Source of the DNA: an uncultured Roseivirga sp.
Lineage (GTDB): Bacteria > Bacteroidota > Bacteroidia > Cytophagales > Cyclobacteriaceae
Assembly: GCA_947493005.1 (NCBI GenBank)
Contig: CANLOY010000003.1
Location: 620,001 to 684,000 of the forward strand
Length of the DNA stretch: 64,000 nucleotides
Direction: 5' to 3'
Below the pieces are notes generated by a model. It had not been told where the DNA came from, did no database searches, and was given only the letters and a program-made list of their open reading frames with translations. Shown here in pieces: positions 1 through 64,000 of this stretch (position 1 is its first letter; every line of letters starts with the position of its first letter). The position numbers were made by a program, and so were the translations under genes.

Positions 1-714
1 ATGAGGGAGATGAGAAGTACCAGCATATCTCAAATGCAACTTGTTTTATCTATGGTTTTATGCATTGGAATGTGTGTAGGCCTAAAAACCAATAAAAGAT
101 GGAGTAAAGGCGAACGTATTCTTCAGGAAGCAAAGCAGGCACAACTAAGCTCAGAAATTAAATATTTAAAGTATCAAATCCAGCCCCATTTTCTTTTCAA
201 CACCTTGAACAATATCTACTCCTTAATTGATGGCTCTCCTGATATTGCAAAAACATCAATTCACAGCTTGAGTAAAATGATGCGCTACTTACTGCATGAT
301 TCAAACACAGACAGAGTCCCACTCTCCAAGGAAGTTGACTTTCTGGAACGCTACATCGACTTAATGAGATTAAGAGTATCTGGTAATTTTACATTGAAAA
401 AGAATTTCCCTGTAATTAATCAACCCGTACAAATAGCCCCACTTCTATTGGTTTCATTCATTGAAAATGCTTTCAAACACGGTGTAGATGCTATACAGGC
501 CAGCCATATTGAAGTTGAACTTACTCTTGAAAATAACCAACTACGATATCGTGTGATTAATTCGTCATTTCCACAAAGTGAAAAAGCAGCCGATTCTGGT
601 ATTGGCCTGGAAAACCTTAGAAAGAGGCTGGAATTACTATACACCAACCAATTTGAATTGCTAACCGAAGAGAAGGATGGCATCCATACAGCATCATTGA
701 CACTTAACTATTGA
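1..714 (+). CDS. LytS-type sensor histidine kinase, C-terminal part (truncated by window edge)
   Basis: Sensor kinase of the LytS/YehU (His_kinase family) type, which would phosphorylate the LytTR regulator encoded directly downstream. The visible 237 residues hold one hydrophobic segment (about 13-28), a coiled linker, the phospho-acceptor box QPHFLFNTLN with His63, the ATP-binding N-box ENAFKHG (155-161) and a glycine box SGIGLENL (199-206). The frame is open from base 1. Relatives, including the second pair at 61.4-62.5 kb, carry about four membrane segments, so most of the sensor domain probably lies outside the window and the apparent ATG at base 1 need not be the true start. The stop overlaps the TTG at 711 of the regulator frame, so the two are almost certainly co-translated. 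Confidence 0.85.
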   Translation: MREMRSTSISQMQLVLSMVLCIGMCVGLKTNKRWSKGERILQEAKQAQLSSEIKYLKYQIQPHFLFNTLNNIYSLIDGSPDIAKTSIHSLSKMMRYLLHDSNTDRVPLSKEVDFLERYIDLMRLRVSGNFTLKKNFPVINQPVQIAPLLLVSFIENAFKHGVDAIQASHIEVELTLENNQLRYRVINSSFPQSEKAADSGIGLENLRKRLELLYTNQFELLTEEKDGIHTASLTLNY

Positions 715-716
715 GC

Positions 717-1439
717 ATGGCGATTAAATGTTTACTAATTGACGATGAACCCCTTGCGCTCAAGCTGTTAGAGGGCTATGTGATGTCTACCCCATTTTTA
801 CAGTTGGTAGCAAAGTGTAACAGTGCCATTACTGCAATTGAAATAATGGAAAACGAGCCTGTCGATCTCATCTTTACCGACATTCAGATGCCTAACCTAT
901 CTGGTATGGAGTTTTCAAAAATGATCTTGAGCAAAGATGTAAAGATCATTTTCACTACCGCTTTTGAAAATTTTGCATTAGAAAGCTATAAGGTCAATGC
1001 GGTTGACTATTTGGTAAAACCAATCAGCTATTCGGAGTTTTTTTCAGCAGCCAATAAAGCCAAACAATTATTATTAAATACACCTCTTCAATCCGAAATT
1101 GACACTTATAACGAAGACTATATTTTTGTAAAATCTGATTATAAGCTCATTAGAATAGATTTAAAAGATATCGTTTACGTTGAAGGGCTAAAAGATTATC
1201 TAAAATTCTACACTGTCAATTCAGAAAAGCCCATCCTTTCCTTAAAAAGCATGAAATCGTTGGAAGAAGAACTACCTGGCAAAAGCTTCATGCGAGTTCA
1301 TCGCTCCTTTATTGTCAATTTAAGGAAGGTCACAACTATAGAACGTGGTCGTATTGTTTTTGGAAAAAAGTATATACCTGTTTCGGAAAAGCACAAAGAA
1401 GACTTCCAAAAGTTCATTGATTGTGACTTTTCGAAATAG
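717..1439 (+). CDS. LytTR-family response regulator
   Basis: DNA-binding response regulator of 240 residues paired with the preceding kinase. It has an N-terminal receiver domain with the acidic pocket D9-D10, phospho-acceptor D55 in FTDIQMP and a conserved Lys in the VDYLVKP stretch near residue 104. A C-terminal LytTR DNA-binding domain follows (about 135-240). I chose ATG 717, which gives the usual N-terminus MAIKCLLIDDEP. A TTG at 711 is in frame and overlaps the kinase stop, and would add two residues. The most likely target, by position only, is the secreted hydrolase gene 130 bp downstream. Confidence 0.88.
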   Translation: MAIKCLLIDDEPLALKLLEGYVMSTPFLQLVAKCNSAITAIEIMENEPVDLIFTDIQMPNLSGMEFSKMILSKDVKIIFTTAFENFALESYKVNAVDYLVKPISYSEFFSAANKAKQLLLNTPLQSEIDTYNEDYIFVKSDYKLIRIDLKDIVYVEGLKDYLKFYTVNSEKPILSLKSMKSLEEELPGKSFMRVHRSFIVNLRKVTTIERGRIVFGKKYIPVSEKHKEDFQKFIDCDFSK

Positions 1440-1569
1440 ACAAAACCTTTTAAAACATCTATAGAATCTCCAAGTTTATCCATTTTATTTCTGCGGATAA
1501 TTGGTTCTGCTCAAGTTTGGTGAGTCGTTAATCGACTTCAAAAACATCAGAATCATATAACCAAAGAAA

Positions 1570-3255
1570 ATGAAAAATGCATTATTCATTCTAATCATGA
1601 CATTGTGGATTCTCAACGCAAATGGTCAAATCAGTAAAACACAAATAGAGAAAATAGATAAGTCATTTTCACAATGGGACAAAGCCAATACACCTGGTGG
1701 AGCAATTGGAATTGTCAAAGATGGCAAACTGGTTTACTCCAAAGGCTACGGGTTTGCTAATTTGGAATACGATATACCCTTTACACCTAAAACCATTTCT
1801 CGTATTGCCTCTACATCAAAACAATTTACAGCAGCCTGCATTATCTTACTATCTCAACAAGAGGGGGTATCCCTTGAAGACAAACTATCAAAATTCTTTC
1901 CCGACTTCCCTGCCTATGCCAATGACATTACAATACGACACCTTCTGAACCATACCAGTGGTATTAGAGATTACCTAGGGCTTAAAAGAATAGCCGGCTT
2001 GGTACGCAATGAAGATTACTTCAGCAAGAAGGATGTAAAGCAGTGGATAATGAACCAAAGGGAGTTAAACTTTACTCCCGGAGATAAGTTATCATATAGT
2101 AACTCAGGGTATTGGCTTCTTGGTCAAATTGTGAAAGAGGTGAGCGGACTGTCATTGAGGGAATATGCCCAAAAACATATATTCAATCCATTAGGAATGA
2201 ATAACACACATTATCATGATGATCACAAACATGTTATTAAGAATCGTGCCCATGGTTACGCACCAAATGATAAAAATGGGTTTGATATGAAAATGTATCA
2301 TTTGGATATGGTGGGCGATGGTGGTGTATTTACCACTGTGGAAGACCTTAAAAAGTGGGACGACTCTTTTTATAGCTCAAAGGTATTGGACCGTGACTTT
2401 TGGAATAAAATGACGCAAGTAGGTGTGTTGAATAATGGCGAACAACTTGGCTATGCATCAGGTTTAGGAATAGAAAACTACCGAGGGACAACAGTTCATA
2501 GACATGGAGGTGCTTTTGCAGGTTTCAGGGCAGAATTGATCCGTTTCCCTGAACATCGCCTTTCGGTCATCTTTTTGGGCAACAGGGATGACGTTGACCC
2601 TTCCAGAACAGCATTTCAAGTTGCTGACATGTTGCTTGAGGATGAATTTAAAAAACATAAAAATGAAAGCCCTGTAGAGGATTTCACATCCCCAGTAGTC
2701 AGTATCAATGCAATTTCCCTTACCACGAATCAACTAAAAGTATTTGAAGGAAATTACTGGGGTATTGATGATAAAATCAGTCGGAAGCTGGAAGTTCGGA
2801 ATGATACATTGAATTATGTCAGAGACAATGGTTTTGCATCAAAAATGATACCTATAGCGCACAATAAATTTCAATGGGTAAGTCGTGGTGAAGTAATCAC
2901 AATAACCTTCGATAGCAGTAAAAACCCTACAAAATTCACATTTGGATCTGTTGGTGAACCAGACTCTGAATTCAAAGCTTACACACCAGTAACCTCCTTT
3001 AGCAAATCTGATTTAAAATCGTATGCCGGAGATTACTATAACTCAGATTTAGACAAGTTTTACTCTTTAAGGGTTGAAGAAAATAGTTTGGTACTATATA
3101 TAAATGGTAGCCGTATAGCACCACTTTACCCTCTCATGAAAAACATACTAACCAACCCCAGGCAGATGAACCTGGTAATGCAGTTTAATAAAACCAGAAA
3201 CAAGTTTGAACTATCCATTGCAAGAATCAATAACCTTGAGTTTGTAAAGCGATAA
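1570..3255 (+). CDS. Serine beta-lactamase-fold hydrolase (class C / penicillin-binding-protein-like), exported
   Basis: Secreted serine hydrolase of the beta-lactamase/transpeptidase superfamily (class C/EstB/DD-peptidase-like), 561 residues. An N-terminal signal peptide ends near NANGQ (residue 20). Catalytic motifs are visible: SxxK at S81-T-S-K84, the tyrosine motif Y176-S-N178, and H312-G-G in place of KTG. The catalytic domain ends near residue 365. The last 200 residues form an extra beta-rich domain, seen in Bacteroidota members of this family. True antibiotic hydrolysis cannot be inferred, because the family includes peptidases and esterases. It stands alone after the LytTR pair, with no clear terminator between them. 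Confidence 0.82.
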   Translation: MKNALFILIMTLWILNANGQISKTQIEKIDKSFSQWDKANTPGGAIGIVKDGKLVYSKGYGFANLEYDIPFTPKTISRIASTSKQFTAACIILLSQQEGVSLEDKLSKFFPDFPAYANDITIRHLLNHTSGIRDYLGLKRIAGLVRNEDYFSKKDVKQWIMNQRELNFTPGDKLSYSNSGYWLLGQIVKEVSGLSLREYAQKHIFNPLGMNNTHYHDDHKHVIKNRAHGYAPNDKNGFDMKMYHLDMVGDGGVFTTVEDLKKWDDSFYSSKVLDRDFWNKMTQVGVLNNGEQLGYASGLGIENYRGTTVHRHGGAFAGFRAELIRFPEHRLSVIFLGNRDDVDPSRTAFQVADMLLEDEFKKHKNESPVEDFTSPVVSINAISLTTNQLKVFEGNYWGIDDKISRKLEVRNDTLNYVRDNGFASKMIPIAHNKFQWVSRGEVITITFDSSKNPTKFTFGSVGEPDSEFKAYTPVTSFSKSDLKSYAGDYYNSDLDKFYSLRVEENSLVLYINGSRIAPLYPLMKNILTNPRQMNLVMQFNKTRNKFELSIARINNLEFVKR

Positions 3256-3366
3256 ACAAAGGTCTAATCTGTCACATAGCTAATTCTTCTAAATAGGATT
3301 CCGAGGCACTTCCTGTTTTTAAAACCAATTCCCTATTTTTACGCCCTCAATTAAGAAGAATAAACT

Positions 3367-4182
3367 ATGTCACATAACCTATTAAAAGGAAAACGAGGAA
3401 TCATCTTTGGTGCATTAGACGAACGTTCTATTGCCTGGAAAGTAGCTCAGGTAGCTAAAGCTGAAGGTGCCACTTTCACATTGACAAATGCACCAATCGC
3501 CATGCGAATGGGAGCAATTAACCAATTGGCTGAGGAATGTGGTGCGGAAGTAATTCCTGCAGATGCTACTTCAATTGAAGACCTTGAAAACCTTTTCACT
3601 AAGTCTATGGAAGTACTTGGTGGTAAAATTGACTTTGTCCTCCACTCCATCGGTATGAGCCCTAATGTTAGAAAAGGACGTGAATATGGAGACCTTAATT
3701 ACGACTGGTTCCAGAAAACCTTAGACATCTCTGCGATTTCTTTCCACAAAGTAATGCAGACAGCAGAAAAGCTTGATGCGATGAACGAGTGGGGTTCTAT
3801 CATGGCGCTATCATACATAGCTGCACAGCGCTCTTTCCCTGATTATTCAGACATGGCACAAGCAAAATCTATGCTGGAGTCTATCGCACGAAGCTATGGT
3901 GAGCGTTTCGGAAGATTAAAGAATGTGAGAGTCAACACTATTTCTCAGTCTCCTACAATGACCACTGCAGGTTCAGGTGTTGGTGGGTTTGATGTGTTCT
4001 TCGACTATGCAGAAAAGATGTCTCCATTAGGAAACGCAAGTGCCGAAGCATGTGCAAACTATACAGTAATGTTCTTCTCTGACTTTACACGTATGGTTAC
4101 CATGCAGAACTTAATGCATGACGGTGGTTTCTCATCTTCAGGTATAACTGGTGCTTTGATTGAGCAGTTGAAAAAAAGCTAA
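3367..4182 (+). CDS. fabI: Enoyl-[acyl-carrier-protein] reductase (NADH)
   Basis: FabI catalyses the last step of each fatty-acid elongation cycle in the cytoplasm, reducing trans-2-enoyl-ACP with NADH. The 271-residue length is right for the family. An N-terminal Rossmann segment (GKRGIIFGALDERSIAW, from residue 8) is of the divergent FabI type. The short-chain-reductase pair Y160-x6-K167 lies in PDYSDMAQAK, and Y150 in the ALSY stretch corresponds to the other family tyrosine. It is probably monocistronic: a hairpin follows the stop codon before ispE. It is the classical target of triclosan-type inhibitors, but resistance cannot be judged from the sequence. Confidence 0.95.
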   Translation: MSHNLLKGKRGIIFGALDERSIAWKVAQVAKAEGATFTLTNAPIAMRMGAINQLAEECGAEVIPADATSIEDLENLFTKSMEVLGGKIDFVLHSIGMSPNVRKGREYGDLNYDWFQKTLDISAISFHKVMQTAEKLDAMNEWGSIMALSYIAAQRSFPDYSDMAQAKSMLESIARSYGERFGRLKNVRVNTISQSPTMTTAGSGVGGFDVFFDYAEKMSPLGNASAEACANYTVMFFSDFTRMVTMQNLMHDGGFSSSGITGALIEQLKKS

Positions 4183-4196
4183 TCAGAAACAAATTG

Positions 4197-4235
4197 AAGA
4201 GTCTGTCCTGATTAAGTTTATGGCAGACTCTTTAC
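4197..4235 (+). terminator. Hairpin terminator after fabI
   Basis: A perfect 9-bp inverted repeat AAGAGTCTG (4197-4205) / CAGACTCTT (4224-4232) starts 15 bases after the fabI stop and is followed by a weak T-rich stretch. A second small palindrome, ACACTT-TT-AAGTGT, follows at 4234-4247. A Rho-independent terminator is the simplest reading. Confidence 0.55.
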
Positions 4236-4253
4236 ACTTTTAAGTGTTAGCCC

Positions 4254-5066
4254 ATGATCTCATTTCCCAACGCAAAGATCAATCTTGGTTTACAGATTAC
4301 AGGTAAACTACCCAATGGCTATCACTCCATTAATACCTGTTTTTATCCCATCCCTCTTTATGATGTTTTAGAGGCCGTTCCAGCCAAAAAAACAAAGTTT
4401 GAGGCTAGTGGAATCAAAATCCCTGGCAACGGAGAAGATAACCTGGTTTTAAAAGCTTATAAGCTGCTAAAAAAAGACTATCAACTTCCTGAACTACACA
4501 TCCACCTATTGAAAAACATTCCTATGGGAGCCGGCCTTGGAGGTGGCTCTTCCGATGCAGCATTTATGCTGAAGATGTTGAGTAGTGAATTTCAGTTGTT
4601 TCTGGATGATGTAATCCTTGAAGATTATGCTGCAAAATTAGGTAGCGACTGCCCTTTCTTTATCAGCAACACTCCTGCACTAGGAAGTGGAACAGGGACA
4701 GATTTATCTCCTATTTCGTTAGATCTAAGCGGACTATATATCACATTGATCAATCCGGGCATTCATGTATCTACACAATCTGCCTATGCAGGGGTAAAAC
4801 CGCAAAAAGCAGCTTATGACCTAGAAGACACCTTACTTAGTAAAGACTTCAATCAATGGAAAAAGAACTTAACCAATGACTTTGAAGAGTCGGTATTTAG
4901 TCAACACCCCAGTCTTGGCAAAATCAAACAGTCGCTTTATGAAACTGGTGCGGTATACGCTGCTATGAGCGGGTCTGGCTCTACTTTATTCGGGATTTTT
5001 ACCGAACCACCAACGCTAGATGAGAAAATCAAAACAGATGACTTCATTACAACAATACAACTGTAA
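4254..5066 (+). CDS. ispE: 4-diphosphocytidyl-2-C-methyl-D-erythritol kinase
   Basis: IspE is the GHMP-family kinase of the non-mevalonate (MEP) isoprenoid pathway. It phosphorylates CDP-methylerythritol with ATP in the cytoplasm. Length 270 residues. Visible signatures are the N-terminal AKINLGL with Lys8, the glycine-rich GHMP phosphate loop GAGLGGGSSDAA (92-103), and LGSDCPFF with the catalytic Asp132. The C-terminal MSGSGSTLFG is the third GHMP motif. The presence of the MEP pathway fits a menaquinone-dependent Bacteroidota, since the prenyl side chain needs isoprenoids. Confidence 0.94.
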   Translation: MISFPNAKINLGLQITGKLPNGYHSINTCFYPIPLYDVLEAVPAKKTKFEASGIKIPGNGEDNLVLKAYKLLKKDYQLPELHIHLLKNIPMGAGLGGGSSDAAFMLKMLSSEFQLFLDDVILEDYAAKLGSDCPFFISNTPALGSGTGTDLSPISLDLSGLYITLINPGIHVSTQSAYAGVKPQKAAYDLEDTLLSKDFNQWKKNLTNDFEESVFSQHPSLGKIKQSLYETGAVYAAMSGSGSTLFGIFTEPPTLDEKIKTDDFITTIQL

Positions 5067-5088
5067 TGTTCGTTGGTATTCCATATCA

Positions 5089-5892
5089 ATGAAGTATTTC
5101 CTCATTCTCTTTTTTCTCAGTTCACTATCTCTTGTCGCTCAAGAACAGCCGATTAAAATTTATGACCGCAAAACAGATGATGCAATCAAAGTGTATGCGG
5201 ACAATGATGAGCTTTTTCCGTTTACCCTAACATTAAAAATCGACTATCAGGGGCTAGTACCTAAAGAAAAACTTCCGGATTATATTGTTCTTCCCGGAAA
5301 CAGTAAAAAGTTTTTATTGGCTGAACTGAAGATTCCAGAAAACACTTCGTGGAAAATCAGCTATGGATTTCAGTATATGGAAGGAAATGCAGATGCAATT
5401 CATGATGATGACTTTGTGTATCAGCTGCCATTTGCGATCGGGAATTCATTTCCACTTACACAAGGGTATAATGGCCCATCTACACACCAAGGTATCAATG
5501 CTCTTGACTTTACAATGGCGGTAGGTGAAGATATAGTTGCAGCCAGAGGTGGTACTGTAGTCAAAATAAAAGAAGATTCTAACAGGGGGTGCCCCTCCTC
5601 TCGTTGTCTCGATGATGGTAATTTCGTTAGAATACTACACGATGATGGCACCATGGCCGAATACTATCATTTACAAAAGAATGGAGCATTGGTCAACCCA
5701 GGAGATGTAGTTAAACAAGGACAGCTGATCGGAAAAAGTGGAGACACAGGCTTTGCTTCAGGCCCTCATTTACACTTTTTGGTTTTCAAAACAGATGGAG
5801 TCAAACAGATCACCATTAAGACTAAGTTCAAATATGAGTCTAACAGAATTGGCTTTCTTAAGGTTGGAGAAATCTACACAGCCTTTAAATAA
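5089..5892 (+). CDS. Exported M23 family metallopeptidase (LytM-like)
   Basis: Secreted zinc endopeptidase-like protein of the M23 family, predicted to act on cell-wall peptide cross-links. I place the start at ATG 5089, because it gives a good signal peptide (MKYFLILFFLSSLSLVAQ). The longer reading frame from 5020 overlaps ispE and lacks a signal. Of 267 residues, the N-terminal half is a beta-rich domain. The peptidase domain carries H133 in THQGINALD (D140), the YYHL histidine (194) and the GPHLHF pair H227/H229. Two cysteines (168, 173) flank a short CPSSRC loop. Only 22 bases separate it from the ispE stop. Confidence 0.85.
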   Translation: MKYFLILFFLSSLSLVAQEQPIKIYDRKTDDAIKVYADNDELFPFTLTLKIDYQGLVPKEKLPDYIVLPGNSKKFLLAELKIPENTSWKISYGFQYMEGNADAIHDDDFVYQLPFAIGNSFPLTQGYNGPSTHQGINALDFTMAVGEDIVAARGGTVVKIKEDSNRGCPSSRCLDDGNFVRILHDDGTMAEYYHLQKNGALVNPGDVVKQGQLIGKSGDTGFASGPHLHFLVFKTDGVKQITIKTKFKYESNRIGFLKVGEIYTAFK

Positions 5893-5990
5893 TGTTTCAT
5901 AAGGTGTAGCTTGATTTCCTATAAGATAGAGCCAAATCCCTCAAGCAGTTTAATCTTCTATTTCGTACATTCAAATAGAATAGCATTTCC

Positions 5991-6452
5991 ATGGAATTAA
6001 CAATCAACGGTAAGCAATATAAAGTTGAGGTAGAACCTCAAATGCCACTACTATGGGTGCTCAGAGATGAGCTTAATCTAACAGGAACAAAGTTTGGCTG
6101 TGGAATAGCTTTTTGTGGGGCTTGTACTGTTCAAATTGATGGAGTAGCTACAAGGTCCTGTGTTTTCCCTGCCAGTGCTGCCGTTGGCAAAGAAATAAAA
6201 ACTATTGAAGGCTTATCTCACAACGAGACCCTTAGCAAGGTTCAACAAGCATGGGTAGATCATCAAGTACCCCAGTGTGGGTATTGTCAATCGGGTATGA
6301 TTATGGCTATTGATAGCCTCTTGCAAACTACTCCTTCTCCTTCAGCTGAAGAACTCGAAACAAGCATAACAAACATTTGTAGGTGTGGTACTTATCAAAG
6401 AGTAAAAGAAGCTGTTGTAAGTATAGTGGAATCTGATAATATCAAGGAATAA
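5991..6452 (+). CDS. (2Fe-2S)-binding small subunit of a xanthine-oxidase-family molybdenum hydroxylase (IorA-like)
   Basis: Electron-transfer subunit of 153 residues. The N-terminal plant-ferredoxin-like cluster has C37, C42, C45 and C57 (FGCGIAFCGAC). The C-terminal all-helical cluster has C96-x2-C99 and C130-x-C132 (QCGYCQSG, CRCGTYQRV). This is the standard two-cluster layout of the isoquinoline 1-oxidoreductase alpha / aldehyde oxidoreductase small subunits. The gene ends 3 bp before the large-subunit gene, so the two form one operon. No FAD subunit is encoded nearby, as expected for the IorAB type, which usually passes electrons to a cytochrome. Confidence 0.9.
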   Translation: MELTINGKQYKVEVEPQMPLLWVLRDELNLTGTKFGCGIAFCGACTVQIDGVATRSCVFPASAAVGKEIKTIEGLSHNETLSKVQQAWVDHQVPQCGYCQSGMIMAIDSLLQTTPSPSAEELETSITNICRCGTYQRVKEAVVSIVESDNIKE

Positions 6453-6455
6453 GCT

Positions 6456-8720
6456 ATGAGTAAAAGCAGTAAGCGAGGTAAGATTACGCGTAGGGCCTTT
6501 ATTATTTCAGGCTCGATTGTCGGTGGTGGACTAGCTTTGGGGCTAGGTGGAATTGCTTATTCAAACCACAAGAAAAGGCTATTCAGTGGTTTAGGTTTTG
6601 AAGATGCTCAAGCATTAAATCCTTTCATTTTCATCACATCCAACAACAAAGTAAAGCTCGCAGTTGCCAGAGCAGAAATGGGTCAGGGTGTACATCACTC
6701 CATGGCTATGCTAGCAGGAGAAGAGCTTGATATTAACCCTGAACTAATTGAAGTAATACACCCCCAGGTTGAAGGGCCTTATGCTAATATCAACTTAGCC
6801 ACCGAATACAAAAGAAACTCAAGTTCAGATGGTTTTCACCTGATGCAAAAAATAGCCTATGTTCTACCCTATATTGCCACGGGTGGAAGTACCAGTGTAA
6901 GAGACGGCTATGATCACTATAGAATTATCGGTGCTCAAGTTCGGGAAATGCTAAAAGCTGCTGCTGCCAAGAAGTGGAATACCGATAAAGACAATTTACT
7001 GGCAGAAAATGGGTTCATCATCCATCCTGATGGTGAAAAACTTACCTATGGGGAATTAGCTCAGGCAGCTTCAGAAATAGAACCAATCGACAAACCTGTA
7101 CTTAAGTCAAAAGATGAATTCAAGTGGCTCGGAAAAGACAGCAAACGCATCGACCTCCGGTCTAAAGTAAATGGGCAAGCACAATTTGGTATTGATGTTA
7201 GAGTACCTGGAATGAAATTCGGAGCAATTAAACACGTACCAATCAAAGGAGCCAGACTAGAACGAATTGTTAATGCCAGTGAAATATCCAATATGCCAGG
7301 AGTTTCTAAAGTCATTCAACTGGATAATGGCGGGGTTGTAGTAGCTGATAATACCTGGAGGGCTAAAAATGCCGCTAATCAACTCAAGTTAGAGCTAGAG
7401 GATACTGAATTTGAAAAAACATCGTCCAATGACCTCCATACCGAAATGACAGGTAAGCTTGAAGATGACATGCAGGTTGTAGCCGAGAAAAAAGGCAAAG
7501 TGGATACTGTCTTTAAAGCAAACAACAAGCACGTTGAAGCTACCTACGAAGTGCCTTATCTGGCACATGCTACAATGGAACCTATGAACTGCACCATGCT
7601 TGTTGAAGAGGGCAAAGTCAAAGTTTGGGTGGGTCAACAAGCTCCGTTTTTGGTTTTAAATGCCGTTTCAAAAATCACTGGCGTCAGTAAAAAGAATATT
7701 GAAATATACATTACCTATTTAGGAGGTGGCTTTGGCCGAAGAGCAGAGATGGACTGGATTCAGGAGACTGCACAGGTAGCCAAAGAAATGAAGGGGATTC
7801 CCGTTCAGCTAGTATGGACAAGAGAGGAGGACATGCAAAATGACACCTATAGACCGCCTGCAATTGCCAAAATGAGAGCCTTATTAGATGAGGACAATAA
7901 TGAAGTAACAGCTTGGGAACATCACAATGTAATGCAATCGGCATTGCGAAGTAGTATTCGTAGAAACTTCCCAATCATGACTCCTCCCCCAAGTAAAGAT
8001 GTTAATTCATCTGAGGGGGCCATTAACCTTCCCTATGATTTCAAAAGTAGTAAGATTGGTTTCTCTTTAATTGAAAACCCTATTCCTGTCGGTTTCTGGA
8101 GAAGTGTAGGCCATTCTATAAATGGATTCTTTACGGAGAGCTTTATTGATGAGCTCGCTCACTCCGCTAATGCCGACCCATATGAATTCAGAAGAACCCT
8201 ATTGGTAAAAAGCCCAAGACACCTTCATGTTTTGAACAAAGCTGCTGAACTATCCAATTGGAGGACTCCTGTCCATGAACATTCTGCTAAAGGCATTGCA
8301 TTACACGAATCTTTCGGTTCAATTGTAGCGCAGGTAATAGAAATTGGAGTTGACGGAAACATGGTTTTATTGGATAAAGTGACTTGTGTGATAGACTGTG
8401 GCAAAACGGTTAACCCTAACAATATAGAGGCTCAAATGCAAAGCGGAATTGTTTATGGACTTACTGCTGCTTGTCTGGGAGAAATCACCTTCACCAATGG
8501 GAAAATTGATCAGGCCAACTTTCCAACCTACGATATACTCAGACTAAAGCATATGCCAGAGATAGTTACTCATATTGTAGAAAGCGATGAAACCCCAGGA
8601 GGTGTTGGCGAGCCAGGAACTCCTCCTATTGCAGCAGCTCTTTGCAATGCACTGTACGCAGCAACTGGTCAGCGAATAAGGAAACTACCGCTACGACTTT
8701 CAGGTTTTAGTTTCAGTTAA
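6456..8720 (+). CDS. Molybdopterin-binding large subunit of xanthine-oxidase-family hydroxylase, Tat-exported (IorB-like)
   Basis: Catalytic subunit of 754 residues that hydroxylates an aldehyde or N-heterocycle, with the oxygen coming from water. The N-terminus has a twin-arginine signal (KITRRAFIISG, then a hydrophobic glycine-rich stretch to about residue 35), so the folded complex should act in the periplasm. The molybdenum-domain motif GGGFGRRAEMD lies near residue 425, and the catalytic glutamate is E719 in GGVGEPGTPP. The substrate cannot be read from the sequence; isoquinoline is only the name-giving case. No maturation protein (XdhC-like) or cytochrome partner is next door. The last 21 bp overlap the convergent EamA gene. 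Confidence 0.88.
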   Translation: MSKSSKRGKITRRAFIISGSIVGGGLALGLGGIAYSNHKKRLFSGLGFEDAQALNPFIFITSNNKVKLAVARAEMGQGVHHSMAMLAGEELDINPELIEVIHPQVEGPYANINLATEYKRNSSSDGFHLMQKIAYVLPYIATGGSTSVRDGYDHYRIIGAQVREMLKAAAAKKWNTDKDNLLAENGFIIHPDGEKLTYGELAQAASEIEPIDKPVLKSKDEFKWLGKDSKRIDLRSKVNGQAQFGIDVRVPGMKFGAIKHVPIKGARLERIVNASEISNMPGVSKVIQLDNGGVVVADNTWRAKNAANQLKLELEDTEFEKTSSNDLHTEMTGKLEDDMQVVAEKKGKVDTVFKANNKHVEATYEVPYLAHATMEPMNCTMLVEEGKVKVWVGQQAPFLVLNAVSKITGVSKKNIEIYITYLGGGFGRRAEMDWIQETAQVAKEMKGIPVQLVWTREEDMQNDTYRPPAIAKMRALLDEDNNEVTAWEHHNVMQSALRSSIRRNFPIMTPPPSKDVNSSEGAINLPYDFKSSKIGFSLIENPIPVGFWRSVGHSINGFFTESFIDELAHSANADPYEFRRTLLVKSPRHLHVLNKAAELSNWRTPVHEHSAKGIALHESFGSIVAQVIEIGVDGNMVLLDKVTCVIDCGKTVNPNNIEAQMQSGIVYGLTAACLGEITFTNGKIDQANFPTYDILRLKHMPEIVTHIVESDETPGGVGEPGTPPIAAALCNALYAATGQRIRKLPLRLSGFSFS

Positions 8721-9608
8721 CTTTCTTCTCTGGTATCTTTTAATTAAAGGATATGAAAAGACTGCCGCCATGATAATCATTGTACCATAGTAAAAACCAT
8801 TGCTCATTTCTTCGCTCTCTCCATAGATAAGCAGCGCCATGATGATTCCATAAACCGGTTCCATGTTTACGGTTAGATTCACAGCAAAAGCAGAAATTCT
8901 TTTCATTAGCTCTACAGAGGCCGAAAAGGCATAAACAGTACAAACTATAGAAAGTAAAAGCAGAAGCCCCCAATCTTCCGACAGGGGAATGTCGTAAATG
9001 ACTGTACTATCTAGCATATAGGTTTTGTAAAATGGAATGAATATAGCCGTACCTATAAAGGCCGCAAGCATCTCATAAAATGTAATACCATACTGTGAAT
9101 GCTGCTTAGCAAATCCGGCATTGATTACAGAGAATAATGCTGCCATTAAAGCAGATCCCATTGCCAGAACCAACCCTTTTGCATTATTAAACTCAAACCT
9201 GAAAATCATATACAAACCACCTATTACCATCAATCCCAGCAGCACTTCAATCAGTTTCACTTTTCGTTTGGTTAATAGTGGTTCTACCAAACTTGTCCAG
9301 AAAGTAGTTGTAGCCATCCCAGCCAGGCAAACCGAAACGTTAGATACTCTGGCTGATTCAAAAAACAGAAACCAATGAGTAGCAATGATTAAACCAGTAA
9401 GAGAAAACTTAAGTATTACATTCGGGGGAAACCTAAGCCCCTTTTTACCTACATACAGGTAGGCCCAAAGCACCAAAGCTGCAAGCCCTGTTCGGTACAT
9501 AACCACATCTGCGGAAGAGATGGATATTTCCTTACCAATGATGGCTGTAAAGCCCCATAGGAAAACTATAAAATGTAGTTTAGCAAAATCCTTAAGAACT
9601 GGGTTCAT
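8700..9608 (-). CDS. EamA/DMT-family membrane transporter
   Basis: Inner-membrane drug/metabolite transporter family protein of 302 residues, with about ten hydrophobic helices arranged as two EamA repeats (first half to about residue 140, second from about 150). A short basic tail (YQRRKLTETK) ends the protein. Substrates in this family range from amino acids to metabolites and cannot be assigned here. It is the last gene of a minus-strand operon. Its ATG overlaps the stop of the LptF/G-type gene by one base (TAATG at 9606-9610). The 3' end overlaps the convergent iorB-like gene by 21 bp. Confidence 0.82.
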   Translation of the reverse strand: MNPVLKDFAKLHFIVFLWGFTAIIGKEISISSADVVMYRTGLAALVLWAYLYVGKKGLRFPPNVILKFSLTGLIIATHWFLFFESARVSNVSVCLAGMATTTFWTSLVEPLLTKRKVKLIEVLLGLMVIGGLYMIFRFEFNNAKGLVLAMGSALMAALFSVINAGFAKQHSQYGITFYEMLAAFIGTAIFIPFYKTYMLDSTVIYDIPLSEDWGLLLLLSIVCTVYAFSASVELMKRISAFAVNLTVNMEPVYGIIMALLIYGESEEMSNGFYYGTMIIMAAVFSYPLIKRYQRRKLTETKT

Positions 9609-10687
9609 TATTTAGGCACCAATCGGTATAAAAGAATGCCTAAAATAGAAAATGCCAGGTTAGGGAGCCAAATTGCTAAAACAGGATTCATAGAACCCGT
9701 TTCTGCGTTACTCTTTGCTGCAATAAACAACAGAATGTAAATAAAGGCTATAAAGAAGCCCAGTGCTATCTGAAAACCTACCCCACCCCTTGTTTTCCTT
9801 GAAGACAATATTACTCCTATAAAGGTGAGAATAATAGCAGTAAAAGGAGACATATATCTTACCAACAGCTCAATATAGTAAATGGGGATATTGTCTGCCC
9901 CTTTCATCTTCAGTTCATCAATGTAATCTCCTAGCTCAGTGATAGTCAGGGTCTGTTCAAAGCTCTTTGTGTTGCCAAAATCGGCAGGAGTCATATTGAT
10001 CTTTATTAAAGTATCTTTTCTGTTATCATACTTGTAGTTTTCCTTCAGACCATCAAACTCCCTTAAACTCCAGTCCTTCAACTTCCAGCCCACTTCCAGA
10101 GTATCCCAGGTGATATCCCTTGCCGAGAGCTTCCACTTGACTTCTTTGTCCTGAATCTCTTCCAAGGTAAACCTGAAACCTATATCTCTTCTTGAATCAT
10201 ATGAGGACAGGTAAACATATTTAGTTGGAGATACTTTAAAGTGAACATCACGTTCACTGTAGTTGAATTCCTTATCGAAATATTGGATTTCAAAGGCTAC
10301 CCTGAATTTGTTAGCATCTGGAATAATCCAACCGGTAAAGATGAAACTCATAATACCTATGATCAGAGAGCCTATAAAAAATGGCTTCAACATTCTAGGG
10401 TAGCTGACACCTCCACTCAGTATTGCGATAATTTCGGTGTGACTAGCCAACTGGGAAGTGACAAATACTGTAGCAATAAAAACAGTGATTGGAGTAATAA
10501 GATTAGCTATATAAGGGGCATAAGCCAGAAAGTACTGTAGAATAAGCCCTGTAGGTACATCGTTCTTAATAAAGCTCTCATTTCGCTCGGAAAAAGTAAG
10601 AATCAGTACAATGGATACCAGAATACCTACTACAAACAAAAAGGTAGTTAAGAATTTCTTAAGAATGTACTTATCTAAAATTCTCAT
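9608..10687 (-). CDS. LptF/LptG-family permease (YjgP/YjgQ)
   Basis: Transmembrane subunit of the lipopolysaccharide export ABC complex LptB2FG, 359 residues. It shows the family layout: an N-terminal membrane block (first helix about residues 12-30, then pairs to about 125), a large periplasmic beta-jellyroll (about 130-270) and a C-terminal membrane block of three helices. Whether it is LptF or LptG cannot be decided from one copy. The gene lies between tgt and the transporter, with TAATG overlaps at both junctions. The tgt-LptG linkage is, to my knowledge, common in Bacteroidota. Confidence 0.85.
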   Translation of the reverse strand: MRILDKYILKKFLTTFLFVVGILVSIVLILTFSERNESFIKNDVPTGLILQYFLAYAPYIANLITPITVFIATVFVTSQLASHTEIIAILSGGVSYPRMLKPFFIGSLIIGIMSFIFTGWIIPDANKFRVAFEIQYFDKEFNYSERDVHFKVSPTKYVYLSSYDSRRDIGFRFTLEEIQDKEVKWKLSARDITWDTLEVGWKLKDWSLREFDGLKENYKYDNRKDTLIKINMTPADFGNTKSFEQTLTITELGDYIDELKMKGADNIPIYYIELLVRYMSPFTAIILTFIGVILSSRKTRGGVGFQIALGFFIAFIYILLFIAAKSNAETGSMNPVLAIWLPNLAFSILGILLYRLVPK

Positions 10688-11817
10688 TAGAGCCTTCTCA
10701 CAAGTTTTTTAACCATGCTGTTTTTCCAATCAATAAACGTGCCTTGTTGGATATTTTTTCTGGCTTCTTTTACAAGCCACAAATAAAAAGTCAAGTTGTG
10801 AATACTCGCTATCTGAGCCCCAAGAATTTCCTTGCTGTGTATGAGGTGCCTCAAATAGGCCTTTGAATAAAAATTATCTACATAGCCGTCCATATTAGGA
10901 TCAATTGGAGTGAAATCATCCTTCCACTTTTCATTCTTGATATTGATTATACCTTCAGATGTAAATAACACTCCATGTCGAGCATTTCGAGTTGGCATCA
11001 CGCAATCAAACATATCAACACCCAAAGCAATGCACTCCAGAATATTTTCTGGTGTACCCACTCCCATTAGATATCTTGGCTTGTCTTTCGGCAAAATGTT
11101 GCAAACCACCTCGGTTTGTTCATACATCATTTCATGGGGCTCTCCTACTGACAATCCCCCTATGGCATTTCCTTCTCTTTCAAAAGAAGCAATGGTTTCT
11201 GCCGATTTTATTCTGAGGTCTTTATAGGTACTTCCCTGAACAATTGGAAAGAATGTTTGACTATATCCATACTTTCCTTCTGTGGAATCAAATCGATCAC
11301 AACAACGCTTCAACCATCTATGTGTCATTTCCATCGATTCTCTGGCATAGCCAAAATCACAAGGGTAAGGTGTACACTCATCAAATGCCATAATGATATC
11401 TGCTCCGATAGTCCTTTGGATATCTACTGCATACTCAGGTGTAAACGTATGTTTAGAACCATCAATATGAGATTTAAAAGTCACACCCTCCTCTTTAATC
11501 TTTCGAGTATTGGCTAATGAATAAACCTGATACCCTCCAGAATCCGTGAGTATTGGTTTGTCCCAGCCATTGAACTTGTGGAGCCCTCCTGCACCTTCAA
11601 TAATATCAAGGCCCGGTCTTAGGTACAGATGGTAGGTATTCCCAAGTATTATTTGCGCTTTTACATCATCCTTCAGCTCTCTCTGATGAACAGCTTTGAC
11701 TGTACCTGCAGTACCCACGGGCATAAAAATCGGTGTTTCTATTTGACCATGGTCTGTGGTCATCACTCCTGCGCGCGCCTTAGATCCCTTATCTTCTGCA
11801 ATTAACTTAAAGTCCAT
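10687..11817 (-). CDS. tgt: tRNA-guanine transglycosylase (queuine/preQ1 tRNA-ribosyltransferase)
   Basis: Tgt exchanges guanine-34 of GUN-anticodon tRNAs for preQ1, a step of queuosine synthesis. I use the ATG at 11817 (376 residues, N-terminus MDFKLIAED) rather than the upstream in-frame GTG at 11838. Conserved blocks include ILTDSGGYQVYSL (Asp92), FDECTPYP and VDMFDCVMPTRNARHG with the nucleophile aspartate region (268-271). The zinc site is odd. Where classical bacterial Tgt has C-x-C-x2-C followed by a distal His, this protein has M309, G311 and D314 in DPNMDGYVDNF, although YLRHL (His324) is kept. It is the first gene of the tgt-lptFG-eamA operon. Confidence 0.93.
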   Translation of the reverse strand: MDFKLIAEDKGSKARAGVMTTDHGQIETPIFMPVGTAGTVKAVHQRELKDDVKAQIILGNTYHLYLRPGLDIIEGAGGLHKFNGWDKPILTDSGGYQVYSLANTRKIKEEGVTFKSHIDGSKHTFTPEYAVDIQRTIGADIIMAFDECTPYPCDFGYARESMEMTHRWLKRCCDRFDSTEGKYGYSQTFFPIVQGSTYKDLRIKSAETIASFEREGNAIGGLSVGEPHEMMYEQTEVVCNILPKDKPRYLMGVGTPENILECIALGVDMFDCVMPTRNARHGVLFTSEGIINIKNEKWKDDFTPIDPNMDGYVDNFYSKAYLRHLIHSKEILGAQIASIHNLTFYLWLVKEARKNIQQGTFIDWKNSMVKKLVRRL

Positions 11818-11835
11818 TCTCTCTTTTTGATCGCA

Positions 11836-11843
11836 CAAAAATA
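11836..11843 (-). promoter_or_regulatory. Possible -7 promoter element for the tgt operon
   Basis: On the minus strand the octamer TATTTTTG fits the Bacteroidota -7 consensus TAnnTTTG, and it lies 19 bases upstream of the tgt start codon. I do not see a convincing -33 TTG at the expected distance, so the call is tentative. Confidence 0.3.
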
Positions 11844-11889
11844 GCAGTATTGGTTAATTCTTATTTCTTTGAAACTTATCTTTCTCTAA

Positions 11890-12990
11890 ATGAGCCTAGC
11901 CTTACTGGTACTATTTTTCATCTGCCTGATCATTCAGGTCTATTTTTATGTCAAGGTATTTGGTAAGCTACTATCTCACCAGTCCAGAAAACAAAGTGAA
12001 GGTTCCGAAAGCATATCTGTAATAATTGCTGCCAGAAATGAAGCAGACAATCTGCCTTCACTTCTAAATGCGCTTTATAGCCAAGACTATTACAACTACG
12101 AAGTCATAATTGTCAACGACAGGTCTTCTGATAATACATCGTTAATTGCTTCTTCATTCGTTAGCAAAAACGACAACTTCCATTTAATCAATATCAACTC
12201 CCTTCCTGAAGGGTGGAATGGTAAAAAGCATGCCATTTACAATGGAGTAAAACAAGCTAAAAACGATCTCTTACTCTTTATAGATGGTGATTGTATACCA
12301 AAATCAAATCTGTGGATTCAGGAAATGTCAAATGAGTTTTCTGGCAAAACAGAAATTGTTCTTGGCTTTTCGCCTTACCACAATAAACCCGGCATTCTTA
12401 ACCTGTTTATTCAATTTGAAACTTTATTTACTGGAATTCAATACCTGAGTTTTGCCCTTTGGGGAAAACCCTATATGGGTGTTGGGAGAAATCTTGGAAT
12501 TAGAAGAGACAGGTATGACATTTTATTACTGGAAAAGATAGCAAATACGACTGGAGGTGATGACGACTTAATGGTCAATAACATGGCAAATAAATTCAAT
12601 ACCTCTGTACAGTTTGTTCCTAACAGTCAGGTTTTTTCAATACCAGAAGACAGTTGGGTAAGTTACTTCAAACAGAAAATACGTCACTTATCTGTAGGAA
12701 AGTACTATCGAAAAAAAGATAGAACGCTTTTAGCACTTTTTACGTTATCTTTTTTGTTCGGATGGATTTTATTTTTCTCGTTGTTGGTAAGTGCAAATAA
12801 CCCTTATTTGATTTTGACAGCTTTTGGTCTAAGGAGCTTGTCATTTTATACTATCTTTGCCCGCGTTGGTCAAAAATTCGATGTCCCTGTTAAATTCTGG
12901 GCACTTCCTTTTTTAGATCTGTGTTATAGTATTTACTATCCTTTAATGGGCATAATAGCATTGTCAGTTAAAAGTATTCGATGGAAGTAG
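11890..12990 (+). CDS. Family 2 glycosyltransferase, membrane-anchored
   Basis: GT-A fold glycosyltransferase of 366 residues. A hydrophobic anchor (about 3-24) is followed by the nucleotide-sugar domain: SVIIAARNEADNLPS, VIIVNDRSSDNT and the metal-binding LLFIDGDC (DGD motif, about residue 134). A late QKIRHLSVGKYY region corresponds to the Q/RxxRW-like block. At least two further membrane helices follow (about 280-300 and 335-355). This arrangement is typical of processive or lipid-linked sugar transferases, but donor and acceptor are unknown. The last 10 bases overlap the sigma-factor start, so the two are translationally coupled. Confidence 0.85.
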   Translation: MSLALLVLFFICLIIQVYFYVKVFGKLLSHQSRKQSEGSESISVIIAARNEADNLPSLLNALYSQDYYNYEVIIVNDRSSDNTSLIASSFVSKNDNFHLININSLPEGWNGKKHAIYNGVKQAKNDLLLFIDGDCIPKSNLWIQEMSNEFSGKTEIVLGFSPYHNKPGILNLFIQFETLFTGIQYLSFALWGKPYMGVGRNLGIRRDRYDILLLEKIANTTGGDDDLMVNNMANKFNTSVQFVPNSQVFSIPEDSWVSYFKQKIRHLSVGKYYRKKDRTLLALFTLSFLFGWILFFSLLVSANNPYLILTAFGLRSLSFYTIFARVGQKFDVPVKFWALPFLDLCYSIYYPLMGIIALSVKSIRWK

Positions 12991-13589
12991 GTAAACAGTT
13001 TTCAGATAAAGCATTAGAAGATTTTCGCTTAATTGATTTGGCAGTTTCGGGTCATGACCAACAGTCCTATGCCGATTTAATGCAGCGTTATAAGAAACCT
13101 GTTTATCATATGATTCTGAAAATGGTGAGAAACGTGGATGATGCTGAAGACTTGACTATTGAAGCTTTTGCCAAAGCTTTTAAGAACCTTCACAAATTCA
13201 AAAAAGATTTCACTTTCAGTACCTGGCTTTTCAGGATTGCTACTAACAACACCATTGACTTTATCAGAAAAAAAAGGCTGGATACAATGAGCCTTGATAC
13301 ATCATATAAAGATGACAATGGCGACTCTGTTTCAATTGATGTTCAGGACAAAAACCTAAACCCTCAGGAAGAGGCTATCAAAAGCCAGAAAATCGAATTG
13401 GTGAGAATGTTTGTTACCAAACTACCAGCGAAGTATCAACGCCTGGTTAAACTTCGCTATTTTGATGAGTTGAGTTACGATGAAATAGCTAAAGAATTAG
13501 AAGCCCCATTGGGAACCGTAAAAGCTCAACTGCACCGTGCCAGAGAGCTGATGTACGACCTTGTTAAAAGCAAAAAGGATCACATCTAG
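12981..13589 (+). CDS. ECF-type RNA polymerase sigma factor
   Basis: Sigma-70 family extracytoplasmic-function factor of 202 residues. Region 2 spans about 25-95 (LMQRYKKPVYHMILKM, DAEDLTIEAFAKAFKNL, TWLFRIATNNTIDFIRKKR). Region 4 spans about 140-195 (LPAKYQRLVKLRYFDELS, then the helix-turn-helix YDEIAKELEAPLGTVKAQLHRARELM). No anti-sigma gene follows, since the next gene is rsmG. It starts inside the end of the glycosyltransferase gene, so its expression is probably tied to that gene. Confidence 0.9.
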   Translation: MEVGKQFSDKALEDFRLIDLAVSGHDQQSYADLMQRYKKPVYHMILKMVRNVDDAEDLTIEAFAKAFKNLHKFKKDFTFSTWLFRIATNNTIDFIRKKRLDTMSLDTSYKDDNGDSVSIDVQDKNLNPQEEAIKSQKIELVRMFVTKLPAKYQRLVKLRYFDELSYDEIAKELEAPLGTVKAQLHRARELMYDLVKSKKDHI

Positions 13590-13644
13590 TATCCTGTTCT
13601 ATTAGATTTGCTGTTTTTACAGTCTAATTCATTTACTTCGCAAA

Positions 13645-14271
13645 ATGGATCTTATCCTTAAGTATTTTCCTGAGTTGACCGAAACTCAGAAAGCGCAATT
13701 CGGGCAGTTGCAATCACTCTATTCCGAATGGAACGACAAAATCAATGTGGTTTCCCGAAAGGATATCGACAATATTTATGAAAGACACGTACTTCATTCA
13801 CTTGGCATAGCAAAAGCCATTTCTTTCAAAAAAGGCACAACCTTACTAGACGTTGGTACGGGAGGTGGTTTTCCTGGTATCCCACTAGCCATAATGTTCC
13901 CCGAAGCACAATTCCATCTGGTAGATTCAATTGGCAAAAAGATTAAAGTGGTTAACGAAGTAAGTCAAGCTCTCGGGCTTGAAAATGTTAAAGGAGAACA
14001 CATCAGAGCTGAACAAATCAAAGACACCTATGATTTTGTGATTAGTAGAGCGGTTACCCGTCTCAGTCGCTTCTATCCCTGGATAAGAAAGAACTTTAAT
14101 AGAAAATCAAAGCATAAACTTAAAAACGGCCTGCTTTACCTAAAAGGAGGTGATTTACAAGAAGAGCTACAGGAATCGCGTCTGAAAAAAATAGCCACTC
14201 ATAAACTAAGTGACTTTTTTGAAGAAGAGTTCTTTGAGACAAAAAAGGTAATCTATATTCCTGCTCAATAA
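13645..14271 (+). CDS. rsmG: 16S rRNA (guanine-527-N7)-methyltransferase
   Basis: RsmG (GidB) transfers a methyl group from S-adenosylmethionine to N7 of G527 in 16S rRNA. The length of 208 residues matches the family. The SAM-binding glycine loop is LLDVGTGGGFPGIPLAI, with GTGGGFPG at 71-78. The N-terminal INVVSRKD and ERHVLHSL motifs and the VISRAVTRLSRF block are family hallmarks. An octamer TAGATTTG at 13603-13610 resembles a -7 element and may give it its own promoter. It converges on the next gene with a 7-bp overlap. Confidence 0.93.
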   Translation: MDLILKYFPELTETQKAQFGQLQSLYSEWNDKINVVSRKDIDNIYERHVLHSLGIAKAISFKKGTTLLDVGTGGGFPGIPLAIMFPEAQFHLVDSIGKKIKVVNEVSQALGLENVKGEHIRAEQIKDTYDFVISRAVTRLSRFYPWIRKNFNRKSKHKLKNGLLYLKGGDLQEELQESRLKKIATHKLSDFFEEEFFETKKVIYIPAQ

Positions 14272-14645
14272 TCGTCTTCCGCGGGTTTCTTTGCTGTAAA
14301 AACCAGAATACAATATACTCCCAGTGCTGTTCCTATTGGAAAGTTTAATAAGCTGATAACACCATATATCAATGAAGGTATATTGGCCCATTTCTGGTTT
14401 CCAACCAATGCTACTCCCAGAATTAATCTAGGTATAAAAAAGATGATGGTGATCCCCCAAAAAATTGAATCCAGGATATTGAAGACGAAGAATATATCGG
14501 GATCTGAATTACCATCCTCCATTGCTTTGTCTAGAATAAAAGACATGAACTGGTCATAGAATGCCATACCAAGTAGCCAGAATGCACTGAAAACTATGAA
14601 CATGATACCGATGACTTTTTTGTGAACTGGGTCGTGAAGCTTCAT
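14265..14645 (-). CDS. Small hypothetical membrane protein
   Basis: I do not recognise this family. Starting at the ATG at 14645 gives 126 residues; an in-frame TTG at 14669 would add eight. Three to four hydrophobic helices are visible (about 11-30, 50-75, 80-95 and 98-118), and the tail is acidic (KKPAEDDY). It is separated from the upstream ABC-permease gene by a strong hairpin terminator, so it probably has its own promoter. Its stop overlaps the 3' end of rsmG by 7 bp. It could be a DUF-type envelope protein; no function is assigned. Confidence 0.6.
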   Translation of the reverse strand: MKLHDPVHKKVIGIMFIVFSAFWLLGMAFYDQFMSFILDKAMEDGNSDPDIFFVFNILDSIFWGITIIFFIPRLILGVALVGNQKWANIPSLIYGVISLLNFPIGTALGVYCILVFTAKKPAEDDY

Positions 14646-14673
14646 GGCGATGTTAATTAATGAATTCAAATAT

Positions 14674-14704
14674 AAAAAAAGCCTCGCTTTTGCGAGGCTT
14701 TTAC
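14674..14704 (-). terminator. Strong Rho-independent terminator after the ABC-permease gene
   Basis: Inverted repeat AGCCTCGC (14680-14687), loop TTTT, GCGAGGCT (14692-14699), flanked by A7 on the left and T4 on the right. Read on the minus strand, the GC-rich stem is followed by seven T residues, starting about 25 bases after the stop of the FtsX-type gene. It may also work in the other direction. Confidence 0.85.
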
Positions 14705-14722
14705 ATCAGCGCTATAAACCGC

Positions 14723-15955
14723 TTATTCAAATCTTAAGGATTCAATCGGATCCAACTTTGCTGCTCTCTTGGCCGGAATGTATCCAGATAATATACCCAC
14801 AATCACACATATCACCAATCCAACGGTAATCCATAACCAAGGAATCACAAATGCACCTCCTAAGACATTGGCAATTACATTACCTACAATTATTCCAAGA
14901 ATAGCTCCAACAACTCCTCCCATCTGGCAAATTACAATCGCTTCAATTAAAAACTGCTGTAGAATTCTTTTAGGAGTTGCGCCTAAGGCCTTTCTGACTC
15001 CAATCTCTCTGGTACGTTCAGTTACTGTTACCATCATAATATTCATCAGTCCAATGGCAGCTCCCAGCAGCGTAACGGCTCCTATACCAAATCCTGCCCA
15101 CCTCATACCATTGGTGATATTATCTAATGCCTCAGTAACAGAGTCACTTCTTTCTACTTCAAATGAATCTTCCTGCCCTATTCTGTCTCCACGTATTTTC
15201 CTCATAAAGCCAGTGGCCTCACCCATAGCGTAATCTATATTTTCTGGGTTCGCTATAATCGTGGTAATATTATACCTCATGGAACCTCTCTTATCAAGGC
15301 GTTTAGCATTCAATAATGGGATCACAATATTTCTGTCTTCTTCAACATCACCACCAAATCCCCCTTTCTTTTCCAGGACTCCAATTACTCTGTAGTTATT
15401 TCCATAAAACTTTATGGTTTTATTCAGAGGGTCTTCATTATTCTTAAACAATGTCTTTACTATTTCAGACCCCAACACACAGACATAATTACCATACTGG
15501 GTTTCCATTGATGAAAAATTTCTTCCCTTCTCAATGTCTATACCTTTGATAGTAAAATAGTTCTCATCCCCACCTGTGATTGTAGTGTTAGGGTTCGTTT
15601 TTTTATCTCCGTATTTAACCTCCGCTGTTCCGCTGGCGCGAGTAAATATGGTGGTAGTAGAAGGATAATCGAAATCGTTTTTGAAACGCATGGCTTCATC
15701 AAACTTCACAGGATCATATGATCTTGACCTTCGGCCATTCCTGCTTCCTCTGACAAACTTTGAATTGATATCAAAACTATTTGCGCCAAGGTTGGAAAGG
15801 CTGGAGTCAATTTCGCTCTTAATACCATCCACAGCAGTAAGCATACCTACCAAAGAGGTAATTCCAATAGCAATAATTAACCCTGTTAAAATCGTTCTGA
15901 GCACATTCGACTTAATCGAATTGATACCTTCACTTATATTTTGTCCTAAGTTCAT
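14723..15955 (-). CDS. MacB/FtsX-type ABC transporter permease
   Basis: Inner-membrane permease of 410 residues with the MacB architecture. It has an N-terminal membrane helix (about 20-42), a large periplasmic MacB_PCD domain (about 45-280) and three C-terminal helices (about 285-310, 335-360 and 368-395) in the FtsX domain. The stretches [20 protein letters not shown] and [14 protein letters not shown] are the family signature. Such permeases export macrolides, lipopeptides or lipoproteins together with a separate ATPase and an adaptor. Neither partner is encoded next to it. A symmetric CTGACCA-T-TGGTCAG site lies 36 bp upstream of the start. Confidence 0.88.
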
Positions 15956-15990
15956 TAATCAATAGGTAATGTTGTTCGTTATAAATGTAC

Positions 15991-16005
15991 CTGACCATTG
16001 GTCAG
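15991..16005. promoter_or_regulatory. Perfect 15-bp palindrome between divergent genes, TetR-operator-like
   Basis: CTGACCA-T-TGGTCAG (7-bp arms, one central base) lies in the 114-bp divergent gap between the FtsX-type permease and the secreted protein at 16070. Size and symmetry suit a TetR-family operator. The regulator is not identified and is not adjacent. Confidence 0.45.
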
Positions 16006-16069
16006 AATTTAGTAACTAATCCTTAAATTAAACGATTCCTCACTTAAACGGTTTAAATTCCTGTTTACC

Positions 16070-17335
16070 ATGAAGAAAATTCTGTCCATTATAATTTTAT
16101 CAGTAATCACCATTTCAGGTTATGCCAATAAAATTCTTGTCCCTATGGACGAAAATCAGACAAATCACCTGAAAGCGTATGGTGTAGCATACTGGGTTCT
16201 TAGTCAAGACGAACCAATTGACTGGATGTTAAATTTCAGGGGTGGAAGTTTTTTATTACCCGCCAGAACTGGCATTCAAAATGAGTTGGTCATAAGAGGA
16301 GTTTCCTATGAAATGATTTCTGATGCAGACGCATTGCGCTTTGAAAAAGAGCTCTCCTCTCCCTCTACCAACATGGATATGATGAGGTTAGAGAAAGTGC
16401 CAAAAATCGCAGTGTATTCTCCAAAAAGTAAAATGCCTTGGGATGATGCCGTAACATTAGCGCTCACATATGCCGAAATCCCTTATGATGTAGTGTATGA
16501 TGACGAACTAATGGCTGATGAACTCACCACTTATGATTGGTTACACTTGCACCACGAAGATTTTACCGGACAGTATGGTAAGTTTTATCAAACTTTCAAG
16601 AACTATAGTTGGTACATTCAACAACAGAAGGATTACGAAGCATCTGCTGCAAAACACGGTTTCCAAAAAGTCTCTCAGCTTAAGCTAGCCATTGCTCATA
16701 AAATCCGTGACTTTGTTGCAGGTGGTGGTTTCCTATTCGCTATGTGCTCTGCTACCGATAGTTTTGATATAGCCTTAGCAGCAGATGGTGAAGATTTCAT
16801 TGAAGCCATGTTTGATGGTGATCCAGCAGATCCTTCAGCAGAATCAAGGTTTGACTTTCAAAAAACTTTAGCCTTTGAGAATTTCAGAATCAGAAAAGAT
16901 CCATTGGAATACGAATTCTCCGATATTGATAATACCGAAGCCAGAAGACTAAGATCTTTAAACGAAGGAAATGATTACTTCAAACTATTTCAGTTTTCCG
17001 CCAAATGGGACCCTATCCCTACTATGCTTACCCAAAACCACATTAACCTTGTGAAAGGTTTCTATGGCCAGACTACTTCATTTAAAAAGCGCATAGTAAA
17101 GCCCGATGTGGTGGTTATGGGTGAAACTACTGCAGCCAACGAAGCAAAGTATATCCATGGTGTTTTTGGAAAAGGTTTCTGGACTTTCTATGGTGGTCAC
17201 GATCCTGAGGATTATCAACACCGTGTTGGGGAAGAGCCCACCGATTTAAATCTATACCCTAATTCTCCCGGCTACAGGTTGATTCTAAATAATATCTTGT
17301 TCCCTGCTGCTAAGAAGAAAAAAAGAAAGACCTAA
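16070..17335 (+). CDS. Exported Bacteroidota-conserved protein (often labelled asparagine synthetase B)
   Basis: Exported protein of 421 residues with signal peptide MKKILSIIILSVITISGYAN. From memory, homologues in Bacteroidota are often labelled asparagine synthetase B, but no Asn-synthetase motifs (N-terminal Cys nucleophile, PP-loop) are present. The region about 120-235 looks like a class I glutamine-amidotransferase/flavodoxin-like fold, with FVAGGGFLFAMCSATDSFD placing a candidate Cys226 at the nucleophile elbow. A later FWTFYGGHDPEDYQH could supply a His. The C-terminus is very basic (KKKKRKT). The true role is unknown; I would avoid the asparagine synthetase name. Confidence 0.7.
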   Translation: MKKILSIIILSVITISGYANKILVPMDENQTNHLKAYGVAYWVLSQDEPIDWMLNFRGGSFLLPARTGIQNELVIRGVSYEMISDADALRFEKELSSPSTNMDMMRLEKVPKIAVYSPKSKMPWDDAVTLALTYAEIPYDVVYDDELMADELTTYDWLHLHHEDFTGQYGKFYQTFKNYSWYIQQQKDYEASAAKHGFQKVSQLKLAIAHKIRDFVAGGGFLFAMCSATDSFDIALAADGEDFIEAMFDGDPADPSAESRFDFQKTLAFENFRIRKDPLEYEFSDIDNTEARRLRSLNEGNDYFKLFQFSAKWDPIPTMLTQNHINLVKGFYGQTTSFKKRIVKPDVVVMGETTAANEAKYIHGVFGKGFWTFYGGHDPEDYQHRVGEEPTDLNLYPNSPGYRLILNNILFPAAKKKKRKT

Positions 17336-17363
17336 CTCCATAACCCTTTAATTCTAAGTAGTT

Positions 17364-18248
17364 GTGAAATATGCTATCATCATTTTATTGGTTTTGCTAT
17401 TCACAATCATTAGCTGTTCTTCTAAAAAACAAGGAACTCCCTATTCTTTGTCATATAAGTTAACTGAACCAATTGAGTTTGCAAATGGTGTAATTACTAC
17501 AAGCAACGGCATTAGTTTTTCGAATGATGGGGTTGTGTTGTATACGTCAAAGCCAATTCAAAAAGCTTTTAATAATGGAAGGGCTTTTTCGGCCATCTAT
17601 AAGTATACCTACAAGGAAGGTAAATGGAATGGTCCTGAACAAGTCAAGTTCTCAATGGAAATAGATGCATACCATCCTGTGCTCTCTCCCAACAACAGCA
17701 AGTTATTTTTTAATTCAAGGTCACATCCCGATTCTTTAGATAAGTACATTCCACACAATATCTGGTATGTCACTAAAACATCATCTGGTTGGTCAATCCC
17801 AAAAATGGTAAAAACGATTAATGAAAAAAGCTATGACTCCTACCCTTCAATTGCGAAAAATGGAAACCTGTATTTTAACTCTGATAGAGGAGGTGGTAAA
17901 GGCTCAATGGACATTTATGTCTCCCGTTTTGTTAATGGTGCGTATCAAAGGCCGGAGAACATTCTGGAAGTAAATACAGATCAATCTGAAAATGATCTGG
18001 TTGTTGACCCAAATGAAAAGTTCATTATTTTCAATAGGTATATTGATTCTACAAGGGCTCTGGATTTATACATTTCCAAAAAGGAAGAAAAAGGGTGGGG
18101 AAAACCAATAGCTTTAAGTAAAATAAACTCTCCAGATAAATGGGAATTAACACCATCGCTTTCTTCAGATGGTAAGTACTTCTTCTACGAGCTGGATGGT
18201 AAGATTATGCAGATTGATTTGAGTGTAGTGCTAGCCAATAAACGTTAA
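17364..18248 (+). CDS. WD40-like/PD40 beta-propeller lipoprotein
   Basis: Predicted lipoprotein of 294 residues with a GTG start. The signal sequence ends in the lipobox FTIISC (Cys18). The body shows repeated PD40 blades of the TolB type: HPVLSPNNSKLFFNSR, YPSIAKNGNLYFNSDRGG, DLVVDPNEKFIIFNR and TPSLSSDGKYFFYELDG. Such short propellers are common surface or periplasmic binding modules in Bacteroidota, and their ligands are generally unknown. It starts 28 bp after the preceding gene and is probably co-transcribed with it. Confidence 0.75.
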   Translation: MKYAIIILLVLLFTIISCSSKKQGTPYSLSYKLTEPIEFANGVITTSNGISFSNDGVVLYTSKPIQKAFNNGRAFSAIYKYTYKEGKWNGPEQVKFSMEIDAYHPVLSPNNSKLFFNSRSHPDSLDKYIPHNIWYVTKTSSGWSIPKMVKTINEKSYDSYPSIAKNGNLYFNSDRGGGKGSMDIYVSRFVNGAYQRPENILEVNTDQSENDLVVDPNEKFIIFNRYIDSTRALDLYISKKEEKGWGKPIALSKINSPDKWELTPSLSSDGKYFFYELDGKIMQIDLSVVLANKR

Positions 18249-18279
18249 ATAGCATCCGTTGAGAATTAAAAAGAGTAAA

Positions 18280-18666
18280 ATGAATTCACGACTTTATAGA
18301 ATCATTCTTCCTGTAACCGACATTGAAAAGGCTGAGACCTTCTATTCGAATGTGCTCCAGAAATCGGGAGAGAGAGTATCTCCCGGTAGACATTATTTTA
18401 ATTTAGGCGGAGTGATTTTAGCTTGCTATGACCCCAAAGCTGATGGAGATGAAAATACCACCGGCTGGAGCTTTCACGAAAATCAATACATCTATATTGC
18501 TGTCAATAACCTTGAAGAAGCATCGGAAAAAGTGAAAGATTCAGGTTGTAAATACGCTGGGGAAATTGAAGAAATGCCTTGGGGAGAAACACTTTTCTAT
18601 GCAAACGATCCATTCGGAAACCCGATTTGTTTTGTAGATGAAAGAACAATCTTTGTAGGAGAGTAA
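18280..18666 (+). CDS. VOC-family (glyoxalase/bleomycin-resistance fold) protein
   Basis: Small vicinal-oxygen-chelate fold protein. ATG 18280 gives 128 residues starting MNSRLYRIILPVTDI; an in-frame TTG at 18259 would add seven. The typical opening strand RIILPVTDIEKAETFYSNVL and the closing LFYANDPFGNPICFVDE (metal-ligand Glu type) are clear. Family members include glyoxalase I, dioxygenases and antibiotic-binding proteins. The substrate cannot be assigned. It lies 31 bp after the propeller lipoprotein and converges on miaE. Confidence 0.75.
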   Translation: MNSRLYRIILPVTDIEKAETFYSNVLQKSGERVSPGRHYFNLGGVILACYDPKADGDENTTGWSFHENQYIYIAVNNLEEASEKVKDSGCKYAGEIEEMPWGETLFYANDPFGNPICFVDERTIFVGE

Positions 18667-18683
18667 GAATTAAAGAGCTAGAA

Positions 18684-19289
18684 CTAATGCATCCTGTCCC
18701 CTCTAACCTCTAATGATTCTATAATTTTTGCTTCCTCTATTAAGAATTCCTTCCATCTATTCTGAACATATTCTTCAGGCATATACTCCTTAGCCAAAGC
18801 AATGAAATTTTTATAATGCCCTGCCTCAGAAATCATTAATTCATAGTAGAATTTTTTAAGCTCCTCATCTTCAATTTCTTCATGCAAAAGCTTAAAACGC
18901 TCACAACTTCTTGCCTCTATTAACGCATTCATTAATAATTTCTCAACCAACTGTGCCTCACGACTTCCACCTTTCTTCAGGATTCCCTGCAAGCGAATCA
19001 CATACTCATCCTTTCTCATTTTACCCAATGCCATTCCTCTTTTCCTCAGGTGCTCCACTACCCTTTCAAAATGATCCCATTCTTCGGCAACTACAGGAGT
19101 CATCATCTTCACCAACTCCTCTTTCTCAGAGTACTGAACAATAAGTGATATACAAGAAGATGCTGCTTTTTGCTCACAATAAGCATGATCAACCAATATG
19201 TCTTCTATGTTCATTTGAGCAATATTTACCCACCTGGGATCGGTTGGCAACTGAAGTCCGAGAATGTGGTTTTTGAATTCTGCATCCAT
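18684..19289 (-). CDS. miaE: tRNA-(ms2io6A)-hydroxylase (MiaE)
   Basis: Non-haem diiron monooxygenase of 201 residues that hydroxylates the isopentenyl group of 2-methylthio-N6-isopentenyladenosine at tRNA position 37. The ferritin-like four-helix fold shows two E/ExxH iron-binding sets: VAEEWDHFERV (around 70) and ISEAGHYKNF (around 155), plus the acidic helix LIEARSCERF. The length and the N-terminal PTDPRWVN motif fit MiaE. The genes that make its substrate (miaA, miaB) are not in this window. Confidence 0.87.
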   Translation of the reverse strand: MDAEFKNHILGLQLPTDPRWVNIAQMNIEDILVDHAYCEQKAASSCISLIVQYSEKEELVKMMTPVVAEEWDHFERVVEHLRKRGMALGKMRKDEYVIRLQGILKKGGSREAQLVEKLLMNALIEARSCERFKLLHEEIEDEELKKFYYELMISEAGHYKNFIALAKEYMPEEYVQNRWKEFLIEEAKIIESLEVRGDRMH

Positions 19290-19363
19290 GTCACAAAGCT
19301 ACGCTTAGAATAGAAATTGCGAAATTTTGAGCAATCCTTATCAAAGGAAATAATACCTTTGAT

Positions 19364-19371
19364 CCTGAATT
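19364..19371 (+). promoter_or_regulatory. Possible -7 promoter element for the DUF3078 gene
   Basis: TACCTTTG fits the Bacteroidota -7 consensus TAnnTTTG and lies 38 bp upstream of the ATG at 19409. No clear TTG is seen at the -33 spacing. Confidence 0.3.
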
Positions 19372-19408
19372 TCAAGAATTAAACTTTTTGATTTAGAATT
19401 AAACTATC

Positions 19409-20320
19409 ATGAAAAAACACATTTTACTAACTGCATTACTCCTTTTGGCTTTTACTGTCAAAGCCCAGAATACCGACTCTGTTACGGTAAATAAAAAGGG
19501 ATCTTGGGGGGTTAACTTTGCTAATGTAGGCCTTTCCAACTGGGCTGGTGGAGGTGAAAGCTCCATTGCGCTGGGTACAGTATTCAACACTTCTATTGAG
19601 AGGATTAAAGGAAAGAGTACCTGGACAAATCAATTTGACTTTGCACTTGGGGGAGCCAAAGTCGGAGAACAGGATTTTAGAAAAACTGATGATGCCATCA
19701 TTCTATTATCTCAATACAGTACTGAAATCAAGTCTAATCTTGCCTGGAGTATTACTGGTATTCTAAGAACACAATTATTAGAAGGTAATACTTATGCTCC
19801 ACACCCAACTATTATTGGAGAAGAAGTGGCTACCAAAATTTCAAAGTTTATGGCACCTGGTTATTTATCCATCAACTTGGGTATCGACCACAATGTTGGT
19901 GAGCACTTAAAAATCTCGTTTGCTCCTGCTGCTGGTAAGTTCACTTTTGTTCTGGATGATGATCTTTCAGCTGTTGGTGCTTATGGAGTTAAACCCGATG
20001 AGAAAGTAAGAACTGAATTTGGTACTAACTTCTTAGCTGTACTAAACCTTCCAATCATGGAAAACATTTCGTTCAACAGTAGTTTAAACTTCTTTACTGC
20101 TTACAATTCTTTCGGTAACGTAGATACTAATTGGGAAACGCTACTAGTAATGAAAGTAAACAAATGGTTTAATGCCACTTTCGGAACTCAATTAATATAT
20201 GATGATGATATTTTAATAAGAGTAGGTGGAGATGACACAAGCCCTGTGTTTGATAGAAGGATTCAGTTTAAACACGTATTAAACTTTGGTGCTAACTTCT
20301 CTCTTTTCACGACTAATTAG
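19409..20320 (+). CDS. DUF3078 domain-containing outer-membrane-like protein
   Basis: Exported protein of 303 residues with a signal peptide ending near TVKAQ (residue 20). It is followed by the GSWGVNFANVGLSNWAGGGESS opening that marks DUF3078 proteins of Bacteroidota. The alternating hydrophobic/aromatic strand pattern to the C-terminus (HVLNFGANFSLFTTN, ending in an aromatic-rich strand) suggests a small beta-barrel in the outer membrane. Function unknown. Its stop codon shares four bases (TTAG) with that of the convergent porin gene, inside a 16-bp perfect palindrome. Confidence 0.78.
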   Translation: MKKHILLTALLLLAFTVKAQNTDSVTVNKKGSWGVNFANVGLSNWAGGGESSIALGTVFNTSIERIKGKSTWTNQFDFALGGAKVGEQDFRKTDDAIILLSQYSTEIKSNLAWSITGILRTQLLEGNTYAPHPTIIGEEVATKISKFMAPGYLSINLGIDHNVGEHLKISFAPAAGKFTFVLDDDLSAVGAYGVKPDEKVRTEFGTNFLAVLNLPIMENISFNSSLNFFTAYNSFGNVDTNWETLLVMKVNKWFNATFGTQLIYDDDILIRVGGDDTSPVFDRRIQFKHVLNFGANFSLFTTN

Positions 20321-20328
20321 TCGTAAAA
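20305..20328. terminator. Palindrome spanning two overlapping stop codons
   Basis: A perfect 16-bp palindrome ACGACTAATTAGTCGT (20309-20324) is flanked by TTTTC on the left and AAAA on the right. It contains the stop codons of both convergent genes. In either direction the RNA could form a short hairpin; a T-run follows only for the minus-strand gene, so efficiency is uncertain. Confidence 0.4.
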
Positions 20329-22251
20329 AGACCATCTAACACCCAAGTCCAAGGTCTGGCGACCACCGGTAAAATAAGGCGTTATAAAATACCCTTCATA
20401 ACCGTTGATCCCCAGACCTTGGTTTATATGGTTAGACCTGATAAAAAACAGAAAATTCTGAACCTTAAAATTCAGGAACAGATCAACCTTAGCAAACCCC
20501 TTATTCTCAAACCCATTCTGAAGGTGGAACTGTTGTACAGTGGGATCATAAGCTAAAGCTTCATAACTGCTTCTAAGGTGTAAATCAACACCAGTTTGTA
20601 TAATCATTTTCCCCTCAAACAATACATTCTTGTAAGCTAGTTGGCTCAAGCTCATAAATTCAGGGATTCTGAAAGTATTTGAAGCTCCACCAGATACTGA
20701 GCTATAATAAAAACTATTGTTCCAGTGCCAATACTTTGACAGTTGCCAGTTAAAATGGAAACCTGGAGTCAGGATTACCAGATCACTCCCGCTTTGATTT
20801 GGTAGTCTATTTTCATCAAAATGAATGTAGTTTACAATTCTATTAAAGCGAACAAAAGGTTTTACACTCACTCTTCCGGTTTTCATCTTCAGTGTAGCCT
20901 GAAGGTTGTCTGAAACCTGATTGTTTAGGTTATTAGTCCATTGTCTTTGCTCTCCTTCAAATCGATTAACAAGAAATGAAGGTTTGTTGCTGATTCTGCT
21001 GTATGTAGCATCCAGAAAACTACTAGTAAGTCTTCCCTCAGCATAGTAGTTCCCTCCTGTTAAAAACTCTCCAGAAGCCGTTAAAAAGAACTTAGATGAA
21101 AGTTGCTGTCTTAAAGTCCCACCCAAGTAATGTTCCGTCTCTTTTGTATTACCACTTACTCCTGCGATATCGTGCTTTAAAAGCCTGTTTCTGTAAAATA
21201 AGGTATAGGAGAATTTCTTTGTTCTACCTTTCAAGCCTAACTCATTGGAAAACTCCTGAAAGGTTGTTCTCTGAGCTATAGTCCCTGTTGAAGCTCCATT
21301 GATAGAGTTATAAAGCAGTGAATCGGCACCAGCACGGTTGTATTCGTCATTATAACGAGTAATCTGTTCCTGAAAAGTCATGGAATGATAAAGCTGAAAT
21401 ATCGAGTCTAAATCATACTGCTGAAAAATATGAAAACCACCACGTTTATCAGAACTCTTCGCATCATCAAGAATTACATTTGCATCGCGATAGCTAAAAA
21501 AAGAGGCTTCAGGATTAGTATCAAAAGCCGGGTCTATAATCCCTCCTTGTTCAGACACCTCATGTTTGAATTGTGTCATGTTAAACAGCAAAAGATAACG
21601 AGGTAGCTTCTGAGGACGAAGAAAACCAAAAACATTCCAATCGTTGCTCTTTACATTATTATCTCCACGAGTTAAAAAAGCCAATTGCTTATCTGCACGA
21701 ATGCTGTTAAAATTGAATCCAATATTAAACTGAACGCTATCATTCAGGGTAAAGGTAACATCAGTCCTAGCCCTACCGCCACCTCCAAACCCTGCAAAAA
21801 CATCGGTAAATGGAGAACGGGTATCATAGTACTTGATCTGATCAGGAGTGGTATGAAACTGATCGTAAACATGGTAACCAGATGTTCTTCCTATAACTTT
21901 AGATGGTTCAAAAAACAGTGATCTGTGTGCAGTACCCAGGTTTCCCAAATTCTGAATCAGATATCCTCCTTTGCCCAAATCGGTAAACCGATGCAAATTA
22001 TCTGGAATGGTATCAGGGTTGGTAAAAACTATATTGTTGAACTTGAAGTTTTCTTCGTAGGTAAACCGGGTGGTTTGTGCTCCATATTTACCTTCCTTTT
22101 TCTGATTAGCCTCTCTGGCTTTACTTCTGGCTGCCAGCAAAGAATCGCTTTCAGCATTTTTAAATGAACTTAGTGTATTCCCCTGCCCAACAGCTACAAG
22201 GGCAAAACTTATACAACTCAAGAAAATCAACAATCCTTTACGCACGGCCAA
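20317..22251 (-). CDS. Putative outer-membrane porin (large Bacteroidota beta-barrel)
   Basis: Exported protein of 644 residues of the Bacteroidota putative-porin type. The signal peptide is GLLIFLSCISFALVAVGQ. The mature part is dense in amphipathic strands with aromatic girdles and ends in TLDLGVRWSFYD, an aromatic C-terminal strand suited to BAM recognition. The conserved RSLFFEPSKVIGRTSGYHVYDQF segment near the start is, from memory, a mark of this family. The start codon is TTG 22251 or, more attractively, GTG 22245, which places Arg-Lys directly after Met. It is followed upstream by lpxK in the same direction (15-bp gap), a plausible envelope operon. Confidence 0.75.
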   Translation of the reverse strand: MAVRKGLLIFLSCISFALVAVGQGNTLSSFKNAESDSLLAARSKAREANQKKEGKYGAQTTRFTYEENFKFNNIVFTNPDTIPDNLHRFTDLGKGGYLIQNLGNLGTAHRSLFFEPSKVIGRTSGYHVYDQFHTTPDQIKYYDTRSPFTDVFAGFGGGGRARTDVTFTLNDSVQFNIGFNFNSIRADKQLAFLTRGDNNVKSNDWNVFGFLRPQKLPRYLLLFNMTQFKHEVSEQGGIIDPAFDTNPEASFFSYRDANVILDDAKSSDKRGGFHIFQQYDLDSIFQLYHSMTFQEQITRYNDEYNRAGADSLLYNSINGASTGTIAQRTTFQEFSNELGLKGRTKKFSYTLFYRNRLLKHDIAGVSGNTKETEHYLGGTLRQQLSSKFFLTASGEFLTGGNYYAEGRLTSSFLDATYSRISNKPSFLVNRFEGEQRQWTNNLNNQVSDNLQATLKMKTGRVSVKPFVRFNRIVNYIHFDENRLPNQSGSDLVILTPGFHFNWQLSKYWHWNNSFYYSSVSGGASNTFRIPEFMSLSQLAYKNVLFEGKMIIQTGVDLHLRSSYEALAYDPTVQQFHLQNGFENKGFAKVDLFLNFKVQNFLFFIRSNHINQGLGINGYEGYFITPYFTGGRQTLDLGVRWSFYD

Positions 22252-22266
22252 AAATACAAATTCGGT

Positions 22267-23304
22267 TTACCTTTTCCCTTTTTCAATCACCTTCATTACC
22301 TGACTTTCAAAGGCATCTTTTCTGTCTAATTCAAACTCAATTGGTAAATAGAACAAATCTATCTCTTTGAAAATCGAATGGCTCTTGAAGGGCAAAAGTC
22401 GTACCATATCTTTCTCAGTGGTAATCAATGATTTTAACCCAAGAGACTTTATCTCTTTAACAATGTTTGTTATGTCCTTCTCCCTGAAATTATAGTGGTC
22501 GGCATATTCAATATGCTTTTGTATCTCAAACTCCTGACCCAAATAATCCACTACTGGTTGTGGTTTGGCAATTCCGGTCAATAGGACTACTTGTTTAGGA
22601 ACCTCAACCTCTTCAAAAACGGGTTTAACCGGTAAGTACTTTATAGTAGAAAAGTAAACCGGAGCATGGTCATTATACTTTCTAATCTCAGCTGTAATTT
22701 CCTTTTTGGTCTGATCTGAAATAGAAGGTGGACATTTGGTAATAATAACAGCATCTGCTCGACCTGCTCCTGACCTCGGCTCTCTCAAATTACCGGTTGG
22801 TAGAACATAGTCTTTGTAAAAAGGGTGACTGTAATCCGACAACATAATATCAAAGTCCCTTCCTGCCTTCCGGTGCTGAAATGCATCGTCCAGCAAAAAC
22901 ACTTCAATCTCCTCATTCTCCATTAGCAATGACGGAATAGCTAGAATCCGTTCTTCACAAACCGAAACCTTAACTTCCTGGCCGAATTTCCTGTGAAATT
23001 GAAGTGGTTCATCACCTATGGTAGCTGCCGAATCTTCATCTGTCACTATTCTGAATCCCTTAGTTCTCCGGCCAAAGCCTCTACTAATTGTGGCCAACCG
23101 AACTCTGTTTTTGAGATACTTTATCAGAAACTCAATCATAGGAGTTTTTCCGGTTCCTCCTACAGAAAGGTTCCCAACAGAAATAACAACACGATCAAAC
23201 TCTGTTTGTGATCTTTGACCATTATCAAACTGCTTATTTCTGGCTTGCATCAACCAGCCATACAGTACCGAAAAAGGAAAGAAAACAGCTCTTATGAACT
23301 TCAT
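22267..23304 (-). CDS. lpxK: Tetraacyldisaccharide 4'-kinase (lipid A synthesis)
   Basis: LpxK phosphorylates the 4' position of tetraacyldisaccharide-1-phosphate to make lipid IVA at the inner face of the cytoplasmic membrane. Length 345 residues. A short N-terminal membrane-associated helix precedes the P-loop GGTGKTP (49-55) in VGNLSVGGTGKTPMIEF. DDAFQHRKAGRDFDIML (Walker-B-like, D-D-x-x-Q-H) and LREPRSGAGRADAVIITK follow as expected. Its presence confirms a lipid-A-bearing Gram-negative. It probably forms an operon with the porin gene downstream. Confidence 0.93.
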   Translation of the reverse strand: MKFIRAVFFPFSVLYGWLMQARNKQFDNGQRSQTEFDRVVISVGNLSVGGTGKTPMIEFLIKYLKNRVRLATISRGFGRRTKGFRIVTDEDSAATIGDEPLQFHRKFGQEVKVSVCEERILAIPSLLMENEEIEVFLLDDAFQHRKAGRDFDIMLSDYSHPFYKDYVLPTGNLREPRSGAGRADAVIITKCPPSISDQTKKEITAEIRKYNDHAPVYFSTIKYLPVKPVFEEVEVPKQVVLLTGIAKPQPVVDYLGQEFEIQKHIEYADHYNFREKDITNIVKEIKSLGLKSLITTEKDMVRLLPFKSHSIFKEIDLFYLPIEFELDRKDAFESQVMKVIEKGKR

Positions 23305-23356
23305 TTAATTCGGCTTACTATCTTTAGTGATTTAAAGGCTGTAAATATCGTCAAAT

Positions 23357-24454
23357 ATGGCAAAAATCAGGGATATCGTTTCCATTTTGGAGAATATAGC
23401 ACCAAGGGGCTATCAGGAGAGTTATGACAATGCAGGGTTAATCACCGGAACACACAATACAGAAGTATCTGGTATATTGATTACACTCGATTGTGTTGAG
23501 GCCATTATTGATGAAGCTATTGAAAAGCACTGTAACCTTATAGTAGCCCACCACCCAATTGTTTTCAAAGGACTTAAGCAATTGAATGGCAAAAATCACG
23601 TAGAACGCACCATTATAAAAGCCATTAAAAATGACATAGCCATTTATGCCATTCACACCAATCTGGACAATGTCTACAATGGTGTAAATGCTAAAATTGC
23701 TGAGAAACTAGAGTTAACGAATGTCCAGGTACTGGCTCCAAAACCAGATACGCTTCTAAAACTTGAGGCCTATATTCCAGAAGAACATACTGAAGCTGTA
23801 CTGGAAGCTTTGCACCAGGCAGGCGCTGGTCAAATTGGAAACTATAGCAACTGTAGTTTTAGCATAAAGGGAACAGGAACTTTTAAACCAGAAAGTGAGG
23901 CTAATCCTTCAATTGGTGAAAGTGGAAAACAGGAATATGTACAGGAGAATAAGGTCGAGTTGATTTTCCCCAGAGTATTGGAGTCAAAAATCATCAATAC
24001 CTTAAAAAATGCCCACCCTTATGAAGAGGTCGCCTATTATGTTCAACCAATTCATAATATAAATCAGGAAATAGGATCAGGAATGATAGGTGAACTAGCG
24101 ACACCCAAAACCTCAGAAGAGTTTCTTATACACCTAAAAACAAAAATGAATTTAAAGGCGATACGCTATACACATTTGGAAAGTAACCGAATCAGGAAAG
24201 TTGCCATCTGTGGTGGAGCTGGAAGCTTCTTATTAGGTAAAGCAAAGTCTAAATCTGCTGATGCTTTTGTCACTGCAGATTTCAAGTATCATGAGTTCTT
24301 TGATAGTGAAGAAAAAATCATGATTGCAGATATTGGACATTATGAAAGTGAAGTCTATACAAAAGAGTTGATTGATGGGTTTATCAGAGAAAAAATTGCT
24401 AATATTGCAACCTATTTGTCAGAGGTGAATACGAATCCCGTAAAGTACTTCTAA
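23357..24454 (+). CDS. Nif3-like dinuclear metal-centre protein (YqfO type)
   Basis: Member of the Nif3/DUF34 family, 365 residues. The N- and C-terminal Nif3 lobes carry the metal ligands: LIVAHHPIVFKG with H65/H66, IYAIHTNLDN, and the C-terminal ADIGHYESEVYTKEL. The middle (about 130-235) is a YqfO/PII-like insertion (LEAYIPEEHTEAVLEALHQAG, HPYEEVAYYV), which makes it the long bacterial form. The biochemical role is unsettled; GTP cyclohydrolase annotations for this family are old errors. It is followed 12 bp later by the zinc-ribbon gene, a pairing that I recall as common in Bacteroidota. Confidence 0.87.
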   Translation: MAKIRDIVSILENIAPRGYQESYDNAGLITGTHNTEVSGILITLDCVEAIIDEAIEKHCNLIVAHHPIVFKGLKQLNGKNHVERTIIKAIKNDIAIYAIHTNLDNVYNGVNAKIAEKLELTNVQVLAPKPDTLLKLEAYIPEEHTEAVLEALHQAGAGQIGNYSNCSFSIKGTGTFKPESEANPSIGESGKQEYVQENKVELIFPRVLESKIINTLKNAHPYEEVAYYVQPIHNINQEIGSGMIGELATPKTSEEFLIHLKTKMNLKAIRYTHLESNRIRKVAICGGAGSFLLGKAKSKSADAFVTADFKYHEFFDSEEKIMIADIGHYESEVYTKELIDGFIREKIANIATYLSEVNTNPVKYF

Positions 24455-24465
24455 AAAAACCGTCA

Positions 24466-25242
24466 ATGGAAAAAACAGTTGCACAGAAATTAGAGGCGTT
24501 AAAAAATTTACAATCAATTGACTCTCAACTTGATGAGATCAAAAAAGTGAGAGGTGCACTACCTGAAGAGGTGGCTGACCTTGAAGATGAGATTGCAGGT
24601 TATGAGACAAGAGTAGATAAATTCAAGTCGGAGCTAGCCGAGTTAGAACAAAATATTTCTGACCACAAAACTCAGATTAAAAACTCTGAAGCCCTCATAA
24701 AAAAGTATGAAGAGCAGCAAATGAACGTTCGTAACAATCGTGAATATGATGCGATTACGAAGGAGATTGAATTGCAAAATCTTGAGATCCAGATTTCTGA
24801 AAAAAGAATCAAAGAAGCTTATGTTAAAATAGAAGCTAAAAAAGAAGAGATCGAAAAGACTGAAGTTGAGCTTTCGGAAAGACAAAAAGATCTTGAAAAT
24901 AAGAAAGCAGAACTTGAAGTATTAACTAAAGAAAGTGAAGCTGATGAAAAGAAGCTTCTTACTGATAGAGACAAAGCTTCAAAAGATATTGAAGAAAGGC
25001 TTCGTGTTTCTTACGATAAGTTAAGAACTAATGCTAGAAACGGACTTGCAGTTGTTTCAGTAAGCAGAGGCGCTTGTGGTGGATGCTTTAATGTAGTTCC
25101 CCCTCAAAGACAAGCTGACATCAGAGATGGTAAGAAAATTACCGTTTGTGAGCACTGTGGTAGAATTTTGGCTGACGTGACCGATGAGATCGTTCAGGAA
25201 GAGAAACCAAAAAGAAGCAGAAGAAAGAAGACAACTGCATAA
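24466..25242 (+). CDS. Coiled-coil protein with C4 zinc ribbon (COG1579 type)
   Basis: Protein of 258 residues. About residues 10-190 are a long charged coiled coil (heptad-rich, EIEKTEVELSERQKDLEN and similar). It ends in a C4 zinc ribbon with C204-x2-C207 (GACGGCFNVVPPQ) and C228-x2-C231 (CEHCGRILAD). The final tail is strongly basic (KPKRSRRKKTTA). The family is proposed to bind nucleic acid, but its function is unproven. It is in operon with nif3 upstream, and the TPR gene starts within a few bases of its stop. Confidence 0.85.
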   Translation: MEKTVAQKLEALKNLQSIDSQLDEIKKVRGALPEEVADLEDEIAGYETRVDKFKSELAELEQNISDHKTQIKNSEALIKKYEEQQMNVRNNREYDAITKEIELQNLEIQISEKRIKEAYVKIEAKKEEIEKTEVELSERQKDLENKKAELEVLTKESEADEKKLLTDRDKASKDIEERLRVSYDKLRTNARNGLAVVSVSRGACGGCFNVVPPQRQADIRDGKKITVCEHCGRILADVTDEIVQEEKPKRSRRKKTTA

Positions 25243-25243
25243 G

Positions 25244-26695
25244 TTGACTCTTTTATCAAAATACAGAAGATGGATAGGCCTGATAGTCTATCCATTTTTT
25301 ATGCTCTTTACTTTTTTGACAGCCAACGGACAACACCAATCTCTCTCCTACCTGCTTAATTTCGAGTTTGAAAAAGTAAGAAACAACAACACCAACAATT
25401 TACCACTCGATTTATATTATCAAAACCTGGCCGATGTGCTAGAGGTAATTCTGTTAGAAGAGCCTGAGGGTTATAGCAAACTAAAGGACTTTGAAGACAT
25501 CAGACTCAATAAGCTTGACAACCTGAGTAAAGAATCACCATGGAAAGGTTTTATCAAAGCTGAAATACAGCTGCACTGGGCATTTGTTAACTTTAAAAAA
25601 GGAAATGAATGGAGTGCATTTTGGGGCTTAAGACGTGCTTACAGAAGTATTAAACGAAATGTAGATAAACACCCTGATTTTGAGCCCAACAAAAAAACAT
25701 TAGGTGTACTGAACGTTATTTTCGGAAATGTTCCAGGAAAACAACAATGGATAATGAACTTATTTGGTTTAAGAGGAGATCTTTTTGAAGGTATTAAACT
25801 GTTGGAAGAAATCTCAGGCTCATACCCTCAGTTCAAGTTAGAATCGGAATTAATGTTAAGTATGGTTCAAGCCTACTTAATGGAAGATTTTGGCAAGGCC
25901 ATCACCAATCTTTCAGATACTTCTATGTACACCTCCACACCAATGGTCAGTTATATTAAGGCACTGGTAAACCTCAAAGCACACAACGCTTTTAAAGCCC
26001 GCGTTTTTTTAAAAGAAAGTTCGAAAAGTGTTCCGTTCTATGATTATTTAATTGCTGAAACCTATTTTCAGGAAGGTCTTTACCAGGAAGCCATCGAGTA
26101 TTATCAAAGCTTTCTTACTAAGTTTCAAGGTGCCTCCTATTTAAAAGATACTTATTTAAAACTGGCCTTGAGTCATGGTTTTTCAAACCAAATAAAGCTT
26201 TATGAATCTTACCTTCTAAAGTGTAAGACAGAGGGTGAAGAGCAAACAGAAATTGACAAGAATGCGGTTAAGGTTCTAAAAGGATTGGAGAATCAAAACC
26301 CTTCCAGCCTTAAAATCAGATTTGCCATTGATGGTGGATATTATCAAAAAGCAGATAGTCTTATCAATACGCTGGAAACTAAAACACTTTCAGCTTATGA
26401 AAAGTTGGAGCTAACCTACAGGAAGGCAAGACTGAATCACTTAAAAGGAGACACAGTAAATGCATTAAAATACTATCGAAGTGTTATTGGAAAAGCAGAG
26501 GACATATCTGAAACTTACTACGCTCCAAACTCATTTCTCCAGATTGGTTATCTCATGAGAAGTCAAGAGCAGTTTGATATGGCAAAGATGTATTTCGAAC
26601 GTGTACTAAGCTTTAAAAAGCATCCCTACAAAAGTAGCCTGGACAGCAAAGCCAAAATAGCCTTGAAAAATCTTAGTTTGCTTACAGGTGACTAA
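25244..26695 (+). CDS. Exported tetratricopeptide-repeat protein
   Basis: TPR-type helical repeat protein. The reading frame is open from 25184, but those first codons overlap the zinc-ribbon gene. TTG 25244, just after that gene's stop, gives 483 residues beginning with a credible signal sequence (SKYRRWIGLIVYPFFMLF, cleavage near TANGQ). No ATG precedes the signal. Pairs of helices typical of TPRs recur, for example YQEAIEYYQSFLTKFQGASY and DTVNALKYYRSVIGKAED. The role is unknown, but probably a periplasmic scaffold. The 3' end overlaps the phosphatase gene by 14 bp. Confidence 0.72.
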   Translation: MTLLSKYRRWIGLIVYPFFMLFTFLTANGQHQSLSYLLNFEFEKVRNNNTNNLPLDLYYQNLADVLEVILLEEPEGYSKLKDFEDIRLNKLDNLSKESPWKGFIKAEIQLHWAFVNFKKGNEWSAFWGLRRAYRSIKRNVDKHPDFEPNKKTLGVLNVIFGNVPGKQQWIMNLFGLRGDLFEGIKLLEEISGSYPQFKLESELMLSMVQAYLMEDFGKAITNLSDTSMYTSTPMVSYIKALVNLKAHNAFKARVFLKESSKSVPFYDYLIAETYFQEGLYQEAIEYYQSFLTKFQGASYLKDTYLKLALSHGFSNQIKLYESYLLKCKTEGEEQTEIDKNAVKVLKGLENQNPSSLKIRFAIDGGYYQKADSLINTLETKTLSAYEKLELTYRKARLNHLKGDTVNALKYYRSVIGKAEDISETYYAPNSFLQIGYLMRSQEQFDMAKMYFERVLSFKKHPYKSSLDSKAKIALKNLSLLTGD

Positions 26696-27293
26696 TATCG
26701 TTGTACTTGTCGACTTTAAACATTGACCCAGAATAAGTCAATTGATATAGACATAGGTTAGTATGCTCGAACATATCCATACATCTAAGTGGGTAGTTCA
26801 GCATTACTGAGAGCATTACTCTCATGGCCCTACCGTGCATACAAATAAGAATCTGATCCTCTTCTTGCTGTTTAAGAATATGATCTAAAGCTCTTCGTAT
26901 TCTTTCAGCAACTTGTTCTGGGTTCTCCCCTCCTTCAATAGCTACATCAGTCTTTCCTGCTCTCCAGGAATCAAGCATTTGATGATAGTAAGCATCGCCT
27001 TCCTCATCTACGGGAATTCCCTCTCGCTTACCCCAACTAATCTCATTCAAGTCACTTAATATCTCATAAGGAAGCGACCTGTCAAGAAATGATTGAACGG
27101 ATTGGTGAGTCCTTTTGAGAGCTGAAACATAAATCTTATCAAAATGCACATGTTGGTATGTGTTATAAAATGCATTCGCCTGGGCACGACCAGTTTCGTT
27201 CAAATCCGAATCTATTCCACTACCCTGAACCACTCCCTTTTTATTGTATTCAGTTTGTCCATGACGGATCAGGTATATTTTTTTGGTCATCAA
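26682..27293 (-). CDS. Histidine phosphatase family protein (phosphoglycerate-mutase-like)
   Basis: Cytoplasmic phosphatase of 203 residues with the catalytic RHG triad R10-H11-G12 in IYLIRHGQTEYN. The second-half motif ILICMHGRAMRVML carries the distal catalytic His, and SWGKREGIP and EGGENPEQVAERI match the cobC/GpmB-like subgroup. The substrate is unknown; this branch includes sugar-phosphate and alpha-ribazole phosphatases. Convergent and overlapping with the TPR gene; divergent from the hotdog thioesterase gene. Confidence 0.85.
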   Translation of the reverse strand: MMTKKIYLIRHGQTEYNKKGVVQGSGIDSDLNETGRAQANAFYNTYQHVHFDKIYVSALKRTHQSVQSFLDRSLPYEILSDLNEISWGKREGIPVDEEGDAYYHQMLDSWRAGKTDVAIEGGENPEQVAERIRRALDHILKQQEEDQILICMHGRAMRVMLSVMLNYPLRCMDMFEHTNLCLYQLTYSGSMFKVDKYNDISHL

Positions 27294-27300
27294 TTTCTCC

Positions 27301-27308
27301 TATTTTTG
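27301..27308 (+). promoter_or_regulatory. Possible -7 promoter element for the menaquinone operon
   Basis: TATTTTTG fits TAnnTTTG and lies 40 bp upstream of the thioesterase ATG. A TTTG at 27282-27285 could serve as the upstream element, but the 15-bp gap is shorter than usual. Confidence 0.33.
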
Positions 27309-27348
27309 CCTCGGCCAGCCGCAAAACTAAAAATTAATCGGAATTCAT

Positions 27349-27771
27349 ATGTTCATTGAGGGTGCAACTATTGAATCAATCAATCAAATGAGTAAGAATA
27401 CTCTGGTTGAGCACTTGGGAATAGAAATTACTGAGATTGGAGATGATTATCTTATGGCCAAAATGCCAGTAGATCACCGCACGCATCAACCATTGGGTTT
27501 ACTTCATGGTGGAGCTTCTGTGGCCCTGGCCGAAACCTTGGGTAGCATTTCAGCTATGCTTACCTTAAACATTAAACTTCAACATTGTGTTGGTCTGGAA
27601 ATAAGTGCCAATCACATAAAAAGTGTAAGGTCCGGTTTTGTATATGGAAAAACTTCTCCAATACATATTGGTAAACGTACTCAGGTTTGGGAAATAAGAA
27701 TAACCAACGAGGAAAAGCAATTAGTATGTATCAGTAAGATTACCATGGCAATCCTGGACAATAAAAGGTAA
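27349..27771 (+). CDS. menI: Hotdog-fold thioesterase, probably DHNA-CoA thioesterase (MenI)
   Basis: Hotdog-fold acyl-CoA thioesterase of 140 residues. The PaaI/YdiI signature GLLHGGASVALAETLGS shows His53-Gly-Gly and the candidate catalytic Glu62. In the YdiI/MenI group this enzyme releases 1,4-dihydroxy-2-naphthoate from its CoA ester in menaquinone synthesis. The assignment rests on the family motif plus its place as first gene of the menF-menD operon (its stop overlaps the menF start by one base). A general thioesterase is the alternative. Confidence 0.72.
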   Translation: MFIEGATIESINQMSKNTLVEHLGIEITEIGDDYLMAKMPVDHRTHQPLGLLHGGASVALAETLGSISAMLTLNIKLQHCVGLEISANHIKSVRSGFVYGKTSPIHIGKRTQVWEIRITNEEKQLVCISKITMAILDNKR

Positions 27772-29003
27772 TGGAAAAAGCACAACATTTAACAACACTT
27801 GATTTCGACCTTTCTTCGTTCACGAAGAAAGACCTTTTAAATGCCTCTCTGAACACAGCGTTTGACATGGACTTGCCTATTGCTATTTGGAGAATGCCAA
27901 ATCAATCGGAGATTAATCTGATCATCAGTACAGAACAGGCAAAGAACCTGGAAAAAATAGATCTTGAAGAATTGTCTGAGGGTTTTGTTTGTGCTCCTTT
28001 CAAATACGGACAAACCAAAGCTCAGTTTATAGAAGCACATTTCACCGTTTCACTTGACTTTGATGAAGCCATTTGCAATGTGAATTTTGAATCAGCTCAA
28101 GATTCTAATAAGTTGAATGAGCTAAAAAACAAATTCAGAGACTTTTTAGAGCAAAAAGTTGCGTGCCCTCCTTATCATGTCAACCCAGCCCCAGTAGATA
28201 AACAAAAGACAGACTACAAATCATTGGTTACACTTTCTGTAGAAACAATACTAGAAGGGCAATTGGACAAAGTAGTACCTGCCAGATCCAAAGCTATTGA
28301 GTTAGCAGAAGAATTCAACCCCATAGATCTATTTATGGGGCTAATTGAGAGTTATCAGAATGCCTTCGTTTCTTTCATCTCTTTACCCAATATAGGTACA
28401 TGGATTGGAGCATCTCCTGAAACTTTAATAGAAAAAGCAAGAAATGAATTCAAAACAGTGGCCTTAGCAGGTACACAACGTTTTGATGCAGACAAATCAA
28501 TAGGTGAAACAGCTTGGACTCAAAAAGAAATTGAAGAACAGGCCATGGTTAGTCGTTTTATTATTGATTGCTTTAAGAAAATCAGATTAAGGGAGTTCAA
28601 AGAAACAGGTCCAAAAACTGTAAAAGCCGGCAACCTCCTGCACCTTAAAACGACTTATCAGGTTGACACCAAAGCCACCAATTTCCCCGAGTTAGCAACC
28701 ATTATGCTCGGTTTGCTTCACCCTACTTCAGCTGTAGCAGGAATGCCAAAAGAAGCATCGTTAGACTTTCTTGAAGCCAATGAAGGGTTAGACAGAGGAT
28801 TCTTCAGTGGTTTTCTTGGCCCAGTTAACATTGAAGAAAAATCCAGCTTGTTTGTTAATCTGCGATGTATGCAATTGCTGAAAAACAAAGCGCTACTCTA
28901 CGCAGGAGCTGGTGTAACTTCAGATTCCAACCCAGAAAAGGAGTTTCAGGAAACTGAAATAAAGTTTAACACCCTTTTGAACATTCTGAATTCTTCCGAT
29001 TGA
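27771..29003 (+). CDS. menF: Isochorismate synthase (menaquinone pathway)
   Basis: Chorismate-binding enzyme of 410 residues that isomerises chorismate to isochorismate, the entry to menaquinone. C-terminal family blocks are clear: TWIGASPETLIE, TVALAGTQRFD, the QKEIEEQAMVSRFI Mg-binding region and HPTSAVAGMPKE followed by DRGFFSGFLGPV. The N-terminal third is divergent, as usual. Translation is coupled on both sides: it starts in the thioesterase stop (TAATG) and its TGA lies within the TTGA start of menD. The pathway placement separates it from siderophore-type EntC. Confidence 0.9.
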   Translation: MEKAQHLTTLDFDLSSFTKKDLLNASLNTAFDMDLPIAIWRMPNQSEINLIISTEQAKNLEKIDLEELSEGFVCAPFKYGQTKAQFIEAHFTVSLDFDEAICNVNFESAQDSNKLNELKNKFRDFLEQKVACPPYHVNPAPVDKQKTDYKSLVTLSVETILEGQLDKVVPARSKAIELAEEFNPIDLFMGLIESYQNAFVSFISLPNIGTWIGASPETLIEKARNEFKTVALAGTQRFDADKSIGETAWTQKEIEEQAMVSRFIIDCFKKIRLREFKETGPKTVKAGNLLHLKTTYQVDTKATNFPELATIMLGLLHPTSAVAGMPKEASLDFLEANEGLDRGFFSGFLGPVNIEEKSSLFVNLRCMQLLKNKALLYAGAGVTSDSNPEKEFQETEIKFNTLLNILNSSD

Positions 29004-30700
29004 TTTTAAAGCACATCAACGATATAGCCAGCATTTGCGCAGGTCATGGTATAGACACTGCCGTTGTTTCACCTGGATCCAGGTCTGCCCCACTTAGTCT
29101 AGCCTTCAATCAACATCCTGGAATTGATGTCAAAGTAATTGCAGACGAACGCTCTGCTGCTTTTATAGCAATGGGTATTGCACAGCAACAAAAGAAACCT
29201 GTAGCCCTAATTTGCACATCTGGTTCAGCCATTTACAATTATGCACCGGCTATAGCGGAAGCTTATTATCAAGAAATACCGCTATTGGTACTATCGGCTG
29301 ACAGACCTCCTGAATGGACAAACCAATATGACGGTCAAACAATACAACAATCAGGGATTTTCGGTAAACATGTGAAAGCCAGTTTCGATTTGCCAGTAGA
29401 TGTTAGTCATCCGGATGCCTTATGGCATACCAACAGAACTATCAACGAAGCTATTATTGAAGCCGTTGGTTCTCCAAATGGCCCTGTTCATGTCAATGTC
29501 CCACTTCGAGAACCATTCTACCCTGAAGAAAACGAAAAGTTAGAATTCTCTGAAGTAAGAATAATTGAGAATTTAGAAGCGGAAAAACAAATTTCTGAGC
29601 CAAACTGGACGGCATTATTAGATGAGTGGAACAATGCAAACAAACCAGTCATTATACTTGGCCAAATTGAGCCTAATAATGAATTGACTGAGACGCTCAA
29701 TTCACTAGTTGACAAAACGAATGTCATTATAATAAGCGATATCATTGGCAATCAGTACCGTGTCAAGGGAGCAATTCAACATCAGGATGCCTTTCTTCAA
29801 GGATTAAAGGATTCTGATATTGATAAACTTGTTCCTGACCTTTTGATTACTGTTGGCAAATCATTGATTTCCAAGAACCTAAAGCTATTTCTGAGGAATA
29901 GCCCTCCTGAAACTCATTGGCATATTCATCCTTCTGATCGTATTAATGATACGCTTAAGCACTTGACAAGACACATCTCGATGAACTCAATTAGTTTTTT
30001 CAGGTCTCTTGAGTCAAGATTAAGCCCAGAAAAACGCATAAATCCTGTATTTAACCAGCAATGGTTATCGCTTGAAAAAACAGCAAAAGAAAACTCCTCA
30101 AGTTTTCTTGAGAGATGCTCCTTTGGAGAGTTTCAAGCAACCTACAGCTGTTTAAAAACGCTACCAGACAATAGTCAACTTCACCTGGCCAATAGTATGT
30201 CGGTGAGATATGCCAACTTAATTGGCATTGAAGGTGATAAGCATATAGAAATCTTTGTAAACCGTGGCACAAGTGGCATAGATGGTAGTAACAGTACAGC
30301 TGTTGGTGCTACCCTTGCTCAAAACAAACTTGTTACGCTGATTACCGGTGATATGGCCTTTTTCTATGATAGAAACGCTTTCTGGCATGGGTTTGATTTA
30401 TCAAACCTTCGAATTATTATCCTTAATAATCATGGTGGCGGTATATTCAGAATGATCAAGGGACCTAAAAACCAACCAGATTATGAAAAGCTATTTGAAA
30501 CCGAACAGAAACTAACCGCTGAAAACACTTGTAGAGATTTTGGTTTTGAATACCACCCCTGCCATGAAGCACAAGACCTAAACCATGTATTGCGTGATTT
30601 CTTCAATGTCAGTGATCAATGTAAAGTATTAGAAGTTTTCTCCGATTCTAAGACCAATGAACAAATCCTAAAGGAATTTAAGAGCCAGGTACTCCACTAA
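29000..30700 (+). CDS. menD: SEPHCHC synthase (2-succinyl-5-enolpyruvyl-6-hydroxy-3-cyclohexene-1-carboxylate synthase)
   Basis: Thiamine-diphosphate enzyme of 566 residues that joins isochorismate and 2-oxoglutarate. It starts at TTG 29000, giving the classic N-terminus ILKHINDIASICAGHGIDTA followed by VVSPGSRSAPLSLAF. The conserved ThDP-binding TGDMAFFYDRNAFWHG and ILNNHGGGIF blocks lie at about 450-485. The TTGA overlap with menF implies coupling. The gene ends in a 4-bp stop/stop overlap (CTAA) with the convergent carboxypeptidase-regulatory-domain gene. Confidence 0.93.
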   Translation: MILKHINDIASICAGHGIDTAVVSPGSRSAPLSLAFNQHPGIDVKVIADERSAAFIAMGIAQQQKKPVALICTSGSAIYNYAPAIAEAYYQEIPLLVLSADRPPEWTNQYDGQTIQQSGIFGKHVKASFDLPVDVSHPDALWHTNRTINEAIIEAVGSPNGPVHVNVPLREPFYPEENEKLEFSEVRIIENLEAEKQISEPNWTALLDEWNNANKPVIILGQIEPNNELTETLNSLVDKTNVIIISDIIGNQYRVKGAIQHQDAFLQGLKDSDIDKLVPDLLITVGKSLISKNLKLFLRNSPPETHWHIHPSDRINDTLKHLTRHISMNSISFFRSLESRLSPEKRINPVFNQQWLSLEKTAKENSSSFLERCSFGEFQATYSCLKTLPDNSQLHLANSMSVRYANLIGIEGDKHIEIFVNRGTSGIDGSNSTAVGATLAQNKLVTLITGDMAFFYDRNAFWHGFDLSNLRIIILNNHGGGIFRMIKGPKNQPDYEKLFETEQKLTAENTCRDFGFEYHPCHEAQDLNHVLRDFFNVSDQCKVLEVFSDSKTNEQILKEFKSQVLH

Positions 30701-31830
30701 TCCTTTTTCTTAGGCCTATAATTTATAGGCACCATATCAGCTATTTTTTCGAAGCCCCAATAGCCTGCAGAGTAAAAAGAAGTAGGATCATAAATGTATC
30801 CACTTGGTTCAAACTCTATAGATTCATACCCTTCCATTATTGAAATCCAAGATTGTTGAGGTTTCTTGTTAATCTTGCTAATCGATGAATGCCCCAGTGA
30901 AATTCTTCTGCTCTGTGCTTCCTGGTATTCTTTAGATTCAAATTCCTTTTCGTAAGTAATGTATAGGAAGTTTTCAAAGGGAAGAGATTTTGAGATATCA
31001 TTAGAACCTTCTTTCAAAAACTGAAAAACGTTGGCATCCCTTGGGTTAATTACTCTACCAAAGCCCGAAACGTCTTTTGCTACTTGTACATAGAAACCCT
31101 CTTCTGTAAGTCTGTTTTCATAGAGAGAAGTAAAAAAGTGGATCGCTGAACCTTCATATGCCTTTCTTCGGTTCTTCTCCCACCTTGCTTTTTTATTCTT
31201 ACTGCCATCCATCTCCTCGAAAATTGTATAGCCATAATAAGTACTTAAACCAGCAGTATAATTGATAACGAATTTCTCCAGATAATACTTAACCCTGTAA
31301 CCTAGCGCTTTATTCTCAATAATTATTGGCTCCGAAGAAAATGCTTCCAGAACTACTTTCTTTTTGTCATAGAAGAAATCAATATCCTGCTCATTCAAAA
31401 TTTTACACTTTCTTGCATTTTGAGATTCTCCCAAAAAAGTGGTTCTGAACTCTTGCATATGTCTCTCCCAATCTTTGTCCTTTTTGGCACTCACCACTAC
31501 GCTTCCCAAATTTCTGGTATCAGCTTCTATGGTAATATCTAAGGTGGCAACTGGTGCCTCTCCTAGTTTAACCTGCAAAGCAAAAGTCTTGTACCCTACA
31601 AACTTCACAATCAAATCGTAAGTACCAGGTTTCGGCACTGTTAGTTTATACTCCCCATTTTCTCCACTTACTGTACCAAACGTTGTTTCTGCAAAGAAGA
31701 CGGTAGCAAAGGGCATTGGGTCATTGCTCGCCTTATCCGTAATAGTACCTGTAAGCGTAAATGACTCTTGCGAAAATCCTTCAAAGGATATCAAAGCAAA
31801 TGTTAGTAAAATGAATAGTCTTAATTTCAT
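30697..31830 (-). CDS. Exported carboxypeptidase-regulatory-like domain protein
   Basis: Exported protein of 377 residues. A signal peptide ends near ISFEGFSQ (residue 21). It is followed by a CarboxypepD_reg-like beta-sandwich (about 24-110; TLTGTITDKASNDPMPFATV, SGENGEYKLTVPKPGTYDL). This is the module found at the N-terminus of SusC/TonB receptors, here without a barrel or plug. The rest (about 110-377) is a Bacteroidota-specific domain I cannot name. It probably sits in the periplasm or on the surface. It lies between menD and menE on the opposite strand, so it is not part of the pathway. Confidence 0.72.
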   Translation of the reverse strand: MKLRLFILLTFALISFEGFSQESFTLTGTITDKASNDPMPFATVFFAETTFGTVSGENGEYKLTVPKPGTYDLIVKFVGYKTFALQVKLGEAPVATLDITIEADTRNLGSVVVSAKKDKDWERHMQEFRTTFLGESQNARKCKILNEQDIDFFYDKKKVVLEAFSSEPIIIENKALGYRVKYYLEKFVINYTAGLSTYYGYTIFEEMDGSKNKKARWEKNRRKAYEGSAIHFFTSLYENRLTEEGFYVQVAKDVSGFGRVINPRDANVFQFLKEGSNDISKSLPFENFLYITYEKEFESKEYQEAQSRRISLGHSSISKINKKPQQSWISIMEGYESIEFEPSGYIYDPTSFYSAGYWGFEKIADMVPINYRPKKKD

Positions 31831-31852
31831 TTCAAATCGTTAAACTTGGTGC

Positions 31853-32938
31853 GTGGAATGTAGCATTTTCATTAATAGTAATCGATATTCTTTAACTCAA
31901 TTTTCTGAGTTGAGGTTGAAAAAAAGTGAACTTTGGGCTTTACCTGCCCAGAACTTCATCAGGGCATGGCTAAATGGTCAAGAAGAATTTTCAATCCAAA
32001 CCTCTGGCTCTACAGGTAAACCAAAGCAAATTACGCTACATAAAAGTCAAATGATTGCCAGTGCCAATGCAACAAAGAAAGCATTAGATTTAAGTGATGG
32101 CATAACTGCACTTCTCTGTATTAATACAGCATACATTGGCGGTCAAATGATGTTGACAAGGGCCATTTTAGGCAATTGGGATATTGAATTGGTTGAACCT
32201 ACGATTGAATTCAGCAAACTAATGCAAAGTTCTTATGACTTTGCTGCTATGGTTCCACTCCAGATAGGCCAGCTTCTAAAAACTCCCGATGGCATTCATT
32301 TTTTAAATAACATTGACAAAGTAATTATTGGAGGAGCAGCCGTTTCAGAGTCACTAATGCGAGACATTTTGCCACTTACCAACCAAATGTTTCACACTTA
32401 TGGAATGACGGAGACCGTTTCGCATATAGGGCTTAAAGCCTTGAATGGGCACAAAAACTCTGACTGGTTCAAAGTAGTTGGAGATAATAAAATAAAGCTT
32501 GATCAAAGGGGATGTATCCAAATAAAGGGTTCAGTAACTAATCACAAATGGATAACCACTAATGATATTGTCGAGATTGACGAAAACAGGTTTAAGTGGA
32601 TAAGCAGAGCTGACCTTGTAGTAAACAGTGGCGGGGTAAAAATATTAATTGAGGACTTAGAGAAACGTTTTAACAAAATACTGTCTATTGAAGGAACCGA
32701 CTCCCTTGCAATATGGAAAAAGCCTCATTCAGAGCTTGGCGAACAACTGATTGGTATAAGTACAGACTCAAAAATCATTGATTATATCAAAGCTAATAAT
32801 GACAACTTTAAATCCGAACTACCAGACTACCATTTTCCTAAAGAATGGATTTATGTGAAACAATTCTTATACACTGAAAGTGGAAAACTGAATAGAAGAG
32901 CAACCTTCAAAAGTGCTACTCAAACTACTAGTTCCTGA
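31853..32938 (+). CDS. menE: o-Succinylbenzoate-CoA ligase-like AMP-binding protein (MenE)
   Basis: ANL-superfamily adenylating enzyme of 361 residues with a GTG start. Motif A (P-loop-like) is IQTSGSTGKPKQITLHKSQM; the FHTYGMTETVSHIG block is motif A5; and the hinge RADLVVNSGGVKI and a late GKLNRRATF lysine region are present. It is shorter than the usual 450-500 residues, which in my recollection is typical of Bacteroidota MenE. Proximity to menF/menD supports the o-succinylbenzoate role. The gap contains a divergent gene, so menE has its own promoter. The 3' end overlaps the XRE-S24 gene by 11 bp. Confidence 0.82.
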   Translation: MECSIFINSNRYSLTQFSELRLKKSELWALPAQNFIRAWLNGQEEFSIQTSGSTGKPKQITLHKSQMIASANATKKALDLSDGITALLCINTAYIGGQMMLTRAILGNWDIELVEPTIEFSKLMQSSYDFAAMVPLQIGQLLKTPDGIHFLNNIDKVIIGGAAVSESLMRDILPLTNQMFHTYGMTETVSHIGLKALNGHKNSDWFKVVGDNKIKLDQRGCIQIKGSVTNHKWITTNDIVEIDENRFKWISRADLVVNSGGVKILIEDLEKRFNKILSIEGTDSLAIWKKPHSELGEQLIGISTDSKIIDYIKANNDNFKSELPDYHFPKEWIYVKQFLYTESGKLNRRATFKSATQTTSS

Positions 32939-33713
32939 GTTTTATCACCTCTTTTTGAAGCTCCAGTACAATATCCTTAAGCTTATCAAAGCTCATTTCA
33001 TCTTCAGTATATTCTGGAATATCCATACTGATGTAAGCCTTGGCTTCCCAAATTTCTATCACATCAGAAGAATGAATTTTATACGGAGAGTATGCCTTGT
33101 TATCTGAAACAAGGAAAAGCTGCCCGTGCTCTTTTGTATAGTCAAATACACGCTTGTATACAATTCCATCTTCTTTAGAAAGAATTACATAACACCTGCC
33201 ATTCTTAATTTCAGATAAACTCTCCAAATATTGTCCAATTACCACTGTACCTGGTTTAATGGGAAGCATAGAATCTCCGGTTATTTCAAAAGCTCTATAG
33301 GTAGCATTTGTCGGTAAGTTCGGCAGTCGGAATTTTGGCATTTCTTCCAGATAGCTCGGATCAGAGTATCCATTCATATAGCCTGCTGAAGCTTTCTGAG
33401 GAATGAGATCGATCAGTTCATTATCTTCATTGTCTACCGTAATGGACAACACTTTGAAGTTGTCACCAGAATCAGAACTCAAAGACTCTATTTCCTCAAT
33501 ATTCATAGAAGTGAGGTTCCTTGTGAGCAAGTTGTCAACAGAAACACCAAAAACTTTAGACATATTCAGAAGGTTATTGAGGCGTGGGTCAGCTCTCCCC
33601 TCCTCATAAGCGCCAACCAACGATCGTTTGATGCTTATTTTATCTGCAAAGTCTCCTTGCGTCCAACCATGTAACTTTCGCAAATGCTTAATATTATCTG
33701 AAATAACACTCAT
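32928..33713 (-). CDS. XRE-family regulator with S24 LexA-like self-cleavage domain
   Basis: Transcription factor of 261 residues. An N-terminal lambda-repressor-type helix-turn-helix (about 5-60; TQGDFADKISIKRSLVGAYEEGR) is followed by a linker and an S24 peptidase domain (about 105-225). The self-cleavage set is intact: the scissile candidate Ala110-Gly111 in KASAGYMNG, the nucleophile Ser148 in EITGDSMLP and the general base Lys187 in GIVYKRVF. The spacing resembles LexA (Ala84-Gly85, Ser119, Lys156). Two near-identical 13-bp palindromes lie 70-103 bp upstream, between this gene and the divergent outer-membrane gene. It is not classical LexA, whose winged helix is different. Confidence 0.88.
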   Translation of the reverse strand: MSVISDNIKHLRKLHGWTQGDFADKISIKRSLVGAYEEGRADPRLNNLLNMSKVFGVSVDNLLTRNLTSMNIEEIESLSSDSGDNFKVLSITVDNEDNELIDLIPQKASAGYMNGYSDPSYLEEMPKFRLPNLPTNATYRAFEITGDSMLPIKPGTVVIGQYLESLSEIKNGRCYVILSKEDGIVYKRVFDYTKEHGQLFLVSDNKAYSPYKIHSSDVIEIWEAKAYISMDIPEYTEDEMSFDKLKDIVLELQKEVIKLRN

Positions 33714-33782
33714 AGTCCTTCGCTTATAATTTTACCTTTACATCAATACAGAACCTCAATTAGCATAAAGGTAATCAATAAA

Positions 33783-33816
33783 CTAATAATATTGGCATGT
33801 AAACTAATATTATTAG
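33783..33816. promoter_or_regulatory. Two phased 13-bp palindromic operators in a divergent promoter region
   Basis: Copy 1 is CTAATA-A-TATTGG (33783-33795) and copy 2 is CTAATA-T-TATTAG (33804-33816, perfect 6-bp arms). They start 21 bp apart, two helical turns, so they face the same side of the DNA. Together they also form an 11-bp inverted repeat. They sit between the XRE-S24 regulator and the outer-membrane barrel gene and are the natural candidates for its operators. Confidence 0.6.
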
Positions 33817-33867
33817 CTGTGTTTTTTGGCACACATTTGGCTTAAAAAAGGCCATAATGCTTCAACC

Positions 33868-34545
33868 ATGAGAACAACATTTTTACTATTCGGTCTGCTT
33901 TTCTCTTCACTTCTATTTGCTCAGAACAACTCTACAGTTGGCGTTCATTTTCATGGCTTCTTACCTACTGGCGAACTTAAAAGAGATGCCTCAGAAATAT
34001 GGGGTGGTGGTTTCGGTATGGAGGCAGCATTTCAAATCAAAGAATCCCCAATTTATCTTGGAGGAACATTAGACTTTACAAGATATGGTTCAGAAGTAAG
34101 AAAAGGCTTTCACAGTGAATCTTTACAAGATGTTCGTTTCAGGCATCACAATGAAATGGTCAGGTTAATGCCTTTTGTCAGAGTGAAACCTGAAACAGAT
34201 TCACGCTTTATGCCATATGCTGATTTTACTTTTGGTGCAGGGTATATTTATACCAGAGCAAGAGTTTACGATCGTGATATCGATGAAGTTGTGGATCAGT
34301 TCACCCAAATAGATGATTATGTGTTTACCTATGGTCTTGGAGGCGGAATTGAATACATTATAGATGAAGCGGTAAGCCTGGACTTTTTTGTAAAGTATGC
34401 TTACAGTACAAGAAGTGATTACCTTACTCCAAAAACAATCACCTACGATCCGGATATTGAAGGGTATCAACTCGATGTTCAACAGTCTCGTTTTAATGCA
34501 CTCACCTTTGGATTCGGTCTCAAAATACTAATCGGAGAATTATAA
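33868..34545 (+). CDS. Outer-membrane beta-barrel protein (OmpA/OmpX-like size)
   Basis: Exported small barrel protein. I use ATG 33868 (225 residues), because it directly begins the signal peptide MRTTFLLFGLLFSSLLFAQ; the upstream in-frame start at 33826 only adds a non-signal leader. The mature chain alternates strands and acidic loops (GAAFQIKESPIYLGGTLDF-like stretches) and ends in the strand FNALTFGFGLKILIGEL. Eight strands are plausible. Function unknown. Its promoter region holds the paired palindromes next to the XRE-S24 gene, so it is the likely regulated target. Confidence 0.72.
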   Translation: MRTTFLLFGLLFSSLLFAQNNSTVGVHFHGFLPTGELKRDASEIWGGGFGMEAAFQIKESPIYLGGTLDFTRYGSEVRKGFHSESLQDVRFRHHNEMVRLMPFVRVKPETDSRFMPYADFTFGAGYIYTRARVYDRDIDEVVDQFTQIDDYVFTYGLGGGIEYIIDEAVSLDFFVKYAYSTRSDYLTPKTITYDPDIEGYQLDVQQSRFNALTFGFGLKILIGEL

Positions 34546-34654
34546 GCTTTTGAGCAGCCATTCATAACGTCATACTCGCGTTCTTAGAATATGAATTCTC
34601 GTATTCATTTTCTTGGTATATTTTGAGGGTTAATCAATCAAAACCAAGAATCTA

Positions 34655-37600
34655 ATGAGCAACATTAAACTTCAAGATTCCTACTTCAGAAGAATCTTAC
34701 TAGTATGTTTAACTGCTCTACTTAGTGCCCCCTTGATGTTCGGGCAAAAAGTAGACATGGACATATTCAAAAATATGAAGGCCCGAAGCGTTGGGCCGGC
34801 TGGCATGAGTGGACGTATTACTTCCATTGATGTCGTAGAAAACAATCCTGATATCATTTTCGCGGGTGCTGCCTCTGGTGGTCTTTGGCGTTCTACAGGT
34901 GGTGGCCTTAACTGGGAACCATTGTTTGATGACGAAGCTGTTCTGGGCATTGGTGCCATAGAAATTTATCAGCCCAATCCAGATATCATTTGGGTAGGAA
35001 CTGGTGAAGGCAACCCAAGAAACTCTGTTAGTAGTGGTTATGGAGTTTATAAATCGATTGATGGCGGTGATACCTGGGAATTGATGGGACTTGAAAAGAC
35101 CAGAAACATTCACAGAATCTACATTCACCCTAATGACCCTAACATTGTTTATGTAGGAGCTATCGGTTCACCTTGGGGTGAGCATGAAGAAAGAGGCCTA
35201 TTCAGAACTACTGACGGAGGTAAAACCTGGGAGAAAATCCTTTACAATAACAACCTTACGGGAGTTGCTGATATGGTAGCAGACCCTGAAAACCCAAATA
35301 AAATCTTTGTTGCCATGTGGGAACATAAGAGATGGCCTTGGTTTTTCAAATCTGGAGGAAAAGGCTCTGGACTTTATGTTACTTACGATGGTGGAGATAC
35401 TTTCAAAAACCTTACAGGAAAAGATGGCCTGCCAAAAGGTGACTATGGTAGAATTGGTCTAGCCATTTCAAAAAGTAACCCTGATTACGTTTATGCGATG
35501 ATCGAGAACAAGTCCAATGGCCTTTTCAGATCAACTGACGGAGGTAAGAAATGGGAACTGAGAGGTTCTGCTTCCAAAACCCCTAACATGGGTGACAGAC
35601 CTTTTTACTATTCAGATATTTATGTTGATCCTAACAATGAAAACAGGTTGTATAGCTTGTATTCAAGAGTTTCAATGTCAGAGGATGGTGGTAAATCATT
35701 TTCTGTGATCCTTCCTTATTCTGGAGTTCATCCAGATCATCATGCATGGTGGATTCACCCAGAAGACCCTTCTTACATGATAGATGGAAATGATGGTGGA
35801 TTGAATATTACTAGGGACAGAGGTAGAACATGGAGATTTACAGAAAAACTTCCTGTTGGTCAGTTCTATCATATCAATGTAGATAACGACTTCCCGTACA
35901 ACTTATATGGTGGAATGCAAGATAATGGTTCATGGGTAGGCCCAGCTTATGTATTCAATTTTGCCGGAATCTTAAATTCAGATTGGCAGGAATTAAGTTT
36001 TGGTGACGGCTTTGATGTAGCTCCAATCCCTGGAGATTCTCGCTACGGATATACTATGTCTCAACAAGGAAATGTATCTCGTTATGACAGAGTAAGTGGT
36101 TACAACAAAACAGTAAGACCTACTTCTCCTGATACAGCTATTGATCTAAGGTTTAACTGGAATGCCCCTGTTGCTATTGATCCACATAATGCCAATGGCG
36201 TTTACTATGCTTCACAGCATTTGCACTATAGCTCAAACAGAGGTGACGACTGGGAAGTAATTTCTCCTGACTTGACCACGAATGATCCTGAAAAACAAAA
36301 GCAAGGTGAAAGTGGTGGTATTACAATTGACGCTACCGGTGCTGAAAACCACACCACTATTTTGTCAATTGCTCCTAGCCCGGTTGACAGAAACGTGATC
36401 TACGTTGGAACTGATGATGGTAACGTTCAGGTAACTCAAGACAGAGGTGCTAACTGGACCAATGTAGCAGCAAACTTACCAGGTTTACCTGCTGGTAGCT
36501 GGATACCACAAATCAGAGCTTCTAAATACAATGCTGGTGAAGCTTTCTTAGTTGCTAACGATTATAGAAGAAACAATTGGTCAGCTTACGCTTACCATAC
36601 TACCGATTATGGTCAGACATGGACAAGAATAGCGGATGACAGCCAGGTATTCGGTTATACGCTTTCTATTCTTCAAGATCCAATTGAGCCCAATTTGATG
36701 TTCTTAGGTTCTGAAAACGGGTTATATGTGAGTTTCGATAAGGGAAAGAACTGGAACAAATGGAATCATGGTTATCCAAATGCTTCTACAATGGACTTAG
36801 CTTATCAGGAAAGAGAGCATGATCTTGCCATCGGTACTTTCGGAAGAGCATTCTACATTTTAGATGATATTCGGCCATTAAGAGCTTTTGCCGCTGCAGG
36901 TTTTGACAATGCCTTAAACTCAGACATAGTTGTATTTGATGTAAATGATGCATATCAAATGACTTACAGACAGCCTGCTGGTATGAGATTCCCTGCCGAT
37001 GGTGGATCTTACCAAGGTGCTAATAAATTCTTCTTTGGTGCTCAGGTGAAATACTGGGTTAGAGCTGATGCTAAAAAAGAGAAGAAAGAAGAAGCAAAAG
37101 GTAAAAAGAAGAAAAGAGGTAAAAAGGCAAAAGATGCAGAAAAAGATGCTCCTAAGCCTAAAAAGTTACCTTCTAAAATTAAAATGACGGTATTAAATGC
37201 CGCAGGTGACACAGTAAGAACTTCTTCAGGAAGAGTGAAGAAAGGTGCTATGAATACCATTACCTGGGACTTGAGAAGAAGAAACCCCTACCCTGTTGAG
37301 CGCAGAGGCGGTGGTGGACCTCAGTTCAGAGGTGGTAACTTTGGACCTGGAGGACCTGGCGGTGGAGGCAACCGTGAACAAACTGCCGGTTCTGTAATGC
37401 CAGGTGACTACACTATTGTTCTGGAATATGGAGATCATAAGATTGAAAAACCAGTTAAAGTACACTATGACCCTCGTATTGATGTGAACACATCTGTTTG
37501 GAGAGCTAAGCAAAACTTTGAAGATGAAGTGCTTAAGATGTCGCAAACTTGGTCTAAGGTTACTAATAGAGTAAGAAGTGCCAACGACATTATTGAAAAG

Positions 37601-37978
37601 GTAAAAGCACAGATGAAAAATGCTGATAAAGCAGCTGTTAAAGACCTGAAGAAAGCTATGGATACTTTGAATACTCAATTCACTGCTGTAAGAAAAGTAA
37701 CTATAGGCCTTCCAAGACCAAGAGGACAGGGAATAATCAGAAACAATGTTCCAACTGCTGGTACTTGGATTTCTCAGGCGAGAAGATATGCTGGTTCAAG
37801 GCTTACTGCTCCAGGTCCTAACGAAAGACAGTTGTTGGAGAATGCTGAAAAAATGATGAGTGAAGCAATGCAAATTGTAAATGACTTCTTCTCAAATGCA
37901 TGGCCAGAGTTTAAGAAGGTCTATGACAACACTGACATGGGCTACTTCAAAGATTTCTCAGAGCCAATTAGAAATTAG
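34655..37978 (+). CDS. Exported BNR/VPS10-like beta-propeller protein (about 11 Asp-box repeats)
   Basis: Large exported protein of 1107 residues with a signal peptide ending near APLMFGQ (31). About eleven BNR/Asp-box motifs (S/T-x-D-x-G-x-T-W) run through residues 75-740, for example SIDGGDTWE, TTDGGKTWE, STDGGKKWE, EDGGKSF, DRGANWTN and DKGKNWNK. This is a sortilin/sialidase-type double propeller. After it comes a lysine-rich low-complexity linker (about 805-835), a beta-sandwich, a glycine-rich tract (about 880-905) and a helical C-terminus. Such proteins are often labelled glycosyl hydrolase, but no catalytic residues are evident. A good terminator follows. Confidence 0.8.
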   Translation: MSNIKLQDSYFRRILLVCLTALLSAPLMFGQKVDMDIFKNMKARSVGPAGMSGRITSIDVVENNPDIIFAGAASGGLWRSTGGGLNWEPLFDDEAVLGIGAIEIYQPNPDIIWVGTGEGNPRNSVSSGYGVYKSIDGGDTWELMGLEKTRNIHRIYIHPNDPNIVYVGAIGSPWGEHEERGLFRTTDGGKTWEKILYNNNLTGVADMVADPENPNKIFVAMWEHKRWPWFFKSGGKGSGLYVTYDGGDTFKNLTGKDGLPKGDYGRIGLAISKSNPDYVYAMIENKSNGLFRSTDGGKKWELRGSASKTPNMGDRPFYYSDIYVDPNNENRLYSLYSRVSMSEDGGKSFSVILPYSGVHPDHHAWWIHPEDPSYMIDGNDGGLNITRDRGRTWRFTEKLPVGQFYHINVDNDFPYNLYGGMQDNGSWVGPAYVFNFAGILNSDWQELSFGDGFDVAPIPGDSRYGYTMSQQGNVSRYDRVSGYNKTVRPTSPDTAIDLRFNWNAPVAIDPHNANGVYYASQHLHYSSNRGDDWEVISPDLTTNDPEKQKQGESGGITIDATGAENHTTILSIAPSPVDRNVIYVGTDDGNVQVTQDRGANWTNVAANLPGLPAGSWIPQIRASKYNAGEAFLVANDYRRNNWSAYAYHTTDYGQTWTRIADDSQVFGYTLSILQDPIEPNLMFLGSENGLYVSFDKGKNWNKWNHGYPNASTMDLAYQEREHDLAIGTFGRAFYILDDIRPLRAFAAAGFDNALNSDIVVFDVNDAYQMTYRQPAGMRFPADGGSYQGANKFFFGAQVKYWVRADAKKEKKEEAKGKKKKRGKKAKDAEKDAPKPKKLPSKIKMTVLNAAGDTVRTSSGRVKKGAMNTITWDLRRRNPYPVERRGGGGPQFRGGNFGPGGPGGGGNREQTAGSVMPGDYTIVLEYGDHKIEKPVKVHYDPRIDVNTSVWRAKQNFEDEVLKMSQTWSKVTNRVRSANDIIEKVKAQMKNADKAAVKDLKKAMDTLNTQFTAVRKVTIGLPRPRGQGIIRNNVPTAGTWISQARRYAGSRLTAPGPNERQLLENAEKMMSEAMQIVNDFFSNAWPEFKKVYDNTDMGYFKDFSEPIRN

Positions 37979-38000
37979 TGTACTTGACAAAGTACTTCAG

Positions 38001-38036
38001 AAAAGCTTGTCTCAATAATGGGGCAAGCTTTTTTTA
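38001..38036 (+). terminator. Rho-independent terminator between convergent genes
   Basis: A 13-bp stem (two G-T pairs) AAAAGCTTGTCTC / GGGGCAAGCTTTT with loop AATAAT is followed by a T-run (38029-38035). It ends the BNR-propeller gene. On the minus strand the stem is followed by TTTT, so it may also serve the T9SS-cargo gene. Confidence 0.8.
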
Positions 38037-38047
38037 TTATTCTAACC

Positions 38048-41000
38048 TTAGTTGATAATTACTCTTTTATCAACCTTCTTAAAACCTGAGGTCACTCTTA
38101 GTATGTATAGCCCTTTCTTGATATTTCCAGGTATTTCTATTCTATTTTGACGTGTAGAATTTCCATTCATTTTTTTAGAGAGCACTTTTTGACCAGTAAG
38201 ATTATAAAGCTCAACCAAAGTCTGTGTGCCACTCTCTATTAACCCCATGACCTTTAAATTTAAAATTTCTCCTCTACTCACTGGATTAGGATAAACTTCC
38301 ACCGACAACTCAGGAAAGGCTTCTACTTTAACATACACTGATTGAATTTCTGAATACTCAAAATATCCATTGAAGTCAGTTTGCTTCAAACGATAAAAAG
38401 ACCTGCCTGAAATGGGGTATTGATCAATGGTTGAATAGGTCAATAATTCGCTCGAACTCCCAGCCCCTTTCACCATCTTCACTATCTCGAATTCCCTGCC
38501 ATCAACTGACCTTTCTATTGTAAAAAACTCATTATCCAATTCGCTGGCAGTTTTCCATTCAAGTTTAACTGTAGCGTCTATAGCTTCTGCGGTAAAACTC
38601 ACTAAATCAATTGGAAGCCTCAGGTCAGTATTGTCCATGGCATATAAATCACCAAAGTTATCCGCTCCCGTAATTGTAACGGTATTGGTTGTCGAGTTTA
38701 CAACTCCTTTCTCGTGCCAATCTTTAAATGCATAACCGGGAGGAGTCCTGTAAAAAGCACCAATCATATTGGATTCAGTACCTATCACATCAGCATCGAC
38801 ATAAACAAACGACACATTATAATCAGGAGTCAAAATATCATTTCCTGAAACGGTCCAATAACGACTAATGTAATCTGTAGAAGTCGTCCCATCATCATCT
38901 CCTCCTAAAGGTATGTTGTTGGCGTCCTTGTTGGGATGAACGGCATCAGTAAGCGAAAACTCTACATAAGGATTTCCGCCCAATGTACCACCCACCAAAG
39001 TAAAATCCGTGATGGGAGAATAATTTCCGGAGTTATCTCCAATTGGTATAAAAATGGAACCACCTGTTGTAGTGTAGTATTTCCTCACCATCCCAGCCCC
39101 ATTCATTCTGATAAAATCGTCCATATCTGCACCGGTAACAGCCGCGGCATCTCCAAATTCCAGATCAAAATCGCCAAGCATTATATCGCCTTCGGTAATG
39201 GACAAAGTACCATTTACACGTACATTTTCAATCAGGTTAATACTTTGGTAGCCTCCTGTATTCGTATTTATAATCACATTATAATAATCATTGTTGGCCG
39301 ACACAGTTGGCCTCCATTGCTGACTGAAATAAGTTCCTGCGTACTCTACTGTATTACCTGTATCGGAGGCCGAAAAACTGGTAATATCAAAGTTACTACC
39401 CGTGCTATTGTTCCCCTTGAAAGTTAACTTACCTCCCGTTCCGTTGACAAACTCACCCGTTCCGCTTAAAGTAAAAAGCACCGATAAATCTGCTGTATTG
39501 GTATAAGAAGAAGGACTGTTGATCAGAATGTCGGGTATCGTCATAGGACTGGTTCCACTAATTGTCCCCGTTGTTTTAGAAAGCGAATAGACACTGCTTC
39601 CATATGCTGGCCCTCCATTGAAAGTGCCATTATTCTCAATATCCCCCGAAATGGAGAAATTATTCGTCTGTGTTACATTCCAGATTCCCCCGGAAGCTAC
39701 AATCAAATCTCCAAGACTTTTTGAACCACTTGACCCACTAAATGTTATTGTACCATTCACCGTTGTTACCCCTGTCGAATTCAAGACCGCATCAGTGATA
39801 ATCAGTTCTTTTCCGGCCGTTACAGAGATATTTACCGGAGCAAAAGTACCGGAGGTAAACTGCGCGGTTCCATCCAAAAAATTAAAAGTATTGCCCACAG
39901 CAACGTTTGTCCCTGAAGAAGACAATGCCGTCCCCGTGTGCAAAGTCAGGTTATTGCTCACATTCAAGCTTCCGCCTTGCAATGTTACAGGTATCGAATA
40001 CTGAGCACTACCGGTATTAAGCACCGATGTGCCATCTAAATAGAATAGCCCGCTAAAAACACCAAGGTCACCCGATACATTGACTGTCCCAAAGTTATGA
40101 TCATACTGTCCCCCCGTCATCACTACATCACCCAATACATTGGTAACACCCGCACCATTATTAGGAGTAAACTCTCCACCTTGGATAAGTAAATCGTTAT
40201 GTACTGTTACAGTTACTGCATTCACTTCCAGAGTTCCGCTTTCCAGACTTAAATTATTCAAAACAGACAAGCTACTACCAAAGTTTATTGTCCCACTACT
40301 CTTTTGAACTACCAAATCATAAAAATCACCTGAAAACGTTGTTGGGTTACCATATCCGGTATATGTAACAATATTTCCTACACTAGACGCATCAAATGTA
40401 GAGACGGTAAAAGGGCCTCCGTTCTGTAGCTCAAGTTGGCCACCGGTACCATTTGTGAATGCCCCATTTCCGCTCATATCGTTCCTAATCTGTATACTTC
40501 CTGTATTGGTATAACTGGCTGGAGCGTTGAAAACGGCAGTATGAAGACTTATCAGGTTTGAGCCAGATATATTACCTGTCGAACTGGTAAAGTTAAAGAC
40601 CTGCCCAAAGCTATTTGCCGAAAAGGTGCCATTATTGGTAACATCCCCAGTAATGTAATAGGTATCAAGTCCCAAATATTCCAATACTCCACCAGCATTG
40701 ATCAGGATATCCCCTAATGACTTGTTTTGGCCGAAGCCTGATAACGACAATGTACCATCAATTGTAGACTGCCCTGATACTGTAAAATCAATGGCACCTA
40801 CGGCAAGTGTTGTTCCCGACTGGACATTCAAGTCTCCTGATGCTACAAACTGATGTGTCGTTGAATAACCCGTAATACTGGAACTTGCACTAACATTGAC
40901 ATCATTCCCAATAGAAACCAATAGGTCTTTAGTATACTCAAGGGTTCCTCCTGCAAATGTTAAGTTAAGTCCGAAAGCATCTACTTTCAAGCTTATAGTG

Positions 41001-41197
41001 TGTGTTGCTAAAATGATCACATCATCGTTGGCATCTGGCACACCATCAGCATCAAATCCACTTATTATATTCCAAGACGAGGCCTTGTCCCAAGCTCCAC
41101 TCTTTTTTCTACTCTGGAAAACTGCCTGGGAAAAAACAACCTCACTGCACACAACAGCCAAACTGGTAATTAAAAATATGTGTTTCAGAAGTTTCAT
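38048..41197 (-). CDS. Type IX secretion cargo protein with beta-helix-like repeats
   Basis: Surface or secreted protein of 1049 residues. The signal peptide ends near EVVFSQ (24). It begins with the Bacteroidota opening GAWDKASSWN...GVPDANDDVII, seen in G8-like/right-handed beta-helix exoproteins. The region 100-700 is threonine/serine/glycine/asparagine-rich beta-repeat. It contains a long internal duplication: about 144-300 and 480-640 share the order SLGD-GG, SGD-NNGTF, TG-ISG, SYTNT, FTNGTGG. The last 80 residues are a type A T9SS sorting domain (VEVYPNPVSRGE, GLYILRVTSG, KRVIIN). Ligand or enzyme activity unknown. Confidence 0.82.
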   Translation of the reverse strand: MKLLKHIFLITSLAVVCSEVVFSQAVFQSRKKSGAWDKASSWNIISGFDADGVPDANDDVIILATHTISLKVDAFGLNLTFAGGTLEYTKDLLVSIGNDVNVSASSSITGYSTTHQFVASGDLNVQSGTTLAVGAIDFTVSGQSTIDGTLSLSGFGQNKSLGDILINAGGVLEYLGLDTYYITGDVTNNGTFSANSFGQVFNFTSSTGNISGSNLISLHTAVFNAPASYTNTGSIQIRNDMSGNGAFTNGTGGQLELQNGGPFTVSTFDASSVGNIVTYTGYGNPTTFSGDFYDLVVQKSSGTINFGSSLSVLNNLSLESGTLEVNAVTVTVHNDLLIQGGEFTPNNGAGVTNVLGDVVMTGGQYDHNFGTVNVSGDLGVFSGLFYLDGTSVLNTGSAQYSIPVTLQGGSLNVSNNLTLHTGTALSSSGTNVAVGNTFNFLDGTAQFTSGTFAPVNISVTAGKELIITDAVLNSTGVTTVNGTITFSGSSGSKSLGDLIVASGGIWNVTQTNNFSISGDIENNGTFNGGPAYGSSVYSLSKTTGTISGTSPMTIPDILINSPSSYTNTADLSVLFTLSGTGEFVNGTGGKLTFKGNNSTGSNFDITSFSASDTGNTVEYAGTYFSQQWRPTVSANNDYYNVIINTNTGGYQSINLIENVRVNGTLSITEGDIMLGDFDLEFGDAAAVTGADMDDFIRMNGAGMVRKYYTTTGGSIFIPIGDNSGNYSPITDFTLVGGTLGGNPYVEFSLTDAVHPNKDANNIPLGGDDDGTTSTDYISRYWTVSGNDILTPDYNVSFVYVDADVIGTESNMIGAFYRTPPGYAFKDWHEKGVVNSTTNTVTITGADNFGDLYAMDNTDLRLPIDLVSFTAEAIDATVKLEWKTASELDNEFFTIERSVDGREFEIVKMVKGAGSSSELLTYSTIDQYPISGRSFYRLKQTDFNGYFEYSEIQSVYVKVEAFPELSVEVYPNPVSRGEILNLKVMGLIESGTQTLVELYNLTGQKVLSKKMNGNSTRQNRIEIPGNIKKGLYILRVTSGFKKVDKRVIIN

Positions 41198-41689
41198 TCT
41201 CCTATCAGGTCGGGTATCGTTAAGGTTTTAGATAACCGAACCTTTAGGATCAAAAGATTTGCCAGCCAGGGGCTCCCCTCTCATAATAAAACATGGTATG
41301 CTGTATGCCGTGCTCTGACTTATAACACCCATCGACTCGATAAAGGCTCTACAGATAGCCATAAAAGAATTTGCCGTAAAAAATGAACGACAACCACCTA
41401 CAATGAACAAACAAAATATACTGACCAACTACATTGCTCAAAGGGAGTATTCATACTTATAAAACGTTGAACTCATGGTGTAATAATCAAAGATTTTCGT
41501 GCCGAGAGGCGCAAATAATTATCGGACAAATGCCTTGAAAATCATCTACAACCATAGAGACCGTTGTTTAATTTTTCCCATTTTGAGAATTTTGTTCTCC
41601 CTCTGGACTCGAACAAATAGAAACACCTTAGTCCAGTTCCTGCTTTGCTACTTCTTCCTTTAACCTTATTTTCGCATCAAACGAATGAT
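41198..41689. other. 492-bp gene-free stretch between the T9SS cargo gene and menB
   Basis: No reading frame here shows a recognisable protein: two short frames (41180-41386 plus, 41228-41428 minus) overlap each other and have no family motif. A small imperfect repeat, AAGGTT/AACCTT (41222-41244), lies just upstream of the minus-strand gene and could be part of its 5' untranslated region. I see no tRNA, no TAnnTTTG match in either direction and no repeat array. It presumably holds the two divergent promoters. Confidence 0.5.
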
Positions 41690-42535
41690 ATGAGTAAAGT
41701 AGCCTGGAAAACCGTAAAAGAGTATCAAGACATTACCTATAAAAAGTCAGGTGATGGAGTTGCTAGAATTGCTTTCAACCGGCCTGAAGTAAGAAATGCT
41801 TTTAGGCCAAGAACTGTTGGAGAACTATTCGAAGCACTGTTAGATGCCCGTGAAGATACTTCAATTGGCGTGGTTTTGCTTTCAGGCGAAGGGCCTTCTG
41901 CTAAAGATGGTGGTTGGGCTTTTTGTTCAGGTGGAGATCAGAATGCCAGAGGTCATCAAGGCTACGTAGACGATGATGGCATGCCAAGGCTTAATATTCT
42001 GGAAGTGCAACGCCTAATTCGTTTTATGCCTAAAGTGGTGATTTGCGTTGTTCCCGGATGGGCCGTTGGAGGTGGACATAGCCTTCATACAGTTTGCGAT
42101 CTTACATTAGCCAGTAAAGAGCATGCTATTTTTAAGCAGACTGATGCTGATGTGACAAGCTTCGATGGTGGGTATGGATCTGCCTATCTGGCAAAAATGG
42201 TTGGTCAGAAACGTGCTCGTGAGATTTTCTTCTTAGGAAGGAACTACTCAGCTCAGGAAGCCTTTGAAATGGGAATGGTTAACGCTGTCATTCCTCATGC
42301 TGAACTTGAAGACACAGCCTATGACTGGGCTCAGGAAATTTTAGAAAAGTCCCCTACTTCTATTAAAATGCTCAAATTCGCTTTTAACCTAACCGATGAT
42401 GGTATGGTAGGTCAGCAAGTATTTGCGGGAGAAGCTACTCGTTTAGCGTATATGACCGAAGAAGCTAAAGAAGGCAGAAATGCATTTCTCGAAAAACGTA
42501 AGCCGAACTTCAAAAATATCAAGTGGATACCATAA
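41690..42535 (+). CDS. menB: 1,4-Dihydroxy-2-naphthoyl-CoA synthase
   Basis: Crotonase-fold enzyme of 281 residues that closes the second ring of the naphthoquinone from o-succinylbenzoyl-CoA. ATG 41690 gives MSKVAWKTVKEYQDITYKK, a standard N-terminus; upstream in-frame codons add only a non-conserved leader. MenB features are FNRPEVRNAFRPRTV, AFCSGGDQNARGHQGY (oxyanion-hole loop), GWAVGGGHSLHTVCDL, and FDGGYGSAYLAKMVGQKRARE, which carries the MenB-specific SFDGG. It lies about 9 kb from menE; menA and menC are not in the window. Confidence 0.94.
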   Translation: MSKVAWKTVKEYQDITYKKSGDGVARIAFNRPEVRNAFRPRTVGELFEALLDAREDTSIGVVLLSGEGPSAKDGGWAFCSGGDQNARGHQGYVDDDGMPRLNILEVQRLIRFMPKVVICVVPGWAVGGGHSLHTVCDLTLASKEHAIFKQTDADVTSFDGGYGSAYLAKMVGQKRAREIFFLGRNYSAQEAFEMGMVNAVIPHAELEDTAYDWAQEILEKSPTSIKMLKFAFNLTDDGMVGQQVFAGEATRLAYMTEEAKEGRNAFLEKRKPNFKNIKWIP

Positions 42536-42558
42536 TAAGTATATAGTCGATAGTTATC

Positions 42559-42584
42559 GGTCCATAGTCTATTGACTATTGACC
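42559..42584. repeat. Inverted repeat built on ATAGTC/GACTAT after menB
   Basis: GGTC-c-ATAGTC, loop TATT, GACTAT-t-GACC: an 11-bp stem with one mismatch, 24 bp after the menB stop. A further ATAGTC copy lies at 42543-42548. There is no T-run, so it is a weak terminator candidate, or a short intergenic repeat of the kind scattered in some Bacteroidota genomes. Confidence 0.5.
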
Positions 42585-42604
42585 ACCCGTAACAAAAACA
42601 ACCA

Positions 42605-43042
42605 ATGCCAATTACCATAGAAAAAGCATCTTCTGAAGACCTGAAAGACATACACCGTATGATTCTTGACTTTGCTACTTTTCAGAGAACCCCCGAAAAA
42701 GTATCAATCACGCATGAACAAATGGTTAAGGATAAAGATGTTTTTAAGGCCTTGATAGCCAAAGACAATGGGAATGCTATTGGTTTTGCTACTTACTATT
42801 TTGGATATAGTTCATGGTCTGGAAAACTTTTGTATCTGGACGATCTATATATTGAAGAGGCTCATAGAGGTACAGGAACAGGCCACCTGTTTATGGATAA
42901 ACTGGAAAGTATAGCTAAAACGGAAGGGTGTAAAAAAATGCGCTGGCTAGTTTCTAAGTGGAACGAACCAGCAATTAGTTTCTATAAAAAGCGTAGCGCT
43001 TCAATAGACAGTACGGAATATACGTGTGAAGTGAGTTTCTAG
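42605..43042 (+). CDS. GNAT-family N-acetyltransferase
   Basis: Acetyl-CoA-dependent N-acetyltransferase of 145 residues. The acetyl-CoA loop region is LYLDDLYIEEAHRGTGTGHLFMDKL (motif A, R/Q-x-x-G-x-G/A variant RGTGTG, about 92-97). The late RWLVSKWNEPAISFYKKRSA motif is typical of the diamine/thialysine acetyltransferase subgroup. Its C-terminus ends in a stop codon that is part of the first unit of a 7-bp tandem repeat, so the tail may have been altered by repeat growth. Substrate not known. Probably monocistronic. Confidence 0.8.
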   Translation: MPITIEKASSEDLKDIHRMILDFATFQRTPEKVSITHEQMVKDKDVFKALIAKDNGNAIGFATYYFGYSSWSGKLLYLDDLYIEEAHRGTGTGHLFMDKLESIAKTEGCKKMRWLVSKWNEPAISFYKKRSASIDSTEYTCEVSF

Positions 43043-43071
43043 CTTCTAGCTTCTAGCTTCTAGCTTCTAGC
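43037..43071 (+). repeat. Tandem heptamer repeat (TTCTAGC) x5
   Basis: Five perfect head-to-tail copies of TTCTAGC. The first copy supplies the TAG stop of the acetyltransferase gene. A unit length of 7 shifts frame with each copy, but every frame meets TAG, so the repeat is a multi-frame stop. Probably prone to slippage. Confidence 0.9.
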
Positions 43072-43105
43072 GAAAAACGCTCTGATACCTTGTGAAGTTT
43101 CAGAA

Positions 43106-43675
43106 CTACCTCAGCTTACCAGCAAGTACACTTACATTAGGATTAATCGGGTTGCCTGACATCCTACGCATCATTACTACTTGCCCGGTATGATAAATTG
43201 CATCTGAAATAGGGCCATTGATTGCATTCCAGAAAGGAAATTCTCCTCCATTTGCAAAGCGGATATTATAATCTTCAAAGTCCTCATCTTTACTGCTCTT
43301 AAGAATATCGACAGCTTTCTTAAAATTCAGCAAAGTAGCCTTTCTTACATTCTCGAAGCTCATGCCATCTGTGCTTTCGGGAGAGAATGTCTTCTTCTCT
43401 AATGCGCTCAAAAGAAAAACAGAGAGTCCGTGAATATGTGTTATGGTTTGCAAAGCACTACGACCATCTTTCACGGGGCTAAACTTTAAATCTTCAGCCC
43501 TAAGACCTTCGCTAGCCCAGTAATACCTGAATCCGAGTCCTTCAACCATTCGCGCTACTAAATTACCTGTACTGAAAACTTTCTCAGTTTTTTCAATAGA
43601 CTTAAATGGCAACTCTTGAGCAGTATTTAGATTAATCATAGTAACTAGGCAAATCAGGGTTAATGTATGTTTCAT
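43106..43675 (-). CDS. Exported DinB-like (four-helix bundle) protein
   Basis: DinB/YfiT-like metal-binding four-helix protein of 189 residues with an N-terminal signal sequence (MKHTLTLICLVTMINLNTAQ). Candidate metal histidines are in THIHGLSVFLLSALE (about residue 79) and AIYHTGQVVMMRRM (about residue 162). The region GLGFRYYWASEGL gives the first helix. DinB-fold proteins include bacillithiol/mycothiol-dependent transferases, but exported members have no known reaction. The gene stands alone between the acetyltransferase and the transporter. Confidence 0.68.
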   Translation of the reverse strand: MKHTLTLICLVTMINLNTAQELPFKSIEKTEKVFSTGNLVARMVEGLGFRYYWASEGLRAEDLKFSPVKDGRSALQTITHIHGLSVFLLSALEKKTFSPESTDGMSFENVRKATLLNFKKAVDILKSSKDEDFEDYNIRFANGGEFPFWNAINGPISDAIYHTGQVVMMRRMSGNPINPNVSVLAGKLR

Positions 43676-43833
43676 ATTTAGGAACTTAACTGTTTCTTAT
43701 ATTGTGGTAATTATCCAAAGATTATTTTTCTAATCCTAACCCTATCAAAAAGATCAGTTCAATCTCAGCCAAATTCGTTCAAACCTTAAAAAAACTGAGA
43801 CAACCAGTTTTCTGGCCTCCATTTATCCTATTA

Positions 43834-45294
43834 ATGGCAGCCTTAATTTACAGCCTGATTGATGCTAAGGGGTTTCTCAATTCTACTTCCAACATCAATT
43901 TGTTTATCCTGGATAACTTCGGGTGGCTGTTCAGTAGTGGAACCAGCCTTATGCTGTTAACCTGTATTGTCCTGATTTTTCACCCCATTGGCAAGAAACG
44001 TATAGGAGGAAATGACGCCAAACCTTTTCTAACCAAATGGAGGTGGTTTTCAATCGTACTCTGCACAACAATAGCAACAGGTATTATTTTCTGGGGTACA
44101 GCAGAGCCTTTGTTTCATATTGGAACACCACCCAGTTTCTCCCACAGCCAACCAAATACTTCTGAAGCAGCCTCAGAGGCCATGAGTTATATGTTTCTGC
44201 ACTGGACCTTCACTCCTTACGCCATATACACTATTCCAGCATTAATGTTTGCCTTAGCATTTTATAACAAAAGAAAGGCTTTTAGCCTACGCTCTACTCT
44301 GTTTCCCATCACCTCCTCGAGAAGTAAAGGCACAAGAATGGCAACACTTATTGATGGGATTTGCTTGTATGCTCTTGTGGCAGGAATGGCTGCCTCTTTG
44401 GGAGCAGGCATTCTCACTTTATCAGGAGGAATTGAAAACTTAACAAGCTACCAAAGCCAATGGTTACTCTTAGTAATTGCCGGATTTATTGTGGCAGCTT
44501 TTACACTATCAGCAATTTCCGGACTTATGAAGGGCATAAGGATTCTATCGGATATTAACGCAAGAATATTTATTGTGCTCGCTCTTTTTATTCTGGTATT
44601 TGGTCCCACTAAGAGTATTCTCAATCAGTTCGTAAGTGGCTTAATACACTACTTACAAGACCTACCAGAGATGAGCCTTGTATCTATTGTACATTCCGAT
44701 GATCCATGGCCTAAGAGCTGGACTACATTCTACTGGGCTAACTGGCTGGCGTGGGCACCTATCACAGCTTTGTTTCTGGGAAGACTAAGTTATGGCTATA
44801 CAGTTCGTCAGTTTCTCCTATTCAACTGGGTATTCCCCGCACTGTTTGGCATGCTATGGATGAGTATTTTCAGCGGTACTGCACTTAATTTTCAATTGGA
44901 AGGCTTAGGACTATCCGAACTCTTGAATGCTCAGGGACCTGAATCAATTATGTACCGCATATTCGAAGAGTTCCCATTAAGACCAATAATTGCAGGTCTT
45001 TTTCTATTAACTGCCTTCTTATCTTATGTTACGGCAGCAGATTCAAATACCGAAGCAATGGGTGGTATCAGTTCAACAGGAATTTCTCCAGACTCCCCTT
45101 CTCCACCAGTTTCAATTAAAGTGATATGGGGAATAACCATTGGGGCAGTTGCCTACATTATGATCAATCAGGCAGGAATTGATGGCATTAAAATGCTCTC
45201 TAATTTAGGAGGACTCCCATCTCTATTTCTAATAGTAACCATAAATATTTGCCTGATATACCTGCTCATATCCAAAAAGTATAAGTCCCTTTAA
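43834..45294 (+). CDS. BCCT-family (betaine/carnitine/choline) transporter
   Basis: Inner-membrane secondary transporter for quaternary ammonium osmolytes or choline, 486 residues from ATG 43834. BCCT hallmarks are GIIFWGTAEPLFHIG (about 92-106), WANWLAWAPITALFLGRLSYGYTVRQFL, LLTAFLSYVTAADSNTEAM and about eleven more helices. The start is doubtful. The same frame stays open upstream to a TAA at 43708 and encodes a plausible first-helix start (QPVFWPPFILL) before this ATG, but contains no ATG, GTG or TTG. The substrate cannot be fixed; transport of betaine or choline is inferred from the family only. Confidence 0.85.
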   Translation: MAALIYSLIDAKGFLNSTSNINLFILDNFGWLFSSGTSLMLLTCIVLIFHPIGKKRIGGNDAKPFLTKWRWFSIVLCTTIATGIIFWGTAEPLFHIGTPPSFSHSQPNTSEAASEAMSYMFLHWTFTPYAIYTIPALMFALAFYNKRKAFSLRSTLFPITSSRSKGTRMATLIDGICLYALVAGMAASLGAGILTLSGGIENLTSYQSQWLLLVIAGFIVAAFTLSAISGLMKGIRILSDINARIFIVLALFILVFGPTKSILNQFVSGLIHYLQDLPEMSLVSIVHSDDPWPKSWTTFYWANWLAWAPITALFLGRLSYGYTVRQFLLFNWVFPALFGMLWMSIFSGTALNFQLEGLGLSELLNAQGPESIMYRIFEEFPLRPIIAGLFLLTAFLSYVTAADSNTEAMGGISSTGISPDSPSPPVSIKVIWGITIGAVAYIMINQAGIDGIKMLSNLGGLPSLFLIVTINICLIYLLISKKYKSL

Positions 45295-45424
45295 GGTTTA
45301 TACTGATAATTAAGGTTTGGGCTACCAGACTGAAAATAATGTAGCGTGAGTCGCGTTTTTTTGTTGCAGGGTTTACCTGTGAAAAGTAATTTTAACTCAC
45401 TTTCACCTTAAACAGTCAAATCAC

Positions 45425-46159
45425 TTGAAATCCGTTCTTTCTTCAATTCTACTTTTAGTAATAACTTTTGGTTGTCAGACAAATGAAAAGAAGTTGCCAT
45501 ACCAAACTGAACAGCTCAAAGTCCAACAGCTCACTGAAAATACCTTTCTACATATTTCTTATCTGGAGACTGAAGATTTTGGTAAGGTGGCGAGCAACGG
45601 CATGGTTGTAGTCAATAATGGTGAGGCAGTGATATTTGATACTCCTGCCGATGATAAAGCATCAGAAGAACTTATTGAATGGGTTGAGGATAAATTGAAA
45701 GCTACGGTAAAAGCTGTAATTGTAACCCACTTTCATACAGACTGCCTTGGTGGATTAAAGGCATTTCATGAACATAATATTCCTTCCTATGCCAATAACA
45801 AAACTATTGATTTGGCGAAGTTGGATAATAAGATTCCACCTCAAAACGGCATGAATGATTACTTTGAAATTGAAGTTGGTTCAAAAAAGATAATCAACAG
45901 GCATTTTGGTGAAGGCCATACCAAAGACAATATCGTTAGCTACTTTCCTGACGAAGAAGTACTATTTGGTGGGTGCCTAATAAAAGGAGAAAAAGCTGGA
46001 AAAGGTTACCTTGGTGATGCTAATATCGAAGAGTGGTCAAACACTGTTCAACTAATTAAAGGGGCCTACCCCAATCTTAAAATTGTGATTCCAGGTCATG
46101 GAAAGCCCGAAGGTCAGAACTTATTGGATTACACCATTGAGATGTTTAGAAAAGACTAA
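45425..46159 (+). CDS. Subclass B1 metallo-beta-lactamase, lipoprotein
   Basis: Zinc beta-lactamase of 244 residues (TTG start). The signal ends in a lipobox-like TFGC with Cys17, so the enzyme is probably membrane-anchored in the periplasm, as in NDM-1. All B1 ligands are present: H102-F-H104-T-D106 (THFHTDCLGG), H165 (GEGHTKDN), C184 with K187 (FGGCLIK) and H225 (IPGHGKP). The order LFGGC-IK...GDANIE-W and the VTHFH-D--GG block closely resemble IMP-type enzymes. The asparagine of the IMP GNLGDAN loop is replaced by Tyr (GYLGDAN). There is no mobile element nearby, so it is an intrinsic chromosomal gene. Carbapenem hydrolysis is inferred from subclass only. Confidence 0.9.
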   Translation: MKSVLSSILLLVITFGCQTNEKKLPYQTEQLKVQQLTENTFLHISYLETEDFGKVASNGMVVVNNGEAVIFDTPADDKASEELIEWVEDKLKATVKAVIVTHFHTDCLGGLKAFHEHNIPSYANNKTIDLAKLDNKIPPQNGMNDYFEIEVGSKKIINRHFGEGHTKDNIVSYFPDEEVLFGGCLIKGEKAGKGYLGDANIEEWSNTVQLIKGAYPNLKIVIPGHGKPEGQNLLDYTIEMFRKD

Positions 46160-46195
46160 CTATCAACTTCATATTATACTAAGGCTCGATAGTTA
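46157..46195. terminator. Weak hairpin between convergent genes
   Basis: TAACTATC (46157-46164) and GATAGTTA (46188-46195) form an 8-bp inverted repeat over the last stop codon of the lactamase and the gap before the Nudix gene. The long AT-rich loop and missing T-run make it only a possible terminator. Confidence 0.3.
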
Positions 46196-46199
46196 AATA

Positions 46200-46883
46200 T
46201 TAAATCTCAAAGTGCATTCCCTCCTTTAGCAGTCTGTTATAAGTTTTCTTGTTAAACTGAAATAAGTTACCTGGCCTGCCAGCTCCGGTAGATTTTGCCT
46301 TTTCATCCAGTTCATCCAGAATCCCCAAACTCATCACCTTTTTTTTAAAGTTTCTGCGGTCAATGGGCCGGTCTAACAAAGTAGCATAAAGCTGCTCTAA
46401 ATCGGAGAATGGAAATTTCTTCTCAAGTAATTCAAAGCCGATAGGTTGATAGATGATTTTACCCCTTAGTCGCTCTATAGCCACTTTAAGAATTTCCTTA
46501 TGATCAAAAGCCAATTGAGGTAGCTCTTTGAAATTGAACCAGGCTGCATCCGCTGCATCAGTGCTAGCCTTGAGTTTTTCAAACTGACTGGATTTTACTA
46601 AACCAAAATAAGCTACTGATAATATTCTTGTACGTGGGTCTCTGTCTGGTTTACCAAATGTATAAAGCTGCTCTAAATAATTGATCCTCACTCCTGTTTC
46701 TTCTTGTAACTCTCTCTCTACAGCATCCTCCAGTGACTCATTGTTCAGGACAAAACCGCCTGGTATTGCCCAACGTCCTTGATAAGGGTCGTACTTCCTT
46801 TTGATCAATAGAATTGAAACCCCCTCCTCTTTGCTGTAACCAAAAACAACAGCATCTACAGCGACTTGAATATTTTGCGTCAT
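46200..46883 (-). CDS. Nudix-domain transcriptional regulator (NrtR/AraR-like) with intact Nudix box
   Basis: Protein of 227 residues from ATG 46883 (MTQNIQVAVDAVVFGY); the longer frame upstream is not conserved-looking. The N-terminal Nudix domain has a complete box GX5EX7REUXEEXGU at 43-65 (G-F-V...RELQEETGV). The C-terminus (about 145-227) is the winged-helix DNA-binding domain of the NrtR family: LDRPIDRRNFKKKVMSLGIL, GRPGNLFQFNKKTYNRL. Related regulators control NAD or pentose genes, and many have a degenerate Nudix box. Here the box is intact, so catalysis is possible. A palindromic operator covers its own start codon, implying autoregulation. A divergent three-gene operon is the likely target. 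Confidence 0.85.
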   Translation of the reverse strand: MTQNIQVAVDAVVFGYSKEEGVSILLIKRKYDPYQGRWAIPGGFVLNNESLEDAVERELQEETGVRINYLEQLYTFGKPDRDPRTRILSVAYFGLVKSSQFEKLKASTDAADAAWFNFKELPQLAFDHKEILKVAIERLRGKIIYQPIGFELLEKKFPFSDLEQLYATLLDRPIDRRNFKKKVMSLGILDELDEKAKSTGAGRPGNLFQFNKKTYNRLLKEGMHFEI

Positions 46884-46893
46884 TTCCACGCAA
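46875..46893. promoter_or_regulatory. Operator copy 1, over the Nudix regulator start codon
   Basis: TTGCGT-N7-ACGCAA (19 bp, perfect 6-bp arms). The start codon (46881-46883) lies in the spacer. Same arms and spacing as the copy at 46986-47010, whose centre is 114 bp away. Confidence 0.65.
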
Positions 46894-46985
46894 TAAAAGT
46901 AAGACTTTCTAAATAGAACTTGCAAGCAGCATATCAAAAACCATCGATAGGAAGATATAAACAGGTTTTTGAGATTGATTATTAT

Positions 46986-47010
46986 ATTTTGCGTCAAAAA
47001 CACGCAAAAT
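46986..47010. promoter_or_regulatory. Operator copy 2, abutting the divergent promoter
   Basis: ATTTTGCGT-N7-ACGCAAAAT, a perfect 9-bp inverted repeat with a 7-base spacer. It ends 3 bp before the -33 TTG of the plus-strand promoter. Confidence 0.7.
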
Positions 47011-47013
47011 AAC

Positions 47014-47044
47014 TTGCCTTAATCTTTATGTTAAAATATATTTG
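47014..47044 (+). promoter_or_regulatory. Bacteroidota-type promoter of the quinone-oxidoreductase operon
   Basis: -33 TTG (47014-47016) and -7 TATATTTG (47037-47044), with 20 bases between, match the Bacteroidota housekeeping sigma consensus TTG / TAnnTTTG. Transcription would start near 47050, about 60 bp before the ATG at 47111. Confidence 0.55.
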
Positions 47045-47110
47045 TATTTCAGCTACACAAATAACACTCTTCAAAGCGTAGTATTTGTTAACGGTCAAAA
47101 CTCAAAGTCT

Positions 47111-47329
47111 ATGAATTTACTCATATTCAGAACTAATATTGGGACTCAAAAAATGGTCAAATCGCTTGAGTCGCTTTTTCGAAACATTCCTACCATACTT
47201 GGGTGGTCAGTGGATTTAGAAGATATTGATAATGTATTGCGTATTGAAGCTACCGGGGAATTAGAAGAAACCGACATTATCAACCACTTGAAAATCTCCG
47301 GGTTTCAGTGTGAAACTTTAGAAGATTGA
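47111..47329 (+). CDS. Small ferredoxin-fold-like protein of unknown function
   Basis: Small protein of 72 residues from ATG 47111 (MNLLIFRTNIGTQK); the longer frame from 47042 would begin inside the promoter. The beta-alpha-beta-beta-alpha-beta pattern (LIFRTNI, helix SLESLFRNI, strands WSVDLED and VLRIEATG, helix TDIINHLKISG) resembles heavy-metal-associated/copper-chaperone folds, but there is no CxxC metal motif. It is therefore not a metal chaperone of the usual kind. It is first in the Nudix-regulated operon and ends five bases before the next start. Function unknown. Confidence 0.65.
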   Translation: MNLLIFRTNIGTQKMVKSLESLFRNIPTILGWSVDLEDIDNVLRIEATGELEETDIINHLKISGFQCETLED

Positions 47330-47334
47330 AGCAG

Positions 47335-48309
47335 ATGAAAGCAATCGTTTGGACAAAATACGGCTCTCCTGACCTACTTCAGCTTGGACAAATAGAAAAA
47401 CCCGTACCCAAAGATGATGAGGTATTAGTTAAAGTGTATGCTGCCACGGTTACTCCTGGGGATTGTGAAATGCGCAGGTTCGACATGCACATACTCTTCT
47501 GGTTACCTCTCAGGTTATATATGGGTATTTTCAAACCAAAACGCCCTGTTCTGGGAATGGAAATGGCTGGTGAGATTGAAGCTGTTGGCAAAGATGTGGG
47601 CAACTTCAAAAGAGGTGACAAAATCATGGCGGGCACTGGACTTAAATTTGGCAGTTATGCAGAATACAACTGTATAAAGGCATCTGCCTTTATTGCTCAG
47701 AAACCTGACAACATGAGTTTCAATGAAGCCGCTACCCTTCCGACCGGAGCCAATAATGCATTGCATTATGTAAGAAAGTGCAACATCAAAGCAGGCCAGA
47801 ATGTATTGATTGTTGGTGCTGCGGGCTGTTTTGGCACATACGCAGTACAGTTTGCCAAACTACTTGGTGCAAAAGTAACGGCCGTAGACAGCACGCATAA
47901 ACTGGATACGCTACTGTCAATTGGTGCGGATGCCGTAATCGATTATACAAAGGAAGACTTCACAAAAAATGGCCAATTGTATGATGCTATACTTGATATA
48001 GCAGGAAAAAACTCAGTTTCAAGAAACATGAATGCTCTAAAGAAAGGAGGACAATATGTTTTAGCCACGCCTTGGGTAAAACAGGTAATTCAAGGTATTT
48101 GGACTGCAAAAATCAATAAGAAGAAATTCAACTTTTCCCTGGCAAAAGAAGGCCCTAAAGAACTAATCTACATAAAAAACCTTGTAGAAAAGGGCAATCT
48201 TAAGGCTGTGATTGATCGTACGTATTCGCTTGACCAAATGGCAGCAGCACATCATTTTGTAGAGAAGGGTGAAAAAATTGGTCATGTTTCAATTGCATTA
48301 ACAAAATGA
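47335..48309 (+). CDS. NAD(P)-dependent zinc-free quinone-oxidoreductase-like enzyme (MDR family), copy 1
   Basis: Medium-chain dehydrogenase/reductase of 324 residues; ATG 47335 gives MKAIVWTKYGSPD (a TTG at 47326 is in frame). The N-terminal GroES-like domain (about 1-125) lacks the catalytic zinc cysteines of alcohol dehydrogenases. The Rossmann motif is VLIVGAAGCFGTYAVQFAK (about 155-173), with C in place of the usual second G-V. This is the quinone oxidoreductase/RTN4IP1-like branch. Tandem paralogue of the next gene and coupled to it by an ATGA overlap. It probably reduces quinones or enones, and is presumably controlled by the Nudix regulator. Confidence 0.82.
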   Translation: MKAIVWTKYGSPDLLQLGQIEKPVPKDDEVLVKVYAATVTPGDCEMRRFDMHILFWLPLRLYMGIFKPKRPVLGMEMAGEIEAVGKDVGNFKRGDKIMAGTGLKFGSYAEYNCIKASAFIAQKPDNMSFNEAATLPTGANNALHYVRKCNIKAGQNVLIVGAAGCFGTYAVQFAKLLGAKVTAVDSTHKLDTLLSIGADAVIDYTKEDFTKNGQLYDAILDIAGKNSVSRNMNALKKGGQYVLATPWVKQVIQGIWTAKINKKKFNFSLAKEGPKELIYIKNLVEKGNLKAVIDRTYSLDQMAAAHHFVEKGEKIGHVSIALTK

Positions 48310-49274
48310 AAGCCATTGTACAGACTAAATACGGGTCGCCCGAAACACTACACTTTAAAGAGGTAGAAAAGCCCAAACCAGGAAAAAACGAAGTATTGGT
48401 AAAAATTCATGCCACTGCCATCAATGACTATGACTGGAGTATGGTTCGGGGCAAACCAAACATGTACAGATTACTCTTTGGTTTGGTTAAACCCAAATAC
48501 CCCACTCCAGGAATGGAACTTGCTGGTAAAATAGAAGCATTGGGACCAGATGTAACTTCATTTAATGTTGGAGATGAAGTATATGGAGACATCTCTGATT
48601 ATGGATTCGGCACCTTTGCTGAGTATATCAGTATTAACGAGAAAGCTTTGGTTGCTAAACCAGCTTCTATGACCTTTCAAGAAGCAACCTCTATTCCACA
48701 TGCCGCAATGCTTGCTTCACAGAGTCTGATAGATTTTGGAAAGATTGAAGTTGGCCAAAGAATTCTGATCAATGGTGCTGGAGGCGGTGTCGGAACATTA
48801 GGGCTTCAAATAGCTAAAGTATTCGATGCGCATGTAACTGGAGTAGACACCGGAGATAAACTGGAAATGATGAAAGCATTAGGTTTTGATAAGGTAATTG
48901 ACTTCAAAGAGCAGGATTTTACTCAATGTGGGAAGTTATATGACATTGTACTGGATGCAAAATCTAATCGGCCAGTATCTCACTATCTTCGATGCCTCTC
49001 CCCTAATGGCAAGTATTTAACTGTTGGAGGCCAATTGATCAGACTTCTACAAATAACACTGTCAGCCACTTTTATTTCAGCATTCTCCAAGAAAAGCGTA
49101 AAGGTAATATCCTTAAAAGCCAATAAAGATCTGGACTTTATTAACAGGCTTTTTGAAGAAGGTAAGATCAAACCTGTGATTGATGGCCCTTACCAAATGG
49201 AAGAAATACCCAGATTGATCAACTACTTTGGAATGGGCAAACACAAGGGGAAAGTTGCTGTTTCAATTCAATAA
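48306..49274 (+). CDS. NAD(P)-dependent zinc-free quinone-oxidoreductase-like enzyme (MDR family), copy 2
   Basis: Second MDR enzyme, 322 residues, starting in the ATGA overlap with copy 1. The N-terminal domain opens MKAIVQTKYGSPETLHF and contains PGMELAGKIEALG and GDEVYGDISDYGFGTFAEY. The nucleotide-binding loop ILINGAGGGVGTLGLQIAK is canonical. No structural or catalytic zinc cysteines are evident. The two copies are clearly related but well diverged, so the duplication is old or they were acquired together. A perfect hairpin terminator lies about 215 bp downstream. Confidence 0.84.
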   Translation: MKAIVQTKYGSPETLHFKEVEKPKPGKNEVLVKIHATAINDYDWSMVRGKPNMYRLLFGLVKPKYPTPGMELAGKIEALGPDVTSFNVGDEVYGDISDYGFGTFAEYISINEKALVAKPASMTFQEATSIPHAAMLASQSLIDFGKIEVGQRILINGAGGGVGTLGLQIAKVFDAHVTGVDTGDKLEMMKALGFDKVIDFKEQDFTQCGKLYDIVLDAKSNRPVSHYLRCLSPNGKYLTVGGQLIRLLQITLSATFISAFSKKSVKVISLKANKDLDFINRLFEEGKIKPVIDGPYQMEEIPRLINYFGMGKHKGKVAVSIQ

Positions 49275-49354
49275 GCTAGTTTTATTCTAGCTCTATACTA
49301 ACCTTCAGATTTTGATAGTAGATTAGTGGTAATGTCTACTAAACTAAAAGCATT

Positions 49355-49471
49355 TTGATATTCGAGTTTCATAAGCTCTCAGCACCGCTAGATCAATTCA
49401 TTGAAGGTAATGAACTGTCATACAACAATCTTATAGCCTATTTAGAAGAAGGAAAACGAGCTAAATATTAA
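49355..49471 (+). pseudogene. Possible remnant coding fragment after the oxidoreductase operon
   Basis: A 38-codon frame from TTG 49355 reads like real protein (FHKLSAPLDQFIEGNELSY, then NNLIAYLEEGKRAKY) within an otherwise gene-free 270-bp gap. It has no recognisable start signal or family, so it may be the last piece of a decayed gene or a chance frame. Confidence 0.25.
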
Positions 49472-49490
49472 TACTGGATTGACTATAATA

Positions 49491-49530
49491 GTAAAGCCAT
49501 TCTGATGGATCAGAATGGCTTTACTTGTTT
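49491..49530. terminator. Perfect bidirectional terminator hairpin
   Basis: A 15-bp perfect stem GTAAAGCCATTCTGA (49491-49505) / TCAGAATGGCTTTAC (49510-49524) with loop TGGA lies between the plus-strand oxidoreductase operon and the minus-strand ABC-transporter operon. T-rich DNA follows on the plus side. Confidence 0.8.
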
Positions 49531-49545
49531 ATATCTTATTAGTTA

Positions 49546-50358
49546 TTACAAATCTCTTCTGGCTACCAAACTCACAGTAGCCCAGTAAAACAGACCTCCA
49601 TAAAAAAGCACCAATGCCAATTCAGGTAAGGCTATAAAGTCTTGTATTTCTTGTAAAGCATATTTTGGAAAAGGAATATGAATCAATGAATTCATACTCT
49701 TAACAGGTAACAGATACTCAATCCATTGCTGATTTTTTACCTGTCCCCAAATAAACAATCCATTTTCAATTAGTACTACCCATAGAAACATTACACCCAT
49801 AGTGATAATTGGCTTTCTTATCAGTGTAGCTACAAATTGCGTAAAGAGCAAGAATGCGAATAGCTGTAAAAAGAAAGCGATAAGGAAGTGCATATCTTCA
49901 AAGATTACCCCGAAAGATATTTCCGTAGAATAAATAAGCCCCGTAATCAAGCCCATTACTAATAAAACCACTGCAGAAGCCAAACTCAGGAAGCCTGCCA
50001 TGATAATTTTGGACCAGATAAACTCCTTTTTGCTCAACCCATCAATCACATTTTGCCTGATGGTTCTATATGTATACTCATTAGTAATAGAATAAATTAA
50101 ACTTAAGGCCAGTAGTATTTTGAAATAGATTGAAACACTGGTCAAGTTCTGCCAAATATCCGGGAACTCATAAAATGGCAAAATAGTGGGGTCCACGGCC
50201 TCAGCATCAAATTCAGCGAACTTATTCTTCAGCCATTTTAAGAAGGGCATTACTCCCATACTGGTTAAAAAGAGTGCTATCATATAAAGTATTGAAAGCA
50301 CTTTAAAAGATCTATTGTTGCGAACCTTATGCAGTTCTATTTTTAATAAACGTATCAT
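49546..50358 (-). CDS. ABC-2 type transporter permease
   Basis: Membrane subunit of 270 residues with six hydrophobic segments (about 17-38, 72-90, 112-135, 148-172, 180-200 and 245-262). It has the N-terminal LLKIELHKVRNNRSFKVLSIL opening common to ABC-2 permeases of lantibiotic-immunity or Na-efflux type. A conserved YTYRTIRQNVIDGLSKKEFIWSK loop interacts with the ATPase in this class. Its ATG overlaps the ATPase stop by four bases, so the two make one transporter. Substrate unknown. Confidence 0.82.
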   Translation of the reverse strand: MIRLLKIELHKVRNNRSFKVLSILYMIALFLTSMGVMPFLKWLKNKFAEFDAEAVDPTILPFYEFPDIWQNLTSVSIYFKILLALSLIYSITNEYTYRTIRQNVIDGLSKKEFIWSKIIMAGFLSLASAVVLLVMGLITGLIYSTEISFGVIFEDMHFLIAFFLQLFAFLLFTQFVATLIRKPIITMGVMFLWVVLIENGLFIWGQVKNQQWIEYLLPVKSMNSLIHIPFPKYALQEIQDFIALPELALVLFYGGLFYWATVSLVARRDL

Positions 50359-51260
50359 TTGCCCCCTCCTTTCTGTTCAGCTAAAATTTCTAAGAATTGT
50401 TTTTCGAGACTCTTAACCTTCACTATCAGGTGTTTGGCCACAATACCTTGTTTAAAAAGGTATTCATTAACCTCCTGAGAAGCGTACCCTTCCTGCATAG
50501 TTAATGTATACTTATCCAATTCTCGTTTCACATTGCTAACCATTCCAGAGTTTTCAAGTACTTCCTGAAGGTTTTCTGTATCGGCCTTTACTTCTACAAG
50601 GATGTCTCCTTTCCCTACATCCTCAACCAAGCCATCATGAATCAGTTTTCCGCGTTGCAGAACACAGAAGTGTGTACAAACTCTTTGCACTTCGTCTAAT
50701 AAGTGGCTGGCAATAATGATTGTCTTTCCGCTATTGGCAATCTCAATAATCAAATCCCTGATTTCAGCAATTCCCTGAGGGTCAAGACCATTCGTTGGTT
50801 CATCCAGAATCATAACCTCCGGATCACACAATAATGCAGAAGCAATTGCCAATCGTTGCTTCATTCCTAAAGAGAATGTTTTGAACTTGTAGTTCTTCCG
50901 TTCATCCAGACCTACCTGTTCTAAGACCTCTTCAATTCTACTGTGGTCTACTTCCTTAATATCGCAGACAATTCTAAGGTTCTGAACAGCAGTAAGGTAT
51001 GGGTAGAAAATCGGGTGCTCGAGAATCGCTCCAATCTTTTTCCTGGTATTTTGATTAGAGCCTTGACCAAACCATTCGAATTCTCCGCTGGTTTGATTAA
51101 TGACACTCAGAATTGTTCCGAGTGTTGTTGTCTTTCCACTACCATTAGGACCTAAGATTCCGTACACACTTCCTCTCTTAACTTCGAGCGAAAGGTTATC
51201 TACGGCCTTGATCTTCCCATAGTGCTTGGAAAGTTTTTTAATTGATAATACAGTATCCAA
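50355..51260 (-). CDS. ABC transporter ATP-binding protein
   Basis: ATPase of 301 residues for the adjacent ABC-2 permease. Walker A is GPNGSGKTT (37-45), the signature is FSLGMKQRLAIASALL, Walker B is VMILDEPTNGLDPQG, and the switch region IIIASHLLDEV is present. A C-terminal extension of about 85 residues (VEVKADTENLQEVLEN onward) matches the DUF4162-like tail of drug or bacteriocin exporters. It lies downstream of the DUF4252 genes but is separated from them by a hairpin. Confidence 0.9.
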   Translation of the reverse strand: MDTVLSIKKLSKHYGKIKAVDNLSLEVKRGSVYGILGPNGSGKTTTLGTILSVINQTSGEFEWFGQGSNQNTRKKIGAILEHPIFYPYLTAVQNLRIVCDIKEVDHSRIEEVLEQVGLDERKNYKFKTFSLGMKQRLAIASALLCDPEVMILDEPTNGLDPQGIAEIRDLIIEIANSGKTIIIASHLLDEVQRVCTHFCVLQRGKLIHDGLVEDVGKGDILVEVKADTENLQEVLENSGMVSNVKRELDKYTLTMQEGYASQEVNEYLFKQGIVAKHLIVKVKSLEKQFLEILAEQKGGGK

Positions 51261-51291
51261 ATCGTGTTGTTTTTGAGTAAAAAGATTAAGA

Positions 51292-51315
51292 CAGGTGTTA
51301 AAGTTTAACTACCTG
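51292..51315 (-). terminator. Hairpin at the end of the DUF4252 operon
   Basis: CAGGT-GTTAAA / TTTAAC-(T)ACCTG forms an 11-bp stem with one bulge across the stop codon of the DUF4252 gene. On the minus strand it is followed by a T-rich tract (TCTTAATCTTTTT). Confidence 0.42.
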
Positions 51316-51857
51316 AAAGCCTCGCTTAGCCCCATATTGGAACCATTGCTATTGATGAATTGCGAGAACTTGAGAATGTTGTTGACATCGGGAAAACCCT
51401 CAATATCAATAATGCTATACCCTTCTTCCATAGTAACTAGCACCACAAATCCCTGAGGTTTACCTCTTCGTTCTTTCATCAGGATGTTCATGATATTGCC
51501 TTCTACTCTGGCAGACATCATTGATTCATATCCTTCATCTAGAACTTTAGATTCTAGTGCTTTGAAGCTTGATTGATCGATGTCATTTCGATCATCATCA
51601 TCTTCATAAAGGAAGAACTTCACCTTCTCAATTCCGGCAATCATATCTGCAATTGGTGGCATATCACCAAAGTCGCTGGTATTTGATCCCCCTATCGCAG
51701 CAAGATCAATTCTTGATATCATTTTGAGGGTACTCTTATAAAAAAAGAGTTTTGTAGTGGGACGGTTGTCCTGTCTGAATCGCTCTACACTACGGCTTTG
51801 CGCAATGCCACTTAGCGACAGACTCAGTAATAAACTGATTAAAAAAAGCTTCTTCAT
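51309..51857 (-). CDS. Exported DUF4252 domain protein, copy 2
   Basis: Exported protein of 182 residues; ATG 51857 begins the signal peptide MKKLFLISLLLSLSLSGIAQ. The mature part is a compact alpha/beta domain of the DUF4252 type (SRIDLAAIGG, EKVKFFLYEDDDD, GFVVLVTMEEGYSIIDIEGFPDVNNILKF). Function unknown. It is the fourth gene of an ECF sigma / anti-sigma-like / DUF4252 / DUF4252 row, with an 80-bp gap and a hairpin before it. The family is, to my knowledge, restricted to Bacteroidota. Confidence 0.75.
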   Translation of the reverse strand: MKKLFLISLLLSLSLSGIAQSRSVERFRQDNRPTTKLFFYKSTLKMISRIDLAAIGGSNTSDFGDMPPIADMIAGIEKVKFFLYEDDDDRNDIDQSSFKALESKVLDEGYESMMSARVEGNIMNILMKERRGKPQGFVVLVTMEEGYSIIDIEGFPDVNNILKFSQFINSNGSNMGLSEAFR

Positions 51858-51892
51858 ACATCCAATTGTTTTTGAGCTTTGACCAATAAAAT

Positions 51893-51916
51893 CAGAGAGC
51901 ACCGGAGCACTCTCTG
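51893..51916 (-). terminator. Hairpin between the two DUF4252 genes (attenuator candidate)
   Basis: A 7-bp stem CAGAGAG (51893-51899) / CTCTCTG (51910-51916) with a 10-base loop is followed on the minus strand by ATTTTATTGG. It could be a weak terminator or RNA-processing site that lowers expression of the last gene. Confidence 0.38.
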
Positions 51917-51936
51917 TTGACTAAAATCGCAATTTC

Positions 51937-52470
51937 TTAATTGCCATCCATCTTGTCCAAGAATTCTAGTTCTTTAAAACCATCCATTCCAATAGATTTA
52001 GACAGTTTATATAAGGCATTCAAATCAATACCATCACCAACGATGCTCAACAGGCCGAACTCATCATCACCGCCCATTACCATAAACAACTCGTGGATCT
52101 TATTGTTTTTCTCTTTAATCATGAACCTGATATCTTTATCATCTTCTCTCAAAGACATTAATTCTTCAAATTCATTCCCTTTAATAGCTTTCAATGCTTC
52201 GGCATACATTTTTCTACCATCAACATCTTTATCTTTCCCTAATACCTGAACACGCTTGATCTTACCAAGAGATTCCTGAACCATTTTCTGCTCCGCTTCA
52301 TCTTCAAATTCAAGCTTCGCAATCATTTGAAACATTTTACCACTGAAATTCAAGTGCATAAAGGACGCATCATCAACATACTTGTCGAAATACTTTGATA
52401 TCGCATCACTCTGAGCGTTTGCAGATACCGCAAATAGGCCCAATACCATTGTTAATACTAACTTTTTCAT
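51937..52470 (-). CDS. Exported DUF4252 domain protein, copy 1
   Basis: Exported protein of 177 residues with a signal peptide ending FAVSANAQ (20). It has the same fold signature as its neighbour (FSGKMFQMIAKLEFED, RVQVLGKDKDVDGRK, IRFMIKEKNNKIHELFMVMGG, DLNALYKLSKSI), so the two are diverged tandem paralogues. It starts 13 bp after the anti-sigma-like gene. Likely a periplasmic product of the ECF regulon, either effector or signal input; this is inference from gene order. Confidence 0.76.
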   Translation of the reverse strand: MKKLVLTMVLGLFAVSANAQSDAISKYFDKYVDDASFMHLNFSGKMFQMIAKLEFEDEAEQKMVQESLGKIKRVQVLGKDKDVDGRKMYAEALKAIKGNEFEELMSLREDDKDIRFMIKEKNNKIHELFMVMGGDDEFGLLSIVGDGIDLNALYKLSKSIGMDGFKELEFLDKMDGN

Positions 52471-52483
52471 TATCTATTTTCCT

Positions 52484-53029
52484 CTAATTGTTTTTTAAAT
52501 TCATTTCACTAAGTAATTCTAAACCTTCAGATGCACTGCTCATTTTCGCAAAGTCCTGAAGCCCTGTTCCAGCCTTTCCAAGGTTGGCCAATTCGTTCAT
52601 TGTTTCATTGCCTTTATTCATATAGTTTGAAACAACAAGTAATTGTCTTTTCAATTCTGCATACGCTTCTTCAGGCGTATCAAATGTATCTTCAGATACA
52701 TATTGATTTTGTTCTTGAACAAACAAATAACCGCTAACCAACATAATGATCACTGCTGCTGCAATACTCGCATATTGCTTAAAATAGCCCGACAAACTGA
52801 TCACTTTTGTTTCTTTCTCTTCAGAAATCATTCCTAGAATTTCGTCATCAAACGACTCATCCAATTCACGTTTTGATTCTGATTCGAAGTGTTCGAAAAG
52901 CGCTTTTACTTCTCTTAACTCTTCTATTTCCGGAGTTGATTTAATTAAGCATCTAAGCGCTCTCTCCTCTTCCAGACTTGTTTCAGTCTCCCAGTACTTT
53001 TCTAATAGCTCTTCTGTTCTAGAGTCCAT
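52484..53029 (-). CDS. Anti-sigma-factor-like single-pass membrane protein
   Basis: Protein of 181 residues (ATG 53029; an in-frame ATG lies six bases upstream at 53035). The acidic cytoplasmic N-terminus (about 1-85; MDSRTEELLEKYWETETSLEEE) is followed by one membrane helix (about 87-103, ASIAAAVIIMLVSGYLF) and a periplasmic tail of about 75 residues. The topology and overlap with the upstream ECF sigma gene fit an anti-sigma factor, although I see no zinc-binding ZAS motif. It overlaps the sigma gene by about 11 bp, implying stoichiometric translation. Confidence 0.72.
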   Translation of the reverse strand: MDSRTEELLEKYWETETSLEEERALRCLIKSTPEIEELREVKALFEHFESESKRELDESFDDEILGMISEEKETKVISLSGYFKQYASIAAAVIIMLVSGYLFVQEQNQYVSEDTFDTPEEAYAELKRQLLVVSNYMNKGNETMNELANLGKAGTGLQDFAKMSSASEGLELLSEMNLKNN

Positions 53030-53531
53030 AAGCATCGACTTTCATTAAGCTTTCTTTCAATTTTCTTCTGGCTCTGAACAAATTTGTCTTCACCAGATTG
53101 ATATCAATTTTAAGCATATCTGCAATTTCTTTATATGCAAACCCTTCGATATCTCTGAGCTGCATCACTTCTCTCTGTCTGTCAGGGAGCGCATCAATTA
53201 GTCCCTTAATTCGATTCATGAGGTCACCTCTTTCTGTTAAAACAAATGGTGTATCTCGCTCTTTTCTTGTATCGAACTCGACCTCAAACAGGTCTGTTTT
53301 CTTTACATGCTTCGACCTGAGTTTATCCAGCGCCTTATTACGGGTAATCTGCATACACCAAGCCTCCAGGTTTTGAATCTGATCAACATCAGACCTTTTT
53401 TCCCAAACCTTGATCAAACACTCTTGCACAACGTCCTTTGCATGCTCTTCATCTCTCACGATGTTGAGCGCAAAGCGGAACAATTTGTTCTTCAAGGGCA
53501 AAACCTCTGCTTTGAAGCGTGATACATCCAT
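53019..53531 (-). CDS. ECF-type RNA polymerase sigma factor
   Basis: ECF sigma-70 factor of 170 residues from ATG 53531. Region 2 is LFRFALNIVRDEEHAKDVVQECLIKVWEKR, with AWCMQITRNKALDKLRSKH. Region 4 is LPDRQREVMQLRDIEGFAYKEIADMLKIDINLVKTNLFRARRKLKES. It begins a four-gene operon: sigma, anti-sigma-like membrane protein and two DUF4252 exported proteins. The layout suggests an envelope-stress or cell-surface signal system controlling its own operon. Confidence 0.9.
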   Translation of the reverse strand: MDVSRFKAEVLPLKNKLFRFALNIVRDEEHAKDVVQECLIKVWEKRSDVDQIQNLEAWCMQITRNKALDKLRSKHVKKTDLFEVEFDTRKERDTPFVLTERGDLMNRIKGLIDALPDRQREVMQLRDIEGFAYKEIADMLKIDINLVKTNLFRARRKLKESLMKVDAYGL

Positions 53532-53698
53532 AATCAAAAAATAGACGACCTGATTTTAATAGTTGTTAACAAGGAATACATTTTTTTATGCAAAACCTTG
53601 AACTTCAGTTCTTTCTATTCAAAAAAAGGTTCACTGAGCAGTTGAATGGAATATAAAGAGTCTCAAAAAATTGTGAAGACTTAATGAAGGTTTACTTA

Positions 53699-54715
53699 CT
53701 AACCGCAGTTAAGACTTTTCAATTCTTGATCTGAGTTGATGTTAACAGAAGCCTCTTTTATGAGCTGACAAGCTTCAACCATTCTCTCCATAGCAACAAG
53801 TGCTTTGGCCCAATAGACATGCATCATTGGCACTTCTTTCTCTAGCTTTTCAGCCAGTTCAAAGTTTCTGATAGCGCCTTCGTACTTCTGTTGTTTAAAA
53901 AGTAGTATCCCTCTGTTTCTGTAAGCCCAGGCATTTTGCGGGGCTCCAATAATCGCTCTTCTGATGTCTGGTTCGGCATTTTCCAAGTCAGATTTCATTA
54001 AATATATGTAACCACGATTGTTGAGAAAATACGGGTTAGTTATGTCCAATTTTAGTGCTTGTTGTACAAGATCAAGCGCTTTGTCATAGTTTGACTTAGC
54101 TGTTTCAATCAATGCCAACGTATTATATATATTCGGTTCAGTAGCATCAATAGCCATTGCCCGGTTTAAAAGTGCTTCGGCACTCTTAAAGTCTTTGAGC
54201 ATAAAATATCCATTTGCCGCATTGATAAGTATCTCCGGATTTTTCTCATCCTTCTTCAATGCAGCATTAAAAGCATCAATGGATTGACTAAAGTCTTTCA
54301 TCTCATGGTAGACCAGACCTCTACTAAAGTCTACAAAGGCCGAATCAGGAAACACATTCTTTAAAACCATCAAATCTTCCAGAGCCTTCTCGTATCGGCC
54401 TGCATCCAGGTAGGCATTTACTCTATTTCTGCGTGCACTGGAAAACTCAGGGTCAATCTGCAAAAGAATATGTGTGTAGTCATTAATTGCCTCGACATAC
54501 TTGCCATCTCTGTAATTGGCCACTCCTCTGTTGTTGTAAGCATCAATAAAGTCAGGGTCTTTGGCAATGGCTTCTGTATAAAGTCGTACTGCTTCATTAA
54601 ATTCTCCTTTGCCCATGGCTTCGTTACCTTTAAGCAAAAATCTACCGGCTTTATCTTGATCACTATCACATCCAAAAACCAAAACAACCAATACCAGAAT
54701 AAGAAGTTTTTTCAT
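53699..54715 (-). CDS. TPR-repeat lipoprotein
   Basis: Lipoprotein of 338 residues from ATG 54715, with signal MKKLLILVLVVLVFGC and Cys16 as the lipid anchor. The body is a run of about eight tetratricopeptide repeats (for example GEFNEAVRLYTEAIAKDPDF, GKYVEAINDYTHILLQIDPEF, NYDKALDLVQQALKLDITNP, KYEGAIRNFELAEKLEKEV). It ends in an unpaired Cys near the C-terminus (KSLNCG). Probably a periplasmic or outer-membrane protein-interaction scaffold. It lies about 160 bp downstream of the sigma gene's 5' region on the same strand but with its own promoter space. Confidence 0.82.
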   Translation of the reverse strand: MKKLLILVLVVLVFGCDSDQDKAGRFLLKGNEAMGKGEFNEAVRLYTEAIAKDPDFIDAYNNRGVANYRDGKYVEAINDYTHILLQIDPEFSSARRNRVNAYLDAGRYEKALEDLMVLKNVFPDSAFVDFSRGLVYHEMKDFSQSIDAFNAALKKDEKNPEILINAANGYFMLKDFKSAEALLNRAMAIDATEPNIYNTLALIETAKSNYDKALDLVQQALKLDITNPYFLNNRGYIYLMKSDLENAEPDIRRAIIGAPQNAWAYRNRGILLFKQQKYEGAIRNFELAEKLEKEVPMMHVYWAKALVAMERMVEACQLIKEASVNINSDQELKSLNCG

Positions 54716-54802
54716 CGCTGAAATTTTAATCAAAATAAGGCGCGAAAAACATAGGAACCAAGGTAAGTCTTCATTTCTCTTGATTCGTTAATTTTAAAGT
54801 AT

Positions 54803-55168
54803 ATGAATAAGCGATTTAGCTTTAAGGAAAGGATTAAAAGTTTTGAATATGCCATTAAAGGCATCAAGGCAACCATTTGGGCTGAACATAATTTCCGTAT
54901 CCATTTGTTTGCTGGAGCTGCAGTTATTGGTCTAGGGTTTTACCTTCATATTTCTCCACATGAATGGCTTTGGTTAGTGGTTGCTATAGCCTTAGTGCTC
55001 ATATGCGAAATGATTAACACTGCTATTGAAAAACTGATAGACCTTACTGAACCTGATCACGACCCTGTGGCAGGAAAAGTAAAAGATATGGCTGCCGGAG
55101 CTGTTTTAATAGCGGCTATAGCTGCGACCATAATTGGTGTGATTATATTCTGGCCTTATCTTACCTAG
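54803..55168 (+). CDS. dgkA: Diacylglycerol/undecaprenol kinase family membrane protein
   Basis: Small trimeric membrane kinase of 121 residues. Three helices are visible (about 33-50, 54-72 and 95-118). The family signature is AEHNFRIHLFAGAAV, then EMINTAIEKLIDLTEPDHDP and KDMAAGAVLIAAIAA. In Gram-negatives it recycles diacylglycerol; the same fold in other bacteria phosphorylates undecaprenol. Which substrate applies here is not clear. The gene leads a tight plus-strand group of small genes, with a 48-bp gap to the DUF1801 gene. Confidence 0.9.
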   Translation: MNKRFSFKERIKSFEYAIKGIKATIWAEHNFRIHLFAGAAVIGLGFYLHISPHEWLWLVVAIALVLICEMINTAIEKLIDLTEPDHDPVAGKVKDMAAGAVLIAAIAATIIGVIIFWPYLT

Positions 55169-55216
55169 CAGAGCATTTTCCATTACTATTTTATAAATTG
55201 GAGAAACGATTCTTTA

Positions 55217-55639
55217 ATGGCAAAAGCACAAAACAAAACCACGGAAAACGAAGCAAGTGTAAATAAGTTCCTTAACAGTGTAAAGGATAATCAAAAGAAG
55301 GCCGATTGTCTGGAACTTAAGGGCATGATGGAAACTATCACAAAAAAACCTGCCAAGATGTGGGGAGCCTCAATAGTTGGGTTTGACACCTATCACTATA
55401 AATATGATAGTGGCCGAGAAGGCGATATGATGAAGGTTGGCTTTTCTCCAAGAGCACAAAGCCTTACTATTTACATTATGCCTGGCTTTGAGCGCTATGC
55501 TGAATTAATGGAAAAGCTTGGTAAGCATAAAACAGGTAAATCTTGTCTTTACATTAAAAAGCTAGACGATATAGACCGAGATACGCTTAAAGACCTGATA
55601 CAAGGCTCTTTCGATTACATGACAAATAAGTATGGCTAG
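55217..55639 (+). CDS. DUF1801 (YdhG-like) domain protein
   Basis: Cytoplasmic protein of 140 residues of the DUF1801/YdhG family. Typical elements are VNKFLNSVKDNQKKADCLEL, KPAKMWGASIVGFDTYHYKY, MMKVGFSPRAQSLTIYIMPGFE and GKSCLYIKKLDDIDRDTLKDL. No catalytic role is established for the family. The stop overlaps the next gene's start by 8 bp. Confidence 0.82.
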   Translation: MAKAQNKTTENEASVNKFLNSVKDNQKKADCLELKGMMETITKKPAKMWGASIVGFDTYHYKYDSGREGDMMKVGFSPRAQSLTIYIMPGFERYAELMEKLGKHKTGKSCLYIKKLDDIDRDTLKDLIQGSFDYMTNKYG

Positions 55640-55862
55640 GCAAAAGACAAAGGCAAACTGGATGATTCTGCTACTCTTTTTGGGTAGCATATTTTATGCA
55701 ATCAACTTTGTCAAAGCAGTTATGGCTCCAGATCATACGGTTTTCGACTTCATAGGTATAGATATGAATAAATGGGTCTATTTGGTCTTTACCCTAATTG
55801 CCTCAATCGGCTTGCTCTATATCAGCAATCAGTGGTACAAACAAAAAAGGAGTGCGAAATAA
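55632..55862 (+). CDS. Small two-helix membrane protein
   Basis: Protein of 76 residues with a basic N-terminus (MARQKTKAN), two membrane helices (about 11-28 and 48-65) and a basic tail (YKQKRSAK). I do not recognise the family. It overlaps the DUF1801 gene by 8 bp and the following acetyltransferase gene by 11 bp, so all three are probably one translational unit. The tight coupling and consistent reading frame support it as a real gene. Confidence 0.62.
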   Translation: MARQKTKANWMILLLFLGSIFYAINFVKAVMAPDHTVFDFIGIDMNKWVYLVFTLIASIGLLYISNQWYKQKRSAK

Positions 55863-56331
55863 TTCTGATATACTCTTTACCGCCGGGCAACTTAGCACAA
55901 GTCAAAAACAAGCGCTTTTTATGCTATGGAATAATGAATACCCTGTTCAGCTATGTTATCAAGCACTTTCCGACTTGGATGAATACCTCCTTTCTTTATC
56001 AGAGCCAACGCATTACTTAATCACTAACAAAAACAACTATACTGTAGGCTGGGCTGTGGCCTTTGACAGAGATAATGAGCGTTGGTTTGCCATTATTGTA
56101 GACAATAAATCTCAGGGCAAAGGTTATGGAACACAGCTATTGAATATGCTTAAAAAAGATAATTCGCAACTTAATGGATGGGTTACAGATCATAACGATT
56201 ATAAAAAATCAAACGGCAACCTTTATCCATCTCCCCTAGCCTTCTATACAAAGAATGGTTTTGAATTGTTAGCCAACGAACGGTTAGAAACTGAAAACCT
56301 TTCTGCCGTAAAAATAAGATCAATGGTATAA
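55852..56331 (+). CDS. GNAT-family acetyltransferase (GTG start inside the upstream gene)
   Basis: N-acetyltransferase of 159 residues. I select GTG 55852, which is preceded by a good AAGGAG ribosome-binding site at 55847-55852. The longer frame from 55798 lies wholly inside the membrane-protein gene. The acetyl-CoA loop is WFAIIVDNKSQGKGYGTQLLNML (Q-G-K-G-Y-G), and the C-terminal PSPLAFYTKNGFELLANERLET is the usual tyrosine-containing motif B. Substrate unknown. A second GNAT gene follows 9 bp later. Confidence 0.75.
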   Translation: MRNNSDILFTAGQLSTSQKQALFMLWNNEYPVQLCYQALSDLDEYLLSLSEPTHYLITNKNNYTVGWAVAFDRDNERWFAIIVDNKSQGKGYGTQLLNMLKKDNSQLNGWVTDHNDYKKSNGNLYPSPLAFYTKNGFELLANERLETENLSAVKIRSMV

Positions 56332-56340
56332 ATCAAAACT

Positions 56341-56805
56341 ATGGAATTAAAATTCAGAAAAGCCGCCAAAGCTGATGTTCAACATATAGTTGAAATGCTT
56401 GCAGATGACGAATTAGGAGAGCTAAGAGAAAACTACCAAATCCCTATTCCTAAGACCTACCTGAATGCCTTTGATTCCATTGATCAGGATAAAAATCAAG
56501 AACTCATTGTTATCGAATCTAACAATGAAATTGTAGGTACGCTTCAACTCAGTTTTATACAATACCTCACATATCAGGGAGGTATAAGAGCACAAATAGA
56601 AGCTGTACGAATCAGGAAAGGTTACAGAAATAGGGGTTTAGGTGAGTCCTTCTTTCAATGGGCTATTGAAAGGGCCAAACAACGCAAAGCACATATACTT
56701 CAGCTTACCACAGATAAAAGCAGGCCTGATGCACTCAGGTTCTATAAAAAGCTAGGTTTTGAACCCTCTCATGAAGGAATGAAAATGCATTTGAATAAAA
56801 GTTGA
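56341..56805 (+). CDS. GNAT-family N-acetyltransferase
   Basis: Acetyltransferase of 154 residues. Motif A is QIEAVRIRKGYRNRGLGESFFQWAI (R-x-x-G-x-G pattern RNRGLG), motif B is LQLTTDKSRPDALRFYKKLGF, and the N-terminus opens ELKFRKAAKADVQHIVEML. This arrangement resembles the PhnO/aminoalkylphosphonate or general small-molecule GNATs, but the substrate is not set by the sequence. Probably co-expressed with the preceding GNAT; the two are not close copies. Confidence 0.82.
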   Translation: MELKFRKAAKADVQHIVEMLADDELGELRENYQIPIPKTYLNAFDSIDQDKNQELIVIESNNEIVGTLQLSFIQYLTYQGGIRAQIEAVRIRKGYRNRGLGESFFQWAIERAKQRKAHILQLTTDKSRPDALRFYKKLGFEPSHEGMKMHLNKS

Positions 56806-56851
56806 TTTGCATGGTAGGGTTTGATAGATGATATTGGTACTAACTTCAGTA

Positions 56852-57199
56852 ATGAGAAGGACTTTTACCTATTTATTTGCCTTGACCATGTTTATCGCCT
56901 GCGCGATGAACTCAGAGATAGCACCCGGAAATCTTTCAGAATCCTGGTTGGGTTTTGTAAAAAGGAACATCCAAAAGAACAGATTTGAATTGCTGGAGGA
57001 CATGAAGGAGATTACCAGACAGGGGCTAATTTACTTCGAAGTATACAATCAATCAGGTCACCTTGTCAAAGTGCTCAAAGACACTTCAGATTTTGACAAT
57101 GACTTTCAAAAGTCTTTCAACAATTCTCAAATGCTAATCAAATCTGTGAGTCAGCCAACCAGTATTGGACTTACCAGCAGTGATTTTGTTTTACGCTAA
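56852..57199 (+). CDS. Small lipoprotein of unknown function
   Basis: Predicted lipoprotein of 115 residues from ATG 56852, with signal MRRTFTYLFALTMFIAC and Cys17 as anchor. An in-frame start at 56828 would add eight residues and weaken the signal. The mature part is a short alpha/beta chain (IQKNRFELLEDMKEITRQG, IYFEVYNQSGHLVKVL) with no family I can name. Its TAA overlaps the stop of the convergent ABC1-kinase gene by four bases (CTAA). Confidence 0.58.
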   Translation: MRRTFTYLFALTMFIACAMNSEIAPGNLSESWLGFVKRNIQKNRFELLEDMKEITRQGLIYFEVYNQSGHLVKVLKDTSDFDNDFQKSFNNSQMLIKSVSQPTSIGLTSSDFVLR

Positions 57200-58515
57200 A
57201 CCGCTACTTTCGAAGCCCATTTTGGCTTTGTAGTCACTACTTTAGCTTTCAACTCATTCAGAATACTGTACAAGCCAAAATAGGTTCGGTTTATGTATAA
57301 ACCATCTCTTGCGCCTCTGGCCTTTTCTGACTCTCTGAATTTCTTAGATTCGGAAATCACCTCTCCCATCTCAAAAATCTTTTGAAAATAGGCATCATCT
57401 CCAAAGTCAAATTCCTGTTGATGGAAAGGTTGCCCCAAAATCCCCATCATGTCCCTGATTACCTCCGAGAAATATATCTGATCTTCAGGAGTATCGTCTT
57501 CATAAATAAATCTGAGCTGCTTAAAAGTGTCCATAAGCTCTGAATCGGCTTCCAGCATATCCCTTCTAATAAGCCTGAAATATGGTTCGTAAAATTCATC
57601 TGGGATAACCTTTACGCAGCCAAAGTCAATTATTCCCAAAACGCCATTTTTATCAATAATAAAGTTTCCTGGATGTGGGTCTGCATGAACCTGTCTCAAT
57701 TCATGTATCTGGAAGTCATAAAAATCCCATAATGCCTGTCCTACTCTATTTCTGGTTTCCTGATCAGGATTAGTCTGGATAAACTCTTTTAGCACTAAAC
57801 CATCAAGCCAGTCCATCGTAATCACCCTACTAGCCGACAATTCGGGGTAGTATTTGGGAAATCTCAGATTTTCAATGTGGCGGCAAGCTTCAGAAATTTC
57901 AATCGACCTTTCAACCTCCAAGTGATAATCGGTTTCTTCTAACAGTTTTGTCTCAACCTCCTCCATATAGTGGTCAAGGTCTTTCTCATTTAAATTCATC
58001 AGCCTGACAGCAAAAGGTCTTACCAATTTCAGGTCTGACTTCACACTATCGGCAACTCCCGGATACTGAATTTTGACCGCCAGTTTCTTTCCTTCTTTGG
58101 TAGCCAAATGCACCTGACCTATAGATGCTGCGTTCATTGCGTTTTTAGTAAAAGAATCGAAAATCTTCTCAGGTGATTTCTTAAAATACTGCTGGAATGT
58201 TTTCACTACCAGAGGAAAAGATAAAGGAGGAGCACTGTACTGCGCCATTGAAAACTTGTCTTGATAAGCAGTTGGCAGCATGTTTTTATCCATGCTCATC
58301 ATTTGCGCTACCTTTAATGCGCTTCCCTTCAGCTCACTTAAAGAATTATAAATATCACGGGCATTATCTGCATGAAGCTCTTCTTTAGACAAAGAAGGGT
58401 TAACAACTCTCTTAGCATAATGCTTTACGTAGTTGCCCCCTACTTTAGCTCCTGTCTTTACAAACTTGGCGGCACGTTGCACCTTGGAAGTTGGAATCTT
58501 TGACTGTTCTTTCAT
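57196..58515 (-). CDS. ABC1/UbiB-family atypical protein kinase-like protein
   Basis: ABC1 (AarF/UbiB/COQ8) family protein of 439 residues. The alanine-rich nucleotide loop is NAASIGQVHLA (about 128-138), the catalytic-loop equivalent is QVHADPHPGNFIID and the metal motif is GIIDFGCVK. The usual KxGQ helix reads LKVAQMMSMD, with Ala replacing Gly. In Proteobacteria UbiB supports ubiquinone synthesis. This organism appears to use menaquinone, so the role is open (lipid-soluble small-molecule handling). It follows a TetR-like gene by 47 bp on the same strand. Confidence 0.88.
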   Translation of the reverse strand: MKEQSKIPTSKVQRAAKFVKTGAKVGGNYVKHYAKRVVNPSLSKEELHADNARDIYNSLSELKGSALKVAQMMSMDKNMLPTAYQDKFSMAQYSAPPLSFPLVVKTFQQYFKKSPEKIFDSFTKNAMNAASIGQVHLATKEGKKLAVKIQYPGVADSVKSDLKLVRPFAVRLMNLNEKDLDHYMEEVETKLLEETDYHLEVERSIEISEACRHIENLRFPKYYPELSASRVITMDWLDGLVLKEFIQTNPDQETRNRVGQALWDFYDFQIHELRQVHADPHPGNFIIDKNGVLGIIDFGCVKVIPDEFYEPYFRLIRRDMLEADSELMDTFKQLRFIYEDDTPEDQIYFSEVIRDMMGILGQPFHQQEFDFGDDAYFQKIFEMGEVISESKKFRESEKARGARDGLYINRTYFGLYSILNELKAKVVTTKPKWASKVAV

Positions 58516-58562
58516 TGCGTGATTTTCAGAGAAACGGAGTTAAAACTGTTCGCTTGGTAAGC

Positions 58563-59234
58563 TTAATTTCTATTTTGGAATAAGAATTTTCCAAAATCCA
58601 GCATGGCATCAAGTGGTCCTTTACCCATTAAATCAAACGCAAGGTTTACCGACTTTTCAATAGCGGCATCTGTTTTTTCAAAAGCCTTACTATCGTCTTT
58701 TATCCAGAAACCCAGAATGAAAAGAAACTGCAACCATACAGCATCTGTATATCGATCACCAATAATTGGCCTGGCTACAACTTCGTCTGTTTCTTTGGCC
58801 TCTGAAAGCAGGTTAGTTGTCCATTCTTTAAAAGCATCTTTTACACTTGATAAGTAATAAGGAGTTATTTCTGGTCTTACTTTTCCGGGTATAGACTGAA
58901 GAATATAACTCCTCTGAGACTTTAGATTTTCTATCCAGGTATAGAAGAAAGCCAATAGTTTTTCTCGTGAAGAGTATTCAGAGTATACATCATCTGAAGT
59001 GAGTGTCTTAACAGTTGAATCGAAGAAATCTGACCAGATCTCTTTTTCTATATTATCAAAGGAGTTAAAGTGGTTATAGAAATCCTCTTCTTTTACTTTC
59101 AAGTCTCTAACAAACTTAAAAATTGAGGCTGGCCTTGTTCCGTTCTCATTGATATAATCAATATAAGCCGATTTAATCTTTTTAGAAGGGCTCGACTTTG
59201 TTCTCGCTTTCTTTGTGGCAGTTGCTTGTTCCAT
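58563..59234 (-). CDS. TetR/AcrR-like transcriptional regulator
   Basis: Regulator-like protein of 223 residues. It has a basic N-terminal tail (KKARTKSSPSKK), then a TetR-type helix-turn-helix in variant form (KIKSAYIDYINENG, PASIFKFVRDLKVKEEDFYNHFNSFDNIEKEIW, about 17-68). An all-helical C-terminal ligand/dimer domain follows. It is directly upstream of the ABC1-kinase gene (47-bp gap), a neighbourhood I recall from other Bacteroidota. An interrupted inverted repeat (59263-59308) upstream could be its operator. Confidence 0.75.
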   Translation of the reverse strand: MEQATATKKARTKSSPSKKIKSAYIDYINENGTRPASIFKFVRDLKVKEEDFYNHFNSFDNIEKEIWSDFFDSTVKTLTSDDVYSEYSSREKLLAFFYTWIENLKSQRSYILQSIPGKVRPEITPYYLSSVKDAFKEWTTNLLSEAKETDEVVARPIIGDRYTDAVWLQFLFILGFWIKDDSKAFEKTDAAIEKSVNLAFDLMGKGPLDAMLDFGKFLFQNRN

Positions 59235-59262
59235 GGGTGCTTAACAATTGTTTAAACCAAAA

Positions 59263-59308
59263 GGTTATGCATCGTTTATTTTTTATTGGAAATACGATGA
59301 GCATAACC
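59263..59308. promoter_or_regulatory. Interrupted inverted repeat upstream of the TetR-like gene
   Basis: GGTTATGC-ATCGT (59263-59275) and ACGAT-GA-GCATAACC (59294-59308) form 8+5 bp arms with a 2-base bulge, about 29 bp upstream of the regulator start. It may be two operator half-sites or an RNA hairpin in the leader. Confidence 0.35.
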
Positions 59309-59372
59309 GATTGATTTAACGAAAATGGCCACATATCGTTGAAGAAAACTACAATGTTTTTTAAGGTAGAGC

Positions 59373-60647
59373 CTACCTTTTTGTACTACCCTTCATTTCT
59401 TTAATAAAAAACACTCCATCGGTCATTTTTGGCCACTTTGCCAACATCTCTGAGTGACCATAAATACGAGTCTCGAACTTCATATTGCCAAATGGATTAT
59501 TACGGAAACTCAAAAAACCATATTCTACTCCCAATTGCCCTAAATAAGCTTCTAGGCTTCCGGGTTTGCCCTCTGGTAAATCATAGGTTTCACCTCTCAA
59601 CGAACCTGTTTTGCCCATCGCGCTGGTAAACGAAAGTGTGTATACTTTTTTCTGGTAATCCGTCTTTAGATAAGCTCCCATTGGGATCATACCTTTATCA
59701 GGAGCATCGCCTTCCAACAAACCCCTTCCATACCCAATATGGGTATTGGCTCCCCAAACAATCATTTTCTCACTAGAATAAACTTTCTCTCTTAGGTAAG
59801 TCATGTTTTTTGCCATTTCTCTGTCTCTGATATTAAATACATGAGGCGTATTTGAAGGGTTAGCAAGATCTGCATCCCAGAAAAGTTGAAAGGTTTTGTA
59901 CAAATTCATTAGATATCTGGACATTACCTGACCTTTGATGGTCATATCATTTTTCCTAACCAAAACTTGAATAGTTCTCATTTCATCCAGCAACTTGTCC
60001 CGGTCTTCCTGACCAGGCTTATTCCTCATTGTTCCAGCGAAATCTGACACCATCCCAGAGAATTTGGGATAGTTATTAATGTCAAAGCCAGCGACTACAG
60101 ATTTTAAATACTGTATCAGTTCACCAGACCTTTCCTTTGCACGAATCCTACTTCCTGTAGGCTGCATATCGAAACCAGCCAAAATCAATGGATTTGAAGT
60201 CTTTGACTGATCTATGATATACTCCATCAATGGAACTACTTCATTCATCTGTGTCCATACTGGAAATATCCCTAAGTCAAATACGGCAAGGCTATCTGCA
60301 CCAGACTTCAATTGGCTCCATACTCTAAAGGCGTCTGCCATACCACTTTCAAAGACCAATACATTAAAACCCTGTTTTTCATGCAAGTATTTGATCAATC
60401 TGGTCTTGGCCAAAAAGCTCGATCCATCACCATGACCTTGCTCTCCCAACATTATAATTTCAACACCCTTCAACTCCTCCTCCAAAAACTTCAAATCTGT
60501 GAAATCAGTGTTTGATGGCGAAATGTCTTTAACCGCTATCAGCTTATCTTTTAAAAAATTGGTAGAGAGTGAATCTTTACTCTGACCGAATAGAAAAATT
60601 GATGTCGTCATACCCAACACCATTAGAATTGTGAGTCTTTGCTTCAT
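59373..60647 (-). CDS. Erythromycin-esterase-family protein, exported
   Basis: Exported protein of 424 residues (signal peptide to about GMTTSIFLFGQ, residue 22) of the EreA/EreB/succinoglycan-esterase superfamily. Conserved elements are E69 and H72 in LGEQGHGDG, E100 in VFESGMADAF, the RDREMAKNM helix (R276) and WGANTHIGYG with H303. In macrolide esterases this last motif is W-x-H-N-x-H; here the first His is Ala300. Macrolide hydrolysis is therefore doubtful, and many environmental members have other or unknown substrates. Monocistronic, minus strand. Confidence 0.8.
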   Translation of the reverse strand: MKQRLTILMVLGMTTSIFLFGQSKDSLSTNFLKDKLIAVKDISPSNTDFTDLKFLEEELKGVEIIMLGEQGHGDGSSFLAKTRLIKYLHEKQGFNVLVFESGMADAFRVWSQLKSGADSLAVFDLGIFPVWTQMNEVVPLMEYIIDQSKTSNPLILAGFDMQPTGSRIRAKERSGELIQYLKSVVAGFDINNYPKFSGMVSDFAGTMRNKPGQEDRDKLLDEMRTIQVLVRKNDMTIKGQVMSRYLMNLYKTFQLFWDADLANPSNTPHVFNIRDREMAKNMTYLREKVYSSEKMIVWGANTHIGYGRGLLEGDAPDKGMIPMGAYLKTDYQKKVYTLSFTSAMGKTGSLRGETYDLPEGKPGSLEAYLGQLGVEYGFLSFRNNPFGNMKFETRIYGHSEMLAKWPKMTDGVFFIKEMKGSTKR

Positions 60648-60745
60648 TTTTTTCTCAATGATATCTCGCCCGACTCAATTTCGTTCAGGAAATATACCAA
60701 CATGAGAAAAGTATAGATGAACCTGCAGCAAAGCATGAAATGGTT

Positions 60746-61441
60746 TCAAACCATTCTGTCTTGAATCAGCTTCGAAAAGTCTTCTTTGTATGTTTCGCTA
60801 ATCGGAATAAATTGCTCCCCAATTTTCACTTTTCCTTTTTCGACACTATCTACTGCATCTAAAGCTACTACGAAGGATTTGTGCACTCTGACAAACTTCT
60901 GCTCAGGTAAAGCAGGTATTAGTTTAGAGAAGCTTTGTAAAGTCATTGTTTTCTCATCTCGTGTCACAATGCGGAGATAGTCCTTCATTCCCTCAATGTA
61001 TTGAATTTCATCAAGTTTAATTTTCTTGATTTTGTACTCCGACTTTACAAAAATATAGTCAGACTGAGTATCCCCTACCTCTTCATAATTCTGCTTAAGG
61101 CGCTGCACTGCCTTTAAAAATCTTTCAAACGAAATAGGTTTTAAGAGATAGTCTTTTGCCGCCAATTCAAATCCCTCAATTGCATATTCATGATAAGCAG
61201 TAGTAAAAACAATATCACACTTATTGTTTAGTAGTTCTGCCACCTGAATACCTGAAAGATCGGGCATCTGGATATCCAGGAATATCAGATCGATGGTGTT
61301 TTTATTCATATAATCAATCGCCTTTAAACCCGAATCCATTACTCCATCAAGTTTAAGCCAAGGAACTTTTTGGATGTACTCTTCCAAAATCTCCACAGCT
61401 AACGGTTCATCGTCTACTATCAAGCAGCTAATTCTATCCAT
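60746..61441 (-). CDS. LytTR-family response regulator
   Basis: Response regulator of 231 residues. The receiver domain has D10-D11 and phospho-acceptor D56 in IFLDIQMPD, with a KDYLLKPIS lysine near 103. The LytTR DNA-binding domain (about 128-231) includes IKKIKLDEIQYIEGMKDYLR and KFVRVHKSFVVALDAVDSVE. The start overlaps the kinase stop by 8 bp. It is the second such pair in the window and resembles the one at 0-1.4 kb. A 17-bp palindrome AATGGTTT-C-AAACCATT (60739-60755) spans its stop codon. Confidence 0.9.
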   Translation of the reverse strand: MDRISCLIVDDEPLAVEILEEYIQKVPWLKLDGVMDSGLKAIDYMNKNTIDLIFLDIQMPDLSGIQVAELLNNKCDIVFTTAYHEYAIEGFELAAKDYLLKPISFERFLKAVQRLKQNYEEVGDTQSDYIFVKSEYKIKKIKLDEIQYIEGMKDYLRIVTRDEKTMTLQSFSKLIPALPEQKFVRVHKSFVVALDAVDSVEKGKVKIGEQFIPISETYKEDFSKLIQDRMV

Positions 61442-62504
61442 TGCTCTTAAGGGTTAAACTAACTTTAAAACTATTAGACGATTGACTTACCTGAAATGTG
61501 TGCTTGTCCGGATAAATAAGTATTAGCCTTCTTCTGATATTCTCTAATCCAATACCTCCTACCGTATCTCTCGATACATCGTTTTGCTGATTACAAATTT
61601 CATTCTCAACCACATATTCGACTCCCTGATTAATCGTAAGTGATACTTTGATAGCTCCCGACTTGTTTAAATTGCATCCATGCTTAAATGCATTTTCAAT
61701 AAATGGTAACAATAAAAGTGGAGCAATCTTTACTCCTTTGGTATCGCCTGATATTTTTAATGACACAATCGAGTCGGCCTTAAACCTCAACTCCTGCAGC
61801 CCAATGAAACTCTTCAAGTGTTGAATTTCCTTTTCTATGGGTACGTAGGTCACATCTGATTCGTAAAGCATATACCTCATCAGCTCAGACAATTTCATAA
61901 TTGCCTCCGGGGCGCCATCTGATTTTTTATAGGCTAGTGTGTGGATGTTGTTTAGTGTATTGAATAAAAAGTGAGGATTGATTTGAGATTTCAGATAAGC
62001 CAATTCGCTAGTCAGATTCTGATTTTCGAGTTCTCTTCTTATTCTTTGGTTCTCAAACCAATCAAAGGTGAACTTTCCAATACCTGCCATTGCAATAACG
62101 AACAAAGCGGACAAGGCTCTAATGCCATATACAACATTAAAACTCGTTACAGCGATATTGGATAGTGGAATCAAGTCATCGGGATAGTAGATTGAAAACC
62201 ATAAATCAACTCCGTATCTCGCAATTGGATAACAGAGGGTAATAACCACTGTAATTAACAATAGTATCCAAACCTTTTTACCTACCAATAGCCTCGGAAC
62301 CGCCCTCAGGTAGTAATAATAAAAAATAGGCACATCTGTAATCACTATTGATAATAAAAAAAGTGATCTATATTCTGTACTTCCCGATTGTTGCACATAG
62401 GCCACCCTATAGAAGAACAAATATAGAAACCAGGCCAGCAGGTGAAGGATAATTACCACCAGCTTACCATAATGATTCTCAAGCCAAAAACGCAGCTTCT
62501 CCAT
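61434..62504 (-). CDS. LytS-type sensor histidine kinase
   Basis: Complete sensor kinase of 356 residues. Four membrane helices (about 13-33, 47-65, 78-95 and 125-143) are followed by a coiled linker, the His178 box NPHFLFNTLNNIHTL, the N-box PFIENAFKHG (about 269-278) and a VGGIGLENIRRRL glycine box. There is no extracellular sensor domain, so the signal is probably sensed in the membrane. It is co-translated with the LytTR regulator. The 180-bp gap upstream separates it from a divergent ABC transporter, which is a positional candidate target. Confidence 0.9.
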   Translation of the reverse strand: MEKLRFWLENHYGKLVVIILHLLAWFLYLFFYRVAYVQQSGSTEYRSLFLLSIVITDVPIFYYYYLRAVPRLLVGKKVWILLLITVVITLCYPIARYGVDLWFSIYYPDDLIPLSNIAVTSFNVVYGIRALSALFVIAMAGIGKFTFDWFENQRIRRELENQNLTSELAYLKSQINPHFLFNTLNNIHTLAYKKSDGAPEAIMKLSELMRYMLYESDVTYVPIEKEIQHLKSFIGLQELRFKADSIVSLKISGDTKGVKIAPLLLLPFIENAFKHGCNLNKSGAIKVSLTINQGVEYVVENEICNQQNDVSRDTVGGIGLENIRRRLILIYPDKHTFQVSQSSNSFKVSLTLKSNG

Positions 62505-62686
62505 AGTTTAAATGTAGTACATCAACCGAAGAAATCTCAATCAGAAAAGATGCTCTAAAAGAAACCTCTGATTTGGTAGATTTCTATTTCAGCTTTATCG
62601 ATATGATAGCCCTGTTGGTATAGAAAAAAAATTATGTGTTATCAAAAACCAGCAAGCTTACGTCATCTGTTCAAATATCACAGAAT

Positions 62687-63604
62687 ATGTCAGAACCAAT
62701 TATTCAGACCCATGGCCTGGGCTTTTACTTTAAAGACTTTAAGGCACTGGATCAAATCAACCTAAACGTACCCAAAGGCAGTATCTTTGGTTTTCTAGGG
62801 CCGAATGGCGCTGGAAAAACCACCACAATCAGGTTATTATTAGACCTCTTTCACTCCAAACCAGGACAGGTAAAGGTTTTTGGTAAGGAACTGAGAGAAA
62901 ACAGGGTTGAAATCCTGGGTAAGGTAGGCGCACTTATCGAGAACCCTTCTATCTACAAGCACCTAACAGGTAGACAAAACCTGGAGGTAATTCGAAAAAT
63001 GGTGAACGCACCTAAGAATAGAATTCAGGAAGTACTGAAAATTGTCAGGCTGGTTGATAATGCTGATAAAAAGGCCAAAAATTATTCTTTAGGGATGTGT
63101 CAGAGGCTTGGCTTAGCCTCTGCTCTATTAACAGATCCTGAACTCTTGATTTTAGATGAACCTACAAATGGTTTAGACCCAAGTGGTATCATCGAAATGA
63201 GGGAATTGATTATAGAGCTGAACAGAGAACACGGTAAAACCATATTCCTTTCGAGCCATATTCTTTCAGAGATTGAAAAACTCGCTACAGATGTAGCAAT
63301 TGTAGACCAAGGTAAAATTCTATACCAAGGTAAGCTTGATGGGTTACATCAAGGTAACGATAGTATCGAATTGGTCATTGAATTAGACAAAGTTCCCGAA
63401 GGGGCATCTATTCTTAAAAACATGAGTTATACCATTTCAGAAGAAAATGGCAGATCCATCCATATTCCAATTGAATCCAAAAAAGAGGTTGCCAAAATAA
63501 ACAAGGCACTAGTGGATCAGGATATAGAAATCTATCAACTCAAAACCTCAGAGCAGAACCTCGAATCAATCTTCTTGAACATCACTAAAAAGTTAGACCA
63601 ATGA
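62687..63604 (+). CDS. ABC transporter ATP-binding protein
   Basis: ATPase of 305 residues from ATG 62687 (MSEPIIQTHGLGFYF); the longer frame from 62636 begins in promoter-like sequence. Walker A is GPNGAGKTT (38-46), the signature is YSLGMCQRLGLASALL, Walker B is LLILDEPTNGLDPSG, and the switch is TIFLSSHILSEIE. The tail matches the bacitracin/lantibiotic-exporter type. It overlaps the permease gene by four bases (ATGA). Divergent to the LytS/LytTR pair, so it may belong to that regulon. Confidence 0.9.
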   Translation: MSEPIIQTHGLGFYFKDFKALDQINLNVPKGSIFGFLGPNGAGKTTTIRLLLDLFHSKPGQVKVFGKELRENRVEILGKVGALIENPSIYKHLTGRQNLEVIRKMVNAPKNRIQEVLKIVRLVDNADKKAKNYSLGMCQRLGLASALLTDPELLILDEPTNGLDPSGIIEMRELIIELNREHGKTIFLSSHILSEIEKLATDVAIVDQGKILYQGKLDGLHQGNDSIELVIELDKVPEGASILKNMSYTISEENGRSIHIPIESKKEVAKINKALVDQDIEIYQLKTSEQNLESIFLNITKKLDQ

Positions 63605-64000
63605 ATGCAGCGATAGCACTAAAAAGAGGCATATCTGCCGAGTTATATAAGTTTAGAAGAACATTCATTCTTTGGTTTCTGATTATTGGTCCTGCTTTTA
63701 TCCCAATCATTAACTTATTGATTTTCCTATTGAAAGGAGAACAGATTGTAGCTGAAGGAGTTAATCCTTGGCAACAACTTTTACAGTTCAGTATAGACCC
63801 GGGAAATTTCCTTTTCCCATTCTTTGTAATGATAGTAGCACTGTTTGTTAATAGCATAGAGTACAACTCTAACACATGGAAGTTGATTTATACTCAACCA
63901 TTATCCAGAACAACGGTTTATGCTTCAAAAGTAAAGGTCTTTGTACTGATGATATTTTTCAGTCTGATGCTGTTTGGTACTTTTTCCATACTAGTTGGAT
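63601..64000 (+). CDS. ABC-2 type permease, N-terminal part (cut by window end)
   Basis: Permease partner of the preceding ATPase; 133 codons are visible before the window ends, with no stop. It starts MNAAIALKRGISAELYKFRR, then a membrane helix (about 23-43), a short loop, a second helix (about 75-90), the conserved EYNSNTWKLIYTQPLSRTTVY loop and a third helix beginning about residue 113. This is the same ABC-2 architecture as the transporter at 49.5 kb. Not a complete gene here. Confidence 0.82.
   Translation, partial: MNAAIALKRGISAELYKFRRTFILWFLIIGPAFIPIINLLIFLLKGEQIVAEGVNPWQQLLQFSIDPGNFLFPFFVMIVALFVNSIEYNSNTWKLIYTQPLSRTTVYASKVKVFVLMIFFSLMLFGTFSILVG

Follow-up and report, generated by a model that had tools for sequence, protein, structure and literature searches.

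Genes and operators at the regulator locus

The window, a 64,000-nucleotide stretch of DNA from an uncultured Roseivirga sp., contains a gene for a 227-aa NrtR-family regulator on the minus strand (positions 46200 to 46883) that diverges from three genes on the plus strand. The regulator combines a Nudix domain with an NrtR-type winged helix. The facing genes code for a 72-aa protein (47111 to 47329), defined by its open reading frame and a predicted HMA-like structure, for a quinone/enone-reductase-like MDR oxidoreductase assigned from profile and database matches (47335 to 48309), and for a second MDR oxidoreductase that is alkenal/enone- and quinone-reductase-like (48306 to 49274); the two MDR genes overlap by ATGA. 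Coordinates and strands of these genes agreed with the initial annotation, and the divergent promoter named there was likewise found. A putative −33 element, TTG (47014 to 47016, plus strand), is separated by 20 bp from a −7 box, TATATTTG (47037 to 47044, plus strand), of the Bacteroidota type TAnnTTTG. According to PMC9723704, this consensus occupies positions −12 to −5 relative to the transcription start site (TSS), which would place the TSS of the divergent promoter at 47049.

Three copies of a palindromic motif, TTGYGT-N7-ACRCAA, were found in this region. Operator 1 (46875 to 46893) covers the start codon of the regulator, and operator 2 (46989 to 47007) extends to a perfect 9+7+9 palindrome (46986 to 47010). 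Both are exact copies of TTGCGT-N7-ACGCAA, as the initial annotation had reported; its count of two was too low, since a third operator had been overlooked. Operator 3, TTGTATTTCAGCTACACAA (47042 to 47060), carries one off-consensus base (11/12) and begins inside the −7 box, the last TTG of which forms its first three bases; with the TSS placed from PMC9723704, it would extend from roughly −7 to +12 relative to this divergent start site. Operators 1 and 2 (114 bp apart) had been regarded as the pair; the conserved pair is instead formed by operators 2 and 3, which are spaced 53 bp apart. Looping between operators 1 and 2, as suggested earlier, perhaps takes place.

In the whole 4.88-Mb genome, the exact motif TTGCGT-N7-ACGCAA occurs only twice, as operators 1 and 2 (reversed control, 0), and permitting C/T and G/A at the variable position returned the same two sites (control, 2). 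Further targets in the same genome were considered by permitting one mismatch; since this yielded 29 sites versus 29 control matches, no second genomic target can be claimed, and operator 3 taken alone would count as noise. The placement of operator 3 matches that in 11/11 other close loci having both sites (51 to 54 bp), and the position of operator 1 (−10) is repeated in 11 of the 13 closest orthologous loci, at a match of at least 11/12.

Conservation of the operator pair

Of 178 orthologous loci found, the 80 best were surveyed for the motif; these loci are related to each other, and the counts are not independent. Conservation near regulator orthologues, on which the initial annotation had staked its proposal, was observed: the motif adjoins the regulator in 78/80 loci, with no site in the other 2. 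An operator pair is present in 70 of the 80 (10 lack it), spaced 51 to 56 or 25 to 28 bp, with a peak at 53 to 54 bp (49 cases) that includes the spacing in the window. Motif sites in the orthologous loci numbered 197, compared to 5 for the reversed motif, and the window and its 13 closest loci contain 37 sites versus 0.07 expected from shuffles. The recurrence of operators beside regulator orthologues, with pairs on target promoters, supports the earlier suggestion that the regulator may control both itself and the divergent operon. Such autoregulation would resemble that of MsNrtR, which is described as an auto-repressor.

Within the proximal site, a TAnnTTTG box facing the target was found in 67 of 71 pairs, compared to 9.5% of all TTTG sequences in the loci. 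Because the proximal operator is fused to the −7 box, the layout points to a repressor. The initial annotation had suggested activation, in which a dimer on operator 2 beside the −33 element would recruit RNA polymerase to the divergent promoter, and operator 2 indeed ends only 6 bp ahead of the −33 TTG. However, operator 3 covers the −7 box as well as the deduced start site, the same overlap recurs in the orthologous pairs, and not only is MsNrtR described as an auto-repressor but MsNrtR, SsNrtR, and AraR are described as leaving the DNA upon ligand binding. Activation is therefore very unlikely.

NAD-salvage or ADP-ribose (ADPR) genes lie in the flanks of 63 of the 80 best loci, while 17 have no such gene in the flanks searched. 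A NAMPT-type gene was detected at 52/80 loci (tblastn, 1e-6), some of the matches having only 30 to 34% identity. 'NadM' matches inside the regulator, which are Nudix cross-hits, were left out, which reduced the number of NadM-like loci (28 to 20) and of NAD/ADPR loci (66 to 63). The label NadM-like is based on a Nudix C terminus, a weak PDB match to the Nudix part of NMN adenylyltransferase, and an HxGH-like N terminus recognized by eye; an NCBIfam search of the protein gave no match. At five loci (L005, L007, L010, L011, and L012), neighbors include NADAR, KptA, Macro, PARG, or ADP-ribosylglycohydrolase. These resemble the ADP-ribosylglycohydrolase systems predicted in PMC9503650 to be controlled by a Nudix transcription factor, proposed there as an ADPR sensor. 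The window operon differs in having no such genes, and section 3.8 of that paper mentions neither these operators nor MDR targets.

Family and ligand pocket of the regulator

The assignment to the NrtR/AraR type made in the initial annotation was borne out by profile matches to the Nudix family PF00293 (80.4 bits; cutoff, 21.1) and to the winged-helix families PF21906 (73.8 bits; cutoff, 27) and, with a lower score, AraR_C PF19368 (53.1 bits; cutoff, 23.8). The regulator stays below the cutoff of the NCBIfam equivalog for ADPR-responsive repressors, NF050029 (127.3 bits; cutoff, 400), as does an orthologue beside NAMPT (L009; 137.1 bits). Like SoNrtR of Shewanella oneidensis (PDB 3gz5/3gz6/3gz8; 110 bits to 3gz5), MsNrtR, and SsNrtR, it is a Nudix plus winged-helix protein. 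The closest solved relative is AraR of Bacteroides thetaiotaomicron (BT0354, PDB 5bs6; 170 bits). Four of six DNA-reading residues of AraR are identical in the regulator, and R176, R177, N178, K181, and R203, which occupy the positions where AraR contacts DNA, do not vary in any of the 81 sequences. In core (GYGT-N7-ACRC) and spacing, the window operators agree with the operator in the AraR crystal structure, GTGT-N7-ACAC, and tandem operators have been described for AraR as well.

In the pocket, R29, R81, R84, and H128, each corresponding to a ligand residue in SoNrtR or AraR, are invariant in all 81 sequences. The equivalents of the SoNrtR ADPR contacts Arg41 and Arg98 (the latter being R84) are thereby shared, whereas Asn43 and Lys76 are replaced by Y31 and E62. 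A sugar-responsive regulator of the AraR/XylR type would agree with the above-cutoff AraR_C match, with BtAraR as the best PDB match, and with retained equivalents of Arg34, Arg86, Phe129, and His131. In AraR, however, Gly89, Leu67, and Phe36 fill the phosphate and base space at the positions of R84, E62, and Y31; R84 is invariant, NAD/ADPR genes accompany most of the surveyed orthologues, and the Nudix box of AraR is reported not to be conserved. In addition, no arabinose gene was found among the window neighbors examined, unlike in the AraR setting. Sugars, which the initial annotation had listed among the ligands of such regulators, are thus very unlikely.

The Nudix box GX5EX7REUXEEXGU (residues 43 to 65 of the regulator), already recognized as intact in the initial annotation, is complete in 80/81 sequences including the window, the exception being L069 (G to N); the tally was made without L088 to L092, L096, L097, L100 to L104, L107, L110, and L111. 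Relatives of 41 to 55% identity outside the 81 (L099, L106, L108, L109, and L112) have no strict Nudix box. The NrtRs from the literature with which we compared the regulator have no intact box. Since the box is intact, the repressor may also be able to destroy its own inducer. Based on the conserved operator layout, the NAD/ADPR neighbors, and the invariant SoNrtR arginines, the protein is probably an ADPR-responsive repressor of the NrtR family rather than a sugar regulator or an activator.

Replacement of the target genes

ADPR-responsive NrtRs target NAD genes, whereas the window regulator faces MDR reductases. The 72-aa protein has a predicted β-α-β-β-α-β fold (pLDDT of 87 from a 5-row alignment) that matches copper-chaperone folds (best E value, 4e-4); CxxC is absent, and no Pfam or NCBIfam family and no PDB sequence match was found. 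Both oxidoreductases contain clear MDR domains, with scores of 155.1 and 153.1 bits to the PIG3-type quinone oxidoreductase family TIGR02824, below its cutoff of 296.8. Five loci (the window, L003, L004, L006, and L008) have MDR genes diverging from the regulator, and there the reductases stand in place of NAD genes; three of these loci also have a small HMA-like protein. A described regulon combining a Nudix regulator, these operators, and MDR targets was not found among the literature matches listed, in line with the initial annotation.

The 72-aa and MDR genes also occur without an adjoining regulator (L165, L171, L172, L173, and L175), indicating that the module is independent in origin. 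The initial annotation had proposed a motif search near MDR genes of relatives; the motif was present upstream of none of the eight MDR loci without an adjoining regulator for which upstream DNA was examined. L168 was left out of this control, as the available stretch stops where its first MDR gene begins; the only 11/12 site in L168 is within coding DNA. The regulator-free neighborhoods would fit operators that serve autoregulation only, with the MDR genes as chance neighbors under their own control. Against this stand the canonical spacing of operators 2 and 3 on the MDR-side promoter and the divergent MDR genes in five loci, which make it very unlikely.

In the regulator tree, the window, L003, L004, and L006 form a clade (99/91), while L008 branches elsewhere. 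We considered two separate rewirings; the best tree joining all five MDR-linked regulators scored 2.9 log units above the free tree and was not rejected (AU p = 0.56), so that a single rewiring fits at least equally well, in a tree with long branches and unsettled bootstrap values. The window genome has no recognizable NAMPT/NAPRT gene and no PF04095 match, and the NAD logic is therefore invisible in it. PF04095 is likewise absent from G011, G023, and G045, while G029 has one match over the cutoff (36.8 bits). The idea that NAMPT loss had caused the rewiring was rejected for want of an association, since a NAMPT/NAPRT gene is also missing from 16 of the 18 congeneric genomes. By its domains, its operators, and the NAD/ADPR neighbors of its orthologues, the regulator belongs to the NrtR family by descent; its operon of an HMA-like protein and two MDR reductases, in a genome without PF04095, makes it a variant by target. 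In this locus, a switch of a familiar type appears to have acquired different target genes.

An NrtR with unchanged fold and operators could have shifted to another nucleotide suiting the reductases (an NAD(P) derivative, damaged NADPH, cyclic ADPR, or another Nudix substrate). The replaced target genes and the two differing SoNrtR ADPR contacts speak for such a shift, but of the seven pocket columns examined, six are the same in every orthologue, whether NAD-linked or MDR-linked, and column 31 alone varies. We regard a shifted ligand as unlikely.

Proposed mechanism

The operators, their geometry and conservation, the pocket and DNA-contact residues, and the target replacement are all features of the sequence, and they make it likely that the regulator is an NrtR-family repressor, by origin a regulator of NAD salvage and ADPR metabolism, whose target operon has been replaced. 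A regulator dimer would bind TTGYGT-N7-ACRCAA. With one dimer on operator 2 and another on operator 3, at a distance of some five turns of the helix, the divergent promoter would be shut, since operator 3 shares bases with the −7 box, and a third dimer on operator 1 would curb expression of the regulator itself. ADPR or a close relative, arising from NAD breakdown, would enter the Nudix pocket and release the DNA, turning on the HMA-like protein and two reductases of presumed enone/quinone-type substrates and presumed cofactor. Hydrolysis of the inducer by the intact Nudix box might then reset the repressor.

Beyond this, we tentatively suggest that a self-resetting ADPR sensor, able both to detect and to hydrolyze ADPR, may have been captured together with its three-operator region by an electrophile/quinone-detoxifying reductase module (a nucleotidyl cyclase module in L006 and G045), so that NAD breakdown would lead to reductive detoxification or signaling and not to NAD rebuilding. 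For a Bacteroidota branch of NrtRs, the data provide a testable operator rule, namely, TTGYGT-N7-ACRCAA pairs spaced 53 to 54 or about 27 bp with the proximal site merging into the −7 box. From this rule, targets can be predicted in many uncharacterized genomes. The locus offers a clear case of a regulator that retains its control region although reductases have taken over from NAD-salvage genes as its targets. It also draws attention to NrtRs whose Nudix box is complete and in which detection and destruction of the signal may be coupled.

Regulator and operators in the window

The regulator (46200-46883, minus strand), whose locus coordinates from the initial annotation were borne out on rechecking, comprises 227 amino acids, in which a profile search recognized a Nudix domain and a winged helix of the NrtR type, and it was the only match to NrtR_WHD in the host genome at an E value of 0.001. 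Its nearest solved structures by sequence were Bacteroides AraR (5bs6), a MutT/nudix protein (2fml), and 3gz5, at 170, 127, and 110 bits, respectively; we take 3gz5 to be Shewanella oneidensis NrtR (SoNrtR). The divergent genes encode a 72-residue product with a predicted HMA-like fold without CxxC, followed by MDR1 (47335-48309) and MDR2 (48306-49274), whose PDB matches were quinone, alkenal/enone, and alcohol reductases or dehydrogenases. A subclass B1 metallo-beta-lactamase gene (45425-46159, plus strand; NF033088, 265.7 bits, cutoff 200) is convergent with the regulator gene.

The two palindromes of the initial annotation, operators 1 (46875-46893) and 2 (46989-47007), proved to be the sole exact matches to TTGCGT-N7-ACGCAA in the 4.88-Mb genome. 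A third, weaker palindrome, operator 3 (47042-47060), was not significant on its own in a genome-wide motif count, but the same architecture was found again at orthologous loci. The sigma-A -7 box of Flavobacterium psychrophilum is described in a passage of PMC9723704 as TAnnTTTG at -12 to -5. Judged by this box position, divergent transcription would start near 47049, and operators 3 and 2 would cover -7 to +12 and -60 to -42, respectively; by sequence, this placement on the divergent promoter is the predicted layout of a repressor. Operator 1 includes the regulator start codon and its position (-10) is kept in 11 of the 13 closest loci (of the best 80), and therefore autorepression of the regulator is likely.

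Operator pairs at orthologous loci

The comparison set comprised the best 80 of 178 database stretches encoding a relative (L-numbers; 65 to 89% identity to the window protein). In a close set of the window and the 13 closest of these loci, sites matching at least 11/12 were sought from -280 to +12 of the start. Three sites each were found in 11 of the 14 loci (two in L003, one each in L012 and L013), giving 37 sites versus 0.07 expected from 60 dinucleotide shuffles per locus. Operators 2 and 3 lay 51 to 54 bp apart in all 12 close-set loci having both, window included. The best 80 of 178 loci held 197 sites versus 5 with the reversed motif; owing to the common descent of the loci, this and the other locus counts given here are non-independent trials. 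Conservation of the motif near orthologues, a check named in the initial annotation, was found: a site adjoins the regulator in 78 of these 80 loci, with none at L016 and L018.

Across the same 80 loci, neighboring sites were spaced by 53 to 54 bp 49 times and by 25 to 28 bp 19 times. A spaced pair (51 to 56 or 25 to 28 bp) occurred in 70 loci, the ten without one being L012, L013, L016, L018, L026, L032, L054, L055, L065, and L073. TAnnTTTG pointed toward the target on the target-proximal site in 67/71 pairs, and where the regulator came first with a codirectional target, the pair sat ahead of the downstream gene. Among Fulvivirga, Mucilaginibacter, and Saprospiraceae loci, L017, L021, L022, L041, and others had pairs spaced by 25 to 28 rather than 53 to 54 bp, mostly ahead of a NadM-like gene. 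L005 (about -3593/-3539 from the regulator start) and L007 (about -4627/-4574) carried a second pair within the cluster, near a NAMPT-type gene.

Target genes and target replacement

Marker searches, with examples checked by Pfam, placed an NAD-salvage or ADP-ribose gene in the flanks of 63 of the best 80 of 178 loci and a NAMPT-type gene in 52. Among the remaining 17, nine had a Band-7/SPFH gene as sole marked neighbor, four were MDR loci (L003, L004, L006, and L008), and four (L016, L018, L054, and L073) had neither marker; part of the contigs are short. The 13 closest loci divided into nine with NAD/ADP-ribose genes in the flanks and four with MDRs; one of the nine, L012, had only an ADP-ribosylglycohydrolase gene, upstream and in the regulator's own direction. 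Band-7/SPFH was the first target downstream of the regulator at L019, L023, L031, L037, and L061, and genes for KptA, Macro, NADAR, or ADP-ribosylglycohydrolase lay beyond it; such loci are possibly ADP-ribose repair or defense operons under the same operators. One Roseivirga assembly (probably genome G008) held two regulator copies, L010 and L011; PARG and KptA genes adjoin one of them, and the other has PRPP-synthase-like and NAMPT-type neighbors.

The window's whole order of 72-residue gene, MDR1, and MDR2 recurred at L004 (61, 67, and 56% identity). L008 had both MDRs divergent with a more distant 72-residue homologue, L003 a 72-residue gene and an MDR2-like gene behind a large CarboxypepD_reg-domain gene, and L006 a nucleotidyl cyclase gene and MDR1. 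Genome G045 had the operators, a cyclase gene, and a 72-residue homologue, with no MDR match within the stretch fetched. A class III nucleotidyl cyclase gene (PF00211) came first behind the operator pair at L006 (4168-4797, then MDR) and L164 (4954-5640, then a 72-residue homologue); these genes constitute a putative second non-NAD target module. Among MDR loci without an adjoining regulator for which upstream DNA was obtained, none of eight had operators (L165-L167, L169, L171-L173, and L175; L167 contributing 376 bp only). In two genomes of such regulator-free loci (G033 and G034), the regulator was located elsewhere. Thus, the operators accompany the regulator, which appears to have acquired the reductase module as a target.

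Rodionov 2008, reportedly the founding NrtR paper, may already cover NAD-linked Bacteroidota NrtRs and this motif, and we therefore claim as new only the target replacement and the operator-pair rule as observed. No paper joining an NrtR regulator to MDR reductases was among the literature matches listed (titles, abstract openings, and passages). In excerpts of PMC3878776, the sugar regulators AraR and XylR of Bacteroides belong to the NrtR family, and NrtR controls NAD genes in other phyla. Nudix transcription factors have already been proposed as ADP-ribose sensors in ADP-ribosylglycohydrolase systems (PMC9503650).

DNA contacts, ligand pocket, and Nudix box

The AraR crystal operator, GTGT-N7-ACAC, matches the predicted operators in core and spacing. 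Among the six AraR DNA contacts, Arg180, Asn181, Lys184, and Arg205 are retained, whereas Lys179 is replaced by Arg and Lys204 by Gly, all invariantly in 81/81 sequences (window plus best 80 of 178). According to passages of PMC4666351, SoNrtR contacts ADP-ribose through Arg41 and Arg98, while AraR has Gly89 in place of Arg98 and its nucleotide space is filled. In the alignment, R29 of the window regulator corresponds to Arg41 and R84 to Arg98, both without variation in the same 81 sequences; Asn43 and Lys76 of SoNrtR are not retained in the window regulator. An intact Nudix box was present in 80 of these 81. According to passages of PMC4666351, PMC6800001, and PMC12735969, the box is altered in AraR, MsNrtR, and SsNrtR, and NuhA, with the motif intact, has ADPR pyrophosphatase activity. 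Release from DNA by ADP-ribose is described for MsNrtR (at 50 mM) and SsNrtR (PMC6800001, PMC12735969). Given the kept Arg contacts, the intact box, and this release, the leading reading is that the regulator would both sense and hydrolyze ADP-ribose.
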